Under the pieces are notes generated by a model. It saw only the letters and a program-made list of their open reading frames with translations, was not told where the DNA came from and did no database searches. A stretch of DNA of 64,000 nucleotides, taken from positions 1 through 64,000 of the forward strand of contig CAKTCK010000007.1 in the NCBI GenBank assembly GCA_934539245.1, given 5' to 3'. The stretch's first letter is position 1; the number at the start of each line of letters is the position of its first letter. This stretch comes from an uncultured Faecalibacterium sp. Its GTDB lineage: Bacteria; Bacillota; Clostridia; Oscillospirales; Ruminococcaceae. The position numbers and the translations under genes are program-made. This document shows, piece after piece, positions 1 through 64,000 of the stretch.

Positions 1-132
1 GACCGCGTTGAGAAGGTCTCTGACGCACTGAAGGTCGGCGATATGGTCGATGTGAAGCTGCTGGATGTTGACTTCGATAAGAAGCGCATCAGCCTGTCCA
101 TGAAGGCTCTGCTGAACGACGACGCTGAGTAA
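1..132 (+). CDS. S1 RNA-binding domain protein, C-terminal fragment
   Basis: Only the last 43 codons are inside the window; the gene enters from the left edge in frame 1 and stops at TAA. The visible residues (VGDMVDVKLLDVD, then KKRISLSMKAL) are the end of an S1 OB-fold, the RNA-binding domain of ribosomal protein S1 and of S1-type tails in Clostridia. It ends in a short acidic tail (NDDAE), common for the last S1 repeat of an RpsA-like protein. An rpsA-like gene is the best guess, but a Tex, PNPase or other S1 protein cannot be excluded from this fragment. A terminator follows directly. Confidence 0.8.
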   Translation, partial: DRVEKVSDALKVGDMVDVKLLDVDFDKKRISLSMKALLNDDAE

Positions 133-175
133 TCAGCCCTTCGTGCAAAAGCATAGCTTCTGACACAATGCGATC

Positions 176-219
176 TGCAGCCCCGTTGCCGGGAAAACGG
201 CGGCGGGGCTGTTTTTGTT
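176..219 (+). terminator. Intrinsic terminator after the S1-domain gene
   Basis: The arms CAGCCCCG and CGGGGCTG enclose an inner GCCGGGAAAACGGC hairpin and are followed by TTTTT. It lies 45 bases after the S1-domain stop and only 10 bases before the next start codon. Confidence 0.85.
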
Positions 220-228
220 AACAAAGCC

Positions 229-849
229 ATGATAAAGTTTTTCAAAAAGCACTGGGAAGTGCTTAGTTACCTGATCTTCGGCGTGCTGACCACCCTGCTG
301 AATATCCTGCTGTACGCGCTGTTCAGCCAGCTGTTCGGCTACACCGCCGCCAACAGCTGGGGCAATGTGCTGGATAATGCCTTGTGCATCCTGTTTGCCT
401 ACTGCACCAACCGCGCGTTCGTGTTCCGCAGCAAGACCACCGGCAAAGCCATGGCGAAGGAGTTCGGCACCTTTGTCACCTGCCGTCTGGGTACAATGCT
501 GCTGGACACTGCAATTATGCTGGTGCTGGGCAATCTGCTGGCGGCGCAGGGTGCAGCGCTGATGGACAACATGATGCAGGGCTTGTTGAGTGCAGTGGCC
601 AACTGGTTTGGCCCGGATACGGCCATCCAGATGGCAGCATCCTATGCAGGCACACCGGCGGGGGTCACGGATGGCTCTGCCGCCATTGCCGTCATCGGCG
701 GTGCAGACGGCCCCACGGCGATCTTCGTTACCAGCCGCTACAATGCACAGGCACTGTGGGGTCTGTGCGTCAAGGTATTCTCCAACGTGGTGGTCGTGGT
801 GCTGAACTATGTGTTCAGCAAGCTGATCATCTTTAAAAATCGTAAGTGA
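229..849 (+). CDS. GtrA-family polytopic membrane protein with an inserted GGADGPTAIFV motif
   Basis: A 206-residue membrane protein of the GtrA family, proteins thought to help move lipid-linked sugars across the membrane for wall or teichoic acid glycosylation. Family features are the N-terminal KHWEVLSYLIFGVLTTLLN segment, the NRAFVFRSK loop (about 61-69), and four hydrophobic segments, the last ending in NYVFSKLIIFKN. It is longer than usual (about 120-150 residues). The excess lies in the loop before the last membrane segment, about 105-172, and includes IGGADGPTAIFVTSR at 156-170, a signature otherwise known from the beta subunit of sodium-pumping decarboxylases. The ATG at 229 gives the normal family N terminus, but no Shine-Dalgarno is visible and a terminator ends 10 bases upstream. 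A GtrB-type glycosyltransferase lies far away at 48.5-49.5 kb. Confidence 0.85.
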   Translation: MIKFFKKHWEVLSYLIFGVLTTLLNILLYALFSQLFGYTAANSWGNVLDNALCILFAYCTNRAFVFRSKTTGKAMAKEFGTFVTCRLGTMLLDTAIMLVLGNLLAAQGAALMDNMMQGLLSAVANWFGPDTAIQMAASYAGTPAGVTDGSAAIAVIGGADGPTAIFVTSRYNAQALWGLCVKVFSNVVVVVLNYVFSKLIIFKNRK

Positions 850-882
850 GATATTTTCTCCGCCGCAGGCGGAGAAAATATC
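850..882. repeat. Perfect 15-bp palindrome between gtrA-like gene and small ORF
   Basis: GATATTTTCTCCGCC, a GCA loop, then its exact reverse complement. It starts at the stop codon of the GtrA gene and ends 11 bases before the Shine-Dalgarno of the next small ORF. No T-run follows, so it is more likely an mRNA 3'-end or processing hairpin, or a small palindromic repeat, than a classical terminator. It loosely resembles the palindromic cores near 46.88 and 51.75 kb. Confidence 0.7.
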
Positions 883-908
883 CAATATAATTTAGGAGGT
901 ACGGTATT

Positions 909-1043
909 ATGAAACGTGGTCTGAAAGGGTTCGCATTCCTGGTCTCTGGTCTGGTGCTGGGCATCATTGGTGCAACGGCATCGGTGACTGCGATCGCACT
1001 CAGCGCTGTCGGCATGGCAAAGGTGCGCCGTGCCAGCAAGTAA
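909..1043 (+). CDS. 44-residue small membrane peptide
   Basis: A short ORF with a strong Shine-Dalgarno (TAGGAGGT, 893-900) eight bases before ATG. The product begins MKRGLKGFAF, has one Gly/Ala-rich hydrophobic segment at about 8-36, and ends in the basic KVRRASK. It is probably a single-pass inner-membrane peptide with a cytoplasmic positive tail. It sits between the GtrA gene and deoC and ends 18 bases before the deoC start, so it may be co-transcribed with deoC. No function is recognised. The evidence that it is real is the ribosome-binding site, the good codon use and the fit between its neighbours. Confidence 0.65.
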   Translation: MKRGLKGFAFLVSGLVLGIIGATASVTAIALSAVGMAKVRRASK

Positions 1044-1061
1044 AACAACGGAGGAACGAGC

Positions 1062-1727
1062 ATGAACCGCGAAGAGATCCTGTCCCATGTCGATCATACC
1101 CTGCTGAAGCCGGAGGCTACTTGGCCCCAGATCCGGCAGCTGTGTGACGAGGCCATTGCAAACCATACCGCATCCGTTTGCATCAACACCTGCTACGTCA
1201 AGCAGGCTGTGGAGTATATGGCGGGCCGCATCCCCGTGTGCTGCGTGGTGGGCTTCCCTCTGGGTGCCATGGATACCGCCAGCAAGGCCTTTGAAGCCAA
1301 GACTGCTATCGAGAACGGCGCAGCCGAGGTGGATATGGTCATCAACATCGGCCGCCTGAAGAACAAGGAGTACGATGCTGTCCGCGAGGATATCCGTGCC
1401 GTGAAGCAGGCTGTGGGCGATAAGATTTTGAAGGTCATCATCGAGACCTGCCTGCTGACCGAGGAAGAGAAGGAAAAGATGTGCGACATCGTCTGCGAGG
1501 CCGGTGCCGACTACATCAAGACCAGCACCGGTTTTTCCACCGCAGGTGCAAATTTCCATGATGTGGAGCTGATGGTCAAGGGCGTGCATGGCCGCTGCAA
1601 GGTCAAGGCTGCGGGCGGCATTTCCACCGTGGAGGATATGGAGACCTTCCTTGCACTGGGCGCTGACCGTCTGGGCACCTCCCGCGCTGTCAAGATCCTG
1701 AACGGCGAGCAGGCAAAGGGCTACTAA
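1062..1727 (+). CDS. deoC: Deoxyribose-phosphate aldolase
   Basis: Cytosolic class I aldolase that cleaves 2-deoxyribose 5-phosphate to glyceraldehyde 3-phosphate and acetaldehyde in deoxynucleoside salvage. The 221-residue length is normal. The Schiff-base lysine is K153 in YIKTSTGF; the relay aspartate lies in EVDMVIN (D92) and the second active-site lysine in KVKAAGGI. The start is supported by GGAGGA about seven bases upstream. A strong terminator closes the unit. No other nucleoside-catabolism gene (deoA, deoD, cdd) lies beside it. Confidence 0.97.
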   Translation: MNREEILSHVDHTLLKPEATWPQIRQLCDEAIANHTASVCINTCYVKQAVEYMAGRIPVCCVVGFPLGAMDTASKAFEAKTAIENGAAEVDMVINIGRLKNKEYDAVREDIRAVKQAVGDKILKVIIETCLLTEEEKEKMCDIVCEAGADYIKTSTGFSTAGANFHDVELMVKGVHGRCKVKAAGGISTVEDMETFLALGADRLGTSRAVKILNGEQAKGY

Positions 1728-1794
1728 GCTTTCCGCGCAAAAGGCGGCTCGGTGAAGCCTTGGGCTTGGCTGAACTGAAAAGGATGATTTCCCA

Positions 1795-1832
1795 AAGGCT
1801 GCTGCACAAATTGCCGTGCAGCGGCCTTTTTT
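1795..1832 (+). terminator. Terminator of deoC
   Basis: GGCTGCTGCAC pairs with GTGCAGCGGCC around an eight-base loop, followed by TTTTTT. Confidence 0.9.
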
Positions 1833-1843
1833 GCGTCCAAGCC

Positions 1844-1873
1844 TTGCAAGCAGGGAGCAGCAGGGTGTATAAT
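1844..1873 (+). promoter_or_regulatory. Promoter of the GGDEF gene
   Basis: TTGCAA, 18 bases, TATAAT, placed between the deoC terminator and the GGDEF gene start about 70 bases downstream. Confidence 0.7.
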
Positions 1874-1942
1874 ACAAATATATAATGCATAAAATAGGAG
1901 CTGTCTGCCTTATGGAGTAAGGCGGGCAGAGGAGGAAATGCA

Positions 1943-3112
1943 ATGAATATACCCGAGATCCTTGTGGCTAATGGCACAGGGGCGGTGTTGGTATGCTTTC
2001 TGCTTTTACTGCGGGTGCGCGGCGAGAGTAAAAATAGTGTTGGAACAGAGCTTTTCTGCCGGATGCTGGTGGTGACGTTGGTGGCACAGGTAACAGAGAC
2101 GCTCAGCTTTCTGCTGGACGGCGTGCCCGGCGCGGCAAGCCGGTTCTGGCTGTACCTCACCAACACTGTCTGTACCGGCGCGACCGTGTGCGTGGGCTTT
2201 GCGTGGTGTTTGTATGTGGACTTCCGGGTCTACCGCAGCACCGGACGCCTGCGCAAGAGGCACCTGATGCTGGGCGCGCCGCTGTTGGCTGTTCTTCTTC
2301 TGCTGCTGGCAAACCTTTTCGGTATGGGATGGATCTTTACTATCTCCGCAGACAACGTTTACCATCGCGGTCCGCTGAACATTTTGCTGTATCTGCTGCT
2401 GTTCAGCTATTACGCCGAGAGTGTGTGGCAGGTGCATAAGGCCAAGCGTGACGGCATTACGGTGGATTTTTTTCCGGTGTATTACTTCGTGGTCACCTGT
2501 GTGGTGGGTACGGTGCTGCAAGGCGTGTTCTACGGCATGGCGTTCGGCTGGCTGTCGGTGTCCGTTGCCTTTGTTTTTGTGGACAGCCAGACCCGCAGCC
2601 TGAGCGGCTATACCGACGAGTTGTCCGGCCTGTTTGGGCGCAAGTACATGAACTATTGTCTGGAGCGTATCCATGCCACACAGGAGAAGGACATTTACGG
2701 CATCATGATGGACGTGAACTGCTTCAAGGAGATCAACGACACCTACGGTCACGCCGAGGGCGACCGCGCCATTCAGGAGATCGGACACATCCTGTCCGGG
2801 GCGCTGGCGGCAAACTCGGTAGCGATCCGCATGAGCGGCGACGAGTTCATGGTGCTGATCCGGCACGGCTCGGAGGAGATACTGGACAAGACCTGCGCCG
2901 CCATCGAGCAGCGGGTGCAGCACTATAACGCCACCGCCCCGGCGGGCAGCTTTCAGCTGTCCTTCTCTACCGGCGTGGCAAAGTACGAGGGCGGCAGCGT
3001 GGAAAAGTTTCTGGTGGAGCTGGACCAGCGGATGTACGCAGAAAAGCGCGCTTTCCACGCCGCCCGGGACGGCCATGCCGCACCGGTGCAGGGGAATGCT
3101 CCATCAATTTAA
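1943..3112 (+). CDS. Membrane-anchored GGDEF-domain protein (probable diguanylate cyclase)
   Basis: A 389-residue protein with about seven N-terminal membrane segments (1-215) and a C-terminal GGDEF domain (about 225-370) predicted to make cyclic di-GMP from two GTP. The domain begins with DELSGLFGRKYM (usual DxLTGLxNRR), keeps the metal/substrate stretch MDVNCFKEINDTYGH, and has SGDEF as the active-site loop, a variant often active. The allosteric RxxD site normally five residues upstream is absent (ANSVAIR instead), suggesting no product inhibition. GAGGAGG stands just before the ATG. It is a lone gene with its own promoter. The membrane part is probably a sensor of unknown signal. Confidence 0.88.
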   Translation: MNIPEILVANGTGAVLVCFLLLLRVRGESKNSVGTELFCRMLVVTLVAQVTETLSFLLDGVPGAASRFWLYLTNTVCTGATVCVGFAWCLYVDFRVYRSTGRLRKRHLMLGAPLLAVLLLLLANLFGMGWIFTISADNVYHRGPLNILLYLLLFSYYAESVWQVHKAKRDGITVDFFPVYYFVVTCVVGTVLQGVFYGMAFGWLSVSVAFVFVDSQTRSLSGYTDELSGLFGRKYMNYCLERIHATQEKDIYGIMMDVNCFKEINDTYGHAEGDRAIQEIGHILSGALAANSVAIRMSGDEFMVLIRHGSEEILDKTCAAIEQRVQHYNATAPAGSFQLSFSTGVAKYEGGSVEKFLVELDQRMYAEKRAFHAARDGHAAPVQGNAPSI

Positions 3113-3142
3113 AAGGAATGTCTAAAATAAGTGCGACTTATC

Positions 3143-3171
3143 TTGACAATCTGACGCTGTAATGATAGAAT
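3143..3171 (+). promoter_or_regulatory. Promoter of the metK riboswitch transcript
   Basis: A consensus TTGACA, 17 bases, TAGAAT. The predicted start near 3178 is just upstream of the SAM-I aptamer. Confidence 0.85.
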
Positions 3172-3191
3172 ATGGAGCGTACCAATTGAAT

Positions 3192-3338
3192 ACCGACTTA
3201 TCAAGAGCGGCTGAGGGGACAGGCCCTGTGAAGCCCGACAACCTGCGCGAGAGCGTAAGGTGCCAAATCCTGCGGGAAACCGGAAGATAAGAGTGCAACG
3301 CTCAGAGCTTTCGGCTCTGGGCGCTTTTATTTTTCAGA
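3192..3338 (+). promoter_or_regulatory. SAM-I (S-box) riboswitch controlling metK
   Basis: The leader carries S-box core elements in order: a closing P1 stem CTTATC/GATAAG (3197-3202 and 3286-3291), AGAGCGGCTGAGGGGAC, GGCCCTGTGAAGCCCGACAACC, and the GGTGCCAAATCCTGCGGG stretch. It is followed by an intrinsic terminator (CGCTCAGAGC/GGCTCTGGGCG then TTTTATTTTT, 3299-3335). S-adenosylmethionine binding should stabilise P1 and let the terminator form, so high SAM turns metK off. Confidence 0.93.
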
Positions 3339-3392
3339 ACAAACTTGATGGAATGGTAAATACACGCAACTGCAACATTTAGGAGGCAAAAA

Positions 3393-4547
3393 ATGGCTAG
3401 ACACCTGTTTACTTCGGAGTCCGTCACCGAGGGACATCCCGACAAGATCTGCGACCAGATCTCGGACGCAATTCTGGACGAGATCCTGACCCACGACCCC
3501 GATGCCCGCGTGGCCTGCGAGACCTGCGCATCCACCGGCCTTGTGCACATTATGGGCGAGATCACCACCAGCTGCTATGTGGACTTCCAGAAGGTCGTCC
3601 GCGAGGTGGTGGCAGATATCGGCTACACCCGCGCAAAGTACGGCTTTGACGCCGACACCTGCGCCGTCATCTCCAACATTGACGGCCAGAGCCCCGATAT
3701 TGCACTGGGCACCAACGATCAGGTGGGCGGTGCAGGTGATCAGGGCATGATGTTCGGTTATGCCTGCGACGAGACCCCTGAGCTGATGCCCATGCCCATC
3801 AGCCTTGCCCACAAGCTGGCAAAGCGCCTGACCGAAGTGCGCAAGAGCGGCGAGATGGACTACTTGCGCCCGGACGGCAAGAGCCAGGTGACCGTGGAGT
3901 ACGACGAGAACAACAAGCCCGTGCGCGTGGACGCCGTGGTCATCTCCAGCCAGCACAGCGAGAGCGTGAGCATGGAGCAGCTGCGCGCAGACGTGATGGA
4001 AAAGGTCATCAAGGCCACCATCCCCGCCGAGCTGCTGGACGAGAACACCAAGTACTACATCAACCCCACCGGCCGCTTTGTTGTGGGCGGCCCGCAGGGC
4101 GATACCGGCCTGACCGGCCGTAAGATCATTGTGGACACCTACGGCGGCTATGCACGCCACGGCGGCGGTGCCTTCTCCGGCAAGGACCCCAGCAAGGTGG
4201 ACCGCAGCGCAGCCTACGCTACCCGCTGGGTGGCCAAGAACATCGTGGCTGCGGGTCTGGCAAAGCAGTGCGAGGTGCAGGTGGCTTACGCCATCGGCGT
4301 GGCAAAGCCCGTGTCCATCATGGTGGATACCTTCGGCACCGGCACGGTGGCAGACGAGAAGATCGAGCAGGCTGTGGAAAAGGTGTTTGACCTGACCCCC
4401 GCCGCCATCATCCGCGAGCTGAACCTGCGCAAGCCCATCTACCGCCAGCTGGCTGCCTACGGCCACATGGGCCGCGAGGATCTGGGCGTGAAGTGGGAGA
4501 ACACCGACCGCGTGGATGCCCTGAAGGCTGCCGTAGCTGCCCTGTAA
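3393..4547 (+). CDS. metK: S-adenosylmethionine synthetase
   Basis: Makes S-adenosylmethionine from methionine and ATP in the cytosol. The 384-residue protein has the family hallmarks: [20 protein letters not shown] at the N terminus with the catalytic His, the [12 protein letters not shown] methionine-binding loop (about 116-127), the [16 protein letters not shown] phosphate-binding motif (about 253-268), and the usual end. AGGAGG lies about nine bases before ATG. It is a single-gene unit under a SAM-I riboswitch, giving direct product feedback, with its own terminator. Confidence 0.98.
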
Positions 4548-4582
4548 AAGGCGTTTTTCCATAGAAGGTAAGTGAAAAAAGC

Positions 4583-4616
4583 AAGCCGCTGCACCTGACC
4601 GTGCGGCGGCTTTTTT
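4583..4616 (+). terminator. Terminator of metK
   Basis: AAGCCGCTGCAC and GTGCGGCGGC form the stem, followed by TTTTTT. Confidence 0.9.
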
Positions 4617-4671
4617 GCGGGTGCGGCAGCTTTGCCCGGAGACTGTACTATAAAATACATAACTCCGGTTC

Positions 4672-4700
4672 TTGCCCGGCGGCGCGGGCTGTGTTACACT
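4672..4700 (+). promoter_or_regulatory. Promoter of the SpoIID-like gene
   Basis: TTGCCC, 17 bases, TACACT; the predicted start is about 40 bases before the TTG start codon. Confidence 0.65.
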
Positions 4701-4748
4701 AAGGTTATATCAAAATGTAAACTATGCCCATAAGGAGGGAACCGGACT

Positions 4749-5795
4749 TTGAAACATCTGCATTCTTTTGCCCGCCGCGCGGCGGCTTTTCTGCTGGCGG
4801 CGGTGCTGTGCGTCTGCATCCCGGCGGCAGCGGCTTCGGCTGCCACCACCATCGGCGGGGCCGATACCACCCTGATCCCCGCAGAGGACGAAAACTGTCT
4901 GAGCTGGCTGTTTGGCTCCAAGGATAAGATCACCATGCCGTACCTGAACATCAAGGGGCAGGGGCTCAAGCGCAACGTCACATTGGATCTGGTGGACTGT
5001 CTGGTGGGCATCACCTACACCGAGCTTGGCTCCATTGGCAGTTATGTCAGCGCCAGCGCCGCGCAGCAGGCGTGGAAGGCGCAGGCGGTGGCGGTGCACT
5101 CCTATCTGGAATACCACAAGCAGTACGGCTCGTCCACCAATGCGCTGATCTACACCCCTGTCAGCCAGATCCCGTCCTCCACCCGCAGCGCCATCCGCAA
5201 GGCGGTGCAGGCGGTCAAGGACGAGGTGCTGGTATACAATGGCAGTGTGTGCGACGCGGTATGGTCTGCCAGTGCGGGCTACAACACCCAGACCGGCATG
5301 TACGGAACCTGCGCCAGCTTGGACGCATGGGGTACGGATGTGCCCTACCTGCAAAGCGTGGAAAGCCCCTACGAGGAGCAGTACCACAACCTGCTGCGCC
5401 GGGTGATCGGCAAGGACTACACCTATATAGAATACAACGACAGCCGCACCGGCGAGCCTTACCAGAGCGCCGACACCACCCACAAGGATCTGGGCGGCTT
5501 TGTGCAGTACAATACGCTGGTGTCCAACGGGCGCAGCTACCGGTACATCAACCAGTTCGTTTCCTCCCGCTACTGCTTTGACTTTGGAGCAGATGCAAAC
5601 GGCATCCCCTGCATGACCTACTACGGCTTTGGCCATGGCGTGGGTATGAGCCAGTGCGGTGCGGTGGGCTACGCCGCCGAGGAGGGCATGAACTACAAGC
5701 AGATCTTACAGCACTACTACACCGGCGCAAAGATCCGTACCAGCACCACCCGCAGCGGCGGGTTGTTCGGCTGGCTGGCGGGACTGTTCCGCTGA
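4749..5795 (+). CDS. SpoIID/LytB-domain cell-wall hydrolase, secreted
   Basis: A 348-residue exported protein with a signal peptide (about 1-32, Ala-rich, cut near ASA-ATT) and a SpoIID domain, a lytic transglycosylase that cleaves peptidoglycan strands. Family marks are the catalytic glutamate region CLVGITYTELG (E92), AWKAQAVAVHSYLEYHK, and the closing FGHGVGMSQCGA/GYAAEEGMNYKQILQHYY. The only plausible start is TTG at 4749, with AAGGAGG about ten bases upstream; no in-frame ATG gives the signal peptide. No other sporulation genes are nearby and the next genes are glycosyltransferases, so a role in vegetative wall turnover is more likely than engulfment. Confidence 0.88.
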   Translation: MKHLHSFARRAAAFLLAAVLCVCIPAAAASAATTIGGADTTLIPAEDENCLSWLFGSKDKITMPYLNIKGQGLKRNVTLDLVDCLVGITYTELGSIGSYVSASAAQQAWKAQAVAVHSYLEYHKQYGSSTNALIYTPVSQIPSSTRSAIRKAVQAVKDEVLVYNGSVCDAVWSASAGYNTQTGMYGTCASLDAWGTDVPYLQSVESPYEEQYHNLLRRVIGKDYTYIEYNDSRTGEPYQSADTTHKDLGGFVQYNTLVSNGRSYRYINQFVSSRYCFDFGADANGIPCMTYYGFGHGVGMSQCGAVGYAAEEGMNYKQILQHYYTGAKIRTSTTRSGGLFGWLAGLFR

Positions 5796-5826
5796 GAGGC
5801 TATTTGACTGAAATTCTGGAAATACC

Positions 5827-5855
5827 TTCTCAAACGCCGTAGGATTTGGTATACT
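5827..5855 (+). promoter_or_regulatory. Probable promoter of the glycosyltransferase pair
   Basis: A good -10 (TATACT, 5850-5855) with a weak -35 (TTCTCA) at 17-base spacing. The predicted start near 5862 leaves almost no leader for an ATG at 5873 and favours the one at 5924. Confidence 0.45.
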
Positions 5856-5923
5856 ATATCCGTTTGTGAAAAATGAACGGGAAACATAACTGCGTGGAAA
5901 AGCGCACGGATTGGAGTATCAGC

Positions 5924-8338
5924 ATGGAGTTGGATCAGGAAAAGCAGAATCAGGAGGCCGCCGAGCGCTGCCGTGCACTGGCACAGCGCATCGTGCGGGA
6001 GCTGGCTCCCCGCAGCGTACAGGTGCTGGAGGACAGCGGGCTGCTGGAAAAAGCTTTTTGTAAAATGAATACCACGGTGGTGCAAAGCGCCCCGGAGCTG
6101 CTGGTGGTGGCAGACCCCCAGTGGGTCACCCTGCCCACGGTACAAGCCGAAAAGGTGCTGCTGGTGTGCGGCGAGTACGCCGGCATGGCAGACTGCGCAA
6201 AGCAGCTTGCCGCACAGGGCTTCTGCCGGGAGCTTGCATGGAAGGATCACGGCAAGGAGCAGCTGACGGCGCTGTTCTGCCGCATGGACGCCCCGGAGCT
6301 GCCGGAGCGGGAAAACGGCTACGAGCAGCAGCTGGACATTCTGCGGGAGCGCACCCTGCTGGCTGAGCGCACCGCCGCCGAGCAGGCCGCCCAGCTGGAA
6401 CGGCTGCGCAGCGACCTTTCCCTGAGCCGCAGCCACGAGCAGGACTTGGAAAAGACCCTGAACAGCGTGGTCAACTCCACCTTCTGGAAGGCCAGCTGGC
6501 CGCTGCGGTATCTGGTAAGCAAGTGCCGCCAGCTGTGGCGCACCTTCCCGCTGTTCGTCTTTTTTGCCACCCTGCGCCGGGTGGGCTTTGCGGGCGTAAT
6601 GGCACAGGCCAAGGCCAAAAAGGAGTATAAAAAGCTGTTCCCGGGTAAGGCGATGCCCGCCGACCGCTTTGCGGACGTGGAGCTGCTGGTAAAACAGGCC
6701 GCAGACCAGCCCGATGCACCCCTTATCAGCATCGTGGTGCCGCTGTACAACACCCCCCACGATTTTCTGGTGGAACTGCTGGACTCGGTACAGAATCAGA
6801 CCTACCGCAACTGGGAGCTGTGCATGGTGGACGCCGGGCAGGACGCGGAGGTGGGTGCCCTCGTACAGGAGCGCGCCCGTACCGACAGCCGCATCCGCTA
6901 CCAGAAACTGGACAGCAACGAGGGCATTGCGGGCAACACCAATCAGGGCTTTGCCCTTGCCACGGGTGAATATATCGCCCTGCTGGACCATGACGACATC
7001 CTGCACCCCTGCGCACTGTGGTATGTGGCGGAAGCCATTGCCAAGCAGGGCGCGGACTTTGTGTACACGGATGAAGTGACCTTTGAAGGGGATATCGACC
7101 ACCTGACGGTCTACCACTTCAAGCCGGACTATATGCTGGATAACCTCCGCTCCAACAACTATATTTGCCACCTGAGCGTGTTCAGTGCGGCGCTGCTGGC
7201 AAAGGTGGGCGGCGACGAGCGGGCAGAGTTCAACGGCAGTCAGGACTACGACCTCTACCTGCGCCTGACCGAGCAGGCAGAGAAGATCGTGCACATCCCG
7301 CATCTGCTGTACTACTGGCGTTCCAGCCCCGCCAGCGTGGCCAGCAACATCTCCGCCAAGACCTATTGCCTTGAAGCAGCCATGAAGGCGCTGCGCGCCC
7401 ACTACGACCGCATGGGCGTGCCGGTGGACGCGGTGACCATGGTGCCCAACACCCCGGGCTTCTACAAGACCGATTACACCATTACAAAGCCCGGGCGGGT
7501 CAGCGTGCTGATCCCCAGCTGCGACCATTCGGGCGACCTGCGGGTGTGCGTGGAGTCCATCTACCGCAAGACCACCTACCCGGATTTTGAAGTCATCATC
7601 ATCGAGAACAACAGCAAGGAGCCCGCCACCTTCCGCTGCTACGAGCAGCTGCAAAAGGAGCACCCGGACACCCTGCATGTGCTCACATGGCAGGGTACCG
7701 GCTTCAATTACAGCGCTCTGAACAACTTCGGCGCACAGGCTGCCACCGGCGAGTATCTGCTGCTGCTCAACAACGATACCGAGGTCATCTCGCCCCGCTG
7801 GATGGAGGAGATGGTCATGTACGCCCAGCAGGACCGCGTGGGCTGCGTGGGCGCAAAGCTGCTCTACCCGGACAACACCATCCAGCACGCGGGCATCGGC
7901 TTTGGTTTCCTGACGCTGGCGGCGCACATGCACAAGAACTTCCCCGTGGGGCATCCCGGCTATATGGGGCGGCTCTCCTACGCGCAGGACGTGTACGCCG
8001 TGACCGCCGCCTGCCTGATGGTGCGCAAGGACGTATACGAGCAGGTAAACGGGCTGGACGAGAGCTTTGCTGTGGCCTTCAACGACGTGGACTTCTGCGT
8101 GCGCGTGCGGGAGGCGGGCTACACCAACGTGTTCACCCCCTTTGCGCAGCTGTACCACTACGAGAGCAAGAGCCGCGGGCTGGACGAGAGCCCTGCCAAG
8201 CGCAAGCGCTTTGCCTCCGAGGTGGAGCGCTTCCAGAAGCGGTGGGCAAAGCAGCTGGCTGCGGGCGACCCCTGCATGAACCCCAACTTTGACCTGATGA
8301 AGGAGGACTTCAGCTTTGACATCAAACCGCTGGAGTGA
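5924..8338 (+). CDS. Two-domain family-2 glycosyltransferase (rhamnan/polysaccharide type)
   Basis: An 804-residue protein from ATG 5924, preferred over the in-frame ATG at 5873 because GGAG precedes it and the promoter lies close upstream. The order is an N-terminal region of unknown fold, a coiled coil (about 130-185), NSTFWKASWPLRYL (a linker motif common ahead of GT2 domains), a first GT-A domain starting LISIVVPLYN with DHDD as metal motif, and a second starting VSVLIPSCDHSG with LLLNNDTEV. Such double GT2 proteins build wall or capsular polysaccharide on the cytosolic membrane face. The following single GT2 and the dTDP-rhamnose genes suggest a rhamnose-containing polymer; this is inference. 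Confidence 0.88.
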   Translation: MELDQEKQNQEAAERCRALAQRIVRELAPRSVQVLEDSGLLEKAFCKMNTTVVQSAPELLVVADPQWVTLPTVQAEKVLLVCGEYAGMADCAKQLAAQGFCRELAWKDHGKEQLTALFCRMDAPELPERENGYEQQLDILRERTLLAERTAAEQAAQLERLRSDLSLSRSHEQDLEKTLNSVVNSTFWKASWPLRYLVSKCRQLWRTFPLFVFFATLRRVGFAGVMAQAKAKKEYKKLFPGKAMPADRFADVELLVKQAADQPDAPLISIVVPLYNTPHDFLVELLDSVQNQTYRNWELCMVDAGQDAEVGALVQERARTDSRIRYQKLDSNEGIAGNTNQGFALATGEYIALLDHDDILHPCALWYVAEAIAKQGADFVYTDEVTFEGDIDHLTVYHFKPDYMLDNLRSNNYICHLSVFSAALLAKVGGDERAEFNGSQDYDLYLRLTEQAEKIVHIPHLLYYWRSSPASVASNISAKTYCLEAAMKALRAHYDRMGVPVDAVTMVPNTPGFYKTDYTITKPGRVSVLIPSCDHSGDLRVCVESIYRKTTYPDFEVIIIENNSKEPATFRCYEQLQKEHPDTLHVLTWQGTGFNYSALNNFGAQAATGEYLLLLNNDTEVISPRWMEEMVMYAQQDRVGCVGAKLLYPDNTIQHAGIGFGFLTLAAHMHKNFPVGHPGYMGRLSYAQDVYAVTAACLMVRKDVYEQVNGLDESFAVAFNDVDFCVRVREAGYTNVFTPFAQLYHYESKSRGLDESPAKRKRFASEVERFQKRWAKQLAAGDPCMNPNFDLMKEDFSFDIKPLE

Positions 8339-8375
8339 GCCTTTGACCCAAACCGAAACGAAAGGGGGAACGCAG

Positions 8376-9167
8376 ATGGAGCTTTCGGCCTGTATCGTGG
8401 TGTATAACGGCGCGGAAGAAGCCATCAGAGCCGCCCAGACCGTGCTGGACTGCACCCGCCGCTACCCGCTCACGCTGTATCTGGTGGATAACGCCAGCCC
8501 GGACGGCAGCGGCCAGCAGCTGACCGCCGCCGTCAAGGACGGCACCCTGCGCACCGTCCCGGGGCAGACGGTGCAGGTGCTCTGCCGGCTGGAAAACGGC
8601 GGCTTCGGCACCGGGCACAACACAGTGCTCTCGCTGCTGCACAGCCGGGTGCATTTTATCCTGAACCCGGATATCCAGCTGACGGCGGACACCCTGAGCG
8701 ACCTTGCGGACTGGATGGCGGCGCACCCCGGCGTGGTGATGACCCGCCCGGGGCTGACCTTCCCGGACGGCAGACCCCAGCAGCTGCCGCTGCGCCGGTG
8801 CAATGTGCGCGCCATGGTCTACCGTCAGCTGCCCTGTCTGCGCTTTTGGGCAAAGTGCAACGACCGCTACCTGATGGCAGACAAAGATTTGACCCAGCCC
8901 ACAGAAATCGAATTCTGCACCGGCAGCTTTTCGGCGGTGGACACTGCCGCCTTCAAGGCGGTGGGCGGCTTTGACGAAGGGTACTTCATGTATGTGGAGG
9001 ACGCCGATCTTACCCAGAAGATGCGCACGCAGGGCAAGGCGTATCTGGTGCCCCAGTACACCGCCATCCACGCATGGCACCGCGCGGCGCACCGCAGCCT
9101 GAAGCCCTTTTTATGGCAGCTGCGCAGCCTGATGCGCTACTTTTCCAAGTGGGGCTTTGTATGGTGA
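8376..9167 (+). CDS. Family-2 glycosyltransferase, rhamnosyltransferase-like
   Basis: A 263-residue GT2 of the WbbL/rhamnosyltransferase type. The start ATG 8376 follows AAAGGGGG at 8361-8368, 37 bases after the previous stop, so the two genes are probably one unit. Motifs are LSACIVVYNG at the N terminus, LVDNASPDGSG, RLENGGFGTGHN (typical of rhamnosyltransferases), the metal motif in FILNPDIQL, and the acceptor-side GGFDEGYFMYVEDADL. There is no membrane segment. It probably adds a dTDP-sugar, likely rhamnose, to a lipid-linked chain, consistent with the downstream rfb genes. A strong terminator follows. Confidence 0.87.
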   Translation: MELSACIVVYNGAEEAIRAAQTVLDCTRRYPLTLYLVDNASPDGSGQQLTAAVKDGTLRTVPGQTVQVLCRLENGGFGTGHNTVLSLLHSRVHFILNPDIQLTADTLSDLADWMAAHPGVVMTRPGLTFPDGRPQQLPLRRCNVRAMVYRQLPCLRFWAKCNDRYLMADKDLTQPTEIEFCTGSFSAVDTAAFKAVGGFDEGYFMYVEDADLTQKMRTQGKAYLVPQYTAIHAWHRAAHRSLKPFLWQLRSLMRYFSKWGFVW

Positions 9168-9198
9168 GCGGGGACGAAATAAGATTGTTTTTGATTCG

Positions 9199-9240
9199 CA
9201 GAAAGCGGTGTGCCGACGGCACGCCGCTTTCTGCCTTTTC
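9199..9240 (+). terminator. Terminator of the glycosyltransferase pair
   Basis: Two 16-base arms (CAGAAAGCGG..., one G-U pair) around a GAC loop, followed by CCTTTTC. Confidence 0.85.
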
Positions 9241-9246
9241 AACCTC

Positions 9247-9275
9247 TTGCATTTTGCGTGCTTTCATAGTAAAAT
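9247..9275 (+). promoter_or_regulatory. Promoter of the rfb (dTDP-rhamnose) unit
   Basis: TTGCAT, 17 bases, TAAAAT, leaving a leader of about 120 bases before rfbA. No clear structured RNA was seen in that leader. Confidence 0.65.
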
Positions 9276-9401
9276 AAAGTGTACTGCTATCGTCTTTTGC
9301 AAAAATGCGGACGCGGCAGACCCAAAATTGTTTACAGCGGACGCAGCTCCGCTTTGAATTAAGCTGCACATCTTTTTATAAGAAAAAAGGAGTGCACAAG
9401 T

Positions 9402-10289
9402 ATGAAAGGCATTATTCTCGCCGGCGGTGCCGGCACACGGCTCTATCCCTTGACCATGGTCACCAGCAAGCAGCTGCTGCCGGTCTACGACAAGCCCATG
9501 ATCTACTATCCGCTGTCCACCCTTATGCTGGCGGGCATCCAGGATATCCTGATCATCTCTACCCCTACCGATACGCCCCGCTTTGAGGCGCTGCTGGGCG
9601 ATGGCAGCCAGTACGGCATCCATCTTCAGTATAAGGTGCAGCCCTCCCCGGATGGTCTGGCACAGGCCTTTATTCTGGGCGAGGAATTCATTGGCGACGA
9701 CTGCTGCGCCATGATCCTGGGCGATAACATTTTCTACGGCAACGGCTTCTCCAAGCTGCTCAAGAGCGCTGTGGCCAACGCAGAGAACAAGGGCCGCTGC
9801 ACCGTGTTCGGCTACTATGTGCAGGACCCCGAGCGCTTTGGCATCGTGGAGTTCGACAAGGACGGCAAGGTGCTCAGCGTGGAGGAAAAGCCCCAGCATC
9901 CCAAGTCCAACTACGCCATCACCGGCCTGTACTTCTACAACAAGGAAGTGGTGCAGATGGCAAAGCAGGTAAAGCCCTCTGCCCGCGGCGAGCTGGAGAT
10001 CACCACCCTGAACGATATGTACCTGAAGCAGGACGAGCTGGATGTGCAGCTGCTGGGCCGCGGCTTTGCATGGCTGGACACCGGCACGATGGAAAGCCTT
10101 GTGGAGGCTGCCGACTTTGTGCACATGATCGAAAAGCGTCAGGGCATCAAGATCAGCGCACCGGAGGAGATCGCCTTCAAGTACGGCTGGATCGACCGCG
10201 ACACCCTGCTGGAAAGCGCCGAGCGCTACGGCAAGAGCCCCTACGGCCAGCATCTGAAGAACGTGGCCGACGGCAAGCTGCGCTACTAA
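9402..10289 (+). CDS. rfbA: Glucose-1-phosphate thymidylyltransferase
   Basis: First step of dTDP-rhamnose synthesis: dTTP plus glucose 1-phosphate gives dTDP-glucose. The 295-residue protein starts with the nucleotidyltransferase motif [17 protein letters not shown] and continues with [18 protein letters not shown], the catalytic LGDNIFYG, and the EKPQ...[10 protein letters not shown] sugar-binding region, all typical of RmlA. AAAAGGAG lies nine to ten bases before ATG. rfbD follows after 22 bases. Confidence 0.97.
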
Positions 10290-10311
10290 GCATAAGGAAA
10301 GGCACATTGGT

Positions 10312-11229
10312 ATGAAAATCATTGTCACAGGCTGCAAGGGGCAGCTGGGCACAGAGCTGCTCAAGCAGCTGCAGGAGGGCCGCAGCGAGCTGGGCCCCAT
10401 CCCCGAAAAGCTGCTCAACGCTACGGTGATCCCGGTGGATCTGCCGGAGCTGGATATCTCCAACTACAAGATGGTGGATGAGTTCGTGCGGCGCAACCGC
10501 CCGGATATCATCATCAACTGCGCCGCCTACACCAACGTGGACGGGTGCGAGGTGCACCACGACGATGCCTTTAAGGCAAACGCCCTTGGCCCCCGCAATC
10601 TGGCGCAGGCTGCCGAAAAGACCGGCGCACGGCTGGTGCACGTTTCCACCGACTATGTGTTCTCCGGCCGGGAGAACGGCGGCATCCCGCAGGATGAAGC
10701 CACCCTGCCCGGGCCCATCAGCGCCTACGGCTCTACCAAGCTCATGGGCGAAAAGTATGTGGAGCGGTTCTGCCACCGCCACTTCATCGTGCGCACCGCG
10801 TGGCTGTACAGCTACTACGGCAAAAACTTTGTCAAGACCATCGTGAACGCAGGCAAAAAGTTCGGCAAGCTGGAAGTGGTCAACGACCAGTGCGGCAACC
10901 CCACCAATGCTGCCGACCTTGCCCACGAGATTTTGCAGCTGTGCGTGACCCACGAGTACGGCCTGTACCACTGCACCGGCGAGGGCATCTGCTCCTGGTA
11001 CGATTTTGCTGCCGAGATCATCCGCCTTTCCGGCGTGGACGCCACCGTGGCTCCTTGCACCAGCGAGGAGTACAAGGCAAAGCACCCGGACAGCGCCGAC
11101 CGCCCCAAGTGGAGCGCACTGGACAACCGGATGCTGCGCTGCACCGTGGGCAACGATGTCCGCGACTGGAAGGACGCTCTGGCCTGCTTCTTCGCCCACT
11201 GGGACGGCGAAAACGGCATGAAGGGCTGA
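10312..11229 (+). CDS. rfbD: dTDP-4-dehydrorhamnose reductase
   Basis: Last step of dTDP-L-rhamnose synthesis, NADPH reduction of dTDP-4-keto-rhamnose. A 305-residue SDR-fold protein with GCKGQLG as the nucleotide-binding loop, INCAAYTNVDGCE, HVSTDYVFSG, the catalytic YGSTK (Tyr-x-x-x-Lys) and RTAWLYS. It lies in the order rfbA-rfbD-small membrane protein-rfbB. The 3,5-epimerase gene rfbC that should act just before this enzyme is not in the window. Confidence 0.95.
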   Translation: MKIIVTGCKGQLGTELLKQLQEGRSELGPIPEKLLNATVIPVDLPELDISNYKMVDEFVRRNRPDIIINCAAYTNVDGCEVHHDDAFKANALGPRNLAQAAEKTGARLVHVSTDYVFSGRENGGIPQDEATLPGPISAYGSTKLMGEKYVERFCHRHFIVRTAWLYSYYGKNFVKTIVNAGKKFGKLEVVNDQCGNPTNAADLAHEILQLCVTHEYGLYHCTGEGICSWYDFAAEIIRLSGVDATVAPCTSEEYKAKHPDSADRPKWSALDNRMLRCTVGNDVRDWKDALACFFAHWDGENGMKG

Positions 11230-11274
11230 GAAAAAACTGAAAAACACCCCCTGCGGAAGAACTGAGGATGTATC

Positions 11275-11742
11275 ATGTTTGATGCGATTTTTAGCAGATC
11301 TGTCAAGATATTAAAGATCTTTGCAAAGGTGCAGTGCGTGCTGGCGTTCGTGCTTGCGGCCATGCTGTGCGGCGCGGTCCATGAAATGCTGAAGCCCATC
11401 AACGGGTTTTCAGCCATCGTGCTGGGGCTGGTGGTCGCCGTGGTGTTCTGGGTGCTGCAAATGTTCCTTGCATGGGCGCTGTACGCCTTTGCGGAGCTGG
11501 TGGAGTACACCAAAGAGACCCACAAGGAGCTCAGCAACATGAGCGAGGGTCTGGCGCGCTACACCCAAGCCACCTATGAGGAGATCCACAGCATGAACAA
11601 AGGGCTGGAAGCATACACCAAGGCCATGGGCAAGACCATGAACAGCATGAACAAAAACCTCTACCTTGTGGCAAAGTACTGCTGCGCTGAGGAGGAACGC
11701 GCCCGCGCCGCAGCCCGCCCGCAGTCCGGGGAAAACAAATAA
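11275..11742 (+). CDS. Small membrane protein with coiled-coil tail, in the rfb cluster
   Basis: A 155-residue protein of no recognised family. Two hydrophobic segments (about 20-38 and 45-72) are followed by a polar helical tail (about 73-140) with repeated M/L-rich pieces: ELSNMSEGLARYT, EIHSMNKGLEAYT, TMNSMNKNLYLV. These recur every 18-22 residues, which suggests a coiled coil or a membrane-parallel helix facing the cytosol. It lies 45 bases after rfbD and 20 before rfbB, so is almost certainly co-transcribed. A scaffold or regulator for the rhamnose/wall machinery is possible, but nothing in the sequence proves it. Confidence 0.75.
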   Translation: MFDAIFSRSVKILKIFAKVQCVLAFVLAAMLCGAVHEMLKPINGFSAIVLGLVVAVVFWVLQMFLAWALYAFAELVEYTKETHKELSNMSEGLARYTQATYEEIHSMNKGLEAYTKAMGKTMNSMNKNLYLVAKYCCAEEERARAAARPQSGENK

Positions 11743-11762
11743 ATAAAGAGGAAAACTGACCT

Positions 11763-12827
11763 ATGAAAACCTATCTGATCACCGGCTGCGCCGGTTTTAT
11801 CGGTTCCAACTTTGTGCACTATATGCTCAAAAAATACCCGGAGATCCTGCTGGTCAATCTGGATAAGCTGACCTACGCGGGCAATCTGGAAAACCTGAAG
11901 GACGTGGAGGGCGACCCCCGCCATGTGTTCGTGCAGGGCGATATCTGCGACAAGGAACTGGTGGAGAGCCTGTTTGCAAAGTACGATTTCGACTACGTCA
12001 TCAACTTTGCCGCCGAGAGCCATGTGGACCGCTCCATCAAGAACCCCGAGATCTTTGTGCAGAGCAACGTGATGGGTACCGTCAACCTGCTGCAGCGCGC
12101 CAAGGAGGCATGGTACGACGCCGATGCCAAGACTTGGAAAGAGGGCAAGAAGTACCTGCAGGTGTCCACCGATGAGGTGTACGGCGCTCTGGGCGCAGAC
12201 GGCTTCTTTATGGAGACCACGCCCCTGTGCCCCCACAGCCCCTACTCTTCCTCCAAGGCCAGCGCCGATATGTTCGTCATGGCCTTCCACGACACCTACG
12301 GCATGCCGGTGAACATCACCCGCTGCTCCAACAACTACGGCCCCTACCAGTTCCCGGAGAAGCTGATCCCCCTGATGATCAACAACGTCAAGCACCACAA
12401 GCAGCTGCCCGTCTACGGCGACGGTATGCAGATCCGCGACTGGCTGTATGTGGAGGATCACTGCAAGGCCATCGACATGGTGGCCAACGGCGGCAAGATC
12501 GGCGAGGTGTACAATGTGGGCGGCCACAACGAGCGCCCCAACATCTTCATCGTCAAGACCATCATCAACCAGCTGCACGACCGTCTGCAGGACGAAGGCA
12601 TCAGCGAGGAGCTGATCAAGCACGTCGCCGACCGTCTGGGTCACGACCGCCGCTACGGCATCGACCCCACCAAGATCAAGAACGATCTGGGCTGGTACCC
12701 CGAAACTCCCTTTGAGAAGGGCATCGTGCTGACCATCGACTGGTACCTGAACCACGAGGAGTGGATGAACCACGTCACCAGCGGCGACTACCAGAACTAC
12801 TATCAGGATATGTACAAGAATAAGTAA
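11763..12827 (+). CDS. rfbB: dTDP-glucose 4,6-dehydratase
   Basis: Second step of dTDP-rhamnose synthesis: NAD-dependent conversion of dTDP-glucose to dTDP-4-keto-6-deoxyglucose. A 354-residue extended SDR with TGCAGFIGSNF at the N terminus, LDKLTYAGNLENL, the catalytic STDEVYG, PYSSSKASADM (Tyr-x-x-x-Lys) and RCSNNYGPYQFPEKLIP, the RmlB signature. The start follows GAGGAAAACTGACCT, an acceptable ribosome site. A bidirectional terminator closes the unit. Confidence 0.97.
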   Translation: MKTYLITGCAGFIGSNFVHYMLKKYPEILLVNLDKLTYAGNLENLKDVEGDPRHVFVQGDICDKELVESLFAKYDFDYVINFAAESHVDRSIKNPEIFVQSNVMGTVNLLQRAKEAWYDADAKTWKEGKKYLQVSTDEVYGALGADGFFMETTPLCPHSPYSSSKASADMFVMAFHDTYGMPVNITRCSNNYGPYQFPEKLIPLMINNVKHHKQLPVYGDGMQIRDWLYVEDHCKAIDMVANGGKIGEVYNVGGHNERPNIFIVKTIINQLHDRLQDEGISEELIKHVADRLGHDRRYGIDPTKIKNDLGWYPETPFEKGIVLTIDWYLNHEEWMNHVTSGDYQNYYQDMYKNK

Positions 12828-12842
12828 GAGCCTGATAATATT

Positions 12843-12890
12843 AAAAGCAAAAGCCGGACAGCCTATTGGCTGTCCGGCTTTTGCTTTATT
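12843..12890. terminator. Bidirectional terminator between rfbB and the kinase gene
   Basis: A 20-base perfect stem (AAAGCAAAAGCCGGACAGCC) with a TATT loop; T-runs on both strands serve the convergent genes. The core CCGGACAGCC recurs in the terminators at 21.99 and 37.62 kb. Confidence 0.92.
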
Positions 12891-13473
12891 TAGTATTATC
12901 CACCACAAAATCTGCCGCAGCCTCAATGCCATGCTGGGCAAAATAGCCCTCTTCCAGCGGGATCCACCGGGCGGCAAAATCCGCGTAGCGGGCGCCCTCC
13001 CGCGCCTGTAAGCGCGCGGTCTGCTCGGCCTTGGTGCAGGTCACAAACACCCGCAGCGTCTCGTAGGGGCGCAGCAGCGGGTGGTGGCTGTAACTGCCCT
13101 CTAAAATCACCAGCGGCTGCGCGGGCAGCTGTGCCGGGGGCAGAAAAGCCCCCTCCCGGCAGCTGTACGCCCGGTAGGCTACGGGCTGCCCCGCGTAGGC
13201 CGGGCGCAGCGCTTCGTCCCGCAGGCGGGTAAGATCCATGTTGGCGCAGGGAGTGTGTGCCCAGTCCGGGCTGCGCCGGGCGGGCGGCAGGTAGAAATCG
13301 TCTGTGCGCAGCAGGGTGCAGCCGGGCAGCTGCGCCGCCAGCCCGTTGGCAAGGGTGGTCTTGCCGCTGCCGCAGCGGCCGTCCAGCGCCAGCACCAGCG
13401 GACGGGTGGGCTTTTGCGCCAGCGCGGCGGACAGCAGCGCAGACAGGGTGGACGCGGTGATGGGTGTGGGCAT
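12886..13473 (-). CDS. Uridine kinase-like P-loop kinase
   Basis: A 195-residue protein with the phosphate-binding loop ALDGRCGSGKTTLA (about 27-40) and the uridine-kinase/phosphoribulokinase arrangement: LLRTDDFYLP after strand 2, NMDLTRL, and VILEGSYSHHPLL as the Walker-B/lid region. The substrate is probably a nucleoside or small sugar alcohol; uridine kinase is the nearest annotation, but the protein is shorter and more divergent than Udk. The ATG at 13473 follows AAGGAGG nine bases upstream on this strand; a longer frame reaching 13530 has no such site. It is a single gene, convergent with rfbB. Confidence 0.8.
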   Translation of the reverse strand: MPTPITASTLSALLSAALAQKPTRPLVLALDGRCGSGKTTLANGLAAQLPGCTLLRTDDFYLPPARRSPDWAHTPCANMDLTRLRDEALRPAYAGQPVAYRAYSCREGAFLPPAQLPAQPLVILEGSYSHHPLLRPYETLRVFVTCTKAEQTARLQAREGARYADFAARWIPLEEGYFAQHGIEAAADFVVDNTK

Positions 13474-13602
13474 GGGTTTGGCCTCCTTGGCAGGGGTGCG
13501 CCCCAAGGGGCAGACCCGATAATACTCCAATTATATCATAATCGCCGCCGGAAGGGTAGCACGGGCGTGGTTTGCCGTAAATAACTTTTTTGCCGGAAAG
13601 GC

Positions 13603-13632
13603 TTGACACAGCCCGCTGCGTTGTGGTACACT
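13603..13632 (+). promoter_or_regulatory. Promoter upstream of the DUF3793 gene
   Basis: TTGACA, 18 bases, TACACT. The predicted start (about 13639) falls on the first base of a GTTA-N8-TAAC palindrome, a layout fitting repression. Confidence 0.75.
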
Positions 13633-13638
13633 ACTGAC

Positions 13639-13654
13639 GTTAGGAACAACTAAC
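13639..13654. promoter_or_regulatory. Palindromic operator GTTA-N8-TAAC (site 1), probable iron box
   Basis: GTTAGGAACAACTAAC, with perfect GTTAG/CTAAC ends, sits six bases after the -10. The same GTTA-N8-TAAC pattern occurs at 15071-15086 (feo) and 18131-18146 (DtxR-like gene). A near match, GTTA-N8-TTAC, lies at 13717-13732. Confidence 0.6.
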
Positions 13655-13707
13655 CGCATGAGACCCCACTGGCAGAGCCCGCAGACCGGGCGTGCTGCTT
13701 CTTTTTT
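13639..13707 (+). ncRNA. Candidate short transcript or attenuated leader upstream of the DUF3793 gene
   Basis: From the predicted start to a hairpin (GCAG-AGCCCG pairing with CGGGC-GTGCTGC, 13672-13698) followed by TTCTTTTTT. The whole transcript would be about 70 bases and would end before the DUF3793 gene. It includes an ATG at 13658 opening a 26-codon frame without a ribosome site, probably not translated. It may be an iron-repressed small RNA or an attenuator. Confidence 0.45.
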
Positions 13708-13793
13708 GAAGCGCTGGTTAGCTGCGTCTTACTTATAACCGCCCGGCATCCGGGGCACACTGACCCTGACACCGCCGCCAAAGGAGAACCGCC

Positions 13794-14381
13794 ATGGAGC
13801 GTGATTTTGAGACCGTAATGATCGAACAATGTGCCCCGGTACTGGCGGGGCTGAAGCCTGCGGGGCTGTTCCGCTACGAAACGCGCGACCGTGCCGACCT
13901 TGCCCGGCGGGTGGCGGGCTGGAATGCCCAGCTGAACCCCAAGGGTCTGCAGGTGCGGGTGCTGCGGGGGTGCATTGCCACCCGGCAGTATCTGGTGTAC
14001 GTCTACCGCGCTGCCAAGCTGCAAGCCGTGCTGGCAGATGCCGCCGTACGCGGCTTTTTAGCCCGGGAGGGCTACCGCCTGCCGGAGGATGCAGCGGACT
14101 GCGGTGCCTTGCTCGACCAGCTCAGCCTGCGTCTGTGCTGTGCGGCGGAGGCGGCGGATTTCCCGCACGAGATCGGGGTATTTCTGGGCTATCCGCTGGA
14201 AGATGTGGAGGGCTTTATCCGGCACCGGGGCAAGTGCTTTACCTGCTGCGGGTGCTGGAAATCCTACGGCGACCCGGCCGCCGCCCAGCAGCACTTTGAC
14301 CAGCTGGCCAAGTGCACGGCGGTGTATCTGCGGCTGTTCCACAGCGGCACGCCCATTTTAAAACTGGCGGTGGCCGCCTGA
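13794..14381 (+). CDS. DUF3793 family protein
   Basis: A 195-residue soluble protein of the DUF3793 family, recognised from FPHEIGVFLGYPLEDVEGFI (about 122-141), HRGKCFTCCGCWKSYGD and the Cys in LAKCTAVYLRLF. The several Cys in KCFTCCGCWK could bind a metal or an iron-sulphur cluster. The biochemical role is unknown; in Clostridia the family is often found near flavodoxin and ferrous-iron uptake genes, and here it shares an operator type with the feo operon 1.4 kb away. AAGGAG lies about six bases before ATG. An iron-starvation role is inference. Confidence 0.85.
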   Translation: MERDFETVMIEQCAPVLAGLKPAGLFRYETRDRADLARRVAGWNAQLNPKGLQVRVLRGCIATRQYLVYVYRAAKLQAVLADAAVRGFLAREGYRLPEDAADCGALLDQLSLRLCCAAEAADFPHEIGVFLGYPLEDVEGFIRHRGKCFTCCGCWKSYGDPAAAQQHFDQLAKCTAVYLRLFHSGTPILKLAVAA

Positions 14382-14474
14382 AAAATTGCTATTCTCTTTT
14401 CAAATACTCTCTTTTATCCTGGCAACTCTCCTATGCATCCGACACAGGAGAGAGCGATCCTCCTTTTTACACAT

Positions 14475-14513
14475 GACCGCCCGGCGTAGCTTTGACCCCT
14501 GCGCCGGGCGGTC
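14475..14513 (+). terminator. Strong hairpin downstream of the DUF3793 gene
   Basis: GACCGCCCGGCG and its exact complement CGCCGGGCGGTC around a 15-base loop, followed by GTGCGTTT. The T-run is weak, so termination is probable but not certain. Confidence 0.5.
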
Positions 14514-14530
14514 GTGCGTTTGGGGGGACG

Positions 14531-14734
14531 AACTCCCTCAGTCAAAGCCTGACGGCTTTGCCAGCTCCCTCTAGGAGGGAGCCTCTGGCGCGCCCGCACA
14601 CTTTGTGCTTTAGCCGGAAACTTTGCCGCCATGCCAAAGGCCCCATCCCAGAGGCCGACTTCCCCCGGCCGGGGGAAGATGTCACCGCAGGTGACAAAAA
14701 GGGGAATCTGTCGCCGTAGGCGACTGGGGGAGTT
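14531..14734. repeat. MITE-like intergenic repeat A
   Basis: Ends are near-identical 13-base inverted repeats (AACTCCCTCAGTC and GACTGGGGGAGTT, 12 of 13 matching). Inside each end are hairpins (CAAAGCC/GGCTTTG, GCTCCCTC/GAGGGAGC on the left; GTCGCC/GGCGAC, GTCACC/GGTGAC on the right). The left half closely matches, on the opposite strand, repeat B at 28.3 kb. No coding region. The rest of 14382-15028 outside this element holds further hairpins of similar style (about 14770-14870) and the AT-rich feo control region. Confidence 0.7.
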
Positions 14735-14901
14735 TGCTTCCGGGGGTTCCGGGGGGCATCCCTTCAGGCGCTGCCGCAAACTTTCCCACCGCCGCTGAAG
14801 CCGTCCCCTTGGGGAAGGTGGCTGCGACCAACGGGAGCAGACGGAAGGGGTCATTCCCCCGTCACCCTGCCCTATAAAACCGCAAAACAGTCCATGAAAA
14901 T

Positions 14902-15008
14902 GTAAACAATAGCTAACTTTAACTCAAGAAATAGAGTTAGTCGTTGATGATTTTGATAAAAATGCGGGGCGATGCCAGCATAAAATTTGTTTGTTCATAT
15001 AAACTAAC
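14902..15008. promoter_or_regulatory. Upstream feo control region with degenerate GTTA-N8-TAAC sites
   Basis: Two near matches to the 16-bp palindrome, GTAA-N8-TAAC at 14902-14917 and GTTC-N8-TAAC at 14993-15008, plus an inverted pair TAACTC-N8-GAGTTA around 14920. The stretch is distinctly AT-rich against its surroundings. Confidence 0.4.
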
Positions 15009-15028
15009 TATGAGATATGAAAAATCTA

Positions 15029-15057
15029 TTGACAAGCTGGGTTAGCAGCGGTAAACT
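15029..15057 (+). promoter_or_regulatory. Promoter of the feo operon
   Basis: TTGACA, 17 bases, TAAACT. A near-palindrome GTTAGCAGCGGTAAAC (15041-15056) covers the spacer and -10. Confidence 0.8.
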
Positions 15058-15070
15058 GTCTATGCTGATA

Positions 15071-15086
15071 GTTACGGCTGACTAAC
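15071..15086. promoter_or_regulatory. Palindromic operator GTTA-N8-TAAC (site 2) in the feo leader
   Basis: GTTACGGCTGACTAAC lies just downstream of the predicted transcription start. With the overlapping near match at 15041-15056, the two sites are 30 bases apart, about three helical turns. This fits repression by a metal-responsive DtxR-type regulator, as expected for ferrous-iron uptake. Confidence 0.6.
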
Positions 15087-15129
15087 CACCGCAGCATCAC
15101 ATATTTTTCTATGGAAGGGGAGCACAGCG

Positions 15130-15345
15130 ATGATGCCTTTGACGATGACAAAAGCAGGCGAGACCGTTACCATCCGCAAGATCAGCGGCAAGGACGAGGT
15201 GCGGCTGCATCTGGCCGAGCTGGGGTTCGTGGTGGGCAGCGAGGTGACCGTGGTCAACGAGATCGCGGGCAACCTGATCGTGCAGGTCAAGCAGAGCCGG
15301 CTGGCACTGGATAAGACCATGGCAAGCCGCATCATGGTGGCCTGA
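15130..15345 (+). CDS. feoA: FeoA family protein (first copy)
   Basis: A 71-residue SH3-like FeoA protein, a small cytosolic partner of the FeoB iron transporter. The fold is visible as KAGETVTIRKISGKDEVRLHLAELGFVVGSEVTVV...GNLIVQVKQSRLALDKTMASRIMV. AGGGGAG lies about eight bases before the first of two ATGs. It is the first gene of feoA-feoA-feoB. Two FeoA proteins of different sequence are common in Clostridia and may form a hetero-complex. Confidence 0.93.
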   Translation: MMPLTMTKAGETVTIRKISGKDEVRLHLAELGFVVGSEVTVVNEIAGNLIVQVKQSRLALDKTMASRIMVA

Positions 15346-15397
15346 GGCAGCGCCTTCCCGGTGCTGCATGAGATACTGCAAGGGAGGAACGAGTACG

Positions 15398-15619
15398 ATG
15401 AAAACACTGAAAGACGTAAAGGTGGGCGAGACCGCTACCGTGGCACGGCTGCACGGCGAAGGCCCGGTGAAGCGCCGCATCATGGATATGGGCATCACCA
15501 AGGGCGTGCAGATCTATGTGCGCAAGGTGGCGCCGCTGGGCGACCCCATGGAGCTGACCGTGCGCAACTACGAGCTGAGCGTGCGCAAGGCCGACGCTGA
15601 GATGATCGAAGTGGTCTGA
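15398..15619 (+). CDS. feoA: FeoA family protein (second copy)
   Basis: A 73-residue FeoA paralogue, clearly different from the first (KVGETATVARLHGEGPVKRRIMDMGITKGVQIYVRKVAPLGDPMELTVRNYELSVRKADAEMIEV). The PLGDPMEL loop is typical of the FeoA just ahead of FeoB. The start at 15398 follows AGGGAGG; a longer frame from 15368 lacks a ribosome site. feoB starts 29 bases downstream. Confidence 0.93.
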   Translation: MKTLKDVKVGETATVARLHGEGPVKRRIMDMGITKGVQIYVRKVAPLGDPMELTVRNYELSVRKADAEMIEVV

Positions 15620-15648
15620 TAAGACCAAAGGGAGGAAAGGTATCCGCA

Positions 15649-17835
15649 ATGAGCATTAAAATTGCACTGGCCGGCAACCCGAACTGCGGCAAAACGACCC
15701 TGTTCAATAACCTGACCGGCTCCAACCAGTACGTGGGCAACTGGCCCGGCGTGACCGTGGAAAAAAAGGAAGGCAAACTCAAGGGCGACAAGGACGTGAT
15801 CATTCAGGATCTGCCCGGCATCTACTCGCTGTCCCCCTACACGCTGGAAGAGGTGGTCTCCCGTACTTACCTTGTAAAGGAGAAGCCCGATGCCATCCTG
15901 AACATCATCGACGGCACCAACATCGAGCGCAACCTCTACCTGACCACCCAGCTGATCGAGCTGGGCATCCCGGTGGTGATGGCTGTGAACATGATCGATC
16001 TGGTGCGCAAGAACGGTGACACCATCGACCTGAAGAAGCTGAGCGCAGAGCTGGGCTGTCAGGCAGTGGAGATCAGCGCCCTGAAGGGCGAGGGCACCGA
16101 GGCCGCCGCAAAGGCTGCGGTGGCCGCCGCCAAGGCCGCCAAGACCGGCGAGCTGCCCCATGTGTTCACCGGCAGTGTGGAGCACGCCATTGCCCACATT
16201 GAGGAGAGCATTCAGGGCAAGGTGGACGACCGCTTCCTGCGCTGGTACGCCGTCAAGCTGTTCGAGCGGGACGAGAAGGTGCTGGCAGAGCTGAAGCTCG
16301 ATAAGGCACTGGTGGACCACATCGACGAGCACATCCGGGACTGCGAAACCGAGATGGACGACGATGCCGAGAGCATCATCACCAACCAGCGCTACGCCTA
16401 CATCAACACCGTGGTGCACAAGGCAGTCAAGAAGAAGGCCCGCGTGGAGCACCTGACCGTTTCCGATAAGATCGACCGGATCGTTACCAACCGTGTGCTG
16501 GCACTGCCCATCTTTGCAGTGGTGATGTACCTGATGTACTCCCTGTCCATGGGCACCTCCATCGCGGACGGCGGCTGGGCCATCGGCACCTTTGCCACCG
16601 AATGGACCAACGATGTCCTGTTCGGTGAGATCGTTCCCAATGCGCTGGGCGGCTTTTTGGAGAGCATCGGCGTGGCGGGCTGGCTGTACGGCCTGATCAT
16701 GGACGGCATCGTGGCCGGTGTGGGCGCGGTGCTGGGCTTTGTGCCCCAGATGCTGGTGCTGTTCTTCCTGCTGTCCATTCTGGAGGATGTGGGCTATATG
16801 TCCCGCGTGGCCTTTATCATGGACCGTATCTTCCGCAAGTTCGGCCTTTCCGGCAAGAGCTTCATCCCGGTGCTGGTGGGCACCGGCTGCGGCGTGCCGG
16901 GCGTTATGGCAAGCCGTACCATCGAGAACGAGCGTGACCGCCGCATGACCATCATGACCACCTGCTTCATCCCCTGCGGCGCAAAGATGCCCATCATCGG
17001 CCTGATCGCCGGTGCACTGTTCGGCGGCTCCTCGCTGGTGGCAGTGTCTGCCTACTTCATCGGTATGGCAGCCATCATCTGCTCCGGCATCATGCTGAAA
17101 AAGACCAAGGCCTTTGCGGGCGACCCGGCACCCTTCGTCATGGAGCTGCCCGCCTACCATGTGCCCGCATGGGGCAACGTGCTGCGGGCAACCTGGGAGC
17201 GCGGCTGGTCCTTCATCAAGCGCGCAGGCTCTGTGATTTTGCTCTCCACCGTCATCCTGTGGTTCGCACAGGGCTTCGGCTTTGAGAACGGTGCCTTTGG
17301 CATGATCGAGGATCAGGACAACTCCATCCTCGCCATCGTCGCCACCAAGGTCGCATGGATCTTTGCACCTCTGGGCTTCGGCAACTGGAAGGCCACTGTG
17401 GCAAGCGTTACCGGCCTGATCGCCAAGGAGAACGTGGTGGGCACCTTCGGTGTGCTGTACCACTTCGGCGGCGAGCTTTCCGATAACGGCGACGAGATCT
17501 GGGCATTGGTTGCACAGGACTACACCGCCCTGTCTGCTTACGCCTTCATGATCTTCAACCTGCTGTGCGCCCCCTGCTTTGCCGCAATGGGTGCCATCAA
17601 GCGCGAGATGAACAACGGCAAGTGGACGGCCTTTGCCATCGGCTATATGTGCGCACTGGCCTACTGCGCAGCGCTGGTGGTGTATCAGCTGGGCGGCCTT
17701 ATCACCGGCGAGGTGCACTTCGGCCTGTTCACCGTGGTGGCAATTGTGGTGCTGGCAGCGTTCATCTACCTGCTGGTGCGTCCCAATAAGTATGCGGGTA
17801 ACAACGAAGTCAAGATCGACGTGACCAAGATCTGA
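15649..17835 (+). CDS. feoB: Ferrous iron transporter FeoB
   Basis: Inner-membrane Fe(II) importer of 728 residues. The N-terminal G domain has G1 GNPNCGKTTLFN (about 8-19), G2 region VGNWPGVTVEKKEG, G3 DLPGIYSL and G4 NMID. A helical region (about 170-270) follows, then the membrane part with two Gate motifs, the second around CFIPCGAKMPI with its Cys pair, and PCFAAMGAIKREM near the C terminus. It ends with a short tail and is followed by its Cys-rich partner gene. GGAGG is upstream of ATG. Confidence 0.97.
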   Translation: MSIKIALAGNPNCGKTTLFNNLTGSNQYVGNWPGVTVEKKEGKLKGDKDVIIQDLPGIYSLSPYTLEEVVSRTYLVKEKPDAILNIIDGTNIERNLYLTTQLIELGIPVVMAVNMIDLVRKNGDTIDLKKLSAELGCQAVEISALKGEGTEAAAKAAVAAAKAAKTGELPHVFTGSVEHAIAHIEESIQGKVDDRFLRWYAVKLFERDEKVLAELKLDKALVDHIDEHIRDCETEMDDDAESIITNQRYAYINTVVHKAVKKKARVEHLTVSDKIDRIVTNRVLALPIFAVVMYLMYSLSMGTSIADGGWAIGTFATEWTNDVLFGEIVPNALGGFLESIGVAGWLYGLIMDGIVAGVGAVLGFVPQMLVLFFLLSILEDVGYMSRVAFIMDRIFRKFGLSGKSFIPVLVGTGCGVPGVMASRTIENERDRRMTIMTTCFIPCGAKMPIIGLIAGALFGGSSLVAVSAYFIGMAAIICSGIMLKKTKAFAGDPAPFVMELPAYHVPAWGNVLRATWERGWSFIKRAGSVILLSTVILWFAQGFGFENGAFGMIEDQDNSILAIVATKVAWIFAPLGFGNWKATVASVTGLIAKENVVGTFGVLYHFGGELSDNGDEIWALVAQDYTALSAYAFMIFNLLCAPCFAAMGAIKREMNNGKWTAFAIGYMCALAYCAALVVYQLGGLITGEVHFGLFTVVAIVVLAAFIYLLVRPNKYAGNNEVKIDVTKI

Positions 17836-17871
17836 TCAAACCGCATGACATTGTGAAAGGGTGTGTTTTGT

Positions 17872-18054
17872 ATGATGGAATTCCTCGCTGCAAATTTTAA
17901 TCTGCCCACGATCATTGTGGCAGTCATCGTGTTTGGCGGTGTGGGCTGGATCACATGGCACTCCCACAAGCATGGCGGCGGCTGCAGTGGGTGCAGCGGC
18001 TGTGGCGAAGGCGGCTGTAATGGCAGCTGCAGCGGTTGCAGCGGCTGCCACTGA
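17872..18054 (+). CDS. FeoB-associated Cys-rich membrane peptide
   Basis: A 60-residue peptide: one membrane segment (about 9-28), a His pair (WHSHKHGGG) and a tail of Cys repeats (CSGCSGC, CNGSC, CSGCSGCH), eight Cys in all. This matches the FeoB-associated Cys-rich membrane protein family found just after feoB. It probably sits beside FeoB and binds iron at the cytosolic face. The ATG at 17872 follows GAAAGG; an in-frame GTG nine bases earlier is less likely. It is the last gene of the feo operon, before a terminator. Confidence 0.9.
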   Translation: MMEFLAANFNLPTIIVAVIVFGGVGWITWHSHKHGGGCSGCSGCGEGGCNGSCSGCSGCH

Positions 18055-18081
18055 GCATTGAACTAAGCATTGAACCGCAAT

Positions 18082-18118
18082 GAGCGCGGGCTGAAACTCT
18101 CGGCTCGCGCTCTTTTTT
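18082..18118 (+). terminator. Terminator of the feo operon
   Basis: GAGCGCG(G)GC pairs with GC(T)CGCGCTC, followed by TTTTTT. Confidence 0.87.
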
Positions 18119-18130
18119 AGTTAAAACAAA

Positions 18131-18146
18131 GTTAGCTTGTGATAAC
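18131..18146. promoter_or_regulatory. Palindromic operator GTTA-N8-TAAC (site 3) before the DtxR-like gene
   Basis: GTTAGCTTGTGATAAC, in the 68-base gap between the feo terminator and the regulator. It may overlap a weak -10 (GATAAC). This suggests the regulator and the ABC exporter genes join the same regulon or are autoregulated. Confidence 0.55.
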
Positions 18147-18186
18147 ACCGGGCAGACCCCGGCGCGTAAAAAGGAGAGTGACCGGT

Positions 18187-18576
18187 ATGCAGCTGACCGC
18201 AGCGCATCTGCGCTATCTGCTGGCCATCTACGAGGTAAGCCGCACCCATCTGGACATCAGCTCCCGCAGCATTGCGGAAAAGCTGGGGGTGACAAAGCCC
18301 TCGGTGGTGCGCATTCTGAACCTGCTCATGGAGCAGGGTATGATCGTAAAGGAGTACTACGGTAAAATTTACCTGACCGACCGCGGCATCTGGGTGGCAA
18401 AGCGGGTGCAGCAGGAGCTGGACGCCATTCTGGCGCACTTCCCGCCGGTGAGCGGGGAGCTGACCAGCGAGGAGCAGTGGAACGCCGCCCTTGCTATGAC
18501 CAGCGCCCTGCCCCAGCGCCTTTTCACCGCCGACTATGAGCGGATGGTGGAGGAGGAAGAGGAGAAACACCCATGA
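18187..18576 (+). CDS. DtxR/MntR-like transcriptional regulator, short and degenerate
   Basis: A 129-residue protein whose N-terminal 60 residues are a DtxR-type winged helix (AHLRYLLAIYEVSRTH...SRSIAEKLGVTKPSVVRILNLLMEQGMI) followed by YYGKIYLTDRGIWVAKRV. The dimerisation part is short, and the usual metal ligands are missing: the normal His after the wing and the Cys/Glu-x-x-His pair are replaced by QQELDAIL and NAALAMTSALPQ. It may sense metal differently or not at all. The start follows GGAGAG; the stop overlaps the start of the ABC gene (ATGA), showing tight coupling. Confidence 0.8.
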   Translation: MQLTAAHLRYLLAIYEVSRTHLDISSRSIAEKLGVTKPSVVRILNLLMEQGMIVKEYYGKIYLTDRGIWVAKRVQQELDAILAHFPPVSGELTSEEQWNAALAMTSALPQRLFTADYERMVEEEEEKHP

Positions 18577-20303
18577 TAAACAAAAAACTGCTGTCCTTCG
18601 ACAGGGCGGCACTGCGCTATGTGGGAGCAAACGTGGCGTTCCAGTGGCTGGGGCTGGTGTGTAATATCATCTTTGTCCGGGCGGTCGCCCGGCTGGTAGG
18701 GGCGGCCTTTGCGGGCAGCCTGACTACTGCCGCGCTGCGGCAGAATATCCTGCTTTGCCTTGGCACCGTGCCGCTGCGCTTTGCCTTTACTATGCTGGCT
18801 TCCGGCATGAGCGATCAGGCCTCGCGGGACGTCAAGCGCACCCTGCGCAGCAAGATCTATGAAAAGCTCACCCGCCTTGGCCCCGGCTATACCGCCACGG
18901 TGGCCACCAGCGAGGTGGTCATGCTGGCAAGCGAGGGCGTGGAGCAGATCGACACCTACTTTGCAAAATATCTGCCGCAGCTGTTCTACAGCCTGCTGGC
19001 ACCCGTCACCCTGTTTGCGCTGCTGGTGGGGGTGCACGCGCGGTCGGCGGTCATTCTGCTGTGCTGCGTGCCGCTGATCCCTATGTCCATCGTGGCGGTG
19101 CAGAAGTTTGCCAAAAAGCTGCTGGCCAGCTATTGGAGCGAGTACACCACGCTGGGCGACAGCTTTCTGGAGAACATTCAGGGGCTGACCACCCTGAAAA
19201 TCTATCAGGCCGACGGCTGGAAGCACGCGCAGATGAACGCCGAGGCCGAGCGCTTCCGCAAGATCACCATGCGGGTGCTGACCATGCAGCTGAACTCGGT
19301 GACCCTGATGGACCTGATGGCCTACGGCGGTGCGGGGCTGGGCATCATCAGCGCCGTGGCAGCCTTTGCGGCGGGACAGCTGGAACTGACCGCTACCCTG
19401 ACCATTTTGCTGCTGGCGGCAGACTTTTTCCTGCCGCTGCGGCTGCTGGGCAGCTACTTCCACATTGCCATGAACGGTGCGGCTTCGGCAGAGAAAATTT
19501 TCCGGCTGCTGGCAGCCGAGGAACCGCAGGACGGCGTGCAGAATGCCCCGGCGGACACCACGCTGGCGCTGGAAAAAGTGACCTTTGGCTACGAGGAAGG
19601 CCGCACCGTGCTGAAAGACGTATCCTTTACCGTGCCGCAGGGCAGCTTTGTCTCGCTGGTGGGTGCTTCCGGCAGCGGCAAAAGCACCATTGCCGCTCTG
19701 CTGGCGGGGCGCTGCACCGGGTATACCGGCCGGGTGACCATGGGCGGCGTGCCGGTACAGCAGCTGCAGCAGGCTGCGCGGCAGCGCACGCTGACTGTTG
19801 TGCCCCATGATTCCACCATTTTCAAGGGTACGGTGGAAAACAACCTGCGCATGGCAAAGCCTCAGGCTGCGGAGAGCGAGCTTTGGGCGGCGCTGGAAGA
19901 GGTGAACCTTGCAGACTTCTGCCGCAGCCAGAACGGCCTGCAGACCGCCGTGCACGAGGGCGGAAGCAACCTTTCCGGCGGGCAGCGGCAGCGCCTTGCC
20001 ATGGCGCGCGCCCTGCTGCACGATACCCCCATCTACCTCTTCGATGAAGCTACCTCCAATGTGGACGCCGAGAGCGAAAACGACATCATGGCAGCCATCC
20101 GGGGTCTGGCGGGGAAAAAGACGGTGATTTTGATCTCCCACCGGCTGGCAAACGTGGTGGACAGCGACTGCATCTATGTGCTGGAAAACGGCAGCATTGC
20201 CGAGCACGGCACCCACCCACAGCTGTTGGCGCAGGGGGGCGCTTACTGCCGCCTGTACACTGCCCAGAAGCAGCTGGAGACCCTTGCAAAGGAGGATGCC
20301 TGA
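18573..20303 (+). CDS. ABC exporter half-transporter, CydD-like
   Basis: A 576-residue fused protein: six-helix exporter membrane domain (about 1-310), then an ATPase with Walker A VGASGSGKSTIA, signature LSGGQRQRLAMARALL, Walker B IYLFDEATSN and the H-loop SHRLAN. The GDSFLENIQGLTTLKIYQADGWK stretch resembles CydD and related heterodimeric exporters. It overlaps both the regulator upstream and the second half-transporter downstream. Coupling to a DtxR-like regulator beside feo suggests a role in metal, heme or siderophore handling, but CydDC-type thiol export is equally possible. Confidence 0.85.
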   Translation: MINKKLLSFDRAALRYVGANVAFQWLGLVCNIIFVRAVARLVGAAFAGSLTTAALRQNILLCLGTVPLRFAFTMLASGMSDQASRDVKRTLRSKIYEKLTRLGPGYTATVATSEVVMLASEGVEQIDTYFAKYLPQLFYSLLAPVTLFALLVGVHARSAVILLCCVPLIPMSIVAVQKFAKKLLASYWSEYTTLGDSFLENIQGLTTLKIYQADGWKHAQMNAEAERFRKITMRVLTMQLNSVTLMDLMAYGGAGLGIISAVAAFAAGQLELTATLTILLLAADFFLPLRLLGSYFHIAMNGAASAEKIFRLLAAEEPQDGVQNAPADTTLALEKVTFGYEEGRTVLKDVSFTVPQGSFVSLVGASGSGKSTIAALLAGRCTGYTGRVTMGGVPVQQLQQAARQRTLTVVPHDSTIFKGTVENNLRMAKPQAAESELWAALEEVNLADFCRSQNGLQTAVHEGGSNLSGGQRQRLAMARALLHDTPIYLFDEATSNVDAESENDIMAAIRGLAGKKTVILISHRLANVVDSDCIYVLENGSIAEHGTHPQLLAQGGAYCRLYTAQKQLETLAKEDA

Positions 20304-21976
20304 TGCATAAAACAACGAACCATCGCACCAACGCCGCCATTGTGGCGCGGCTGATCGTGCTGGTAAAGCCCATGCTGCCCATCATGCTGGCAGCCATCGT
20401 TATGGGTGTGGCGGGGCATTTCTGCGCCACCTTCATCACCATTTTCGGCGGCTTTGCCATCCTGACCGCTGCCGGGCTGCAAAGCCCGCTGCCCACGGTG
20501 GGCACGGCCTTCGGGTGCATTCTGGTGTTCGCCCTGCTGCGCGGCGTGCTGCGCTATGCGGAGCAGGCCTCCAACCACTATATCGCCTTCCGGCTGCTGG
20601 CGCTCATCCGGGATAAGGTGTTCGGCGCGCTGCGCCGCCTGACCCCCGCAAAGCTGGAGGGACGCGACCGGGGCGATTTGATCTCCCTCATCACCGCCGA
20701 CATCGAGGCGCTGGAAGTGTTCTACGCCCACACCATCTCGCCGGTGTGCATCGCCGTGCTCTGGGCGGCGGGCATCACCGCCTTTGTGGCGCACTGGCAC
20801 ATTCTGCCCGCGCTGGTGCTGCTGGCGGGGTATCTGCTGGTGGGCGCGGCGCTGCCGGTGTGGAGCGCAAAGCGCGGACAGGCCGTTGCCCGGGAATACC
20901 GGCAGGCGCTGGCGGATACCAACAGCTATGTGCTGGAAAGCCTGCGCGGCCTGCGGGACACCCTGCAGTATCAGGACACCGCCGCCCGGGCGGCAGGCAT
21001 CACCGCCCACAGCGAGGCGCTGGGCGCAAAGCAGACGGCGCTGAAGTACCGCGAGGGGCTTATTGTAGCCGTGACCAACACCCTGATCTTATTCACTACG
21101 CTGGCGGTGCTGGGCGTGAGCCTGTGGCTGTACCAGAGCGGTGCGCTGGCGGCGCAGGGGGTGCTGGTGTGCACCCTGACCGCCCTGAGCTCCTTCGGGC
21201 CGGTGGTGGCGCTGGCGAACCTTGGCGCAGGGCTGACGCAGGTATTTGCCAGCGCAGACCGCGTGCTGGCGCTGCTGGACGAAGCACCGGTGACCCCTGA
21301 GGTGACCGACGGCGAAAACACCCCCTTTGCGGGGGCCGAGGTGCGCGGCGTTAGCTTTGGCTACGCGGGGGAGCAGGTGCTGCGGGAGATCAGCCTGACC
21401 ATCCCGAAAAAAAAGATCGTGGGCATCACCGGGCGCTCCGGCAGCGGCAAAAGCACCCTGCTGCGGCTGCTGATGCGCTTCTGGGACGTGCAGACCGGCA
21501 GCATCCGGTTCGGCGCAGAGGATATCCGGCGGGTGAACACCGCCGCCCTGCGTGCGCAGGAAAGCCTTGTGACCCAGGAGACCGAGCTGTTTGCGGACAC
21601 CATCGGCAACAACATCCGCATCGCAAAGCGCGATGCCACACAGGAAGAGGTGGAGGCTGCCTGCAAAAAGGCTGCGCTGGATGACTTTATCCGCGGCCTG
21701 CCCAAGGGCTACGACACCCCTGTGGGCGAGCTGGGCGGCACCCTTTCCGGCGGCGAGCGGCAGCGCATCGGCGTTGCGCGGGCGTTTTTGCACGATGCGC
21801 CTTTCCTGCTGCTGGACGAGCCCACCTCCAATCTGGACAGCCTGAACGAGGGCATCATCCTGCGCGCCGTCCGCGCCGAGTGCAAAGACCGCACGGTGCT
21901 GCTGGTGTCCCACCGCAAGTCCACCATGGCTGCGGCGGATGTCAGCTTCTCGGTAGAGAGCGGAAGAGTAAGTTAA
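20303..21976 (+). CDS. ABC exporter half-transporter, CydC-like
   Basis: A 557-residue partner of the preceding protein, starting at ATG within its TGA stop, with AAGGAGG upstream. The membrane domain covers about 1-310; the ATPase has Walker A ITGRSGSGKSTLLRLL, signature LSGGERQRIGVARAFL, Walker B LLLDEPTSNLDS and SHRKSTM. Together they should form a heterodimeric exporter. No substrate can be read from the sequence. The last gene of the unit, followed by a bidirectional terminator shared with the opp operon. Confidence 0.85.
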   Translation: MHKTTNHRTNAAIVARLIVLVKPMLPIMLAAIVMGVAGHFCATFITIFGGFAILTAAGLQSPLPTVGTAFGCILVFALLRGVLRYAEQASNHYIAFRLLALIRDKVFGALRRLTPAKLEGRDRGDLISLITADIEALEVFYAHTISPVCIAVLWAAGITAFVAHWHILPALVLLAGYLLVGAALPVWSAKRGQAVAREYRQALADTNSYVLESLRGLRDTLQYQDTAARAAGITAHSEALGAKQTALKYREGLIVAVTNTLILFTTLAVLGVSLWLYQSGALAAQGVLVCTLTALSSFGPVVALANLGAGLTQVFASADRVLALLDEAPVTPEVTDGENTPFAGAEVRGVSFGYAGEQVLREISLTIPKKKIVGITGRSGSGKSTLLRLLMRFWDVQTGSIRFGAEDIRRVNTAALRAQESLVTQETELFADTIGNNIRIAKRDATQEEVEAACKKAALDDFIRGLPKGYDTPVGELGGTLSGGERQRIGVARAFLHDAPFLLLDEPTSNLDSLNEGIILRAVRAECKDRTVLLVSHRKSTMAAADVSFSVESGRVS

Positions 21977-21984
21977 ACAAATGC

Positions 21985-22020
21985 AAAAACCGGACAGCCC
22001 GCGGGCTGCCCGGTTTTGTT
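21985..22020. terminator. Bidirectional terminator between ABC exporter and opp genes
   Basis: AAAACCGG-CAGCCCGCGGGCTG-CCGGTTTT palindrome with T-runs both ways. It shares the CCGGACAGCC arm with the terminators at 12.85 and 37.62 kb. Confidence 0.88.
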
Positions 22021-22023
22021 CTG

Positions 22024-22956
22024 TCAGTTCGTCCCGCTCTCCGCGAGCCACTGCTCCGCCTCGGCGTCATTGCACAGCACCCAATGGCGTGGGCGCAGCT
22101 CCCGCCACACGGGCGGCGCGGCGGTGTAATCGTGCATGGCGGGGTCGTACACCAGCAGCTGCTTCTCCCGCTCCCGGCGCGGGTCGGGCATGGGAATAGC
22201 AGAAAGCAGGCTGCGGGTGTAGGGATGCAGCGGGTGGATGACCAGCTCCTCGGCATCGGCAAGCTCCAGGATATTGCCCTTGCGGATGACGGCAATGCGG
22301 TCGGAAATATAGCGCATCACCGAAAGGTCGTGGGCGATGAACAGGTAGGTGATGCCGCGCTGCTTTTGCAGCTGGCGCAGCAGGTTGAGCACCTGCGCCC
22401 GGATGGACATATCCAGTGCACTGATAGGCTCGTCTGCCACGATGAACTCCGGCTCAACGATCAGCGCCCGGGCAATGCCGATGCGCTGGCGCTGCCCGCC
22501 GGAAAATTCGTGGGGGAAGCGGGAAGCAAACTCCGGCAGTAATCCTACGTCCAACAGCGCCTGCCGCACTTTTTCCTCCCGCTGCGCGGCGGAAAGCTCC
22601 GGGCGCACGTTCTGCAAGCCCTCGCCTACGATGTAACTCACCTTGGCGCGCTCGTTCAGGGAGGATTGCGGGTCCTGAAAGATCATCTGGATCTCCCGGG
22701 TGAGCTGCTTATCCAGTGTGCGGGAAATTTTGCCGTTGATGCGCTGGCCTTTGTATAAGATCTCGCCGCCGGTGGTGGGCAAAATGCGCAAAATGGCGCG
22801 GCCGATGGTGGTCTTGCCGGAGCCGCTCTCGCCCACAAGACCGAAGGTCTCGCCCTTGTAGATGGTAAAGCTGGCGTTCTGCACCGCAGGGTAGGCTTTG
22901 CGCCCGCTGCCGTAGGTCACCTGTAAATTTTTTACTTCCAGTAACGGCTCTGCCAT
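22024..22956 (-). CDS. oppF: Oligopeptide ABC transporter ATP-binding protein, OppF type
   Basis: A 310-residue ATPase of the Opp/Dpp family: Walker A VGESGSGKTTIGRAIL, Q-loop MIFQDPQSSLNE, signature FSGGQRQRIGIARAL, Walker B FIVADEPISALD, H-loop AHDLSV, and the C-terminal HPYTRSLLSAIPMPDP typical of the oligopeptide-type domain. The last gene of the minus-strand operon oppA-oppB-oppC-oppD-oppF. The tail after about 275 (RHWVLCNDAEAEQWLAESG) is less conserved. The exact peptide substrate is not known. Confidence 0.93.
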   Translation of the reverse strand: MAEPLLEVKNLQVTYGSGRKAYPAVQNASFTIYKGETFGLVGESGSGKTTIGRAILRILPTTGGEILYKGQRINGKISRTLDKQLTREIQMIFQDPQSSLNERAKVSYIVGEGLQNVRPELSAAQREEKVRQALLDVGLLPEFASRFPHEFSGGQRQRIGIARALIVEPEFIVADEPISALDMSIRAQVLNLLRQLQKQRGITYLFIAHDLSVMRYISDRIAVIRKGNILELADAEELVIHPLHPYTRSLLSAIPMPDPRREREKQLLVYDPAMHDYTAAPPVWRELRPRHWVLCNDAEAEQWLAESGTN

Positions 22957-22957
22957 A

Positions 22958-24007
22958 TCACAGCCCCTCCTTTTGCAGCTTTTTCACCGCAGCGGGCGGC
23001 TCGATGCGGGGCGCGCGGGGGTCCAGCAGCCATGTGCGCGCTTTGTGGGTGGGCGATGCCGCAAAGTAGGGCGGCCGCTTGACAAAATCGATTTTCAGCG
23101 CCTGCGGGTTGCGGGGCGCAAAGGCGTCGCCGCGGATCTCGGCAAACAGGTTGGGCGGCGTGCCCGGGATGCTGAACAGGTCCTCGCCCTTCACGCCCAT
23201 TTGCGGCATACTGGACAGCAGCGCCCAGGTGTAGGGGTGGCGGGGGTCGTAGTAGATCTCGTCCGCTGTGCCGATCTCCACGATGTCGCCCGCGTACATC
23301 ACCGCCACCCGGTCGGCAAGGTTTGCCACCACGCCAAGGTCGTGGGTAATCAGCACGATGGTCAGGTGGTACTTTGCCCGCATCTGCCGCAGCAGCTGCA
23401 AGATCTGCGCCTGAATGGTCACATCCAGCGCGGTGGTGGGCTCGTCGCAGAGCAGGATTTTCGGGTTGCAGGCCAGCGCAATGGCAATGACCACCCGCTG
23501 CCGCATGCCGCCGGAGAATTCGTGCGGGTACTGCTTATACCGCAGCGCGGGGTCGGAGATGCCCACGTCCCGCAGGTATTCCAGCGTCTTTTCCCGCGCA
23601 GCAGCGCCCTTTAAGCCCTGATGCAGGGTGACCGCCTCGGTAATCTGCTCGCCGATGGTCTTGAGCGGGTTCAGGCTGGTCATGGGGTCCTGCATCACCA
23701 TGGCAATCTCCCGCCCGCGGACGGCAAGCCACTCTTTTTCGGTTTTCAGCGCCGCAAGGTGCAGCGGGGCGCAGCCCGGGGTGGGGTAGTAGTCGATGCT
23801 GCCGTCGGTGATGCGGCCGTTGGCGTCTAAAAGGCCCATAAAGCTTTTGGTGAACACGCTTTTGCCGGAGCCGCTCTCGCCCACAAGGGCCAGCACCTCG
23901 CCCCGGTAAAGGTCCAGGTCTATCTCCCGGATGGCGTGCAGGGTGCGCCCGCGCAGCCCGAACCGAATCTGCAGCCCGCGCACCGAGAGGATGGGGTCTT
24001 GGGTCAT
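22958..24007 (-). CDS. oppD: Oligopeptide ABC transporter ATP-binding protein, OppD type
   Basis: A 349-residue ATPase with Walker A LVGESGSGKSVFTKSFMGLL, MVMQDPMTSLNPLKTIGEQI, signature FSGGMRQRVVIAIALA, Walker B ILLCDEPTTALDVT and the C-terminal HPYTWALLSSMPQ...FSIPGTPPNL that marks OppD/DppD. The middle has a longer insert than usual (YYPTPGCAPLHLAALKTEKEWLAVRG, about 80-105). One base separates its stop from the oppF start, so the two are translated together and form the two ATPase halves of one importer. Confidence 0.93.
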   Translation of the reverse strand: MTQDPILSVRGLQIRFGLRGRTLHAIREIDLDLYRGEVLALVGESGSGKSVFTKSFMGLLDANGRITDGSIDYYPTPGCAPLHLAALKTEKEWLAVRGREIAMVMQDPMTSLNPLKTIGEQITEAVTLHQGLKGAAAREKTLEYLRDVGISDPALRYKQYPHEFSGGMRQRVVIAIALACNPKILLCDEPTTALDVTIQAQILQLLRQMRAKYHLTIVLITHDLGVVANLADRVAVMYAGDIVEIGTADEIYYDPRHPYTWALLSSMPQMGVKGEDLFSIPGTPPNLFAEIRGDAFAPRNPQALKIDFVKRPPYFAASPTHKARTWLLDPRAPRIEPPAAVKKLQKEGL

Positions 24008-24017
24008 GGTTCCCTCC

Positions 24018-25040
24018 TTATTGCAGATGGTTCTTGGGATCGGCGGCGTCCGAGAAGGCGTTGCCGATCAGGTAAAAGGCGATGGTGACAAAGCTTAAAA
24101 TCAGGGTGGGGTAGAGCAGCTGATACCGCAGCCCTGCCTGCATCATCACCTTGCGGCCATCGTTCACCAGATTGCCCAGCGAGGGGGTCTCCACCGAGAG
24201 CCCAAGGCCGATATAGGTGATGAATACCTCGTTGCCGATGGCTTCCGGGATGGTAAGCGCCATGCGCAACATGATGACCGACACGAGATAGGGCAGCAGG
24301 TTGCGCAGCACGATGCGCAGGGTGGGCGTGCCGATGCAGCGGGAGGCGATGTTATAGTCCCGGTCGCGGATAATTAAGATCTGGTTGCGGATGAACCGCG
24401 CCATCTCGATCCACCCCTTGATGGACATGCCAAGGATCATCGTCCAGATGCTGGGGGTAGCCACATAGGAGATGAGGATGAGCACGATGGCGGTGGGGAT
24501 GTTATCGAAGATGTTGTACAGCTCGGTGAAGAGAAAATCCAGCCCGCGCACATAGCCCCACAGCACACCGGCGGTAATGCCCACGGCGGCCTCGATGACC
24601 GCCACGAAAAAGGCAATGGTCAGGCTGGTGCGTGCGCCCGCCCAGATGCGCGCCCACAAGTCCTGCCCGATGGAGTTGGAGCCCCAGAGAAAGCCCTGCT
24701 GCCCCGGGGCGATGTTGCGGTACTGGATGCCGGTGGCGGGGTCTACGGCGCAAAGGTTGGGGTCTGCCTGCCCGGGCAGCAGCGGCTGCACAAAGGCGAA
24801 CACCACCACCGCCGCCAGCGCTGCCAGCAGCGCCACGGCAAGCTTGTTCTTAAAAAAGGCGCGGAAGGTGCTGCCCCAGTAGCTGTAACTGGTGCTGGCA
24901 GTGGCTTCTGCCTGCTGGCTGCTGAACCCGGCGGGGGTGAAAAGCTCCTCCTCCGGCAGGGCTGCCCACGCGGCGAGGCCGTCCTTTTGCAGGGCGTTCA
25001 GCTGCGCTTCCAGCCGGCGGGAGCATGCGCGTTTGAACAT
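24018..25040 (-). CDS. oppC: Oligopeptide ABC transporter permease, OppC type
   Basis: A 340-residue inner-membrane permease with six predicted helices and the binding-protein-dependent transport signature (EAIGNEVFITYIGLGL region) plus the OppC-type periplasmic stretch GTNSIGQDL-like (WGSNSIGQDLWARIWAGARTSL). It has an N-terminal cytosolic extension of about 70 residues (AQLNALQKDGLAAWAALPEEELF) that is longer than in classical OppC. Its first codon shares one base with the oppB stop. Confidence 0.92.
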   Translation of the reverse strand: MFKRACSRRLEAQLNALQKDGLAAWAALPEEELFTPAGFSSQQAEATASTSYSYWGSTFRAFFKNKLAVALLAALAAVVVFAFVQPLLPGQADPNLCAVDPATGIQYRNIAPGQQGFLWGSNSIGQDLWARIWAGARTSLTIAFFVAVIEAAVGITAGVLWGYVRGLDFLFTELYNIFDNIPTAIVLILISYVATPSIWTMILGMSIKGWIEMARFIRNQILIIRDRDYNIASRCIGTPTLRIVLRNLLPYLVSVIMLRMALTIPEAIGNEVFITYIGLGLSVETPSLGNLVNDGRKVMMQAGLRYQLLYPTLILSFVTIAFYLIGNAFSDAADPKNHLQ

Positions 25041-25981
25041 CAGCGGCCACCTTCCTTCTTACCCAAATTGATGCGGGGGTCAATGAGCACCATTAAAATA
25101 TCGCCCAATATCAGCCCCACGATGCCCACGCAGGCGTACAGCAGCACGATGCCCTGCACCATGGTGTTGTCGTGGCGCTGCACACAGGTGACCAGCAGCC
25201 CGCCCATGCCGGGGATGCTGTACAGGCTCTCGATGTAGATCGAGCCCACCACCGTGTTGAGGAACGCCGAGGGGATATACTGCACCAGCGGCACCATGGC
25301 GTTGCGGAACACATGATGCAGCGCGATATCCCGCCCGCACACGCCCTTGGCGCGGGCAAGACGGACGTAGTCCTTGTTGCTTTCGTCCACCATGTAGCGG
25401 CGCAGCCACATGGCGTAAAAGGCAAGGTTTGCAAGGCTCATGCTGCACACCGGCAGCACCCAGTACCGCCAGTTTGCGGCGTTGAACAAAAGGCCAACGC
25501 CCACCGCCGCCGTGCCGTACATCTGGATGTACAAAAAGTACACCGCAGCGGGCACAGCCTGTATCAGCACGATGAGCGCCGTGCCCAGCTTATCCGGCCA
25601 GCGGCCCTTGTACTGGCCCATCACCAGCCCCAGCGGGATGCCCAGCACAAGGCTGAGCAGCATGGCCAGCACGCCCATCTGCACAGAGATGGGCAGCTTT
25701 TGCGCCAGGATCTGGGTGACCGGGGCGTTTACCTTATAGATATGGCTCACGCCCAAGTCGCCGTGCAGGGCGTTTTTCCAAAAGCGCCCCACCTGCACCG
25801 GCAGGGGGTCAAGCAGACCCATAGATTGCAGCCCGGCCTGAATTTGCGCCTCGGACATTTTTTCGTAGTTTGCAAAGTAGCCCTCCACCGGCATGAGCCG
25901 CAGCAGGCAGAACACCAGCGTCACGATGATAAACAGCGTCAGCACCGAGCGCCCGATGCGCTTTGCAAGATATTGCACCAT
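25040..25981 (-). CDS. oppB: Oligopeptide ABC transporter permease, OppB type
   Basis: A 313-residue inner-membrane permease. The start is taken as ATG 25981 (MVQYLAKRIGRSVLTLF), eight bases after AGAGAGG; a GTG nine bases upstream is possible. OppB hallmarks are the N-terminal YLAKRIGRSVL...LVFCLLRLMP, a large extracytoplasmic loop, ARAKGVCGRDIALHHVFRNAM (ATPase-contact EAA loop) and IYIESLYSIPGMGGLLV. It lies between oppA and oppC. Confidence 0.93.
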   Translation of the reverse strand: MVQYLAKRIGRSVLTLFIIVTLVFCLLRLMPVEGYFANYEKMSEAQIQAGLQSMGLLDPLPVQVGRFWKNALHGDLGVSHIYKVNAPVTQILAQKLPISVQMGVLAMLLSLVLGIPLGLVMGQYKGRWPDKLGTALIVLIQAVPAAVYFLYIQMYGTAAVGVGLLFNAANWRYWVLPVCSMSLANLAFYAMWLRRYMVDESNKDYVRLARAKGVCGRDIALHHVFRNAMVPLVQYIPSAFLNTVVGSIYIESLYSIPGMGGLLVTCVQRHDNTMVQGIVLLYACVGIVGLILGDILMVLIDPRINLGKKEGGR

Positions 25982-26006
25982 GGTGTGCACCTCTCTTTTT
26001 TAGCAC

Positions 26007-28034
26007 TTACCGTGCATCCCGGTTGTGGTTGTACTCGTCCATGGAAACGTAATGGTCAAGGATATGGATGCCCTTCAGGCGGTTCGAGGAGAAGCCGGTG
26101 GGGGCGTACTGCCCCTCCCACAGATTCAGCCGGGTGGCGATGTAGGGCGGCACCGGCAGGCTGAGCGGGATGACCAGCGCATTCTCGATGAGATACGCCT
26201 CGGCGTCGGCAAAGGCGGCGTACCGGGCGTCAAGGTCGGCGGTGATGGCCTTGGCTTTTTCCACCATGTCCATGTAGGTCATCACATAGCCGGCAGTCTC
26301 GCCGGTGATGATGCCGTCCTCTACGCCGGTGCGCAGAAAAGCGTAGCAGGTGCCGCGGTCGCCCGCTTCCTGATAGAAGGGGTACACCTCGGTCTCGGGG
26401 TCGGAGTAGTCCGCGCCCCAGTAGTAGGACATGAACTCATACGCGCCCGCACGGCGCACTGCGTTCAGGAAGTTATCGGACGGCCCCTGCGTGATGATGA
26501 TCTCCACAAAGTCGAAGCCATCGTTCAACACGCCCTCCACCTGCTGCTTGAACACCTGACACTGCTTGTCCCAGTCCACCACGGCGGGGTTGTAGGGGTA
26601 CTGCACCTTGATGGGGAAGCTAGCCCCCGCAGCGGTCAGCTCCTCCACGGCGGCATCGCGGTACTGCTTGGCGGTGGCTTCGTTGAAGTGGTCGGTCACC
26701 TTGGCAAGCGCGCCGCATTCGGTGTAGTCCACCCCCTTGCTGTCGGCGCAGAAGGAGGGCGGGGTGATGGTGTGCAGCTTGTAGTTCTCGTACCCTTCCG
26801 GCGCGGTGACCGCCAGCGTAACGGCGGGGTTGATGGCGTACAGGAACGCCTTGCGGAAGTTGGTGCTGTTCACCGCCTTGGCCCAGTTGTCCGGCTGGTA
26901 CTGGGCGTCCACGCCGGTGGTGTTCCAGTTGGAGAACTGGTGGGCGTAGGGCAGGAAGTTGAAGAAGTAGAAGTAGCTCTTGCCGGTCTCCGGGCGCTCC
27001 ATGGACACCATGTCCTTGGTGGTATCGTCTGCCAGCCAGCTGTCCAGAATGTCCGAGCTGATGGTGGCTTGGTCAATTTCGCCGCGCCGCACCATCTCCG
27101 GGCCGCTGATGAGCGCCTCCTGATTGTAGATGTAGCGGATGGTGTCGATGTACACGTTGTCCTTATCGTAGTTTTCGGGGTTCTTCTTCATCACCCAGCT
27201 TTCCAGCGGGGTGTACTCGGCCAGATAGAACGCACCGCAGTTGCAGGCGGTCTCGGCGCTGGTGCAGAACTGGTCGCCCAGCTCTGCCAGCATGGGACCG
27301 TAGGCAGGCTCGAAGGGGGCGTAGTTCAAAAGGCTCAAAAAGCCCGGGAAGTCGTAGTTCAAAGTATAGGTCAGGGTGTGCTCGTCCACGGCTGCCACGC
27401 CCACGGAGGAGAAATCCACAGCCGGGCAGGTGGTGGTGCTGCCGTCGGCGGCGGTCAGGGTCACGGTGCCTGCGGCGTCGATGGCATAGGTGGTGCCGTC
27501 CTCGGCCACCGTGCCGTTGTTGGCGTTGTTGCGCCAGACGCAGTAGTTGTAGTAGGCCTCAGCCCCGGCCACATAAGGGGTTACAAGGCTGGCAGTGCCG
27601 GAGGCGTAGTCCGGGTTCAGCAGATAGGCCAGCGCGTCCACAAAGTCCTGCGCGGTCACGGGGCCAAGCACCGCGCCGGTATAGTCCACCCAGTTCTCGT
27701 CCCGCAGGTGGAAGGTCCATGTCAGGGTGTTGGCGTCCCACTCCCAGCTGGTGGCAAGGCCTTCGCGGATCTTGCCGCGGCTGTCGTACTCCACCAGCGT
27801 GTCCACGCAATGGGTGCCGTGGTAGAGGTCCGGGTCGGCAGAGCAGATCAGGTAGTTCAGGGTGGCGGGCTGGCGGGCGTACAGCACGGTGTAGGTGGCG
27901 CTGTCGCCGGTTGCGGCAGTGCCGCCCGCAGAAGAGCCGCCGCAGCTGCTCAGCAGCCCGGCAGCAGCGGTGGAAAGGGCTGCCGCACCGCCGGCCTTTA
28001 AGAACTGACGGCGGGAAAAAGCATGATGCATCAT
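26007..28034 (-). CDS. oppA: Oligopeptide-binding lipoprotein, OppA type, with Tat-like signal
   Basis: A 675-residue substrate-binding protein of the SBP_bac_5 family, anchored outside the membrane. The signal begins with SRRQFLKAGG, a near-perfect twin-arginine motif, followed by a hydrophobic stretch and the lipobox LLSSC (Cys about 30). The mature part has the family order: YTVLYARQPATLNYLICSADPD, the GLATSWEWDANTLTWTFHLRDENW signature (about 92-115), and a C-terminal lobe ending near ILDHYVSMDEY. Length is above the common 520-600, with an insertion around 165-220. First gene of the opp operon, with AAAGAGG before ATG and a structured leader. Confidence 0.92.
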   Translation of the reverse strand: MMHHAFSRRQFLKAGGAAALSTAAAGLLSSCGGSSAGGTAATGDSATYTVLYARQPATLNYLICSADPDLYHGTHCVDTLVEYDSRGKIREGLATSWEWDANTLTWTFHLRDENWVDYTGAVLGPVTAQDFVDALAYLLNPDYASGTASLVTPYVAGAEAYYNYCVWRNNANNGTVAEDGTTYAIDAAGTVTLTAADGSTTTCPAVDFSSVGVAAVDEHTLTYTLNYDFPGFLSLLNYAPFEPAYGPMLAELGDQFCTSAETACNCGAFYLAEYTPLESWVMKKNPENYDKDNVYIDTIRYIYNQEALISGPEMVRRGEIDQATISSDILDSWLADDTTKDMVSMERPETGKSYFYFFNFLPYAHQFSNWNTTGVDAQYQPDNWAKAVNSTNFRKAFLYAINPAVTLAVTAPEGYENYKLHTITPPSFCADSKGVDYTECGALAKVTDHFNEATAKQYRDAAVEELTAAGASFPIKVQYPYNPAVVDWDKQCQVFKQQVEGVLNDGFDFVEIIITQGPSDNFLNAVRRAGAYEFMSYYWGADYSDPETEVYPFYQEAGDRGTCYAFLRTGVEDGIITGETAGYVMTYMDMVEKAKAITADLDARYAAFADAEAYLIENALVIPLSLPVPPYIATRLNLWEGQYAPTGFSSNRLKGIHILDHYVSMDEYNHNRDAR

Positions 28035-28056
28035 AAAAACCTCTTTCGCTCTTTGT

Positions 28057-28128
28057 AAAAAAAAGAGGCAACGGAAGCACCTCCGTTACCTCTCTGTAAC
28101 AAGTCCATCGGCTACCAACGGTAACTTT
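28057..28128 (-). promoter_or_regulatory. Structured leader of oppA with terminator/antiterminator (candidate attenuator)
   Basis: Reading from the predicted start (about 28128) on the minus strand: a seven-pair hairpin CCGUUGG-UAG-CCGAUGG; then GUUAC-AGAGAG-GUAAC; then a terminator GAGGUAACGGA/UCCGUUGCCUC followed by eight T. The GUUAC-GUAAC stem and the terminator share GGUAAC, so they are mutually exclusive. The start codon lies 23 bases past the T-run. The ligand or factor is unknown and no known riboswitch class was recognised. Confidence 0.6.
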
Positions 28129-28134
28129 AAGCCC

Positions 28135-28163
28135 AGTATAGCATTGTTTGGGCGCAACGTCAA
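28135..28163 (-). promoter_or_regulatory. Promoter of the opp operon
   Basis: On the minus strand, TTGACG (28158-28163), 17 bases, TATACT (28135-28140). Confidence 0.85.
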
Positions 28164-28196
28164 ATAGTTTCCACCGGGGCGGGGGTCTGCGCCCGT

Positions 28197-28359
28197 TTCG
28201 CCCTCTCAGGCGCTCCCGCGCCAGCTCCCCCAAGGGGGGAGCCAAGCCGTTAGCCTCGATGCTAAAGTATTAGGTGCAATGAGAAAGCTTCCGGCAGTGC
28301 TCTTGGCTCTCCCTTTGGGAGAGCTGGCAAAGCCGAAAGGCTTTGTCTGAGAGGGCGAA
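28197..28359. repeat. MITE-like intergenic repeat B
   Basis: Bounded by perfect 13-base inverted repeats, TTCGCCCTCTCAG and CTGAGAGGGCGAA. Each end contains the same unit in opposite orientation: a tip hairpin (GCGCTCCCGCGC left; CAAAGCC/GGCTTTG right) and an inner GCTC...GAGC hairpin. The right unit matches repeat A at 14.5 kb closely. The 45 bases after it, up to the ferredoxin gene, match another module of repeat A (GGCGCGCC...CACTTTG...AGCCGGAA). No gene in 28164-28404. Confidence 0.75.
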
Positions 28360-28404
28360 GTTGGCGCGCCGGACACTTTGCACTTGAGCCGGAAGCTTTC
28401 CACC

Positions 28405-29736
28405 TTACTCGGAGACCTGCTCCCCGAGACTGGGCGCAGCCACATTAGCCGGGGCAGCGCTCTGCCCGGCAGGGACGGCAGCGGGCAGGGCGGCAGCAGC
28501 AGTCTCCACAGTCTGGGCAGCGGTCTCTACGGTCGGGGCGGTGGCTTCAGCAGCGCTTTCCGCAGCGGTCTCGGCGGCGTTTTCTGCTGCCTTGGCGGCT
28601 TCCTCGGCTGCCTTGGCGGCGCGCTCAGCCTTCAGCTGCTCGGCGCGCTGACGGGCTTCCTCCTGCCGCTTCTGGGTGCGCGCCTTGATGCGGCACACCG
28701 AGCACAGGCCCTCGGCGCTGTCCGGGGCAATGGGCTTGCCACACTGCTTGCACAGGGTCTTGGTGCACTTGTGCAGCACCACGGGGCCAAGGGTGGTAAG
28801 CTGATACAGCTTCATGCCGTCAAAGCCCTTGTTGGAGCACACGTTCATGCACACGCCGCACTCGCTGCACTTCCACGGGGTAAGCACCATGCGGGTCTGG
28901 CCGTTGGGCATATCCTCAAACTTCAAGGCGTTGGCGCGGCAGGCTTTTTCGCATCGGCCGCAGCCGAAGCAGTTGTCGGTGAATTTGGGCATATAGTAGC
29001 CGTACTGCAGGGGCGTCTCCATGGCAGCTTTCAGCTGCTTTGTGCGCTGGTGCAGCAGCAGGCGGAAGTCCACCCCGCTGTCCTCTTCGCTGCGCAGACC
29101 GGGCAGCATTTGCAGCAGCTTTTTGGTGCCGCTCTTGGAGCCGTGGCTCACCTGTTCCAGCATCTCGCGGCGGGTCAGCTCCTGCACATGGTAGGGGTAC
29201 TCCTTTTCCTCATACGCCAGCGAGAACCGCGCCTCGAACATCGGCTGACCGAAAAAGTCCACAAGGCGGGTCAGTTCCTTGCGCAGCTGCTCGGCGCACA
29301 GGTCGTTCTCGCACCCGCCGCAGGGGGTCAGGTCCAGCACGATCTTTTTGTTCAGCGCCAGATACGCCAGTGCCTCCCACGAGAGCGCACAGATGCAGCT
29401 GCGCACCACGGTGTTCTTGCGGGTGGACTTTTCACAGCCGATCCAGATGGTATCGCTGTCGGTGTCCGCTGCGGCGGTATCCCGCTGCACCTGCTCCGGC
29501 GAGGGGGAAATGCAGCCGCTGCGGCAGGCGGAAACGCACAGCCCGCAGTCGGTGCAGGGGTCCCAGTCCTTGACGAGGTTCGGGCGGGAGAAGATCTCCT
29601 CGCCGTAGGGACAGATATCCTTGCAGGTGGTGCAGGGCTTGCGGTGGGGGTGCAAATTCCAGCATTGACGGCGGTTGATCTCGGGATGGGTGGTCTTCAT
29701 CAGGGCATCCATTGCAGTTCTGGTAAAAAAGCCCAT
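28405..29736 (-). CDS. Multi-[4Fe-4S] ferredoxin-like protein with Ala/Glu-rich tail
   Basis: A 443-residue protein. Cys motifs are CTTCKDICPYG (about 35-45), CTDCGLCVSACRSGC (a [4Fe-4S] motif at about 60-74), CGGCENDLC (about 139-147), then CFGCGRCEKACRANA and CSECGVCMNVCSN (a two-cluster ferredoxin at about 260-310), and a zinc-ribbon-like CKQCGKP...CSVCRIK. The tail (about 350-443) is almost pure Ala, Glu, Thr and Pro, low complexity. The start at 29736 uses AAGGAG inside the end of the upstream gene. It is probably an electron-transfer or cluster-handling protein, with no specific partner recognised. Confidence 0.75.
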   Translation of the reverse strand: MGFFTRTAMDALMKTTHPEINRRQCWNLHPHRKPCTTCKDICPYGEEIFSRPNLVKDWDPCTDCGLCVSACRSGCISPSPEQVQRDTAAADTDSDTIWIGCEKSTRKNTVVRSCICALSWEALAYLALNKKIVLDLTPCGGCENDLCAEQLRKELTRLVDFFGQPMFEARFSLAYEEKEYPYHVQELTRREMLEQVSHGSKSGTKKLLQMLPGLRSEEDSGVDFRLLLHQRTKQLKAAMETPLQYGYYMPKFTDNCFGCGRCEKACRANALKFEDMPNGQTRMVLTPWKCSECGVCMNVCSNKGFDGMKLYQLTTLGPVVLHKCTKTLCKQCGKPIAPDSAEGLCSVCRIKARTQKRQEEARQRAEQLKAERAAKAAEEAAKAAENAAETAAESAAEATAPTVETAAQTVETAAAALPAAVPAGQSAAPANVAAPSLGEQVSE

Positions 29737-29740
29737 GGTC

Positions 29741-30715
29741 TTACTCCTTTTCCACAACAGAGGTAAGGGCGGCGTGGTCGAGCAGGAAACGCTGCACCTT
29801 CTGGTTGGTCACGGCGGCGGCGATGGCGTCCCGGCTGAGCACCTTGCGGATCTCCTCCTCCGGGGTGTCGTGCAGCTTGGAAAGGCGGGCGATCTCGGCG
29901 TCCACCTCCTGCTGGGTCACGGTGATCTGTTCGGCTTCGGCAATGGCGCGCACCGCCAGCACCGCCCGCAGCTGGCGCTCGGCTTCCTTGCGGTAGCCCT
30001 CCCGCACCTGTTCTGGGGTCAGCCCGGCGCTCTTGCAGTAGAGCTCCATGGTCATCTGGCTCTTGCGCAGCCGCTGGCGCAGCTGGTTCATCTGGTATTC
30101 GGCGTTCTGCGCCAGCAGTTCGGCGGGCAGCTCCACGGTCAGGTTCGCGCCCGCCATATCCAGCAGTGCCGCCCCGGTAATGCGGTCGGCGTTGGCTTCG
30201 TGGGAAAGGCGCTTTTTCTCCCGCAGGCTCTCCCGCAGGGCTTCCAAGTCCGCATAGCCCAGCGATTTTGCAAAAGTATCGTCCACCGGGGGCACCTGCT
30301 TGCGCTCTACCGTGTGCAGGCAAATTTCAAACTGCGCGGTCTTGCCGGAAAGCTCCGGCACCCGGAAGTCGGCGGGGTAGGTGAAGTCGAACCGGAAGGT
30401 CTCGCCCGCGCAGTGACCGTACACGGCTTCCTCGGCGGCAGGCATCAGCTGCCCGGTGCCCAGCACCACGGTCACCTGTTCCATCCGGCTGTCCGGGATG
30501 GGAGCTCCCTCCAGAAAGCCCTCGAAATCCAGCGTGACGCGCATCCCGCGGGCGGCGGGGTCGCCGGTGGGCACAAAGGGCGCGTGCACCCGCGCCATGT
30601 TGGCGATATCCGCTTCCACGGCCTTTTCCGATACCGGGCGCACCCGGCGGGTGAAAACAAGCCCCTTGTACTGCCCCAAGGTGGCAGCGGGCATGGTGTT
30701 TGCAGTCTGTTCCAT
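29741..30715 (-). CDS. Trigger factor-like PPIase/chaperone without the ribosome-docking domain
   Basis: A 324-residue protein: an FKBP-like peptidyl-prolyl isomerase domain (about 45-140: GMRVTLDFEGFLEG, VVLGTGQLMPAAEEAVYGHCAGETFRFDFTYPADF) followed by a trigger-factor C-terminal helical domain (about 150-320: VDDTFAKSLGYADLEALRESLRE, YCKSAGLTPEQVREGYRKEAERQLRAVLAVRAIAEAE). The N-terminal domain of true trigger factor with the ribosome-contact GFRxGK loop is missing; only about 40 residues precede the PPIase. Presumably a free cytosolic folding factor. Its end overlaps the ribosome site of the ferredoxin-like gene, so the two may work together. Confidence 0.8.
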   Translation of the reverse strand: MEQTANTMPAATLGQYKGLVFTRRVRPVSEKAVEADIANMARVHAPFVPTGDPAARGMRVTLDFEGFLEGAPIPDSRMEQVTVVLGTGQLMPAAEEAVYGHCAGETFRFDFTYPADFRVPELSGKTAQFEICLHTVERKQVPPVDDTFAKSLGYADLEALRESLREKKRLSHEANADRITGAALLDMAGANLTVELPAELLAQNAEYQMNQLRQRLRKSQMTMELYCKSAGLTPEQVREGYRKEAERQLRAVLAVRAIAEAEQITVTQQEVDAEIARLSKLHDTPEEEIRKVLSRDAIAAAVTNQKVQRFLLDHAALTSVVEKE

Positions 30716-30748
30716 AGTCGAACACTCCTTTTATATAAGAAAGCGGCG

Positions 30749-32668
30749 TTACAGCCCGCGGGCGGCCAGCCAGCTTTCTGCAATTTCGGAGAACATCTCC
30801 GGGTACTGGGCATCTTCTTCTTTAAAAGCGCTCAGGTAATACTCCACCTCGCTGCGGGTGGGGGCAACGGTACGCCGCCATATCGTAAAGGTGGTGCCGT
30901 TGCCCATATCAAAGGTGGCTTCCTGTGCAAAGTACTCGTCCCGCACCGCAAGGAACATCTCGTTCAGCTTGTGGGACAGCTCGCCGTTGCCCACAAAGGT
31001 CTGGGGGAAGGGGTCGGCGGTGAGGACGTACTTTGCTTCAAAGAACTGCATGGGGAAATTGTGGGTGCCCGGCACTGAGAAGCCGAAGGCCAGCTTATCG
31101 TTGATGGGGGTCGCCGGCAGCTGGCAGTTCTTGAAGTGATCCGGGCAGTACAGCATATCGTGGGGGATCATGTAGCTGATCTCGCCCTCGGCGCAGTGGG
31201 TGTCGATCCAGTTGGCAATGGCCTTGATCTGCGGTAGGTCTTTGCGGTCGTAGATCAGCTTGTCCAGCCGGACGAACTCCTTGGTGACTGCCAGCGGGAA
31301 GTGATCCACAAGAAAGCCCGGCATCGCAACGACGGTCAGCGGAGAGCAGCGCACCGAGACGGCAAACACCAGCGTGAACACCCAGAACACGACCTTTGCC
31401 GCCCGGTGACGGCTGATGCCCTCCGCCAGCGCCGCCGCGCCGGTGAGGAACAGCAGCAGCCACCCCGGCAAAAACAGCAGCATCTGGTGAGAGCCGGAGT
31501 TCTGCACCCGGATAAACAGCAAAAGGCTGATCAGCAGCTCTGCGCCCGCAAGGCAGGGCAGGGCGGGCAGGCGGCGCTTTGCCGCAAACCACAGCCCCAG
31601 CCCAATGAGGATGAAGTTCAGCAGCCCGATGCGCAAAGCCTGTGCAGCCAGCTCCAGCGTGAGGCCGCCGAAGTTGTAGTAAGCGTAGCGCCCGGCGTAA
31701 TCATAGCCAAGGATCTTGCGTACCATCGGCCACAGCAGCACCAGCATGACCACCATGCTCATCAGGCCGAACAGCACGAGGTTGCGCACCTGCACGCGCG
31801 CCTGTGTTTTCTGCCCGGCGCGGGCGGTGCGCACGCTGCTTACCAGCACCAGCGCCGCGTAGGCAAAGTAGTAGCCCACCACAAAATATAAGTACCACCG
31901 GCGGGAAAGGATGATGGCTGCTGTGGCAAGGAACAAAAGGCAAAAGCGCACCGGCTGCAAGCTTTCAAACCGGAAGTCCAGCGTGAGCAGCAGGATGCTG
32001 AAGGCGAAAATCAGGCCGAACCAGTCCGGCTGTCCCAGCATGGCGCTCATGCGCAAAAAGGGAAAGGTGATGCACCACGAAAGGCCGATGAGGAAGTACC
32101 AGAACCGGTGCTTTACCCGCAGCAGCTGCCCCACTTTAATGGTAAGCCCTGCCAGCAGTACCAGCAGCATGGGCAGGACGCTGAACACCTGACAGAAAGC
32201 AAAGTTGTCGCCGGTGCGGTCGCTCAGGCAGAAGGGAAACTCCAGAAACAGGGTGATGAAGTTGGTGTAGTCCTCGGCAAGGGAGCCGAAGATGAAATGG
32301 AAGCCCGCCGCCGGGCTTTGCAAAAAAGCGGCTTCGGCGCTGTACTGTTTGTTGATATAGTTGAAATAATCCCAGATGTACACAAAGCTGCGGCGGCCAA
32401 GCGCCCAGAAAAAGTAGACCAGCGCCGCCGCCCACAGGCCAATGAGAACCGCTTTGTGGAACAGGTCGAACTTTACCCCCGCCACCCGCAGCACCAGCAG
32501 CGCACAGGCAAACAGGGCCAAGTTGCACCACAGGCTCACCAGCGGAAAAAAGAACTTACTGCTGGGCGCAGCCAGCGCAAAAACGGCCAGCAGCACCGCC
32601 GCTGCGGCCAGCGCCAGCACGCACTTCGCCGCAGGAGAAGTGCGCAGCTTGGTCAGAGTATCGGACAT
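30749..32668 (-). CDS. Large polytopic membrane protein, possibly a GT-C-type glycosyltransferase
   Basis: A 639-residue protein with about 11-13 membrane segments spread over 20-440, then a soluble extracytoplasmic domain of about 180 residues. A first loop with YIWDYFNYINKQYSAEA after the second or third helix and the general layout resemble GT-C-fold transferases that use lipid-linked sugars, but no clear catalytic motif was identified. The start at 32668 follows AAGGAGGG. It lies 33 bases upstream of the trigger-factor-like gene and has its own promoter, so the three genes may be one unit. Confidence 0.6.
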   Translation of the reverse strand: MSDTLTKLRTSPAAKCVLALAAAAVLLAVFALAAPSSKFFFPLVSLWCNLALFACALLVLRVAGVKFDLFHKAVLIGLWAAALVYFFWALGRRSFVYIWDYFNYINKQYSAEAAFLQSPAAGFHFIFGSLAEDYTNFITLFLEFPFCLSDRTGDNFAFCQVFSVLPMLLVLLAGLTIKVGQLLRVKHRFWYFLIGLSWCITFPFLRMSAMLGQPDWFGLIFAFSILLLTLDFRFESLQPVRFCLLFLATAAIILSRRWYLYFVVGYYFAYAALVLVSSVRTARAGQKTQARVQVRNLVLFGLMSMVVMLVLLWPMVRKILGYDYAGRYAYYNFGGLTLELAAQALRIGLLNFILIGLGLWFAAKRRLPALPCLAGAELLISLLLFIRVQNSGSHQMLLFLPGWLLLFLTGAAALAEGISRHRAAKVVFWVFTLVFAVSVRCSPLTVVAMPGFLVDHFPLAVTKEFVRLDKLIYDRKDLPQIKAIANWIDTHCAEGEISYMIPHDMLYCPDHFKNCQLPATPINDKLAFGFSVPGTHNFPMQFFEAKYVLTADPFPQTFVGNGELSHKLNEMFLAVRDEYFAQEATFDMGNGTTFTIWRRTVAPTRSEVEYYLSAFKEEDAQYPEMFSEIAESWLAARGL

Positions 32669-32705
32669 GGAACAAGAGCCCTCCTTGCAAGGTTTCACAC
32701 AGTAC

Positions 32706-32734
32706 AGTATAACAACTCCCCGGGGCACTGTCCA
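32706..32734 (-). promoter_or_regulatory. Promoter of the polytopic membrane protein unit
   Basis: On the minus strand, TGGACA (32729-32734), 17 bases, TATACT (32706-32711). Confidence 0.75.
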
Positions 32735-32756
32735 GCACCCCGGCGGCGAAAAATGC

Positions 32757-32797
32757 AGAATGTCCCGCCGCTTTCAAAGCAGACGGGACATTTTTGC
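32757..32797. terminator. Hairpin terminator downstream of glgB
   Basis: ATGTCCCG and CGGGACAT arms around a loop that itself pairs (GCTTTC/AAAGC). On the plus strand TTTTT follows; on the minus strand, the direction of glgB, the T-run comes seven bases later (ATTTTT). Confidence 0.6.
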
Positions 32798-32804
32798 GTA
32801 AATA

Positions 32805-34760
32805 TTACTTTTTGGAATCTTCCGCGGCGGCCTTGGCAGCCTTAGCCGCCTTGCGCTTTTGCGCCAGCGCCTTGTTGGCGCTCAGGCGGGCGGCGTCCGG
32901 GTTCGGGGCTTCCGGGGACAGCCGCAGCAGATAGCTGCCCATGGCGGGCAGGTCCAGCGTCAGGGTGTAGTCCCGACCGAACACGCCGCCGTCGGTGGTG
33001 TGGAAGCTCTGCTTGCGGTGCGCCTTGTGCACGCCGCCCCAAGCACCGGCTTCGGTGTCCAGTACCAGCTCTGCGCTGCAGGGGAACTTGAGGTACAGGG
33101 GGAACTTTTTGTGGGCGTGGTCCTGGGTGTTCATGACGCAGAGCATATTCTGCCCGCGCCCCTTGCGCAGCCATGCGTACACACCCTCGGCGCAGCTTTC
33201 GCTGGCCACCCACTCAAAGCAGTCCGGGTTGTACTCGCCGTCATACAGGGCGGGCTCGGAGGCGTAGGTGCGGCTCAGGGCGGCAAAGTACTTCTGGAAC
33301 GCATCGTGGAAGGGGTATTCCAGCAGATTCCAGTCCAGCTCCCGTTTTTCGTCCCACTCCCGGAAGTGCGCCAGCTCGTTGCCCATAAAGTTCAGCTTTT
33401 TGCCGGGATGGGTGTACATATAAAAATACAGGGTGCGCAGCTGGGCGCATTTTTCCGCGTAGCTGCCCCACAGCTTATCGATGATGGTCTTTTTGCCGTG
33501 CACCACCTCATCGTGGCTCAGCGCCAGCAGATACAGCTCGTTGTAGAAGTAGTGCATACTGAACAGCAGCTTTCCGTAGCAGCCCGGGCGCTCGCCGAAG
33601 GGGGTGGCAAAGTAGTCCAGCGTGTCGTGCATCCAGCCCATGTCCCACTTGTAGTCAAAGCCCACGCCCTCGTAGCGGGTGGGGGCGGTCACCTTGAGGA
33701 AGTTGGTGGAGTCCTCCGCCATGTAGATGCCGGTGGGCCAGCGCTCGTTCAGGCCGTGGTTCAGGCTGCGCAGAAAGTTCACCGCGCCCTGATTCACGCC
33801 GCGGTTGGGGTCGCCCTGCCAGTACAGCGCCCGGGAGATGGCGTCCATGCGGATGCCGTCGCAGTGGTACACGTCCATCCACAGCCCGGCGGCGCTGCTC
33901 AAAAAGCTGCATACCTCCCGGCGGTAGTAGTTGAAGTTGCAGGTGCCCCACTCGCTCTGTCCCACATCGCTGTCGTACTCGTACAGATGGGTGCCGTCAA
34001 ATTTTGCCAGCGCGTCGGCGTTGGCGGCAAAGTGCACCGGCACAAAGTCCATGATGACGCCGATGCCCATGCGGTGGCAGGCGTTGACAAAGCCCGCAAA
34101 CTGGGCGGGGGTGCCGTAGCGGCTGGTCACCGAGAAGTAGCCGGTGGTCTGGTAGCCCCAGCTGCCGTCAAAGGGATGCTCTGCCAGCGGTAGCAGCTCC
34201 ACATGGGTAAAGTGGTGCTCCAGCAGCCACGGGATGAGCTCCCGCGCCAGCTCCTCGTAGTTGTACCACCCGTCCGAGCCGTCCGGCTGGGTGGTGCCGG
34301 GCTTGTGCTTCCAGCTTCCGGCGTGCAGCTCGTAGATATTCAGCGGGCGGTTGCGGCATTTGTCCCGCCGCTCCATCCACGCGGTATCGTCAAAGGTAAA
34401 ATCCAGCTTTGCCAGCTTGCTGGCGGTGCCGGGGCGCAGCTCGGTGGCAAAGGCGTAGGGGTCGGCGCGCATCACGGTGCTGCCGTCCGCGCCGTGCACG
34501 CGGTATTTGTACAGGTCCCCCTCCGCAAGGCCGGGGATAAAGGCGCTCCACACGCCGGTATCGGCTTTTTCCATGGGCACGCCGCGCTCCCAGCCGTCAA
34601 AGCCGCCGCATACCTCCACGGCGGTGGCGCCGGGTGCCCACACGGCAAAACGCCAGCCCTCGGCGCCGTTTGGGTCGGTGCAGGGGTGCGCACCCAGAAT
34701 GCGGTAGGCATCGAAGCAGTCGCCGCTGAAAAACGTGCGGGGGATCACAGGGTAATTCAT
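32805..34760 (-). CDS. glgB: 1,4-alpha-glucan branching enzyme
   Basis: A 651-residue GH13 enzyme that makes alpha-1,6 branches in glycogen. The order is an N-terminal beta-sandwich (about 15-110, [21 protein letters not shown]), then the catalytic barrel with [30 protein letters not shown], nucleophile Asp in DGIRMDAI, acid Glu in YMAEDST, and [12 protein letters not shown], then a C-terminal beta domain. The end carries a Lys/Ala tail ([17 protein letters not shown]). AAGGAGA lies before ATG. glgA and glgC are not here, and the gene is divergent from another GH13 enzyme. Confidence 0.96.
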
Positions 34761-34927
34761 GCAAAGATCTCCTTACTTCTCTATGTTGACCGGCGGTGTG
34801 CGCCGGTTGGTACAAAGCTGTTTGGGCAAACTATCCAAGAAAAACGTCTTTTTACCGGCACAGTAGCCGATAATCTTAGCAAATCCTGACAAAAATCGGC
34901 AAAAATACACATATTTGCCAGAGAGTG

Positions 34928-34936
34928 TGGTATACT
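34928..34936 (+). promoter_or_regulatory. Extended -10 promoter of the GH13 gene
   Basis: TGG-TATACT is an extended -10; no good -35 at 17-base spacing. The 238-base gap to glgB also holds a hairpin ACCGGCG/CGCCGGT (about 34793-34811) in the glgB leader. Confidence 0.45.
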
Positions 34937-34998
34937 GTTGCTACCGCCGTGCGGGCGGTGCAACTTTTTTGAAAGCAATAGAATGGGAGCGAACAATC

Positions 34999-36354
34999 AT
35001 GGCTTGGTATGACGAAGCAGTATTTTATCACATCTATCCGCTGGGGCTGTGCGGCTGCGCGCACGAAAACGATGGCCAGCCCACCCCGGGCGCTTTTGCA
35101 AAGCTGGAAGCATGGGCAGCCCACGCGGCAAAGCTGGGCTGTACGGCCATCTACATCGGCCCGCTGTTCGAGAGCGGCTCCCACGGCTACGATACCATCG
35201 ACTACCGTCTGGTGGACCGCCGCCTTGGCACCAACGAGGAGTTCAAGGCCTTTGTGGCGGCCTGCCACGCCCGCGGACAGCGGGTCATCGTGGACGGCGT
35301 GTTCAACCACGTGGGCCGCGATTTCTTCGCGTTCCAAGACCTGAAGGGCAACCGCGAGAACGCCCGCTATAAGGACTGGTTCTGCGATGTGAACTTCTGG
35401 GGCAACAACGAGTATAACGACGGCTTTTCCTACGGCAACTGGGGCGGCTACAATCTGCTGGTCAAGCTGAACCAGCGCAACTCGGAGGTGCAGCAGTACC
35501 ATTATGATACCATCCGCTTCTGGGTGGAGCAGTTCGACATCGACGGCATCCGTCTGGATGCAGCGGATGTGCTGGATTTCGACTTCATGCGCGGGCTGCG
35601 CCGTCTGGCAAACGAGGTAAAACCGGAGTTCTGGCTGATGGGCGAGGTCATCCACGGGGATTACAGCCGCTGGGCAAACCCGGAAATGCTGCACTCCGTT
35701 ACCAACTACGAGCTGCACAAGGGCTTGTGGAGCGGCCACAATGACCACAACTATTTTGAGATCGCCCACACCATGCGCCGGCTGCAGGGGCTGTGCCACG
35801 ACACCCGGCTGTATCTCTTCTCGGATAACCACGATGTAGAGCGCCTGCCCAACAAGCTGCGCAACAAAGAGCACATCCGGCATATCGCCATTCTGGTGTA
35901 CAGCCTGTGGGGCATCCCGTCCATCTACTACGGCTCGGAGTTCGGCATCGAGGGCAAAAAGGAGTGGGGCAGCGACTGGCCGCTGCGCCCCTGTCTGGAG
36001 CTCAGCGACTACGCTGATGCAGAACGCACAAATCCTGTTACCAGTGTATACAAAGTTCTGGGGAAATGCAAGGCTGAATTGCCGGAAATGACCTACGGCG
36101 AGGTAAAAGAATTGCAGCTTACCACCCAATGCTATGCTTTTGCCCGGGTGCTGGACGGCAAAGCGGTGGTAGCGGTGCTGAATAACGGCGATACCCCCGC
36201 ACAGCTGGAGTTCCAGCTGCCGGTGGAGGCCGCCAAGGTCACCGACCTGATGGCAGACACCGTGGGCGCACAGGAAGTGCTCGTTTCTACCGAGTGGAAC
36301 CGCATGAAGGTGCAGCTGCCCTCCAATTACGCCACCCTGCTGCGGGTAGAATAA
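34999..36354 (+). CDS. Intracellular GH13 alpha-glucosidase/amylase
   Basis: A 451-residue glycoside hydrolase family 13 protein without signal peptide, so it acts on maltodextrins or glycogen inside the cell. The four family regions are DGVFNHVG (I), nucleophile Asp in GIRLDAAD (II), acid Glu in LMGEVIHGDY (III) and FSDNHDVER (IV). No N-terminal carbohydrate or dimerisation module is present, which differs from cyclomaltodextrinases; the C-terminal beta domain is short. The start ATG 34999 follows GGGAG. Divergent from glgB, suggesting joint glycogen turnover. Confidence 0.9.
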   Translation: MAWYDEAVFYHIYPLGLCGCAHENDGQPTPGAFAKLEAWAAHAAKLGCTAIYIGPLFESGSHGYDTIDYRLVDRRLGTNEEFKAFVAACHARGQRVIVDGVFNHVGRDFFAFQDLKGNRENARYKDWFCDVNFWGNNEYNDGFSYGNWGGYNLLVKLNQRNSEVQQYHYDTIRFWVEQFDIDGIRLDAADVLDFDFMRGLRRLANEVKPEFWLMGEVIHGDYSRWANPEMLHSVTNYELHKGLWSGHNDHNYFEIAHTMRRLQGLCHDTRLYLFSDNHDVERLPNKLRNKEHIRHIAILVYSLWGIPSIYYGSEFGIEGKKEWGSDWPLRPCLELSDYADAERTNPVTSVYKVLGKCKAELPEMTYGEVKELQLTTQCYAFARVLDGKAVVAVLNNGDTPAQLEFQLPVEAAKVTDLMADTVGAQEVLVSTEWNRMKVQLPSNYATLLRVE

Positions 36355-36357
36355 ATC

Positions 36358-36386
36358 TTGCACATTGCGCCGCGTTTTGCTACAAT
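36358..36386 (+). promoter_or_regulatory. Promoter of niaR
   Basis: TTGCAC, 17 bases, TACAAT, directly after the GH13 stop codon. Confidence 0.7.
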
Positions 36387-36429
36387 AAGGAGAAGAAAGT
36401 TGTTTTACGGAAAGGAAGCCTGAACCCCT

Positions 36430-36948
36430 ATGAATGCAGCACAGCGCAGAGAACGCATCCTGACCCGGCTGAACAGCGCCGGTGCCCCTTTGAGCGCCAG
36501 CACACTGGCGGCAGAGCTGGGGGTGTCGCGGCAGATCGTGGTAGGGGATGTGGCGCTGCTGCGCGCCGGCGGGGCGCAGATCGATGCCACCCCCCGGGGC
36601 TACCAGCTGCACCCGGCAGAAAAGGGCTATACCGGCATTCTGGCCTGTGTGCACCGCACGCAGGAGGAGATGCGCCGGGAGCTGTACACCGTGGTGGATC
36701 AGGGCGGCACGGTGGTGGATGTGGCGGTGGAAAACAGCCTCTACGGCGAGATCCGCGCCACGCTGAACCTGTGCAACCGGTACGACGTGGACAACTTTAT
36801 CCGTCAGGCCGCCGATGCGCCCGAAAGCCTATTGAGCCGCATGACCGGCGGCGTGCACCTGCACACCCTGCGCTGCCCAGACAAGGACACCTTTGCCCGC
36901 ATCCGTGATGCTTTGGAGCAGCAGGGGCTTTTGTACCGCAAGGAGTAA
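36430..36948 (+). CDS. niaR: NiaR-type transcriptional repressor (HTH_11 plus 3H domain)
   Basis: A 172-residue regulator: N-terminal winged helix (about 5-60, RRERILTRLNSAGAPLSASTLAAELGVSRQIVVGDVALLR) and a 3H domain (about 70-170) with its conserved His residues in ACVHRTQEEM and TGGVHLHTL, which bind metal. This is the niacin-responsive repressor family that controls NAD synthesis and niacin uptake genes. No such target is in the window, so it acts elsewhere or on itself. Confidence 0.88.
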   Translation: MNAAQRRERILTRLNSAGAPLSASTLAAELGVSRQIVVGDVALLRAGGAQIDATPRGYQLHPAEKGYTGILACVHRTQEEMRRELYTVVDQGGTVVDVAVENSLYGEIRATLNLCNRYDVDNFIRQAADAPESLLSRMTGGVHLHTLRCPDKDTFARIRDALEQQGLLYRKE

Positions 36949-37051
36949 CGCTGCGGCTTATACCCAGTATAAAAAGGCTTGCGGGGCTTGTCTATCCGCA
37001 AAACCGGAAAAATGTTGGAAAATCAACAAAAAAGCAAAAGAGGTGGGTTTT

Positions 37052-37594
37052 CTGGATATCCGCATTGAAAAGACCGAGCGCGCCATCAAACAGGCCTTTA
37101 TGGAGCTGCGCCGCGAAAAGCCGGTGGAGAAGATCCGTGTCAAGGAGCTGTGCGACCGCGCCTGCATCAATAAATCCACATTTTACGCCCATTATCAGGA
37201 TATCTATGCGCTTGCCAACTCCATGGAGGACGAGATGGTGCAGGCGGTGGTGGAAAGTCTGCCCCGCCTGACCGCCAGCGATGTGAGCGAGCGTACTGAA
37301 TGGCTTGCGCGGGAGATGTTCCGCGCCTTTGCCGAGCATCAGGCGGAGATCGGTGTGCTCTTCTCCGGCTCCCGGCAGGGGCTGTTCATCAACCGGGTAG
37401 AGCAGGCCATGTGCCATTGCATCGCCCAGACCGACCCCACCTTTGAGACGGACGTAGTGCGCAAGGTGGTGCTGTCCTTCTGCGTGCAGGGGTGCTACTA
37501 CACCTTTACCAGCTACTGCGGCCAGATGGACGAAAAGCGCCTTGTGGCGCTGCTTGCCTCCATCGCCCGCGCTGCGCAGAAGATACGGATGTAA
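37052..37594 (+). CDS. TetR-family transcriptional regulator, apparent CTG start
   Basis: A protein of about 180 residues with a TetR N-terminal DNA-binding domain (about 1-50: IRIEKTERAIKQAFMELRREKPVEKIRVKELCDRACINKSTFYAHYQDIY) and a C-terminal ligand/dimer region of the TetR_C_8 style. No in-frame ATG, and no GTG or TTG with a usable ribosome site, lies at the family N terminus. CTG at 37052 sits six bases after AGAGGTG and would give the normal MDIRIEKT start; a GTG at 37043 overlaps that ribosome site. The regulated gene is unknown; its neighbours are niaR and an amino-acid ABC importer. Confidence 0.8.
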   Translation: MDIRIEKTERAIKQAFMELRREKPVEKIRVKELCDRACINKSTFYAHYQDIYALANSMEDEMVQAVVESLPRLTASDVSERTEWLAREMFRAFAEHQAEIGVLFSGSRQGLFINRVEQAMCHCIAQTDPTFETDVVRKVVLSFCVQGCYYTFTSYCGQMDEKRLVALLASIARAAQKIRM

Positions 37595-37604
37595 AAAAAT
37601 AAAG

Positions 37605-37649
37605 AAAACAGAATGCCGGACAGCCCGCAGGTTGTCCGGCATTCTGTTT
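37605..37649. terminator. Bidirectional terminator between the TetR gene and glnQ-like gene
   Basis: AAACAGAATGCCGGACA with its near-perfect complement around GCCCGCAGGT, T-rich on both strands. Same CCGGACAGCC arm as at 12.85 and 21.99 kb. Confidence 0.9.
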
Positions 37650-37659
37650 AAAAAACTTT

Positions 37660-38424
37660 TTACAGCATTTTGGAAAGGAAGGCTTTCAGGCGGGGGTGCT
37701 TGGGGTTGGTGAACAGCTCCTGCGGCGGCTCGTCCTCCTGAATTTTGCCATCGTCAATGAAGATGACCCGGTTGGACACCTCGCGGGCAAAGCCCATCTC
37801 GTGGGTGACCACCAGCATGGTGATGCCGGTGTGTGCCAGCTCCTTCATCAGCTCCAGCACCTCGCCCACCATCTCGGGGTCAAGGGCGCTGGTGGGCTCG
37901 TCGAACAGGATCACGTCCGGGTCCATAGCCAGCGCGCGGGCGATGGCTATGCGCTGCTGCTGACCGCCGGACAGGCTCTTGGGATAGGCGTTGGCCTTGT
38001 CGGCCAGACCTACGCGGGCCAGCAGCTCGTCTGCGCGGGCAGAGATGGCTTCCTTGTCCTTCAGCTTCAGCAGGCTGGGTGCCAGCTCAAGGTTCTTTTT
38101 CACGGTCAGGTGGGGGAACAGGTTGAAGTGCTGGAACACCATGCCCATCTTCTGGCGCACAGCATCGATGTGAGCCTCGTCCACCTCCACCCCCTCAAAC
38201 TTGATAGAGCCGGAGGAAGGGGTCTCCAGCCGGTTCAGGCAGCGCAGAAAGGTGGACTTGCCGCAGCCGGAAGGGCCGATCAGGCAAACCACGTCGCCGC
38301 GGTAGATGTCAAGGTCGATGCCCTTCAGCACGTCCAGCGTGGGGTCGGCCTTTTTTGCGCCGCGCTTCTTTACGCCGCCGTAGGTCTTGGTCAGGCCGCG
38401 TACTTCCAAAATCTTATCGGTCAC
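37660..38424 (-). CDS. Polar amino-acid ABC transporter ATP-binding protein
   Basis: A 254-residue ATPase of the GlnQ/HisP group: Walker [32 protein letters not shown], signature [19 protein letters not shown], Walker [18 protein letters not shown]-loop [13 protein letters not shown] Lys-rich insert ([12 protein letters not shown]) lies in the early strands. The start is taken as GTG 38424, ten bases after AGGAGG; it overlaps the permease stop by 11 bases. Third gene of the importer operon (binding protein, permease, ATPase). Confidence 0.92.
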
Positions 38425-39178
38425 TTTGTGCCAGCCTCCTCTCAAACTTGCTCAGCAGCCATGTAAACAGCATAACAAGGATCAGGTAGATCAATGCAAC
38501 GCCCAGCAGGGGGAACATGGCTTCGTAGGTGCGGTTCATAATGCCCTGTGCGGCATACAGCAGCTCCTTGCCGCCGATGGTGGTGATCAGGGAGGTATCC
38601 TTGAGCAGGATGATGAACTCGTTGCCCAGTGCAGGCAGCACCGCACGGATGGCCTGCGGGATGATGATGACCACCATGGTGGTCATGTAGTTCAGGCCAA
38701 GGCTGCGCCCGGCCTCCATCTGGCCGGGGTCCACGGCCATCAGGCCGCCGCGGATGATCTCGGATACATACGCGCCGGAGTTGATGCCCAATGTCAGCGC
38801 ACCCACCATGGTAAAGTTGCGGCTGTTGGCAAAAATGACCATGCTCATGATCAGCAGCTGCACCATCATGGGCGTGCCGCGGATGATGGTGGTATACACC
38901 TGACACACCGCATTAAAAAAGCCCAGCACCGCGTTTTTGTGGCCGGGACGCTGCTGGTCGTGGGTCACACGCACCAGCGCCACCACGCTGCCCAGCACCA
39001 CGCCCAGCGCCAGCGCCAGCGCGGTGACCAGCAGGGTGGTGCCGACGCCGCTGATGTACTGCATCCAGCGGTCCTTCAGCAGAAAGGCCTGATAAAACTT
39101 GAAGAAGAAATCCTGTCCAAAGCTTAGCTTTGTGCCGCTGTTGAGCAGCTCTTTGAGCAGTTCGTATTGCGCAGCCAT
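38414..39178 (-). CDS. Polar amino-acid ABC transporter permease
   Basis: A 254-residue inner-membrane permease of the HisM/GlnP family with about five helices. The signature is [34 protein letters not shown] (EAA loop), preceded by [18 protein letters not shown], both typical. It has an N-terminal extension of about 40 residues ([32 protein letters not shown]). Separated from the binding-protein gene by a terminator-like hairpin. Confidence 0.93.
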
Positions 39179-39226
39179 TCACATCCTCACTTTCTGTTTG
39201 TCAATAAATTGTAACCACTTTTTTCT

Positions 39227-39259
39227 AAAAAAAGAGGTGCCCCGGAGCGGGGCGCCTCC
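39227..39259 (-). terminator. Intra-operon terminator between binding protein and permease genes
   Basis: On the minus strand GAGG-GCCCCG-CT-CGGGGC-CCTC followed by seven T, 30 bases after the binding-protein stop. Partial read-through would give more binding protein than permease. Confidence 0.8.
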
Positions 39260-39290
39260 TTGGGTACGGAAATGGTACAGGGCACGCAGC

Positions 39291-40121
39291 TTAGTTTGCG
39301 TTGATGTACTTGTCCACGATGGCCTGCAGGGTGCCGTCAGCCTTCAGCTCCTCCAGAGCCTTGTTGACAGCGTCCTCCAGAGCAGAGCCCTTTGCCATGC
39401 CAATGGCGTAGTCCTCCTCGGCGTAGCTGGTGTCCAGCACCTTCAGGCCGGGGTTGGCGGCAACGTACTCCGTAGCGGGAGCGTTGTCGATGACCACTGC
39501 ATCCACCTGACCGTTGTTCAGAGCCTGCACAGCGGTCAGGCCGTTGTCGTAGGCCACAACAGAGTCCTCGCCGAAGTCATCGGAGCAGTAGATGTAGCCG
39601 GTGGTGCCGCGCTGGGTACCGATCTTCTTGCCGGCCAGATCATCGGGAGAAGCAATGTCGGAATCGTTCGGCACAATGATGGACTGGATGCCGGTGGCGT
39701 AGCTGTCGGAGAAATCCATCACAGCCTTGCGCTCGTCGGTAACGGTAACGCCGGCCATCACGATGTCGGCCTTGCCCTGCTGCACGCTGAGCAGTGCGGC
39801 GTCAAAGTCCATATCATCGATCTGCAGCTCCAGACCCAACTTCTCAGCAATGGCCTTGGCGGTGTCCACATCAATGCCCTCGATCTCACCGGAGTCGGTG
39901 GTCATCTCGTACGGAGGGAAGGTGGCGTTGGTAGCCATGGTCAGCTTGCCGGCCTCCACGGTGGTCAGTTCAGCAACGGTAGAAGCAGCCTCGGAGGAAG
40001 CGGCAGAGCTTGCCACAGAGGAAGCAGCAGAGCTTGCGGAACCACCGCAGGCGGTCATAGCCAGAGCAGCAACGGAAACAGCAGCGACAGCCATGAAGCT
40101 GCGGCGAGAGATCTTTTTCAT
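39291..40121 (-). CDS. Polar amino-acid-binding lipoprotein
   Basis: A 276-residue substrate-binding protein (SBP_bac_3 family). Signal KKISRRSFMAVAAVSVAALAM with a twin-arginine-like SRRSFM, lipobox MTAC, then a Ser/Ala linker (about 22-50). The mature protein has KLTMATNATFPPYEM, EGIDVDTAKAIAEKLGLEL (family signature), MDFSDSYATGIQ, and the C-terminal KALEELKADGTLQAIVDKYI. The substrate is probably a polar amino acid; the residues do not decide which. The start is taken as ATG 40121, nine bases after GAGGAG. Confidence 0.93.
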   Translation of the reverse strand: MKKISRRSFMAVAAVSVAALAMTACGGSASSAASSVASSAASSEAASTVAELTTVEAGKLTMATNATFPPYEMTTDSGEIEGIDVDTAKAIAEKLGLELQIDDMDFDAALLSVQQGKADIVMAGVTVTDERKAVMDFSDSYATGIQSIIVPNDSDIASPDDLAGKKIGTQRGTTGYIYCSDDFGEDSVVAYDNGLTAVQALNNGQVDAVVIDNAPATEYVAANPGLKVLDTSYAEEDYAIGMAKGSALEDAVNKALEELKADGTLQAIVDKYINAN

Positions 40122-40204
40122 ATTCAAACACTCCTCAATCTATGCAATATAGTTTGCTTTGCCCCAATGGGATGCGATTCATCGCGCTTTCGGGGAACGC
40201 ACTT

Positions 40205-40233
40205 AGTATAGTTTGTACAAAACGAAAAGTCAA
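40205..40233 (-). promoter_or_regulatory. Promoter of the amino-acid importer operon
   Basis: On the minus strand, TTGACT (40228-40233), 17 bases, TATACT (40205-40210). Confidence 0.85.
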
Positions 40234-40329
40234 TACTTGTGCATAATAATCCGTGAAATTGAAACGATTTTGCAAACATTTATGCAATAACGGAGAAAAT
40301 GTATGAATATATGCAGTATAAACCGGCTT

Positions 40330-40905
40330 TTACAGGCTTCTTGCAATCTCCTTCGCGCTGCGCTTGGGCACGCAGTAGTCGCGGTTTTCGTCCAGATAGT
40401 ACTTTACGCCGGTCTGCTCGGTCATGGGTACGATGCTGGCTTTGTGGGTGGGGTAGCCGAAAGCCACCATAAAGGCCAGCTTCTGCGGCTCCTCAATGCC
40501 CAGCAGCGCGGTCAGGGCGGGCTTATTGATCGCGCCCATGATGCAGCTGCCCACGCCCTTGTCCCATGCGGCAAGGGTCATGTTGGCAAGTGCAATGCCG
40601 GTGTCGGTGGCAAGGTCGCCGGGAATGGCGGTATCCTGCACCACAGCTGCATAAAAGGTGGGCAGCTCGTCCGCCTTGGGCGTGCCCTGCTCCGGCGGCA
40701 GATAGCCAGCCCATTTGACCAGCGGCTGTACCTTGGCCACCATCTCCGGGCTTTGCACCAGCACCAGACGCACCGCCTGCCGGTTTGCCCCGCAGGAGGA
40801 CAGCCGCACGGCCTGTACGATATCGTCCACCACATCCTGTGGCACGGCCTTTTGTGCAAACCGGCGGTAGGTGCGGCGGGTAGTCAGAAGTTCCATTGCG
40901 TTCAT
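40330..40905 (-). CDS. Nitroreductase-family flavoprotein
   Basis: A 191-residue FMN-dependent oxidoreductase: N-terminal MELLTTRRTYRRFAQKAVPQDVVDDIVQAVRLSSCGANRQA (the R-x-x-R/R-x-F and S-x-x-N-x-Q phosphate-binding region) and AWDKGVGSCIMGAINKPAL, then LAFMVAFGYPTH near the C terminus. It reduces nitro compounds, quinones or a related substrate with NAD(P)H. AAAGGAG lies nine bases before ATG. It follows the split ThrE genes by 41 bases on the same strand and is probably co-transcribed with them. Confidence 0.9.
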   Translation of the reverse strand: MNAMELLTTRRTYRRFAQKAVPQDVVDDIVQAVRLSSCGANRQAVRLVLVQSPEMVAKVQPLVKWAGYLPPEQGTPKADELPTFYAAVVQDTAIPGDLATDTGIALANMTLAAWDKGVGSCIMGAINKPALTALLGIEEPQKLAFMVAFGYPTHKASIVPMTEQTGVKYYLDENRDYCVPKRSAKEIARSL

Positions 40906-40946
40906 AGAAATCACTCCTTTATATAAATAGCTTGGAAAACAACAGA

Positions 40947-41399
40947 TTATTTCCGCTTTTTCGGCAGCGGCACGCACAGCACCAGACTGATGCCGATAGC
41001 CAGCGCCACCGCAATTTTAAAGGTGCTGATGCCCTTGGCAAGAGCAAGGGTGTTTTCGTTCTGGATGAAATAGTAGGCGGTGTAGTAGATGCCCGCGCCC
41101 GGCACAAGCGGGAAAATGCCGGTCAGCAAAAACACGGTGACCGGCGTTTTTTGGGTAATGGCAAACACGCGGGTAAGGATGGTAAGCGGAATGACCGCCA
41201 GCAGGGAGGCCGTGGCGGCGTCTGCGCCCAGCAGGGTCAGCAGTTCGTACCACAGCCAGCCCACAGCGCCCACCAGTGCGCAGTAGGGCAGGCAGCGCCG
41301 GGGGCACGCAAACAGAATGGCAAAGCTCAGCGTGCCCACCCCGGCCAGAAAAAACTGCGCGGTCAGCTCGCTGATTTGTACAGCTGTAAGGGACATCAT
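40947..41399 (-). CDS. Threonine/serine exporter, small subunit (ThrE_2/DUF3815)
   Basis: A 150-residue membrane protein with about five helices, matching the C-terminal half of ThrE (AVGWLWYELLTLLGADAATASLLAVIPLTILTRVFAITQKTPVTVFLLTGIFPLVPGAGIYYTAYYF). In many bacteria ThrE is split in two genes, as here. The start overlaps the stop of the larger subunit gene by four bases. Likely substrates are threonine and serine, by homology only. Confidence 0.88.
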   Translation of the reverse strand: MMSLTAVQISELTAQFFLAGVGTLSFAILFACPRRCLPYCALVGAVGWLWYELLTLLGADAATASLLAVIPLTILTRVFAITQKTPVTVFLLTGIFPLVPGAGIYYTAYYFIQNENTLALAKGISTFKIAVALAIGISLVLCVPLPKKRK

Positions 41400-42187
41400 A
41401 CCACGACCACCCCCGTAAATACCGTGTACAGCCGCAGCACAAGGCCGGTGCCTATGGCAATGCTGGCGGCAATGAGCAAAGCGTCAATCATGCGGATGGT
41501 GCCGGAAAGGTAGTCGCCCTGCACAAAGTCCCGGATGCCCATGGTAAAAGCGATGCCCGGGGTCAGGATCATCAGCGTACCGATGATGGCATGGCTGGCA
41601 GAGGTGTGCAGCAGATTGCACAGCAGAATGCACACCAGCGTAATCAGCGCGGCGGTGCTGATTTTTTGGAAGCCGCCGGGCACTTCATGCCGCCCGCACC
41701 ACAGCAGATACCAGCTGGCTGCCAGCCCCGCCCCGGCAGCTGCCAGCGCACTGCGCAAGCTGCCGCCGAACATCATGGCAAAGCAGAACGCCCCGCACAG
41801 CCCGGACAACAGCTGCACATGGTCTTTGGGAAAGGGGAGCCGCCGCGCCAGAACCAGACGACTCTCGGCTTCGTCTAAGGTCATACCGGTCTGGGCGATC
41901 TGGCGGGAAAGCTCGTTCACCGCCGCTACCCGCCCCAGATGGGTGGTGCGCACCGGCACGTTGCGCACCTCGCTGATCTCGGCGGTGCCGGCGCTGGCAA
42001 AAATGCCGTTGGTCAGCACATAAACGTGGAACTCCCGCAAATGGAAGCTGCGCGCCATGATCTCCATGGTCTGCTCCACCCGGAACACCTCTGCGCCGTT
42101 TTCCAGCAGGGTCTGCCCTGCGGCCATGATAAAATCCATGATGCGGCGGCGCAGCTCTTCATCGGGAAAAGGGTCTCTGCTGTTCAT
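41396..42187 (-). CDS. Threonine/serine exporter, large subunit (ThrE/DUF1212)
   Basis: A 263-residue protein: a soluble N-terminal part (about 1-115) with the DUF1212 motif AGQTLLENGAEVFRVEQTMEIMARSF and HLGRVAAVNELSRQI, then five helices with HAIIGTLMILTPGIAFTMGIRDFVQGDYLSGTIRM. ATG 42187 is preceded by AAGGAG. With the small subunit it should form a membrane exporter that relieves amino-acid excess. Confidence 0.9.
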   Translation of the reverse strand: MNSRDPFPDEELRRRIMDFIMAAGQTLLENGAEVFRVEQTMEIMARSFHLREFHVYVLTNGIFASAGTAEISEVRNVPVRTTHLGRVAAVNELSRQIAQTGMTLDEAESRLVLARRLPFPKDHVQLLSGLCGAFCFAMMFGGSLRSALAAAGAGLAASWYLLWCGRHEVPGGFQKISTAALITLVCILLCNLLHTSASHAIIGTLMILTPGIAFTMGIRDFVQGDYLSGTIRMIDALLIAASIAIGTGLVLRLYTVFTGVVVV

Positions 42188-42218
42188 TGCCTGATCTCCT
42201 TGCAAAAGATGATACCCT

Positions 42219-42247
42219 ATTTTATCATGTGCACCAGCCGCATACAA
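42219..42247 (-). promoter_or_regulatory. Promoter of the thrE-nitroreductase unit
   Basis: On the minus strand, TTGTAT (42242-42247), 17 bases, TAAAAT (42219-42224), located after the terminator of the upstream short transcript. Confidence 0.6.
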
Positions 42248-42258
42248 GAGCATATAAT

Positions 42259-42386
42259 AAAAAACCGCCACCCCGGCAGGTGACGGTTTTTCTTTGATAA
42301 AAGTTAAGCCAAAAACCTAAAGGGCTAACCGCTTGTCGCAGTGCCTTTTGTAGTTATAGTATATCCTTTTTTGTGCGCATTGTCAA
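42259..42386 (-). ncRNA. Candidate short minus-strand transcript: strong promoter to strong terminator
   Basis: Promoter TTGACA (42381-42386), 17 bases, TATACT (42358-42363), a consensus match. About 60 bases after the start is a terminator AACCGTCACC/GGTGGCGGTT followed by six T (42259-42292). The RNA of about 90 bases has a GGTTAGCC/GGCTTAAC stem. No ribosome site or useful ORF. It is either a small RNA or an attenuated/riboswitch leader of thrE; no known class was recognised. Confidence 0.5.
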
Positions 42387-42448
42387 GCAAAACGGGCGCA
42401 GCAAAAGGCCGGAAGCCATATCCCTACCAAAAAACTTCGTTGGGGGTG

Positions 42449-42477
42449 TTGACAAATGCCGCCGATGGGTTTATTAT
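42449..42477 (+). promoter_or_regulatory. Promoter of the methionine T-box operon
   Basis: TTGACA, 17 bases, TATTAT. Confidence 0.85.
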
Positions 42478-42483
42478 AGTGTC

Positions 42484-42792
42484 AATATCACAAAAATGGC
42501 TGTGAAGAGAAGAGTAGGCCTTCGCATTGATCCTTACCAGAGAGCCCGGGCGGTGGAAAAGGGCAGGAAACAGGAAGCTGAAAATGGTCTCGGAGCCGTG
42601 CGGATGAGGCGCAGGAGTGCTAAGCCCGCAACGGGATGCGCCCGTTACAGCGTCCGGCTGTAAGCAGCACACGCTGCCGCAGCATCGAGGCTGTATCCGT
42701 AAGGATGCAGTGAACCAAGGTGGTACCACGGAAGTATGTTCATGCCTCCGTCCTTGCAGAGCCTAAGGCTTGTAAGGACGGGGGCATTTTTT
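42484..42792 (+). promoter_or_regulatory. T-box riboswitch, methionine-specific, upstream of metQ
   Basis: T-box elements in order: AGTA box (about 42512), CAGAGAG (42539-42545), GGTGGAAAAGGGCAGG (42552-42567), specifier loop GAAAATGGTC with ATG (Met) at 42584-42586, the T-box sequence AAGGTGGTACCACGGAAG (antiterminator bulge TGG-N-ACC at 42721), and a terminator GCCTCCGTCCTTG.../CAAGGACGGGGGC-like with TTTTTT (42744-42792). Uncharged tRNA-Met should pair with AUG and the TGGT bulge and allow read-through into metQNI and probably metY and metA. Confidence 0.93.
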
Positions 42793-42877
42793 CATGCGTC
42801 CGTTCAAGGCCGCGCGCGGAAAGGTGCCGTGCGGGCCGCTGTACATAATAGAGAACAAATAGAGAGGGAACAAAACT

Positions 42878-43792
42878 ATGATTACTCGTCGCAATTTTCT
42901 GAAAGTTACCGGTGTGGCAGCCGCAGCCGCTGCCCTGACTGCCTGCGGTGGTTCTTCTTCCACTGCTTCTTCTGCTGCTGCATCCGGCAGCGTGGCATCC
43001 TCTGCCGCAGCTAAGCTGGATAAGATCAAGGTGGCTGTGCCCAACGATACCACCAACGAAGCTCGCGCCCTGACCCTGCTGGAGAAGAACGGCTTCTTCA
43101 AGCTGAAGGCAGACGCCGGCCTGACCGCCACCAAGAACGACATTGAGGAGAATCCCCTGAACGTCACCGTGGACGAGGTGGAGGCCGCTCAGGTGCCCAA
43201 CGTCCTGCAGGACGAGGACTACGCCGTCATCAACTCGAACTACGCCATCTCTGCCGGTCTGGATCCCATGACCGATGCACTGGCCATGGAGGACGGCTCC
43301 TCTGCTTACGTCAACATTCTGGTCTGCAAGGACGGCAATCAGGAGGAGCCCAAGATCAAGGCTCTGGCCGCTGCCCTGCAGAGCCAGAAGGTGAAGGACT
43401 TCATGGACGAGACCTACAAGGGCGCCGTGGTGTCCGTTGTGGAGAACCCCACCGACGGTTATGATTCCACTGTGGACTACGATGCCCTGAACGGCCAGAC
43501 CGTCAGCTGCGCCGCTACTCCCGCTCCCCACTGCGAGGTGCTGGAGATCTGCAAGGAGATCCTTGCCGCCAAGGGCATCACGCTAGATATCCAGGAGTAC
43601 GACGACTATGTGATCCCCAACCAGATCGTCGAGGACGGCCAGGTAGACACCAACTACTTCCAGCATCAGCCGTATCTGGACAACTTCAACGCCGAAAAGG
43701 GTACCCATCTGGTATCTGTTGCCGGTATTCACGTGGAGCCCATGGGCATCTACGGCGGCAAGCAGGACAGTCTGGCACCCATCGAGGGATAA
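42878..43792 (+). CDS. metQ: Methionine-binding lipoprotein MetQ, circularly permuted
   Basis: A 304-residue lipoprotein of the NlpA/MetQ family that should feed methionine to MetNI. The signal has a twin-arginine-like TRRNFLK and the lipobox LTAC (Cys23), then a Ser/Ala linker to about 47. The lobes come in reversed order. Residues 48-190 (KVAVPNDTTNEARALTLLEKNG, NSNYAISAGL, YVNILVC, YKGAVV) match the part that normally ends MetQ. Residues about 205-304 (PHCEVLEICKEILAAKGI, YDDYVIPNQIVEDG, NYFQHQPYLD, VEPMGIYGGKQDSLAPIEG) match the part that normally begins it. The frame is continuous and promoter, T-box and metNI follow normal order, so the gene seems functional. GAGAGGG lies before ATG. 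Confidence 0.9.
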   Translation: MITRRNFLKVTGVAAAAAALTACGGSSSTASSAAASGSVASSAAAKLDKIKVAVPNDTTNEARALTLLEKNGFFKLKADAGLTATKNDIEENPLNVTVDEVEAAQVPNVLQDEDYAVINSNYAISAGLDPMTDALAMEDGSSAYVNILVCKDGNQEEPKIKALAAALQSQKVKDFMDETYKGAVVSVVENPTDGYDSTVDYDALNGQTVSCAATPAPHCEVLEICKEILAAKGITLDIQEYDDYVIPNQIVEDGQVDTNYFQHQPYLDNFNAEKGTHLVSVAGIHVEPMGIYGGKQDSLAPIEG

Positions 43793-43819
43793 GCTAGGTA
43801 ATCTAAAGGAGCAATTTCT

Positions 43820-44833
43820 GTGATCGAACTCAAGTACCTTTCCAAGACCTTCCAGATGAAGGATGGCGCGGTGAAAGCGCTGCAGAACATCAACCTCACC
43901 ATTCCCGATGGCTCCATCTATGGCATCATCGGTATGTCCGGTGCGGGCAAATCCACGCTGGTGCGCTGCATCAACCTGTTGGAGCGCCCCACCGGCGGCA
44001 GTGTGGTGATCGACGGCGTGGCTATGGAGACCTTGTCTCCCGCCTCGCTGCGCAAGCGCCGCCGGGAGATCACCATGATCTTCCAGCAGTTCAACCTGCT
44101 TATGCAGCGCACCTGCCTGAAGAACGTCTGCTTCCCCATGGAACTGGCAGGCGTAAAGAAGGCCGAGGCGGAAAAGCGTGCCATGGAGCTGCTGGAGATG
44201 GTGGGTCTGCCGGATAAGGCCAACGCCTACCCGGCACAGCTGTCCGGCGGTCAGAAGCAGCGCATCGCCATTGCCCGCGCACTGGCCACCAACCCCAAGG
44301 TGCTGCTGTGCGATGAGGCCACCAGTGCGCTGGACCCCAACACAACCCACTCCATCCTGACCCTCATCAAGGATATCAACCGCAAGCTGGGCATCACTGT
44401 GGTGGTCATTACCCACCAGATGAGCGTGGTAGAGGAAATCTGCGACAGCGTGGCCATTCTGGACGGCGGTGTGGTCGTGGAACAGGGCTCGGTACAGGAA
44501 ATTTTTGCAAACCCCAAAACGGCGGCTGCCAAGCGTCTAGTGGCTCCCAACGGCGGCAGCGCAGCGCGGGATCTTTCCTGCTTTGCGCCGGATGACCATG
44601 TGGTGCGCGTTACCTTCAACGGTTCCTCCACCGCAAAGCCGCTGGTGGCAAGCCTTGCCGCCGAAAAAGGCATTCTGGTGTCGGTGCTCAGCGCCGATAC
44701 CCGCGATCTGAGCGGTCAGTGCTACGGCTCCATGCTGCTCAAGCTGCCCGCAGAGCTTGCAGTTGCACAGCAGGCAGTGGAATATATGCGCAGCCAGTCC
44801 GGCGTAACGGTAGAGGAGGTGACCGGTATATGA
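43820..44833 (+). CDS. metN: Methionine ABC transporter ATP-binding protein
   Basis: A 337-residue ATPase. The nucleotide-binding domain (1-240) has Walker A GMSGAGKSTLVRCIN, MIFQQFNLLMQRTCLKNV, signature [19 protein letters not shown], Walker B VLLCDEATSALDP, H-loop ITHQMSV. The C-terminal NIL domain (about 260-335, DHVVRVTFNGSSTAKPLVASLAAEKGILVSVL) is the regulatory methionine-sensing module of MetN, allowing transinhibition. It starts at GTG with AAAGGAG upstream, 27 bases after metQ, and overlaps metI. Confidence 0.96.
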   Translation: MIELKYLSKTFQMKDGAVKALQNINLTIPDGSIYGIIGMSGAGKSTLVRCINLLERPTGGSVVIDGVAMETLSPASLRKRRREITMIFQQFNLLMQRTCLKNVCFPMELAGVKKAEAEKRAMELLEMVGLPDKANAYPAQLSGGQKQRIAIARALATNPKVLLCDEATSALDPNTTHSILTLIKDINRKLGITVVVITHQMSVVEEICDSVAILDGGVVVEQGSVQEIFANPKTAAAKRLVAPNGGSAARDLSCFAPDDHVVRVTFNGSSTAKPLVASLAAEKGILVSVLSADTRDLSGQCYGSMLLKLPAELAVAQQAVEYMRSQSGVTVEEVTGI

Positions 44834-45486
44834 ATATCGCAGCTTACGGCTTTGCCATCTGGGAGACCTTTTATGTAACGGTGCTCTCCACCGCCTTTGC
44901 GCTGGTGCTGGGTCTGCCGCTGGGCGTGCTGCTGGTAGCCGGTGACAAGGACGGCATTCTGCCCCTGCCCGGCTGGCTGATGCACCTGATCAATATCGTC
45001 ATCAACATCCTGCGCAGCGTGCCCTTCCTGATTTTGATGATCTGCGTGTTCCCGCTTACCCGCGCCATCGTGGGCACTACGGTGGGCACCAAGGCTACCA
45101 TCGTTCCGCTGGTGGTCGCCGCCTTCCCCTTTGTGGCACGTTTGGTGGAGACCAGTCTGCGGGAGCTGGACGAGGGCGTGGTGGAAGCGGCCCAGAGCAT
45201 GGGTGCTACTCCATTCCAGATTATCACCAAGGTCATGATCCCGGAGTGCCTGCCCGGCCTGATCTCCAGCATGACCACCGCACTGACCACCATTCTGGGC
45301 TATTCTGCCATGTCCGGCGTCATCGGCGGCGGCGGTCTGGGCAAGATCGCCCTTTCCTACGGCTATTACCGCTACCAGACTAACATCATGATCGTCTGCG
45401 TGGTGCTGCTGGTGCTGATGGTGCAGGCGTTCCAGTCTGTGGGTACCCTGTGGGCCACCAAGAGCGATAAGCGCCTGCGGAAATAA
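44830..45486 (+). CDS. metI: Methionine ABC transporter permease
   Basis: A 218-residue inner-membrane permease with five helices. MetI features: ETFYVTVLSTAFALVLGLPLGVLL near the N terminus, NILRSVPFLILMICVFPLTRAIVGT, the EAA loop VVEAAQSMGATPFQIITKVMIPECLPGL, and the C-terminal YGYYRYQTNIMIVCVVLLVLMVQAFQSVGT. Its ATG overlaps the metN stop (ATGA). Confidence 0.96.
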   Translation: MNIAAYGFAIWETFYVTVLSTAFALVLGLPLGVLLVAGDKDGILPLPGWLMHLINIVINILRSVPFLILMICVFPLTRAIVGTTVGTKATIVPLVVAAFPFVARLVETSLRELDEGVVEAAQSMGATPFQIITKVMIPECLPGLISSMTTALTTILGYSAMSGVIGGGGLGKIALSYGYYRYQTNIMIVCVVLLVLMVQAFQSVGTLWATKSDKRLRK

Positions 45487-45501
45487 AAAGCTTTGATTTT
45501 T

Positions 45502-45540
45502 CGATTCCCCGCCGGAGGCAGCCCCTCCTGCGGGGAATCG
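45502..45540 (+). other. Perfect hairpin between metI and metY, no T-run
   Basis: CGATTCCCCGC and its exact complement, with an inner GGAGG/CCTCC pair. TCCTTCC follows but no clear T-run. Probably an mRNA-stabilising or processing hairpin rather than a full terminator, leaving metY in the T-box operon. Confidence 0.6.
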
Positions 45541-45578
45541 TCCTTCCCGACCAAAAAACCAGCAAAGGAGTATGTTGT

Positions 45579-46853
45579 ATGAATCGTGATACCATCTGTG
45601 TGCAGGGCGGCTACACCCCCGGCAACGGCGAACCCCGTCAGATCCCCATCATCCAGTCCACCACCTTCAAGTACGCCACCAGCGAGGACATGGGAAAGCT
45701 GTTCGATCTGGAGGCAGACGGCTATTTCTATTCCCGCCTGCAGAACCCCACCTGCGACATGGTAGCCAAAAAGATCTGTGAGCTGGAGGGCGGTACTGCC
45801 GCTATGCTTACCTCCAGCGGACAGGCTGCAAACTTCTTTGCCCTGTTCAATATCTGTGAGGTAGGGGACCACATCGTGGCCTCCAGCACCATCTACGGCG
45901 GCACCTTCAACCTCATCTCGGTCACCATGGCAAAGATGGGCATCACCGCCACCTTCGTAGACCCCCTGTGCACCGAGGAGGAGCTGAACGCCGCCTTCCA
46001 GCCCAACACCAAGGTGGTGTTCGGTGAGACCATCGCAAACCCCGCCCTGACCGTGCTGGACATTGAAAAGTTCGCCAAGGCCGCCCACGCCCACGGTGTA
46101 CCGCTGATGGTGGATAACACCTTCCCCACGCCGGTCAACTGCCGCCCCTTTGAGTGGGGCGCGGACATCGTGACCCACTCCACCACCAAGTATATGGATG
46201 GCCATGGCGCAGTGCTGGGCGGTGCCATCGTGGACGGCGGTAAGTTCGACTGGATGTCCCACGCCGAGAAGTTCCCGGGTCTGTGCACCCCGGACGACAG
46301 CTACCACGGCATCACCTATGCCGAGCGCTTCGGCAAAGAGGGAGCTTTCATCACTAAGGCCACTGCGCAGCTCATGCGGGACTTCGGCTCCATGCAGTCC
46401 CCCATGAATGCCTATATGCTGAACCTTGGTCTGGAAAGCCTGCACGTTCGGATGCAGCGCCACTGCGCCAACGGCATGGCAGTGGCACAGTTCTTGGAAA
46501 ACCACCCCAAGGTGGCTTATGTGAACTACTGCGAGCTGGAAAGCAGTCCCTACCACGCACTGGCACAGAAGTACCTGCCAAACGGCAGCTGCGGCGTGGT
46601 GAGCTTTGGTCTGGCCGGCGGACGTCAGGCTGCCAGCACCTTTATGAAGGAGCTGAAGCTTGCCGCCATCGAGACCCATGTGGCAGATGCCCGCACCTGC
46701 TGCCTGAATCCCGCTTCCAGCACCCACCGTCAGATGAACGACGAGCAGCTGGCTGCCGCCGGTGTGCCCGCCGAGCTGGTGCGTATGAGCTGCGGTCTGG
46801 AATCCGCCGAGGATCTCATCGCCGATATCGCACAGGCGTTGGATAAGGTATGA
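45579..46853 (+). CDS. metY: O-acetylhomoserine sulfhydrylase
   Basis: A 424-residue PLP enzyme of the Cys/Met metabolism family, sulfhydrylating O-acetylhomoserine to homocysteine. The PLP lysine is K204 in HSTTKYMDGHG; YFYSRLQNPT binds the phosphate of the partner subunit; TSSGQAANF and VDNTFPTP are usual for the MetY branch. It belongs with MetA, predicted to make O-acetylhomoserine. Methionine gamma-lyase activity is the main alternative. AAAGGAG lies ten bases before ATG. Confidence 0.9.
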   Translation: MNRDTICVQGGYTPGNGEPRQIPIIQSTTFKYATSEDMGKLFDLEADGYFYSRLQNPTCDMVAKKICELEGGTAAMLTSSGQAANFFALFNICEVGDHIVASSTIYGGTFNLISVTMAKMGITATFVDPLCTEEELNAAFQPNTKVVFGETIANPALTVLDIEKFAKAAHAHGVPLMVDNTFPTPVNCRPFEWGADIVTHSTTKYMDGHGAVLGGAIVDGGKFDWMSHAEKFPGLCTPDDSYHGITYAERFGKEGAFITKATAQLMRDFGSMQSPMNAYMLNLGLESLHVRMQRHCANGMAVAQFLENHPKVAYVNYCELESSPYHALAQKYLPNGSCGVVSFGLAGGRQAASTFMKELKLAAIETHVADARTCCLNPASSTHRQMNDEQLAAAGVPAELVRMSCGLESAEDLIADIAQALDKV

Positions 46854-46861
46854 TTCCCTCT

Positions 46862-46965
46862 CGTGAAAATACATTTGTCGCGGCCAATAGGCCGCGACAA
46901 ATGTGAAATCAAAAATCATGATACCCCTGAAGATGGCAAAGCGAACGCGGAGCTATTTTTGAATC
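46862..46965. repeat. Palindromic repeat between metY and metA, related to repeat C
   Basis: CGTGAAAATA, then a perfect 15-base stem ACATTTGTCGCGGCC with an AATA loop (46871-46904), then TGAAATC...AAATCATGATACC and ATGGCAAAGCGAACGCGGAG...ATTTTTGAATC. The whole stretch aligns with 51731-51836, including the ATGGC...CGGAG end module. No gene inside. Confidence 0.7.
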
Positions 46966-46989
46966 GTCTAGCAAAGGAGCGACTCCCAT

Positions 46990-47925
46990 ATGCCGCTGAT
47001 CATCCCCAAGACCTTACCCGCCTTTGACGCCCTGTATGAAGAAAACGTCTTTGTCATGCACCGGGAGCGGGCGCTGGCGCAGCATATCCGCCCGCTGGAA
47101 ATTCTGATCCTGAACCTGATGCCCACTAAGATCGCCACCGAGACCCAGATTGCCCGGCTGCTGGCAAACACTCCGCTGCAGGTGCACATGACCCTGCTGC
47201 AAACAGCCAGCCACTCTGCTACCCATGTGTCGGCTGCACACCTTGAGGCTTTTTACAAGACCTTTGACGAGGTGAAGAACAACCGCTACGACGGCATGAT
47301 CATCACCGGTGCGCCGGTGGAGACCATGGATTTTGAGCAGGTGGACTATTGGAACGAGCTGTGCGAGATCATGGACTTCAGCGAAACGAACGTCTACTCC
47401 ACCCTCCATGTCTGCTGGGGCGCACAGGCCGGGTTGTACTACCACTACGGCGTGCGCAAGCAGCTGCTGCCGGAAAAGATGTTCGGCGTGTTCGAGCACC
47501 GGGTCATCCGTCCGGCAAACCCGCTGGTGCGCGGCTTTGATGAGGTGTTCTATGCCCCCCACAGCCGCCACACCGGCATCTGCCGGGAAGATGTGGATAA
47601 CTGCGCCGCCTTGCGCATTCTGGCCGAGAGCGATGTCGCCGGGCCCTTCCTCATGAGCACCGAGAACGGGCGGCAGATCTTTGTCACTGGTCACCCGGAG
47701 TATGATAAGTACACGCTGGATGCCGAGTATAAGCGGGACGTAGCCAAGGGTCTGCCCATCCATGTGCCCGCCAACTACTACCCGGACGACGACCCCGCAA
47801 AGCCGCCGCTGTTCCGCTGGCGTGCCCACGCCCACCTGCTGTATGAAAACTGGTTGAACTACTACGTCTACCAGAACACTCCCTACGATCTGGGAGATAT
47901 CCAGCGAGTAAAACACGAGAAGTAA
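46990..47925 (+). CDS. metA: Homoserine O-acetyltransferase, MetA type
   Basis: A 311-residue enzyme that activates homoserine for methionine synthesis. Catalytic residues match the standard numbering: Cys142 in HVCWGAQAG, His235 and Glu237 in GHPEYD. Position 111, which decides the acyl donor, is Glu (GAPVET) rather than the Gly of succinyl-transferring MetA, predicting acetyl-CoA as donor, consistent with the neighbouring MetY. AAAGGAG lies about ten bases before ATG. Last gene of the methionine block, followed by a strong terminator. Confidence 0.96.
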
Positions 47926-47969
47926 ATAACAAAAAGGCGATGCCGCAGGGCATCGCCTTTTTGTTATTT
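47924..47969. terminator. Bidirectional terminator between metA and the flavin reductase gene
   Basis: A near-perfect palindrome AAATAACAAAAAGGCGATGC...GCATCGCCTTTTTGTTATTT. It overlaps the stop codons of both converging genes. Confidence 0.93.
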
Positions 47970-48548
47970 CTTACGTTTTGCGGTCTTTTTCTTGCGCACG
48001 CTGTAACCAAAGGTGCCCAGCTTTTTGCCGAGCGCCAGATACTCCCCGTGGCTGTACACAATGAGGTTTGCCTTATCCAGACACAGCTTGCCTTTTTCGT
48101 CCAGCAGGCTCTCGTCCACATCGCAGGCCACCACCTCGGCCAAGAACAGGTCGTGGCTGCCCAGCGGGATGCGCTGGGTGATGCGGCACTCCAGATTGAC
48201 CGGGCTTTCTTCCAGCACCGGGCAGTCGGTCAGTACGCTGCCGGGGGCGGCGTGCAGGCCGCAGGCGGCAAACTTGTCCACCTCGCGGCCGCTCTTCACG
48301 CCGCACCAGTCGATGGCGCGCACCAGTTTTTCGGTGGGCAGATTGATGGCGAACTGCCCGCTCTCGCACAGCAGCTGATGGCTGTACCGCTCCGGGCGCA
48401 CGCTGATGGATACCATGCTGGGCTGGGTGCAGATGGTGCCTGTCCAGCCGATGGTGATAAGGTTGGGCTTATCCAGCCCGCCGCAGGATACCAGTACCGG
48501 CGGCTCCGGGTTCAAAAGGGTGCTGCCCTTCCAGCTTTGCTTGCTCAT
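47964..48548 (-). CDS. Flavin reductase-like FMN-binding protein
   Basis: A 194-residue protein of the flavin reductase-like domain family (flavoredoxin type): PVLVSCGGLDKPNLITIGWTGTICTQPSMVSISVRPERYSHQLL near the N terminus and ESPVNLECRITQRIPLGSHDLFLAEVVAC in the second half are typical. It ends in a basic tail (KKKTAKRKK). Probably binds FMN and reduces a flavin or acts as an electron carrier. The start ATG overlaps the TGA of the upstream glycosyltransferase gene. Confidence 0.88.
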   Translation of the reverse strand: MSKQSWKGSTLLNPEPPVLVSCGGLDKPNLITIGWTGTICTQPSMVSISVRPERYSHQLLCESGQFAINLPTEKLVRAIDWCGVKSGREVDKFAACGLHAAPGSVLTDCPVLEESPVNLECRITQRIPLGSHDLFLAEVVACDVDESLLDEKGKLCLDKANLIVYSHGEYLALGKKLGTFGYSVRKKKTAKRKK

Positions 48549-49525
48549 CCGTGATATTTCCTTTCGTAGGGAGCCCATGTGCGCTCCGAGATGATATAGC
48601 GCGGGCGGGCTTTCGTTTCCATATAGATCTTGCCGATATACTCGCCGATCACGCCCAGACACACCAGCTGTACGCCGCCCATAAAGCAGACGATGCAGAC
48701 GGTGGACGCCCAGCCTGCCACACTGCTGCCCATGGCAGCGCATACGATGGCCCAGATGACCCCGATAAAGCTGACAAGGCTTACCGCGATGCCCGCCCCG
48801 GTGATAATGCGGATGGGCTTGTTGGAAAGGCTGGTAATGCCGTCAAAAGCCAGCGCCAGCATCTTGCTCAGGGGGTAGTGGCTCTCGCCGGCCAGACGCT
48901 CGTGGCGCTCGTAGCTGACCACATCGTGGGCAAAGCCCACCAGCGGCACCATGCCCCGCAAAAAAATGTTGACCTCCTTGTAATCCGCAAAGCTTTCCAG
49001 CACGCGGGTACTGATCAGGCGGTAGTCTGCGTGGTTGAACACGATATCCGCGCCCAAGGCGTTCATCACATGATAAAAGCCCTCGGCGGTGAACCGCTTG
49101 AAGAAGGTGTCGGTGTCCCGGCGGCTGCGCACGCCGTACACCACCTCGGCACCGTCCAGATACTTTTTCACCATCTCGTCCATGGCGTTGATGTCGTCCT
49201 GACCGTCGCAGTCGATGGAGATGGTAATATCGCAGCTGTCGCTGTGCAGCGCCTCCATCAGCCCTGCCAGCACGGCGTTCTGGTGGCCGCGGTTGCGGCT
49301 CTGGGAAATGCCGATATAGTGCTCGTCCTGCGCGGCAAAGCCTTGGATCAGCTCCCACGTTCTGTCGCGGGAGCCGTCGTTGACAAAGAGCACCCGGCTT
49401 TTATCGCTGACCAGCCCCTGTGCGGTCAGACTGTGGATCTTTTCCAGAAACATGGGTGCTGTAATGGGCAGCACCTGCTCCTCATTGTAGCAGGGGATCA
49501 CGATCCAAAGAACAGGCTTGGACAT
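48545..49525 (-). CDS. Polyprenol-phosphate glycosyltransferase, GtrB type
   Basis: A 326-residue GT2 membrane enzyme that transfers a sugar to polyprenyl phosphate. The catalytic domain (1-225) has IVIPCYNEEQVL, FVNDGSRDRTW, SRNRGHQNAVLAGLMEA, the DxD-like ISIDCDGQDD and the acceptor-side YERHERLAGESHYPLSKML; two membrane helices follow (about 233-260 and 268-295), the last ending in EYIGKIYMETKARPRYIISE, the GtrB/DPM1-like signature. ATG 49525 follows AAGGAG. A GtrA-type flippase partner is not adjacent; the GtrA protein at 229-849 is a distant candidate. Confidence 0.9.
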   Translation of the reverse strand: MSKPVLWIVIPCYNEEQVLPITAPMFLEKIHSLTAQGLVSDKSRVLFVNDGSRDRTWELIQGFAAQDEHYIGISQSRNRGHQNAVLAGLMEALHSDSCDITISIDCDGQDDINAMDEMVKKYLDGAEVVYGVRSRRDTDTFFKRFTAEGFYHVMNALGADIVFNHADYRLISTRVLESFADYKEVNIFLRGMVPLVGFAHDVVSYERHERLAGESHYPLSKMLALAFDGITSLSNKPIRIITGAGIAVSLVSFIGVIWAIVCAAMGSSVAGWASTVCIVCFMGGVQLVCLGVIGEYIGKIYMETKARPRYIISERTWAPYERKYHG

Positions 49526-49565
49526 TGCTTGATTGCTCCTTAAATATAAAATAGCTGGCAGAAAG

Positions 49566-50246
49566 TCACTGCACCATCTGCTGCAAGGCATCCGGCTCCA
49601 GCAGCTTGAAGCTGCTGCGGTAGGTGTCGATGAGACCTTCTTTTTGCATGGTGCTCAGCTCCCGGGAAAGGGCGCTGCGGTCGCAGTTGAGGTAATCCGA
49701 CAGCTGGATGCGGGAGAAGGGGATGCTGAAGGTCAGGCTGTGGGCGCGGGCGGCCTCGCTGAGCAGATACGCCGCCACCTTGGCGCGCAGGCTCTTCATC
49801 ACCAGCAGGTCGATGCGGCGGGAGAGGGAAAAATATTTATCGCTGATGGTGCGCACAAGGTTCTGCACCACCCGCTGGTGGGCTGGGCTGCCGTCCGAGA
49901 GCAGCAGCCGCTCGTAGGGCAGCAGCAGCACCTCGCAGGGGGCGGCAGCCAGCACGGTGACCGGGCTGGACAGGCTGGAGCCTCCCAGCACATCCCCGAA
50001 CACCCCGCCCGGCTCCACCCGGGCGATGGGGATGCGTGCCCCGCCCGGTGCCGGGCGGTAGGCCTCCAGTTCGCCGGACAGCACGATGCCTACCCGGCGG
50101 CTGGGCTCCCCCGCCAGCACAAGGGCTTCGCCCTTGCCGTAGCTGCGCACACTGGCCCCCAGCCGGGACAGCAGCGTGCTGAGCTCCGCAGCGGAAAGGC
50201 CCGCGAACAGCGTGGTAGTTTGTAACAGCGGCAGATAATTATTCAT
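49566..50246 (-). CDS. Crp/Fnr-family transcriptional regulator
   Basis: A 226-residue regulator: a cyclic-nucleotide-binding-like beta barrel (about 10-120, LFAGLSAAELSTLL, VLAGEPSRRVGIVLSGELEAYR, GGVFGDVLG) and a C-terminal winged helix (about 150-220: LSDYLNCDRSALSRELSTMQKEGLI). No N-terminal Cys cluster, so not an oxygen-sensing Fnr. ATG 50246 follows GCGGAG. Divergent from a substrate-binding lipoprotein gene, with a palindrome between them. Confidence 0.88.
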   Translation of the reverse strand: MNNYLPLLQTTTLFAGLSAAELSTLLSRLGASVRSYGKGEALVLAGEPSRRVGIVLSGELEAYRPAPGGARIPIARVEPGGVFGDVLGGSSLSSPVTVLAAAPCEVLLLPYERLLLSDGSPAHQRVVQNLVRTISDKYFSLSRRIDLLVMKSLRAKVAAYLLSEAARAHSLTFSIPFSRIQLSDYLNCDRSALSRELSTMQKEGLIDTYRSSFKLLEPDALQQMVQ

Positions 50247-50290
50247 CGCAACTCCGCAGAGAAAATAGTGTTCTCCGCAGCCTCCTGCAA

Positions 50291-50307
50291 TTGCGTTGCA
50301 CACGCAA
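50291..50307. promoter_or_regulatory. Palindrome TTGCG-N7-CGCAA, candidate Crp/Fnr operator
   Basis: Lies in the gap between the divergent Crp/Fnr gene and the lipoprotein gene, also readable as GTTGC-ACAC-GCAAC. On the minus strand it is just upstream of a possible promoter (TTGCAG, 17 bases, TATTTT). Dyad of about 17 bp is usual for this family. Confidence 0.5.
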
Positions 50308-50433
50308 CGGTATTTTTACCCCTATTATAGTAAACTGGAACGCGCAAAGCAAATGATTTTGCAAAATTTTTCAAAAAAAGACCGGTTTCCGCTTCCTGTA
50401 CCGGGGCGTGCCGGGTGTGAAAAGGAGTATATC

Positions 50434-51486
50434 ATGAAAAAAATCCTGTCCTTACTGCTGGTGTTCAGCCTTGCACTGAGCCTTGCAGCCTGCGGCGGCA
50501 GCGCAAGCTCTGCCGCTTCCAGCACGGCGGTGTCCGAAGCTGCTTCCTCTGCGGCTGCTTCTGAGGAAGAAACTGCTGCGCCGCTGTCTGCCACCGAGCC
50601 GCTGCGCATCGCGGGGCTGAAGGGCCCCACCACCATGGGTCTTGTCAACCTGCTCTCGATGGAGCAGGCCGGTACCGCTGCTATGGACTATGATTTGCAG
50701 CTCTACGGCGCTGCGGATGAGATCGTGCCGCTGCTTATCAAGGGCGAGCTGGACATGGCCGCCATCCCGGCCAATCTGGCGGCGACCCTGTACCAAAAAA
50801 CGAACGGCGGCATTCAGGCCGTGGCAGTGAACACCTTGGGCGTTTTGTATGTGGTGGAGCAGGGCGACACCGTCCACAGCATGGCCGACCTCAAGGGCCG
50901 CACCATCCTGTCCACCGGCAAGGGCACTACCCCGGAGTATGTGCTGCGCTATCTGCTTACCGCCAACGGCATTGACCCGGACAAGGATGTGGACATCCAG
51001 TATTACAGCGAAGCTACCGAAGTGACCGCCCAGATGTCCAGCACGCAGGACGCTATTGCGGTGCTGCCCCAGCCCTATGTGACTGCCGCCGGGCTGAAGG
51101 ATGACACCCTGCGGGTAGCCCTTGACCTGACCGCCGAGTGGGACAAGGTGGCAGACACCCAGCTGATCACCGGTGTGACCGTGGTGCGCAAGGCCTACGC
51201 CGAGGAGCACCCGGACGTGGTAGCCGCCTTTCTGGCAGACTACGCCCAGAGCGTGAACGCCGCCAACACCGACCTGGATGGTACCGCCGCTCTGTGTGAG
51301 GAGCAGGGCGTGGTGGCAAAAGCTGCCATTGCCAAAAAGGCACTGCCCAACTGCAACATCGTTTGCCTGACCGGCGAGGAACTGAAGGCAGACGCCGCCG
51401 GTTACCTGCAGGTGCTCTACGATGCCGACCCCGCCGCCGTGGGCGGTGCGCTGCCCGGCGAGGACTTCTACTGGACAGCCCAGTAA
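50434..51486 (+). CDS. ABC transporter substrate-binding lipoprotein, NMT1/SsuA-like, orphan
   Basis: A 350-residue binding protein: signal MKKILSLLLVFSLALSLAAC with lipobox (Cys20), Ser/Ala/Glu-rich linker (about 21-52), then a periplasmic-binding fold of the NMT1/THI5-like type (PLRIAGLKGPTTMGLV, MAAIPANLAATLYQK, SMADLKGRTILSTGKGTTPEYVLRYLL, VVRKAYAEEHPDVVAAFLADY). Such proteins bind sulfonates, nitrate, thiamine precursors and similar. Permease and ATPase genes are absent here. AAAGGAG lies eight bases before ATG. Confidence 0.87.
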   Translation: MKKILSLLLVFSLALSLAACGGSASSAASSTAVSEAASSAAASEEETAAPLSATEPLRIAGLKGPTTMGLVNLLSMEQAGTAAMDYDLQLYGAADEIVPLLIKGELDMAAIPANLAATLYQKTNGGIQAVAVNTLGVLYVVEQGDTVHSMADLKGRTILSTGKGTTPEYVLRYLLTANGIDPDKDVDIQYYSEATEVTAQMSSTQDAIAVLPQPYVTAAGLKDDTLRVALDLTAEWDKVADTQLITGVTVVRKAYAEEHPDVVAAFLADYAQSVNAANTDLDGTAALCEEQGVVAKAAIAKKALPNCNIVCLTGEELKADAAGYLQVLYDADPAAVGGALPGEDFYWTAQ

Positions 51487-51509
51487 CAGCCTGAAAAAGC
51501 ATTCCATCT

Positions 51510-51548
51510 CCCGCCGTTCTGCCGTGGTACGCAGCGCGGCGGTTTTTT
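51510..51548 (+). terminator. Terminator of the orphan lipoprotein gene
   Basis: CCGCCG-CTGC pairs with GCAG-CGGCGG, followed by TTTTTT. Confidence 0.75.
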
Positions 51549-51558
51549 GTTGAGAAAA

Positions 51559-51836
51559 CGATTTTGAATGGCTTCCGCTGCGCTCTAGCCATTTTCAGCG
51601 GAAAAAATATTTTTTAATTCGCAATTCTGGAAAATCTGCGGATTTTCCAGAATTGCTTTTTCACAGGAGGGGCTGTAACGATAAAATGGCGGTTTAGAAT
51701 GCACCTGTTGCTCACCGCTACGACCCCACCCGTGAAATAGCGTTTGGAGCGCTCCGCAGAGCGCGACAAACGCGAAACTATAAATAATAATACCTTGATT
51801 TATGGCCAGAGCGCCAGCGGAGGCCATTTTAAATCC
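51559..51836. repeat. MITE-like repeat C with long inverted ends
   Basis: The ends are inverted: CGATTTTGAATGGCTTCCGC... on the left and ATGGCCAGAGCGCCAGCGGA...CCATTTTAAATC on the right, about 25-33 bases with a few mismatches. Within it are a perfect 16-base palindrome (GCAATTCTGGAAAATC, TGCG loop, 51619-51654) and a segment (51731-51836) that aligns with the 46.9-kb repeat. No gene in 51487-51904. Confidence 0.7.
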
Positions 51837-51842
51837 TCCCGG

Positions 51843-51871
51843 TTGCAATTCCGCTGCAAAAGTTCTACAAT
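51843..51871 (+). promoter_or_regulatory. Promoter of the C69 dipeptidase gene
   Basis: TTGCAA, 17 bases, TACAAT, directly after repeat C. Confidence 0.75.
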
Positions 51872-51904
51872 AGAGGCACATTATAGAATATGGAGGGAAA
51901 ACCT

Positions 51905-53389
51905 ATGGCTTGCACTACCATTCTGGTCGGCAAGGCAGCATCGTACGATGGCTCTACCATGATCGCCCGCAACGATGACTCCGGCTCCGGCCATTTCACC
52001 GCTAAAAAATTCACCGTGATCCACCCGGAGGATCTGCCCAAGACCTACCGCAGCGTCCTCTCCCATGTGGAGATCCCTCTGCCGGAGGGCGCACTGCGGT
52101 TTACCGCCATGCCCAACGCCGTGGAGGGCAAGGGCATCTGGGCAGCTTCCGGCGTCAATGCCGCCAACGTGGGCATGACCGCCACCGAGACCATCACCTC
52201 CAACCCCCGCGTGCTGGGTGCAGACCCGCTGGTGGAGTATCAGCCCGCCAAGGGCGAAAAGCCCGAGGTGCCCGGTGGCATTGGCGAGGAGGACATCGTC
52301 TATCTGGTGCTGCCCTACATCCACTCTGCCCGCGAGGGCGTGCTGCGTCTGGGCAGCCTGCTGGAGCAGTACGGTACTTACGAGATGAACGGCATCGCCT
52401 TTCAGGATGTAAACGAGATCTGGTGGCTGGAGACCATCGGCGGTCACCACTGGATCGCCCGCCGTGTGCCGGACGATGTGTATGTGGTCATGCCCAACCA
52501 GCTGGGCATCGACACCTTTGATCTGGAAGATGCCTTCGGCGCACAGGAAAACTACCTCTGCTCTGCCGACCTGCGGGAGTTCATTGCCAAGAACCACTTG
52601 GACCTCTCTTTGGACGGCGCACTGAATCCCCGGGACGCCTTTGGCAGCCACGATGACGCCGACCATGTTTACAACACCCCCCGTGCATGGTATATGCTGC
52701 GCTACCTCAACCCCCGCACATGGGTGTGGGAGGGTGCCGACGCCGACTACACCCCCATGTCCGATGACCTGCCGTGGTGCATGGTGCCGGAGCGCAAGGT
52801 GACCCCGGAGGACATCAAGTATATGCTGTCCAGCCACTATCAGGGCACCCCCTACGACCCCTACCTGAGCTACGGCGACAAGTCTGCAAAGGGTGCATAC
52901 CGTTCCATCGGCATCAACCGCAACGACTTTATGGCGCTTTTGCAGATGCGCCCCGACCAGCCGGAGGAATCCCGCGCAGTGGAGTGGGTGGCCTATGCTT
53001 CTAACGCCTTCAACACCATGGTGCCCTTCTACGCCAACGTGGAGCGCACCCCGGAGTATCTGGCAAACACCACCGGCACCGTGTCCACCGATAACTTCTA
53101 CTGGACCAGCCGCCTCATCGCCGCCATGGCAGATGCTTCCTATAATAAATCCCTGTTCCACCTTGAGCGCTACGAGGAAGCCGTGTTCTCTGCCGGCCGT
53201 GCCCTGGTGAACCAGTATGACGCAAAGCTTGCCGCCGAGCCGGACGCTGCCCGCCGCGCCGCCCTGCGGGAGGAAGCCAACACCGCCATCGCCGCCATGC
53301 TGCAGGAGAAGGCCGCCGACACGCTGGACAAAGTCCTGTTTGAACTGAGCAGCCAGATGAAGAACGCCTACTCCCGCTCGGATGCCTGA
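51905..53389 (+). CDS. pepD: C69-family dipeptidase
   Basis: A 494-residue Ntn-hydrolase of peptidase family C69 that splits a wide range of dipeptides in the cytosol. It begins MACTTILVGKAASYDGSTMIARNDD, in which Cys3 becomes the N-terminal nucleophile after processing. Other family parts: WAASGVNAANVGMTATETI, IWWLETIGGHHWIARRVPDDVYVVMPNQLGI, and AYRSIGINRNDFMALLQMRP. ATG 51905, with GGAGGG upstream, is preferred over a longer reading from 51890. A strong terminator follows. Confidence 0.93.
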   Translation: MACTTILVGKAASYDGSTMIARNDDSGSGHFTAKKFTVIHPEDLPKTYRSVLSHVEIPLPEGALRFTAMPNAVEGKGIWAASGVNAANVGMTATETITSNPRVLGADPLVEYQPAKGEKPEVPGGIGEEDIVYLVLPYIHSAREGVLRLGSLLEQYGTYEMNGIAFQDVNEIWWLETIGGHHWIARRVPDDVYVVMPNQLGIDTFDLEDAFGAQENYLCSADLREFIAKNHLDLSLDGALNPRDAFGSHDDADHVYNTPRAWYMLRYLNPRTWVWEGADADYTPMSDDLPWCMVPERKVTPEDIKYMLSSHYQGTPYDPYLSYGDKSAKGAYRSIGINRNDFMALLQMRPDQPEESRAVEWVAYASNAFNTMVPFYANVERTPEYLANTTGTVSTDNFYWTSRLIAAMADASYNKSLFHLERYEEAVFSAGRALVNQYDAKLAAEPDAARRAALREEANTAIAAMLQEKAADTLDKVLFELSSQMKNAYSRSDA

Positions 53390-53443
53390 TTCAGACCAGC
53401 CTGAGCACCAAAACCGGTCACGACCGGTCACATAAACGCAGAA

Positions 53444-53479
53444 AAGACCACCGCATACACAAGTGCGGTGGTCTTTTTT
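53444..53479 (+). terminator. Terminator of the dipeptidase gene
   Basis: AAGACCACCGCA pairs with TGCGGTGGTCTT, followed by TTTT. Upstream is a short direct repeat ACCGGTCACG/ACCGGTCACA. Confidence 0.92.
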
Positions 53480-53553
53480 GGCGTAAAGACACTCTTGTAT
53501 CCCACCTATTAGCAACTGTGCACAAAAATTAAGGAAATTCTTTGTGCACGAAA

Positions 53554-53595
53554 ATGACTGAAGATGATTGATTTTGACGATATTTTTGCTATAAT
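53554..53595 (+). promoter_or_regulatory. fru operon promoter and candidate FruR direct-repeat operator
   Basis: -35 TTGATT (53568-53573), 16 bases, -10 TATAAT (53590-53595). The direct repeat ATGACTGA/ATGATTGA (53554-53561 and 53564-53571), 10 bases apart, overlaps the -35; DeoR-type repressors often bind such repeats. Confidence 0.65.
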
Positions 53596-53673
53596 AAAGC
53601 TACAGACAACCAAAACACGCCAAGACCGTGCAGAACCGGTCAGACGTGGGAAGGAAAGAAGGGGAAAGACACC

Positions 53674-54429
53674 ATGCTGGCAGAGGAACGTTTTGCACTG
53701 ATCTTAGAGCAGCTGAACGAGAAGCGCACCGTGACGGTGCAGCAGCTGTGCGAGGCGCTGCACACCAGCGAATCCACCATCCGGCGTGACCTGACCGAGC
53801 TGGACCGGCAGGGCAGGCTGACCAAGGTGCACGGAGGGGCCACTCTGCCGGACAGCCGTTTTCTGGCAGACGAGCCCACCATGGAGGCCAAGGAGACGCT
53901 GGCTGTGGCAGAAAAGCGCAGCATCGCCGCAGCCGCCGCAGCGCTCATCACCGCCGAGGATTTTGTGTTCATCGATGCAGGCACCACCACGCTGGAGCTG
54001 GTGCGGGCGCTGACGGGTGCGGCGCTCAAGGCTACCTATGTGACCAACGGTGTGGCGCACGCCCGGCTGCTGGCGCAAAAGGGGTGCCGGGTGTATCTGC
54101 CCGGCGGGCTGCTGCGCCCCCAGACCGAAGCCATCGTGGGTGCCCCGGCGGTCAGCAGCATCCAGCAGTATAACTTCACCAAAGCGTTCATGGGTGCCAA
54201 CGGCGTGGCGCTGGAGGCGGGCTTTACCACCCCGGACCCCGAGGAAGCAGCGGTAAAAGCCGCAGCCGTCCACCGCGCAAGGGAAAGCTGGTTCCTTGTG
54301 GACGATGCCAAGTTTGCTAAAATTTACCCGGCGGTCATCACGGATCTGCACAGCAGTGCCATCCTGACCAACCGCTGCCCGAATCCCAAGTATAAGCAGC
54401 ATACCTTTGTAAAGGAGGCAGAAGTATGA
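53674..54429 (+). CDS. fruR: DeoR-family regulator of the fructose operon
   Basis: A 251-residue repressor: N-terminal DeoR helix-turn-helix (about 3-58: AEERFALILEQLNEKRTVTVQQLCEALHTSESTIRRDLTELDRQGRLTKVHGGA) and a C-terminal sugar-phosphate-sensing domain (DAGTTTLELVRAL, VTNGVAHARLL, FMGANGVALEAGFTTPD). Probably responds to fructose 1-phosphate. First gene of fruR-fruK-fruA, overlapping fruK by four bases. Confidence 0.92.
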   Translation: MLAEERFALILEQLNEKRTVTVQQLCEALHTSESTIRRDLTELDRQGRLTKVHGGATLPDSRFLADEPTMEAKETLAVAEKRSIAAAAAALITAEDFVFIDAGTTTLELVRALTGAALKATYVTNGVAHARLLAQKGCRVYLPGGLLRPQTEAIVGAPAVSSIQQYNFTKAFMGANGVALEAGFTTPDPEEAAVKAAAVHRARESWFLVDDAKFAKIYPAVITDLHSSAILTNRCPNPKYKQHTFVKEAEV

Positions 54430-55331
54430 TCTACACCGTTACCTTTAACCCGGCTATTGATTACGTTGTGCGTCTGGACGCACCGCTGGAAGTGGGCGCA
54501 GTGAACCGCGCCAAAGGCGAGGACTGCGTGCTGGGCGGCAAGGGCATCAATGTGTCCGGCGTGCTGGCGCAGCTGGGCTGCGAGAGCGTGGCACTGGGCT
54601 TTGTGGCCGGCGAGACCGGCGCATGGCTGGAGCGCGGTCTGGCGGTGCAGGGACTGAAAACCGACTTTGTGCATCTGGAAAACGGCATGACCCGTATCAA
54701 TGTCAAAATCAAGGCCGGGCAGGAGACCGAGCTGAACGGCGCAGGCCCTGCCATCCCGGAAAGTGCGTTGCAGCAGCTGGAAGCCCAGCTGGACAAGCTG
54801 GCCGAGGGCGATATCCTCATTCTGGCAGGCAGCATCCCGGCAAGCCTGCCGCAAAGCGTCTACGAGCGGCTGCTGGCGCGGCTGCAGGGCAGGGGCGTGC
54901 GTGCGGTGGTGGACGCCACCCGCGACCTGTTGGTGAACGTGCTGCCCTACCACCCCTTCCTCATCAAGCCCAACAACCATGAGCTGGGCGAGATCGTGGG
55001 CAAGGTGCTGACCACTGATGCCGAGATCGTAGCCGCTGCCCGCACTCTGCAGGAAAAGGGCGCCCGCAACGTGCTGGTGAGCATGGCAGGGGACGGCGCG
55101 CTGCTGCTGGATGAACAGGGACAGGTGCACCGCATCGGCTGCCCCAAGGACAAGGTAGTCAACAGCGTGGGCGCAGGCGACAGCATGGTGGCCGGTTTTG
55201 TGGCCGGGTATCTGCAAAGCCGCAGCTACGCGCAGGCGCTGCGTCTGGGCACCGCCTGCGGCAGCGCCACGGCCTTCAGCCTTGGGCTTGCCACAAAGGA
55301 AAAGATCGACGCACTGCTGGCGCAGCTTTGA
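54426..55331 (+). CDS. fruK: 1-phosphofructokinase
   Basis: A 301-residue PfkB-family kinase that phosphorylates fructose 1-phosphate to fructose 1,6-bisphosphate. N-terminal TVTFNPAIDYVVRLD and GGKGINVSGVLAQLG bind the sugar; the C-terminal signature VNSVGAGDSMVAGFVAGYL holds the catalytic Asp and anion hole. AAAGGAGG lies before ATG. Follows fruR and precedes fruA in the usual order. Confidence 0.96.
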   Translation: MIYTVTFNPAIDYVVRLDAPLEVGAVNRAKGEDCVLGGKGINVSGVLAQLGCESVALGFVAGETGAWLERGLAVQGLKTDFVHLENGMTRINVKIKAGQETELNGAGPAIPESALQQLEAQLDKLAEGDILILAGSIPASLPQSVYERLLARLQGRGVRAVVDATRDLLVNVLPYHPFLIKPNNHELGEIVGKVLTTDAEIVAAARTLQEKGARNVLVSMAGDGALLLDEQGQVHRIGCPKDKVVNSVGAGDSMVAGFVAGYLQSRSYAQALRLGTACGSATAFSLGLATKEKIDALLAQL

Positions 55332-55360
55332 TAGGATAAAAGGAACAAGGAGAAACGTTT

Positions 55361-57289
55361 ATGCGCATCACCGAGTTATTTACCGCACAGTCCATTGCGC
55401 TGGACGAGGCGCTGCAGACGCAGGAGCAGATCCTGAGCCGTCTGGTGGAATTGCAGGCTACCCACGGCAACATCACCGATAAGGAGGCCTACAAAAAGGC
55501 GCTCTACGCCCGCGAGGCCGAGGGCTCTACCTATGTGGACAACGGCATCACCGTGCCCCACGCCAAGACCAATGTGGTTACCCGCCCCAGTCTGGCCGCC
55601 CTGCGGCTGAGCACCCCGGTGCAGTACAACGCCGAGGATGACGGCACCACCGACCTGCTGTTTGCCATTGCCGCACCGGAAAACGGCAGCCTGCACGTTG
55701 ATATGCTGGCCCGCATGATGCAGATGCTGATGAACGAGGACTTTGTGGAAAAGCTTAAAGCTGCCAAAACCCCCAAGGAGTTCTTGGAGTGCATCGACGC
55801 GCAGGAGGAGGCACAGTTCGGCACAGAAAGCTTTACCCAGCAGACCATCCCGCAGGACGGCTACCGCATTCTGGCTGTGACTGCCTGCGTCAACGGCATC
55901 GCCCACACCTACATGGCAGCAGAAGCACTGACCAAGGCCGGTGACAAGCTGGGTCTGCCCACCAAGGTGGAGACCAACGGCTCGGACGGCGCAAAGAACA
56001 TCCTGACCCGCGCCGAGATCGCCGCCTGTGACGGCATCATCGTGGCAGCGGAGAAAAAAGTGGACACCGCCCGCTTTGATGGCAAGCCGGTGCTGTTTAC
56101 CCGGGTAGATGACGGCATCCACAAGCCGGAGGAACTCATTAAGAAAATCGCCCACGGCGAGGTGCCCGTGTTCCACGCCGAGGGCGGCGCAGCAGCCGAG
56201 GATGACGCTGCCGGCAAGGACAGCTTTGGACGCAGCCTGTACAAGAACCTGATGAACGGCGTTTCCCACATGCTGCCCTTCGTGGTGGGCGGCGGCATCA
56301 TGATCGCGCTGGCCTTCCTGCTGGATGATTACAGCATCAACCCTGCAAACTTCGGCATGAACACCCCTGTTGCCGCCTTCTTCAAGACGGTGGGCGGCGC
56401 AGCCTTCGGCTATATGCTGCCCATTCTGGCAGGTTTTATTGCCATGTCTATTGCTGACCGTCCGGGTCTTGCCGTAGGCTTTGCCGGCGGCGTGCTGGCT
56501 ATGAACGGAACCAACTTCACCGACCTTGCCGCAGGCAGCACCACCGGCATCTCCGGCGGCTTCCTTGCAGCGCTGCTGGCCGGTTTTGCAGCGGGCTACA
56601 TCGTGCAGTTCCTCAAAAAGATCACCGAAAAGCTGCCCGCCAGCCTGAACGGTATCCGCCCCATGCTCATCTACCCGCTGGGCGGTATTCTCATCGTAGG
56701 TGCGATGATGTGCGCCGTGAACCCGGTAATGGGCATGATCAACACCGCCATGACCGACTGGCTGAACGCACTGGGCGGCAGCTCCAAGGTGCTGCTGGGC
56801 GCCATCGTGGCCGGTATGATGAGCGTGGATATGGGCGGCCCGGTCAACAAGGCAGCCTACGTCTTTGGCACCGCAGCCCTTGCTTCCGGCAACTACGAGG
56901 TGATGGCTGCCGTCATGGTGGGCGGCATGGTGCCTCCCATCGCCATCGCCCTGTCCACCACCTTCTGCCCCCGCAAGTGGACGCCGGAGGAGCGCCGCAA
57001 CGGCATCGTGAACTACGTTATGGGTCTGTGCTTCGTGTCTGAGGGTGCTATCCCCTACGCAGCAGCCGACCCGCTGCGTGTCCTGCCCAGCTGCGTTGTT
57101 GGCTCTGCGGTCGCAGGTGCGCTCTCTATGACCTTTGGCTGCGCACTGCGCGCACCTCACGGCGGCATCTTCGTGTTCCCGGTGGTGGATCATGCTGTGC
57201 TGTACTGTGTGGCACTGGCTGTGGGCAGCGTGCTGGGTGCAGTGATCCTGAGCCTTGTCAAAAAGACCCAGCCCGCCGAGGCAAAGTAA
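55361..57289 (+). CDS. fruA: PTS fructose transporter subunit IIABC
   Basis: A 642-residue fused fructose permease that imports fructose as fructose 1-phosphate. The IIA domain (1-150) has the phosphorylated His67 in GITVPHAKT; the IIB domain (about 165-265) has Cys176 in AVTACVNGIAHTYMAAEAL; the IIC domain (about 300-635) spans the membrane with GGIMIALAFLLDD and MSVDMGGPVNKAAYVFG. All three are in the normal order for the Gram-positive type. Confidence 0.97.
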   Translation: MRITELFTAQSIALDEALQTQEQILSRLVELQATHGNITDKEAYKKALYAREAEGSTYVDNGITVPHAKTNVVTRPSLAALRLSTPVQYNAEDDGTTDLLFAIAAPENGSLHVDMLARMMQMLMNEDFVEKLKAAKTPKEFLECIDAQEEAQFGTESFTQQTIPQDGYRILAVTACVNGIAHTYMAAEALTKAGDKLGLPTKVETNGSDGAKNILTRAEIAACDGIIVAAEKKVDTARFDGKPVLFTRVDDGIHKPEELIKKIAHGEVPVFHAEGGAAAEDDAAGKDSFGRSLYKNLMNGVSHMLPFVVGGGIMIALAFLLDDYSINPANFGMNTPVAAFFKTVGGAAFGYMLPILAGFIAMSIADRPGLAVGFAGGVLAMNGTNFTDLAAGSTTGISGGFLAALLAGFAAGYIVQFLKKITEKLPASLNGIRPMLIYPLGGILIVGAMMCAVNPVMGMINTAMTDWLNALGGSSKVLLGAIVAGMMSVDMGGPVNKAAYVFGTAALASGNYEVMAAVMVGGMVPPIAIALSTTFCPRKWTPEERRNGIVNYVMGLCFVSEGAIPYAAADPLRVLPSCVVGSAVAGALSMTFGCALRAPHGGIFVFPVVDHAVLYCVALAVGSVLGAVILSLVKKTQPAEAK

Positions 57290-57328
57290 CAAGCCATTCT
57301 CTTTCTCCATTACGGATAAGTTCTCCAT

Positions 57329-57376
57329 AAACGCAAAGGGGGCTGCCGCACACCGCGGCGGTCCCTTTTGCGTTTT
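57329..57376 (+). terminator. Terminator of the fru operon
   Basis: AACGCAAAAGGG-type arms (AACGCAAAGGG... and CCCTTTTGCGTT) with an inner GCCGC/GCGGC pair, followed by TTGCG; T-run moderate. Confidence 0.8.
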
Positions 57377-57465
57377 GCGCAAGCGCCATTTTCACAAAAA
57401 ACAGGACAATATACCGCCCAAAACGGCTTATCCTGCCAGAATTGCGTTCTGCGCTTTGTTTTGCA

Positions 57466-57494
57466 TTGCACCCCATCCCGGGCTGTGGTATACT
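57466..57494 (+). promoter_or_regulatory. Promoter of the DUF1846 gene
   Basis: TTGCAC, 17 bases, TATACT. Confidence 0.75.
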
Positions 57495-57554
57495 TATACT
57501 TGTGATTTTAAAGCCCGGGTATGGTGTGCCCGGCCACCAGAGAGGAAACGAACG

Positions 57555-59048
57555 ATGAAAATAGGATTTGACAACGACAAATATCTTTCGATGCAGTCTG
57601 AGCATATCCGCGAGCGCATCAAGAAGTTTGACAATAAGCTGTATCTGGAATTCGGCGGCAAGCTGTTCGACGATTACCACGCTTCCCGCGTGCTGCCCGG
57701 CTTTCAGCCGGACTCCAAGCTGCAGATGCTGCTGCAGCTCAAGGAGCAGGCCGAGATCGTTATCGTCATCAGCGCCGAGGACATCATCAGCAGCAAGGTG
57801 CGCGGCGACTACGGCATCACCTACGATCTGGATGTGCTGCGCCTCATCGACGCTTTTCAGGAGGTGGGGCTGTATGTGGGCAGCGTGTGCGTGACCAAGT
57901 ACACCGCCGCCGCCGAGGTGGAAGCTTTTGAAAAGCGGCTGAACAGTCTGGGCATCCGCACCTTCCGTCACTACAAGATCCCCGGCTACCCCAACGACGT
58001 GGCACGCATCGTCAGCGATGAGGGCTATGGCCGCAACGAGTACATTGAGACCGAGCGCCCGCTGGTGGTCATCACCGCGCCCGGCCCCGGCAGCGGAAAA
58101 ATGGCCGTCTGCCTGTCCCAGCTGTACCATGAATACAAGCGCGGCGTCAAGGCCGGTTACGCCAAGTTCGAGACCTTCCCCATCTGGAACATTCCCCTGA
58201 AGCATCCGGTCAATCTGGCCTACGAGGCCGCCACCGCTGACCTGAACGATGTGAACATGATCGACCCCTTCCATCTGGAAGCCTACGGCGTGACCACCGT
58301 GAACTACAACCGCGACATTGAGATTTTCCCGGTGGTGAACGCGATGTTCGAGCTGATCGCAGGGCAGAGCCCCTATAAGTCCCCCACGGACATGGGCGTG
58401 AACATGGCCGGCAACTGCATCGTGGACGATGCAGTCTGCTGCGAAGCTTCCCGCAAGGAGATCGTGCGCCGGTACTACAAGTGCCTGTGCGAGCAGAAGA
58501 TCACCGGCACCGCCAAGGAGAGCGAGCGCTATAAGCTGGAGCTGCTGATGAATCAGGCAGGGCTGACTATGGGCGCGCGGCAGGTGGAAAAGCAGGCGCA
58601 CGCCCGTAGCGAGGCCACCGGCGGCGCACCGGCTGCTGCCATTGAGTTGAGCGACGGCACCGTCATCACCGGCAAGACCGGCCCGCTGCTGGGTGCTACC
58701 GCAAGCGCTCTGATCAATGCGCTCAAGTATCTGGCGGGCATCCCGCAGGAGACGGATCTGGTCAGCGCCACCGCCATCGAGCCTATCCAGACTCTCAAGA
58801 CCAACTATCTGGGCGGCAAAAACCCCCGTCTGCACACCGACGAGATCCTGATCGCCCTGTCCAGCTCTGCTGCTTCCAGCGAGCTTGCCGCAGCGGCCAT
58901 GCACCAGCTGCCCAACCTCAAGGGCTGCGATGTGCACTCCACCGTGCTGCTTTCCAGCGTGGACAGCAGCACCCTGAACCGTCTGGGTATGTACCTGACC
59001 TGCGATCCCGTCTACGAGGAAGAGGACCGCAAGTACCATAAGCTGTAA
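57555..59048 (+). CDS. DUF1846 family protein
   Basis: A 497-residue protein of the DUF1846 family (UPF0371), widespread in Firmicutes, function unknown. It reads GFDNDKYLSMQSEHIRERI at the N terminus, the P-loop-like APGPGSGKMAVCLSQLYHEYKRG (about 174-196), and PTDMGVNMAGNCIVDD near 280. Normal family length is about 495. GAGGAAACG precedes ATG 57555; a longer reading upstream covers the promoter and terminator and is not coding. Single-gene unit. Confidence 0.92.
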   Translation: MKIGFDNDKYLSMQSEHIRERIKKFDNKLYLEFGGKLFDDYHASRVLPGFQPDSKLQMLLQLKEQAEIVIVISAEDIISSKVRGDYGITYDLDVLRLIDAFQEVGLYVGSVCVTKYTAAAEVEAFEKRLNSLGIRTFRHYKIPGYPNDVARIVSDEGYGRNEYIETERPLVVITAPGPGSGKMAVCLSQLYHEYKRGVKAGYAKFETFPIWNIPLKHPVNLAYEAATADLNDVNMIDPFHLEAYGVTTVNYNRDIEIFPVVNAMFELIAGQSPYKSPTDMGVNMAGNCIVDDAVCCEASRKEIVRRYYKCLCEQKITGTAKESERYKLELLMNQAGLTMGARQVEKQAHARSEATGGAPAAAIELSDGTVITGKTGPLLGATASALINALKYLAGIPQETDLVSATAIEPIQTLKTNYLGGKNPRLHTDEILIALSSSAASSELAAAAMHQLPNLKGCDVHSTVLLSSVDSSTLNRLGMYLTCDPVYEEEDRKYHKL

Positions 59049-59065
59049 AAATAAAAGAAAAACTG

Positions 59066-59111
59066 ATAAACACCCCGGTCAGAGCCGTCAGGCTTTGACC
59101 GGGGTGTTTAT
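59066..59111 (+). terminator. Terminator of the DUF1846 gene
   Basis: AAACACCCCGGTCA-GAGCC with its complement around GTCA, followed by TTTATG. The long near-perfect stem supports termination despite the short T-run. Confidence 0.82.
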
Positions 59112-59119
59112 GCTATTGC

Positions 59120-59148
59120 TTGCTACTTGTCCGCAGATGTGGTACACT
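59120..59148 (+). promoter_or_regulatory. Promoter of the sodium symporter gene
   Basis: TTGCTA, 17 bases, TACACT. Confidence 0.65.
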
Positions 59149-59198
59149 TGTTCTGCTTATATTTATTATAAAGCGGATAGGAAAAGAGGAACAACAAT

Positions 59199-60569
59199 AT
59201 GGAACAACAACACAAGCGCAGCGCGTTCTCCGGTAAGATCGGGTTCGTGCTGTCGGCCGCAGGCGCTTCGGTGGGTCTGGGCAACATCTGGCGCTTCCCG
59301 TATCTGGCAGCCAAATACGGCGGCGGCATTTTCCTGCTGGTATACATTCTGCTGGCAGTCACCTTTGGCTATACCATGATCGTAGCCGAGACCGCGTTGG
59401 GCCGTATGACCCACAAAAGCCCTGTCAGCGCCTACGCCCACTTCGGCAAGGGGAAAGGCATCCGGTTCGGCGGCTGGATCAACGCCATCATCCCCATTTT
59501 GATCGTGCCGTATTATTCGGTCATCGGCGGCTGGGTCATCCACTATCTGGCCGAGTACCTGTGCGGACGCGGCGGGAATCTGGCGGCGGACGGCTATTTC
59601 TCCGCCTTTATCACCAATGGCTTGCAGGCCGAGCTGGCGTTTTTGCTGTTCAGCTTGTTCACGCTGGGCGTCATCTTTGCCGGTGTGCGCAACGGCGTGG
59701 AGCGCGTCTCCAAGGTGATGATGCCGGTGCTGGTGGTGCTTTCGCTGGTCATTGCGGGCTACTCTGTCACCCGTCCCGGCGCACTGGCGGGTGTGAAGTA
59801 TTTTCTGGTGCCCAACCCCAAAAACTTTTCGTGGATGACCGTGGTCACCGCCATGGGGCAGATGTTCTACTCGCTGTCCATCGCCATGGGCATTCTGGTC
59901 ACCTTCGGCTCTTATATGAAGAAGGATGTCTCTATTGAGGAGTCCACCGAGAACGTGGAGGTGTTCGATACCGCCATTGCCATCATGGCAGGTCTGATGA
60001 TCATCCCGGCGGTGTTCGCCTTCTCCGGCGGCGACCCGGACACCCTGCAGGCCGGCCCTGCACTGATGTTCATCACCATCCCCAAAGTTTTTGCCAGCAT
60101 GGGTCTGGGCACTGTGGTGGGTGTGCTGTTCTTTGTGCTGGTGCTGTTTGCAGCCATTACCAGCTCCATCGCTCTGACCGAGAGCGCCGTCTCCACCTTT
60201 GAGGACGAGCTGGGTTGGGACCGCACCCGCTCCACCGTGCTCATCGGCGCCATCATGGTGGTGCTGGGCAGCCTGTCGGCGCTGGGCTACGGCCCGCTGG
60301 CCGGGGTGACCGTGTTCGGGATGCAGTTCTTGGACTTCTTCGACTTCCTGACCAACTCGGTCATGATGCCCATTGCAGCCATTGCCACCTGCCTGCTGGT
60401 GTCCCGCGTCATCGGCGTGGAGCAGATCGCGCAGGAGGTGGAGCAGGACGGTCAGCGGTTCCGCCGCAAGCCGGTGTTCAATTTTATGATCCGCTGGCTG
60501 TGCCCCATTTTTGCGGCCATCATTCTGGCAAGCTCGGTGGCAAATGCTCTGGGTTGGATCGCCATGTAA
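59199..60569 (+). CDS. Sodium-dependent transporter, NSS (SNF) family
   Basis: A 456-residue symporter with about 11-12 helices, like bacterial LeuT/MhsT-type amino-acid carriers. The N-terminal KIGFVLSAAGASVGLGNIWRFPYLAAKYGGG is the sodium/substrate-binding signature of the family, with the unwound helix-1 Gly pair; the second ETALGRMT and the helix-6 region YSLSIAMGILVTFGSY are also typical. Substrate probably a neutral amino acid. AAAGAGGA precedes ATG. Confidence 0.93.
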   Translation: MEQQHKRSAFSGKIGFVLSAAGASVGLGNIWRFPYLAAKYGGGIFLLVYILLAVTFGYTMIVAETALGRMTHKSPVSAYAHFGKGKGIRFGGWINAIIPILIVPYYSVIGGWVIHYLAEYLCGRGGNLAADGYFSAFITNGLQAELAFLLFSLFTLGVIFAGVRNGVERVSKVMMPVLVVLSLVIAGYSVTRPGALAGVKYFLVPNPKNFSWMTVVTAMGQMFYSLSIAMGILVTFGSYMKKDVSIEESTENVEVFDTAIAIMAGLMIIPAVFAFSGGDPDTLQAGPALMFITIPKVFASMGLGTVVGVLFFVLVLFAAITSSIALTESAVSTFEDELGWDRTRSTVLIGAIMVVLGSLSALGYGPLAGVTVFGMQFLDFFDFLTNSVMMPIAAIATCLLVSRVIGVEQIAQEVEQDGQRFRRKPVFNFMIRWLCPIFAAIILASSVANALGWIAM

Positions 60570-60633
60570 AGTAAAGAAAACAGGTCTTTCTAGCAGCAGA
60601 ACGCAGGCTTTTTAACAGGATAAGGTGGTTCTT

Positions 60634-62373
60634 ATGAAAATGGAAACCTTGAAACAGCAGATCCTGACAGCAAAGGGTGACATGCGGGCAGAGCTGGTGC
60701 TGAAAAATGCCCGTGTCATCAACGTGTTCACAAACGAGATCGAGCAGGCCGATGTAGCCATCCGTCAAGGGGTCATCCTTGGCGTGGGGCACTACACCGG
60801 CGAGATCGAACTGGACTTGCAGGGCAAATATGTCTGCCCGGGTCTTGTGGATGGGCACATCCATATTGAAAGCTCCATGCTCTGCGACCCGGCCTTTGAA
60901 CAGGCGGTACTGCCCCACGGCACTACGGCAGTGGTCACCGACCCGCACGAGATCTCCAATGTGGCCGGTACGGCGGGACTGGACTTTATGCTGGAAACTA
61001 CGAAAGATTTGGCACTTTCGGTCTACTTTATGCTGCCCTCCTGTGTGCCCGCCACCGGGCTGGACGAGTCCGGCGCGGTGCTGGAAGCAGAGCAGCTGCG
61101 CCCCTATTACCAGCAGCCCCGGGTGCTGGGTCTGGCGGAGCTGATGAACTCCTACGGCACAGTGCGCGCGGACGAAAAGATCCTACAAAAGATCTGCGAC
61201 TGCACCGCTGCGGGCAAAAAGATCGACGGCCACGCACCCTTCCTCAGCGGGGAAGAGCTGAACGCCTATATCGCCGCCGGGGTGCAGTCCGACCATGAGT
61301 GCTCGGACATCCACGAGGCCATGGAAAAGCTGCGGCGCGGCCAGTACATCATGGTGCGGGAGGGCACGGCAGCCCAGAATATGGACAGCCTGCTGCCTCT
61401 GTTCCGGGAGCCCTATTGCAGCCGCTGTATGCTGGTGACCGACGACAAGCACCCCGGCGACCTGTTGCAGGGCGGGCATATCGACTATATCATCCGCAAG
61501 GCCATTGCTGCCGGGGTAGACCCGGTGGTGGCGGTGCGGATGGGCACCCTTGTCCCGTGCCAGTATTTCGGCCTTGCGCACAGCGGCGCGGTAGCCCCCG
61601 GCTATACCGCCGACCTGATCGTGCTGTCAAATCTGGAACAGTTCACAGTAGAGCAGGTGTACAAAAAGGGCAAACTGGTGGCGCAGCAGGGCAAAATGCT
61701 GCACCCCGCCACCCTTGCGGTGGACAGAGCGCGGTTTGCGCGGGTGTTCGATTCCTTTAATATGGACGAGATCACCCCGGAGCAATTGCAGCTGAAGCAG
61801 ACCGGCACCCGGCAGCGGGTGATCTGCTTGACCCCGCACGCGCTGCTGACCACGGAAAAGATCGTTCCGTTCTGTCAGCATCCGGGCACAGCGCCCGGCG
61901 TGGACGTGGCGCAGCAGATCGTCAAGCTGGCGGTATTCGAGCGGCATCACCGCTCCGGTCATGTGGGATTGGGCTTTTTGGGCAACTACGGCCTGCAATG
62001 CGGCGCGGTGGCTTCCAGCATCGCCCACGACTCCCACAACCTCATCGTGGTGGGCACCAACGATGCCGACATGGTGCTGGCGGGCAACACGGTGCGCAAA
62101 AATAAAGGCGGCTTAGCCTTTGCACTGAACGGACAGGTGGTAGGGGAGCTGCCGCTGCCGGTGGCAGGGCTTATGAGCACCGAAAGCGCCGAGGCCGTGG
62201 AGGAAAAGCTGCAAACGCTCAAGGCATCGCTGAAAGCCCACGGCATCTCGGAGGACATCGACGCCTTTATGACCCTTGCCTTCGTCAGCCTGCCGGTCAT
62301 CCCGAAGCTGCGGCTGAACACTTACGGCATTGTGGATGTGGATGCCCAGCAGATCGTCCCGGCGGTGTTCTGA
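60634..62373 (+). CDS. ade: Adenine deaminase
   Basis: A 579-residue amidohydrolase converting adenine to hypoxanthine and ammonia. Metal-binding DGHIHIESSML and DPHEISNVAG, the central HAPFLSGEELNAYIAAGVQSDHEC, LVTDDKHPGDLLQGGHIDYIIRKA, and the C-terminal adenine-deaminase domain with FLGNYGLQCGAVASSIAHDSHNLIVVGTNDADM are all in place, with normal length. ATG 60634 follows AAGGTGG; a frame starting nine bases earlier is less likely. Lies 64 bases after the symporter, maybe co-transcribed. Confidence 0.96.
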   Translation: MKMETLKQQILTAKGDMRAELVLKNARVINVFTNEIEQADVAIRQGVILGVGHYTGEIELDLQGKYVCPGLVDGHIHIESSMLCDPAFEQAVLPHGTTAVVTDPHEISNVAGTAGLDFMLETTKDLALSVYFMLPSCVPATGLDESGAVLEAEQLRPYYQQPRVLGLAELMNSYGTVRADEKILQKICDCTAAGKKIDGHAPFLSGEELNAYIAAGVQSDHECSDIHEAMEKLRRGQYIMVREGTAAQNMDSLLPLFREPYCSRCMLVTDDKHPGDLLQGGHIDYIIRKAIAAGVDPVVAVRMGTLVPCQYFGLAHSGAVAPGYTADLIVLSNLEQFTVEQVYKKGKLVAQQGKMLHPATLAVDRARFARVFDSFNMDEITPEQLQLKQTGTRQRVICLTPHALLTTEKIVPFCQHPGTAPGVDVAQQIVKLAVFERHHRSGHVGLGFLGNYGLQCGAVASSIAHDSHNLIVVGTNDADMVLAGNTVRKNKGGLAFALNGQVVGELPLPVAGLMSTESAEAVEEKLQTLKASLKAHGISEDIDAFMTLAFVSLPVIPKLRLNTYGIVDVDAQQIVPAVF

Positions 62374-62390
62374 AAAAAGTAGAAGAATAA

Positions 62391-62432
62391 AATTCAATGC
62401 GCCAGACTCGCGGGTCTGGCGCATTTGAATTT
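62391..62432. terminator. Bidirectional terminator between ade and modC-like gene
   Basis: AATTCAA-GCGCCAGAC and its complement around TCGCG, A/T-rich on both sides. Confidence 0.88.
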
Positions 62433-62445
62433 TAGACAAATTTTT

Positions 62446-63495
62446 TCAGCCTTTCAGCGGCATGATGCTCTCCGGCGCGGCACACAGGTACTGCGGCGCG
62501 GCGGGCGCTGCCGAGCAAAGGCTTTTTTTGCCCACCTTCCACCACAGCTGCGCCGTACCCTCCGGCGAGGTGCAGATGAGGTTCCAGTCAAAGGGGTTCT
62601 CACTGGTGGAAACGGCTTTTACCGGGATGGCATTGGGCACATCGGCGGTGCAGGGCGCAAAGTCGTGGGCACGGATGCCCACAGCGGTACAGCCTGCCGG
62701 GACAGGCAGCGCCAGCCGCAGGGTGGTGTCCCAGCCGTCCAGCCGGACGGTGTGGCTGTCCAGCGGGGTGCAGGGCAGAATGTTCTTGCAGCCGGTCAGC
62801 CGTGCGGCGGCGACGCTCTGCGGGTCGGCAAACACCTCTTTTGTGCTGCCGGTGCGCAGCACCTGCCCTTCGTTCAGCACGATCATCTCTTTGCACAGGC
62901 GGTAGGCCTCGTCCCGGTTGTGGGTCACCAGCAGGGCGGTACCCGCAAAGCTTGCCAGCAGGCTGCCTACCTCGCCCTCTACCTCTTCCCGCAGATAGCT
63001 GTCCAACGCGCTGAAGGGCTCGTCCAGCATCAGGATACGTGGCTTGCCCACCAGAATGCGTGCCAGCGCGGCGCGCTGCTGCTGTCCGCCGGAAAGCTGG
63101 GCAGGGTAGCGTTTTGCCAGCGCTTCCAACCGCATGGCGCGCAGCATCTCGGCGCAGGCGGCGCGGCGGGCGGCGGGGTCTTTTTCTGCCTTCAGGCCGC
63201 AAAGGATATTCTGCTCCACAGTCATGTTGGGGAACAGGGCGTAGTTCTGGAACAGCAGTCCCACGCCCCGCTGCTGCGGCGGCAGGTCGATGTGCCGGTC
63301 ACTGTCGAACAGCACCCGCCCGTCCAGCACGATGCGTCCGCGGTCCGGCTTTACGATGCCCGCGATGCACCGCAGGGTCATGCTTTTGCCGCAGCCGGAA
63401 GCGCCCAGCAAAGCGGTGGAGGTGTTGTCGGCGGTAAAAGCGGCGCGGAGGGTGAAGCCGTCCAGCTTTTTTTCAATGTTGACTTCAAGGCTCAT
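62446..63495 (-). CDS. modC: Molybdate-type ABC transporter ATP-binding protein
   Basis: A 349-residue ATPase: Walker [37 protein letters not shown], signature [19 protein letters not shown], Walker [14 protein letters not shown]-loop VTHNRDEA, then a TOBE-like C-terminal domain (about 250-345). The domain make-up and the partner permease point to ModC, but a sulfate or other oxyanion importer is possible. ATG 63495 overlaps the permease stop by four bases. Confidence 0.83.
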
Positions 63496-64000
63496 TTCCG
63501 GGCACCCGCTTTCTGTTTTTTCTCCAGCAGGTTCACCGCCAGCAGCACCACCGCCGAAATGGCGATATCCACCAGCACCCACCGCATGGCGCCCAGTTCA
63601 TCGTTGGTGCGCCAGAGCTGGTAGACCGTGGTGGCAATGGTGGCGGTCTTGCCGGGGGTGTAGCCCGCGATCATGCTGGTAGCGCCGTATTCGCCCAGTG
63701 CCCGGGCAAAAGCCAGCACTGTGCCCGCCAGAATGCCCTGACGGCAGGCGGGCATCCGCACCCGCCAAAAGATCCATGTATCGGACTGTCCCAGCGTCTG
63801 CGCCGACCACGCCAGCGTTTCGTCAAAGCTTTCAAACGCGCCGCGCGCGGTGCGGTACATCAGCGGAAAAGCCACCACGATGGAGGCAAAGATGGCGCTG
63901 TACCAGTTCATGACCAGCTTTACCCCGAACTGCTGCATGAAAAAGATGCCCAGCGGCCGCTTTGCGCCGAAGAGCAGCAGCAGAAAGTAGCCCACCACCG
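63492..64000 (-). CDS. modB: Molybdate-type ABC transporter permease, partial
   Basis: The last 168 or so residues of an inner-membrane permease that continues beyond the right edge. It contains VVAFPLMYRTARGAFESFDETLAWSAQTLGQSDTWIFWRVRMPACRQGILAGTVLAFARALGEYGATSMIAG, the ModB/CysT EAA loop and the conserved GEYGA segment. The stop overlaps the ATPase start. The binding protein (modA) would lie further right. Confidence 0.85.
   Translation of the reverse strand, partial: VVGYFLLLLFGAKRPLGIFFMQQFGVKLVMNWYSAIFASIVVAFPLMYRTARGAFESFDETLAWSAQTLGQSDTWIFWRVRMPACRQGILAGTVLAFARALGEYGATSMIAGYTPGKTATIATTVYQLWRTNDELGAMRWVLVDIAISAVVLLAVNLLEKKQKAGARK

Follow-up and report, generated by a model that had tools for sequence, protein, structure and literature searches.

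The window MetQ is a circularly permuted MetQ/NlpA lipoprotein

The metQ gene on the stretch of DNA analyzed here (64,000 nucleotides, referred to as the window) raises the question of whether a binding protein of the MetQ/NlpA family can carry its two halves in inverted order, and, if so, whether the arrangement is functional, how widespread it is, and how often it arose. In ordinary MetQ proteins, the first half (segment A) precedes the second half (segment B), whereas the halves are swapped in the window protein, for which the following features were assigned:

42878..43792, + strand: metQ, circularly permuted (B-A) MetQ/NlpA lipoprotein of 304 aa, open reading frame intact (Pfam, PDB, order, and rotation data)
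42878..42946, + strand: Tat-type signal peptide (TRRNFLK) up to the lipobox cysteine, residue 23 (Pfam TAT_signal)
43019..43447, + strand: segment B, residues 48-190, second half of canonical MetQ, with R63, N121, and N146 of the presumed methionine site
43436..43492, + strand: new linker, about residues 187-205, between the former C and N termini (alignments, rotation scan)
43490..43789, + strand: segment A, residues 205-304, first half of canonical MetQ, with Y244, F261, H263, and Y266 of the presumed site

The Pfam profile PF03180 matched the window MetQ with 248.9 bits (gathering score 27) in two stretches, the best of which aligned residues 49-186 of the protein to positions 97-234 of the 236 profile positions. 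The window MetQ does not follow the collinear A-B order of this profile; since A follows B, the protein was filed as a variant and not as a regular family member. A phmmer comparison with the PDB chain 4ib2_A likewise gave an inverted alignment (query 205-302 to chain 9-106, and query 51-185 to chain 111-249), and two-stretch alignments were obtained for all 22 PDB matches listed. In a rotation scan against seven canonical MetQs from related genomes, the global alignment scores amounted to 144-296 for the unrotated protein and to 505-686 for its best rotation, with near-best rotation starts anywhere in residues 186-209, and shuffled controls (100 shuffles per protein) reached at most 30. Based on the Pfam and PDB comparisons and the shuffle-controlled rotation scan, the order of the halves is inverted far beyond chance, and the window metQ represents a real circular permutation of MetQ/NlpA.

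The initial annotation had assigned residues 48-190 to the second half and residues 205-304 to the first half of MetQ, which agrees with the Pfam and 4ib2_A alignments, and the motifs it quoted were found at their places within an intact reading frame. It had also proposed a real permutation, in accordance with the rotation-aware alignment, the structure prediction, and the related genomes, and a new linker between the old termini at about residues 186-206, which the rotation scan and the alignments place at about 187-205 (PTDGYDSTVDYDALNGQT). The C-terminal end of the window MetQ corresponds to the point where canonical segment A continues into segment B, a site reading about YxGKxxSLxxLxDGAxIAVPND in canonical proteins. 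No collinear alignment was obtained, and no assembly rearrangement within the gene appeared among the 23 Faecalibacterium loci returned. The initial annotation had further suggested that the permutation may change the docking to MetNI or the affinity for methionine.

For the permuted MetQ, an AlphaFold model with a pLDDT of 93.3 and a pTM of 0.86 was obtained. A sequential structural aligner paired mainly residues 2-146 of this model with solved MetQ structures, namely with their second half, as expected from the permutation. Scores for the NCBIfam models PRK11063 (162.4, cut-off 374) and TIGR00363 (158.3, cut-off 228.85) were below the cut-offs; because the canonical paralogue L131 likewise remained under the NCBIfam MetQ cut-offs, the low scores may stem from divergence as well as from rotation. 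The Pfam TAT_signal match covered residues 1-20 (28.4 bits), the lipobox cysteine was read from the sequence as residue 23, and TatC was present in all five Faecalibacterium genomes searched.

Genetic environment of the permuted metQ gene

The permuted gene is followed by genes for methionine import and synthesis, the gene order being T-box-like leader, metQ, metN, metI, O-acetylhomoserine sulfhydrylase, and metA:

42493..42758, + strand: T-box-like leader, 5' of metQ (Rfam RF00230, 81.5 bits, E 3.4e-18, gathering score 93)
43820..44833, + strand: metN, ATPase with NIL domain (Pfam ABC_tran and NIL; TIGR02314 MetN as best NCBIfam match)
44830..45486, + strand: metI, permease (PRK10782 MetI as best NCBIfam match)
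45579..46853, + strand: O-acetylhomoserine sulfhydrylase, methionine synthesis (TIGR01326, 548.3 bits, above the cut-off of 495.1)
46990..47925, + strand: metA, homoserine O-acetyltransferase (NF047918, 486.6 bits, above the cut-off of 460.5)

The leader aligned over the full RF00230 model (positions 1-219) at a score below the gathering threshold and was absent from the results of an Rfam search with default settings. The T-box is nonetheless probably real, and its specifier would be that for Met (GAA-A-AUG). Among 17 other permuted loci, a T-box was found in one (L036, 91.6 bits, gathering score 93). The best NCBIfam matches of metN and metI remained below (372.8 bits, cut-off 499.7) and slightly below (206.4 bits, cut-off 212) their cut-offs, respectively; the metI start was set to the ATG overlapping the metN stop. 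Furthermore, open reading frames for an amino-acid-type ABC transporter cluster, comprising an ATPase, a permease, and a lipobox binding protein, were noticed on the minus strand of the window (37660-40127).

Conservation and presumed methionine-site residues

The B-A order was found in 24 out of 34 related loci of named genomes, namely in 23 loci of Faecalibacterium and one of Enteroscipio rubneri (Actinomycetota, Coriobacteriia), the remaining ten loci, among them a Gemmiger, being A-B. All 23 Faecalibacterium loci returned thus feature the permuted order, which is kept beside metNI, and the carriers include isolate genomes, two of which are given as complete chromosomes in their record titles (strains I4-1-79 and I4-3-84; L003 and L019). 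For five pairs within Faecalibacterium, dN/dS values of 0.05, 0.06, 0.13, 0.19, and 0.20 were determined, and the permuted metQ is under purifying selection. In the protein database, four clusters of 304-309 aa (P0015, P0064, P0076, and P0078) comprised between 1200 and 3305 member sequences each, most other clusters listed having one member.

The same database also contains 29 MetQ-like proteins of 377-450 aa with the segment orders ABA, BAB, or BBA, 25 of which are one-member clusters:

P0002, P0003, P0005-P0014, P0016-P0022, P0024, P0027-P0029, P0055, P0249, P0283, P0319, P0324, P0357: ABA, BAB, or BBA MetQ-like proteins

These sequences apparently represent chimeras in which permuted and canonical genes were joined during assembly, and their existence would lend some credit to the explanation that the window gene is itself decaying or results from faulty assembly or annotation. 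Given the occurrence of the B-A order in isolate genomes and in every Faecalibacterium locus returned, the size of the four large clusters, and the low dN/dS values, this explanation can practically be dismissed.

Seven residues of the window MetQ (R63, N121, N146, Y244, F261, H263, and Y266) represent invariant columns in 65 permuted rows, selected from 80 distinct permuted rows by omitting near-copies. Mapped by motif and spacing, they are equivalent to the methionine-site residues R156, N213, N238, Y81, F98, H100, and Y103 of Neisseria meningitidis MetQ (PMC6739813). In each of 28 permuted genomes of an order-level sample, one metQ match was obtained at E ≤ 1e-40 among the best seven candidates per genome, and further metQ matches in ten permuted genomes of a family-level sample were weak and covered the N-terminal query region only. 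The window MetQ is thus predicted, with a high degree of confidence, to be a functional lipoprotein that binds methionine for the MetNI importer encoded next to it, despite its circularly permuted chain.

Distribution of permuted MetQ

To evaluate the prevalence of the permuted form, overlapping genome samples were searched for collinear matches, followed by a check of the A/B order. Permuted metQ genes were detected in 10 out of 148 genomes of the source's family, 28 out of 345 of its order (in addition to the divergent paralogue G467), 18 out of 391 of its class, 3 out of 398 of its phylum, and 7 out of 197 of the class of Enteroscipio (Coriobacteriia), canonical copies being mostly unlisted in the class, phylum, and Coriobacteriia searches because of the strict thresholds applied there. 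In total, 128 open reading frames (loci L001-L125 and the window) were classified, 90 of them being B-A, 38 A-B, and none of mixed order. Permuted MetQ is therefore widespread in the source's class and in Coriobacteriia and is not a quirk of one genome; the permutation defines a large clade including all Faecalibacterium loci sampled.

Three linker types were distinguished among the permuted MetQs. CP1, with a linker reading about VENPTDGYDxxVDYxALxGxT, is found in Faecalibacterium and many genomes of the same class, CP2 features a linker reading about VMPMGAQELxIPEIAEPV, and CP3 is the linker type of Coriobacteriia. In CP1, metQ is located upstream of metN (metQ-metN-metI), whereas in CP2 and CP3 it is located downstream (metN-metI-metQ), as far as metN and metI were found; the neighbour search at L086 and L106 yielded neither of the two genes, and at L043, L118, and L119 the open frame used for metQ is too long and runs into the metI match.

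Origins of the permuted chain order

A first tree was calculated from 105 out of 118 distinct rows, omitting near-copies and including one very long row (L034). A second, 67-row set, with the halves brought to one order, was picked to keep the run time short and to cover the surroundings of CP2; it retained 28 out of 80 permuted rows, omitted 8 out of 38 canonical rows (L034, L064, L046, L033, L094, L031, and both of L114), and was supplemented with nine canonical proteins. In the 67-row tree, CP1, CP2, and CP3 each formed a clade (support values of 100/99, 100/99, and 99/85, respectively), and CP2 grouped with canonical Ruthenibacterium-like MetQ (100/98). Three order changes were counted, with a bootstrap 5-95% range of 3-3, and a single change occurred in none of the 200 bootstrap trees. 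Separate trees for the A and B halves also required three order changes each; CP2 and its canonical relatives formed a clade in the B-half tree (100/99), but not in the A-half tree. Deep forks were often weak, and the positions of CP1 and CP3 differed between the 105-row and 67-row trees.

Changes of chain order were also detected in a paralogue lineage. G467 is a divergent B-A paralogue located in a metN-metI-metQ cluster with an M20 peptidase gene behind it, and the search for its family yielded six orthologues in three chain orders, namely A-B-tail (canonical; G1493 and G1436), B-tail-A (G467 and G1441), and tail-A-B (G462 and G1662), in which the cut lies at another, second site:

L127:1512-2435 (+), L130, L131:1096-2031 (+), L132, L133 (-), L162: paralogue loci, metN-metI-metQ-M20 peptidase clusters

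G467 and G1493 belong to one genus and differ in order; their identity amounts to 85% both in segment A and in the B core and to 58% in the tail. The G467 linker is the canonical C-terminal tail continuing into segment A. In a tree of MetI and M20 peptidase, G467 grouped with G1493, and G1441 with G462 and G1662 (100/100), which requires at least three order changes and fits either ancestral order. The chain order thus changes repeatedly in the MetQ family. All six paralogues carry T at the position of N121, and two out of six carry F at the position of Y266, suggesting that the ligand of the paralogue may differ from methionine.

One explanation for these data is that permuted MetQ arose only once and was spread by inheritance and transfer, adjacent canonical forms representing reversals or tree errors. 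The cut is located at a nearly identical place in CP1, CP2, and CP3, and a single permuted clade was not rejected (p 0.313) by an AU test on 101 rows with one close canonical CP2 relative, for which L034, L064, and one copy each of L113 and L114 had been removed from the first-tree rows. With the 67-row set, which yields the stronger rejection, a single clade (p 0.021), CP1+CP2 (p 0.025), and CP2+CP3 (p 0.010) were rejected, and CP1+CP3 (p 0.179) was not; rejection of one MetQ origin hence depends on the sampling. The three dissimilar linkers, the grouping of CP2 with canonical proteins in the full and B-half trees, the different positions of metQ relative to metN and metI, and the at least three order changes among the six paralogues render a single origin unlikely. 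Since the three clades have different linkers and are set apart by normal MetQs, at least two origins of permuted MetQ are likely, and three are plausible. Somewhat more tentatively, we favor the assumption that MetQ/NlpA is a permutation hot spot, in which the first connection would have been cut up to three times in MetQs and again in the paralogue, together with a second, more C-terminal-ward cut, and in which selection would move the entry of the anchor, not binding.

Possible route of the permutation

The permutation probably proceeded by tandem duplication or fusion of metQ and subsequent loss of the outer halves. The cut lies where the two lobes that grip the ligand are connected, the old ends are bridged by a linker of about 19 residues, and the export and lipid-anchor signal now stands ahead of segment B. 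The cradle formed by the two lobes would be retained along with the methionine contacts; the leading strand of the chain and the attachment site of the lipid tether are altered, and one covalent link between the lobes is cut. The B-A form presumably became established in the common ancestor of a large clade within the source's class, and comparable permutations would have occurred separately at least one further time among MetQs and several times in the metQ paralogue.

Two canonical Gemmiger-type loci, L029 and L049, indicate a possible source of CP1. Ahead of segment A, they encode a spacer reading GDGFDxxxDYAALAGTT, close to the CP1 linker (PTDGYDSTVDYDALNGQT), no other canonical locus was found to have metN behind metQ in the same orientation, which is the CP1 arrangement, and their MetN identities to the window (69% and 70%) are the highest among the canonical loci. 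L029 also contributes the canonical A half nearest to CP1, the nearest B half being that of other loci (L027, L093, and others). The spacer, the metN order, the MetN identity, and the A half together fit a C terminus that was fused to the spacer of a second gene copy. In the 67-row tree, L029 and L049 were not placed as a supported sister of CP1, and they may also have been re-permuted back to A-B. Furthermore, tandem canonical metQ-metQ pairs directly follow metN-metI at L113 and L114, so a substrate for the duplication route exists, although the pairs do not by themselves demonstrate the event. A duplicated intermediate was looked for in genomes and not found, ABA and BAB forms being present in the protein database only.

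The different nearest rows for the A half (L029, Gemmiger) and the B half (L027, L093, and others) could also mean that the window gene is a fusion of halves from two different metQ genes, with no rotation of a single one. The nearest B-half row carries little weight, since no canonical row is close to the CP1 B half (distances of at least 1.08), and both half-trees recover CP1 as a clade (96/99 and 100/98). The paralogue pair G467 and G1493, in turn, matches in both halves. Considering that duplication and trimming also join near-identical copies, so that both explanations shade together, a two-gene fusion appears very unlikely, and rotation by duplication and trimming is preferred here.

Comparison with known systems

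Natural circular permutations are usually recognized between distant proteins whose traces have already faded. In the present case, the permuted protein is a core component of a nutrient importer in one of the major genera of the human gut, and close orthologues in three orders are available from a related lineage, so that the permutation route, its neutrality, and the effects of anchor and hinge on ABC delivery become directly testable. The few database names shown for MetQs make no mention of chain order; because names are silent and profile searches accept either order, similar changes may be overlooked in other families. In the open PMC literature, neither titles nor abstract starts of the matches listed report a permuted MetQ (subscription papers and preprints being outside this scope), and the terms 'circularly permuted' and 'MetQ' occurred together only in a review on imaging reporters among the matches listed. 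Permuted MetQ is accordingly described here as a new variant of the known MetQ/NlpA family.

With canonical MetQ/NlpA proteins (PF03180; 4ib2, 1xs5, E. coli 4yah, and N. meningitidis 6dzx), the permuted MetQ shares the family, the lipobox, both halves, the presumed methionine-contact residues, and the MetNI neighbours; it differs in the swapped halves, the tether ahead of segment B, the new linker, and a mostly shorter spacer between the cysteine and the fold. The 'domain dislocation' in periplasmic binding proteins (Fukami-Kobayashi, 1999) is said to be an ancient core-topology change; it also alters the chain order, but reportedly between classes and not between halves of close orthologues. 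A further counterpart is TpMglB-2 (Tp0684), described in PMC4990184 as a circularly permuted glucose-binding lipoprotein of 'Type Ic/Cluster Bc'. Like permuted MetQ, it is a natural permuted lipoprotein of an ABC importer, and it retains glucose binding; unlike MetQ, it belongs to the type I structural class and serves sugars, and its moved part shares only 13% identity with the canonical counterpart (PMC4990184), whereas both halves of permuted MetQ feature strong identity to canonical MetQ.

Position of the membrane anchor

The authors of the TpMglB-2 study suggest membrane anchoring as a possible driver of permutation (PMC4990184), and in N. meningitidis MetQ fully stimulates MetNI only when it carries its lipid (PMC8416018). 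In the case of permuted MetQ, the shift of the anchor relative to the lobes is probably the trait most likely to matter; neutral drift of the chain order is also possible. Median spacers between the lipobox cysteine and the fold were 11 residues for CP1 (66 rows), 11 for CP2 (7 rows), 10 for CP3 (7 rows), and 25 for canonical proteins (33 out of 38 rows, five being not measurable), with overlapping ranges (8-36 in permuted vs. 10-53 in canonical proteins) and rows that are not independent. The F. prausnitzii group including the window MetQ has spacers of 30-36 residues, unlike most permuted rows. The signal of the canonical protein L030 ends with NAFAD and has no recognizable lipobox, so this MetQ is possibly non-lipidated.
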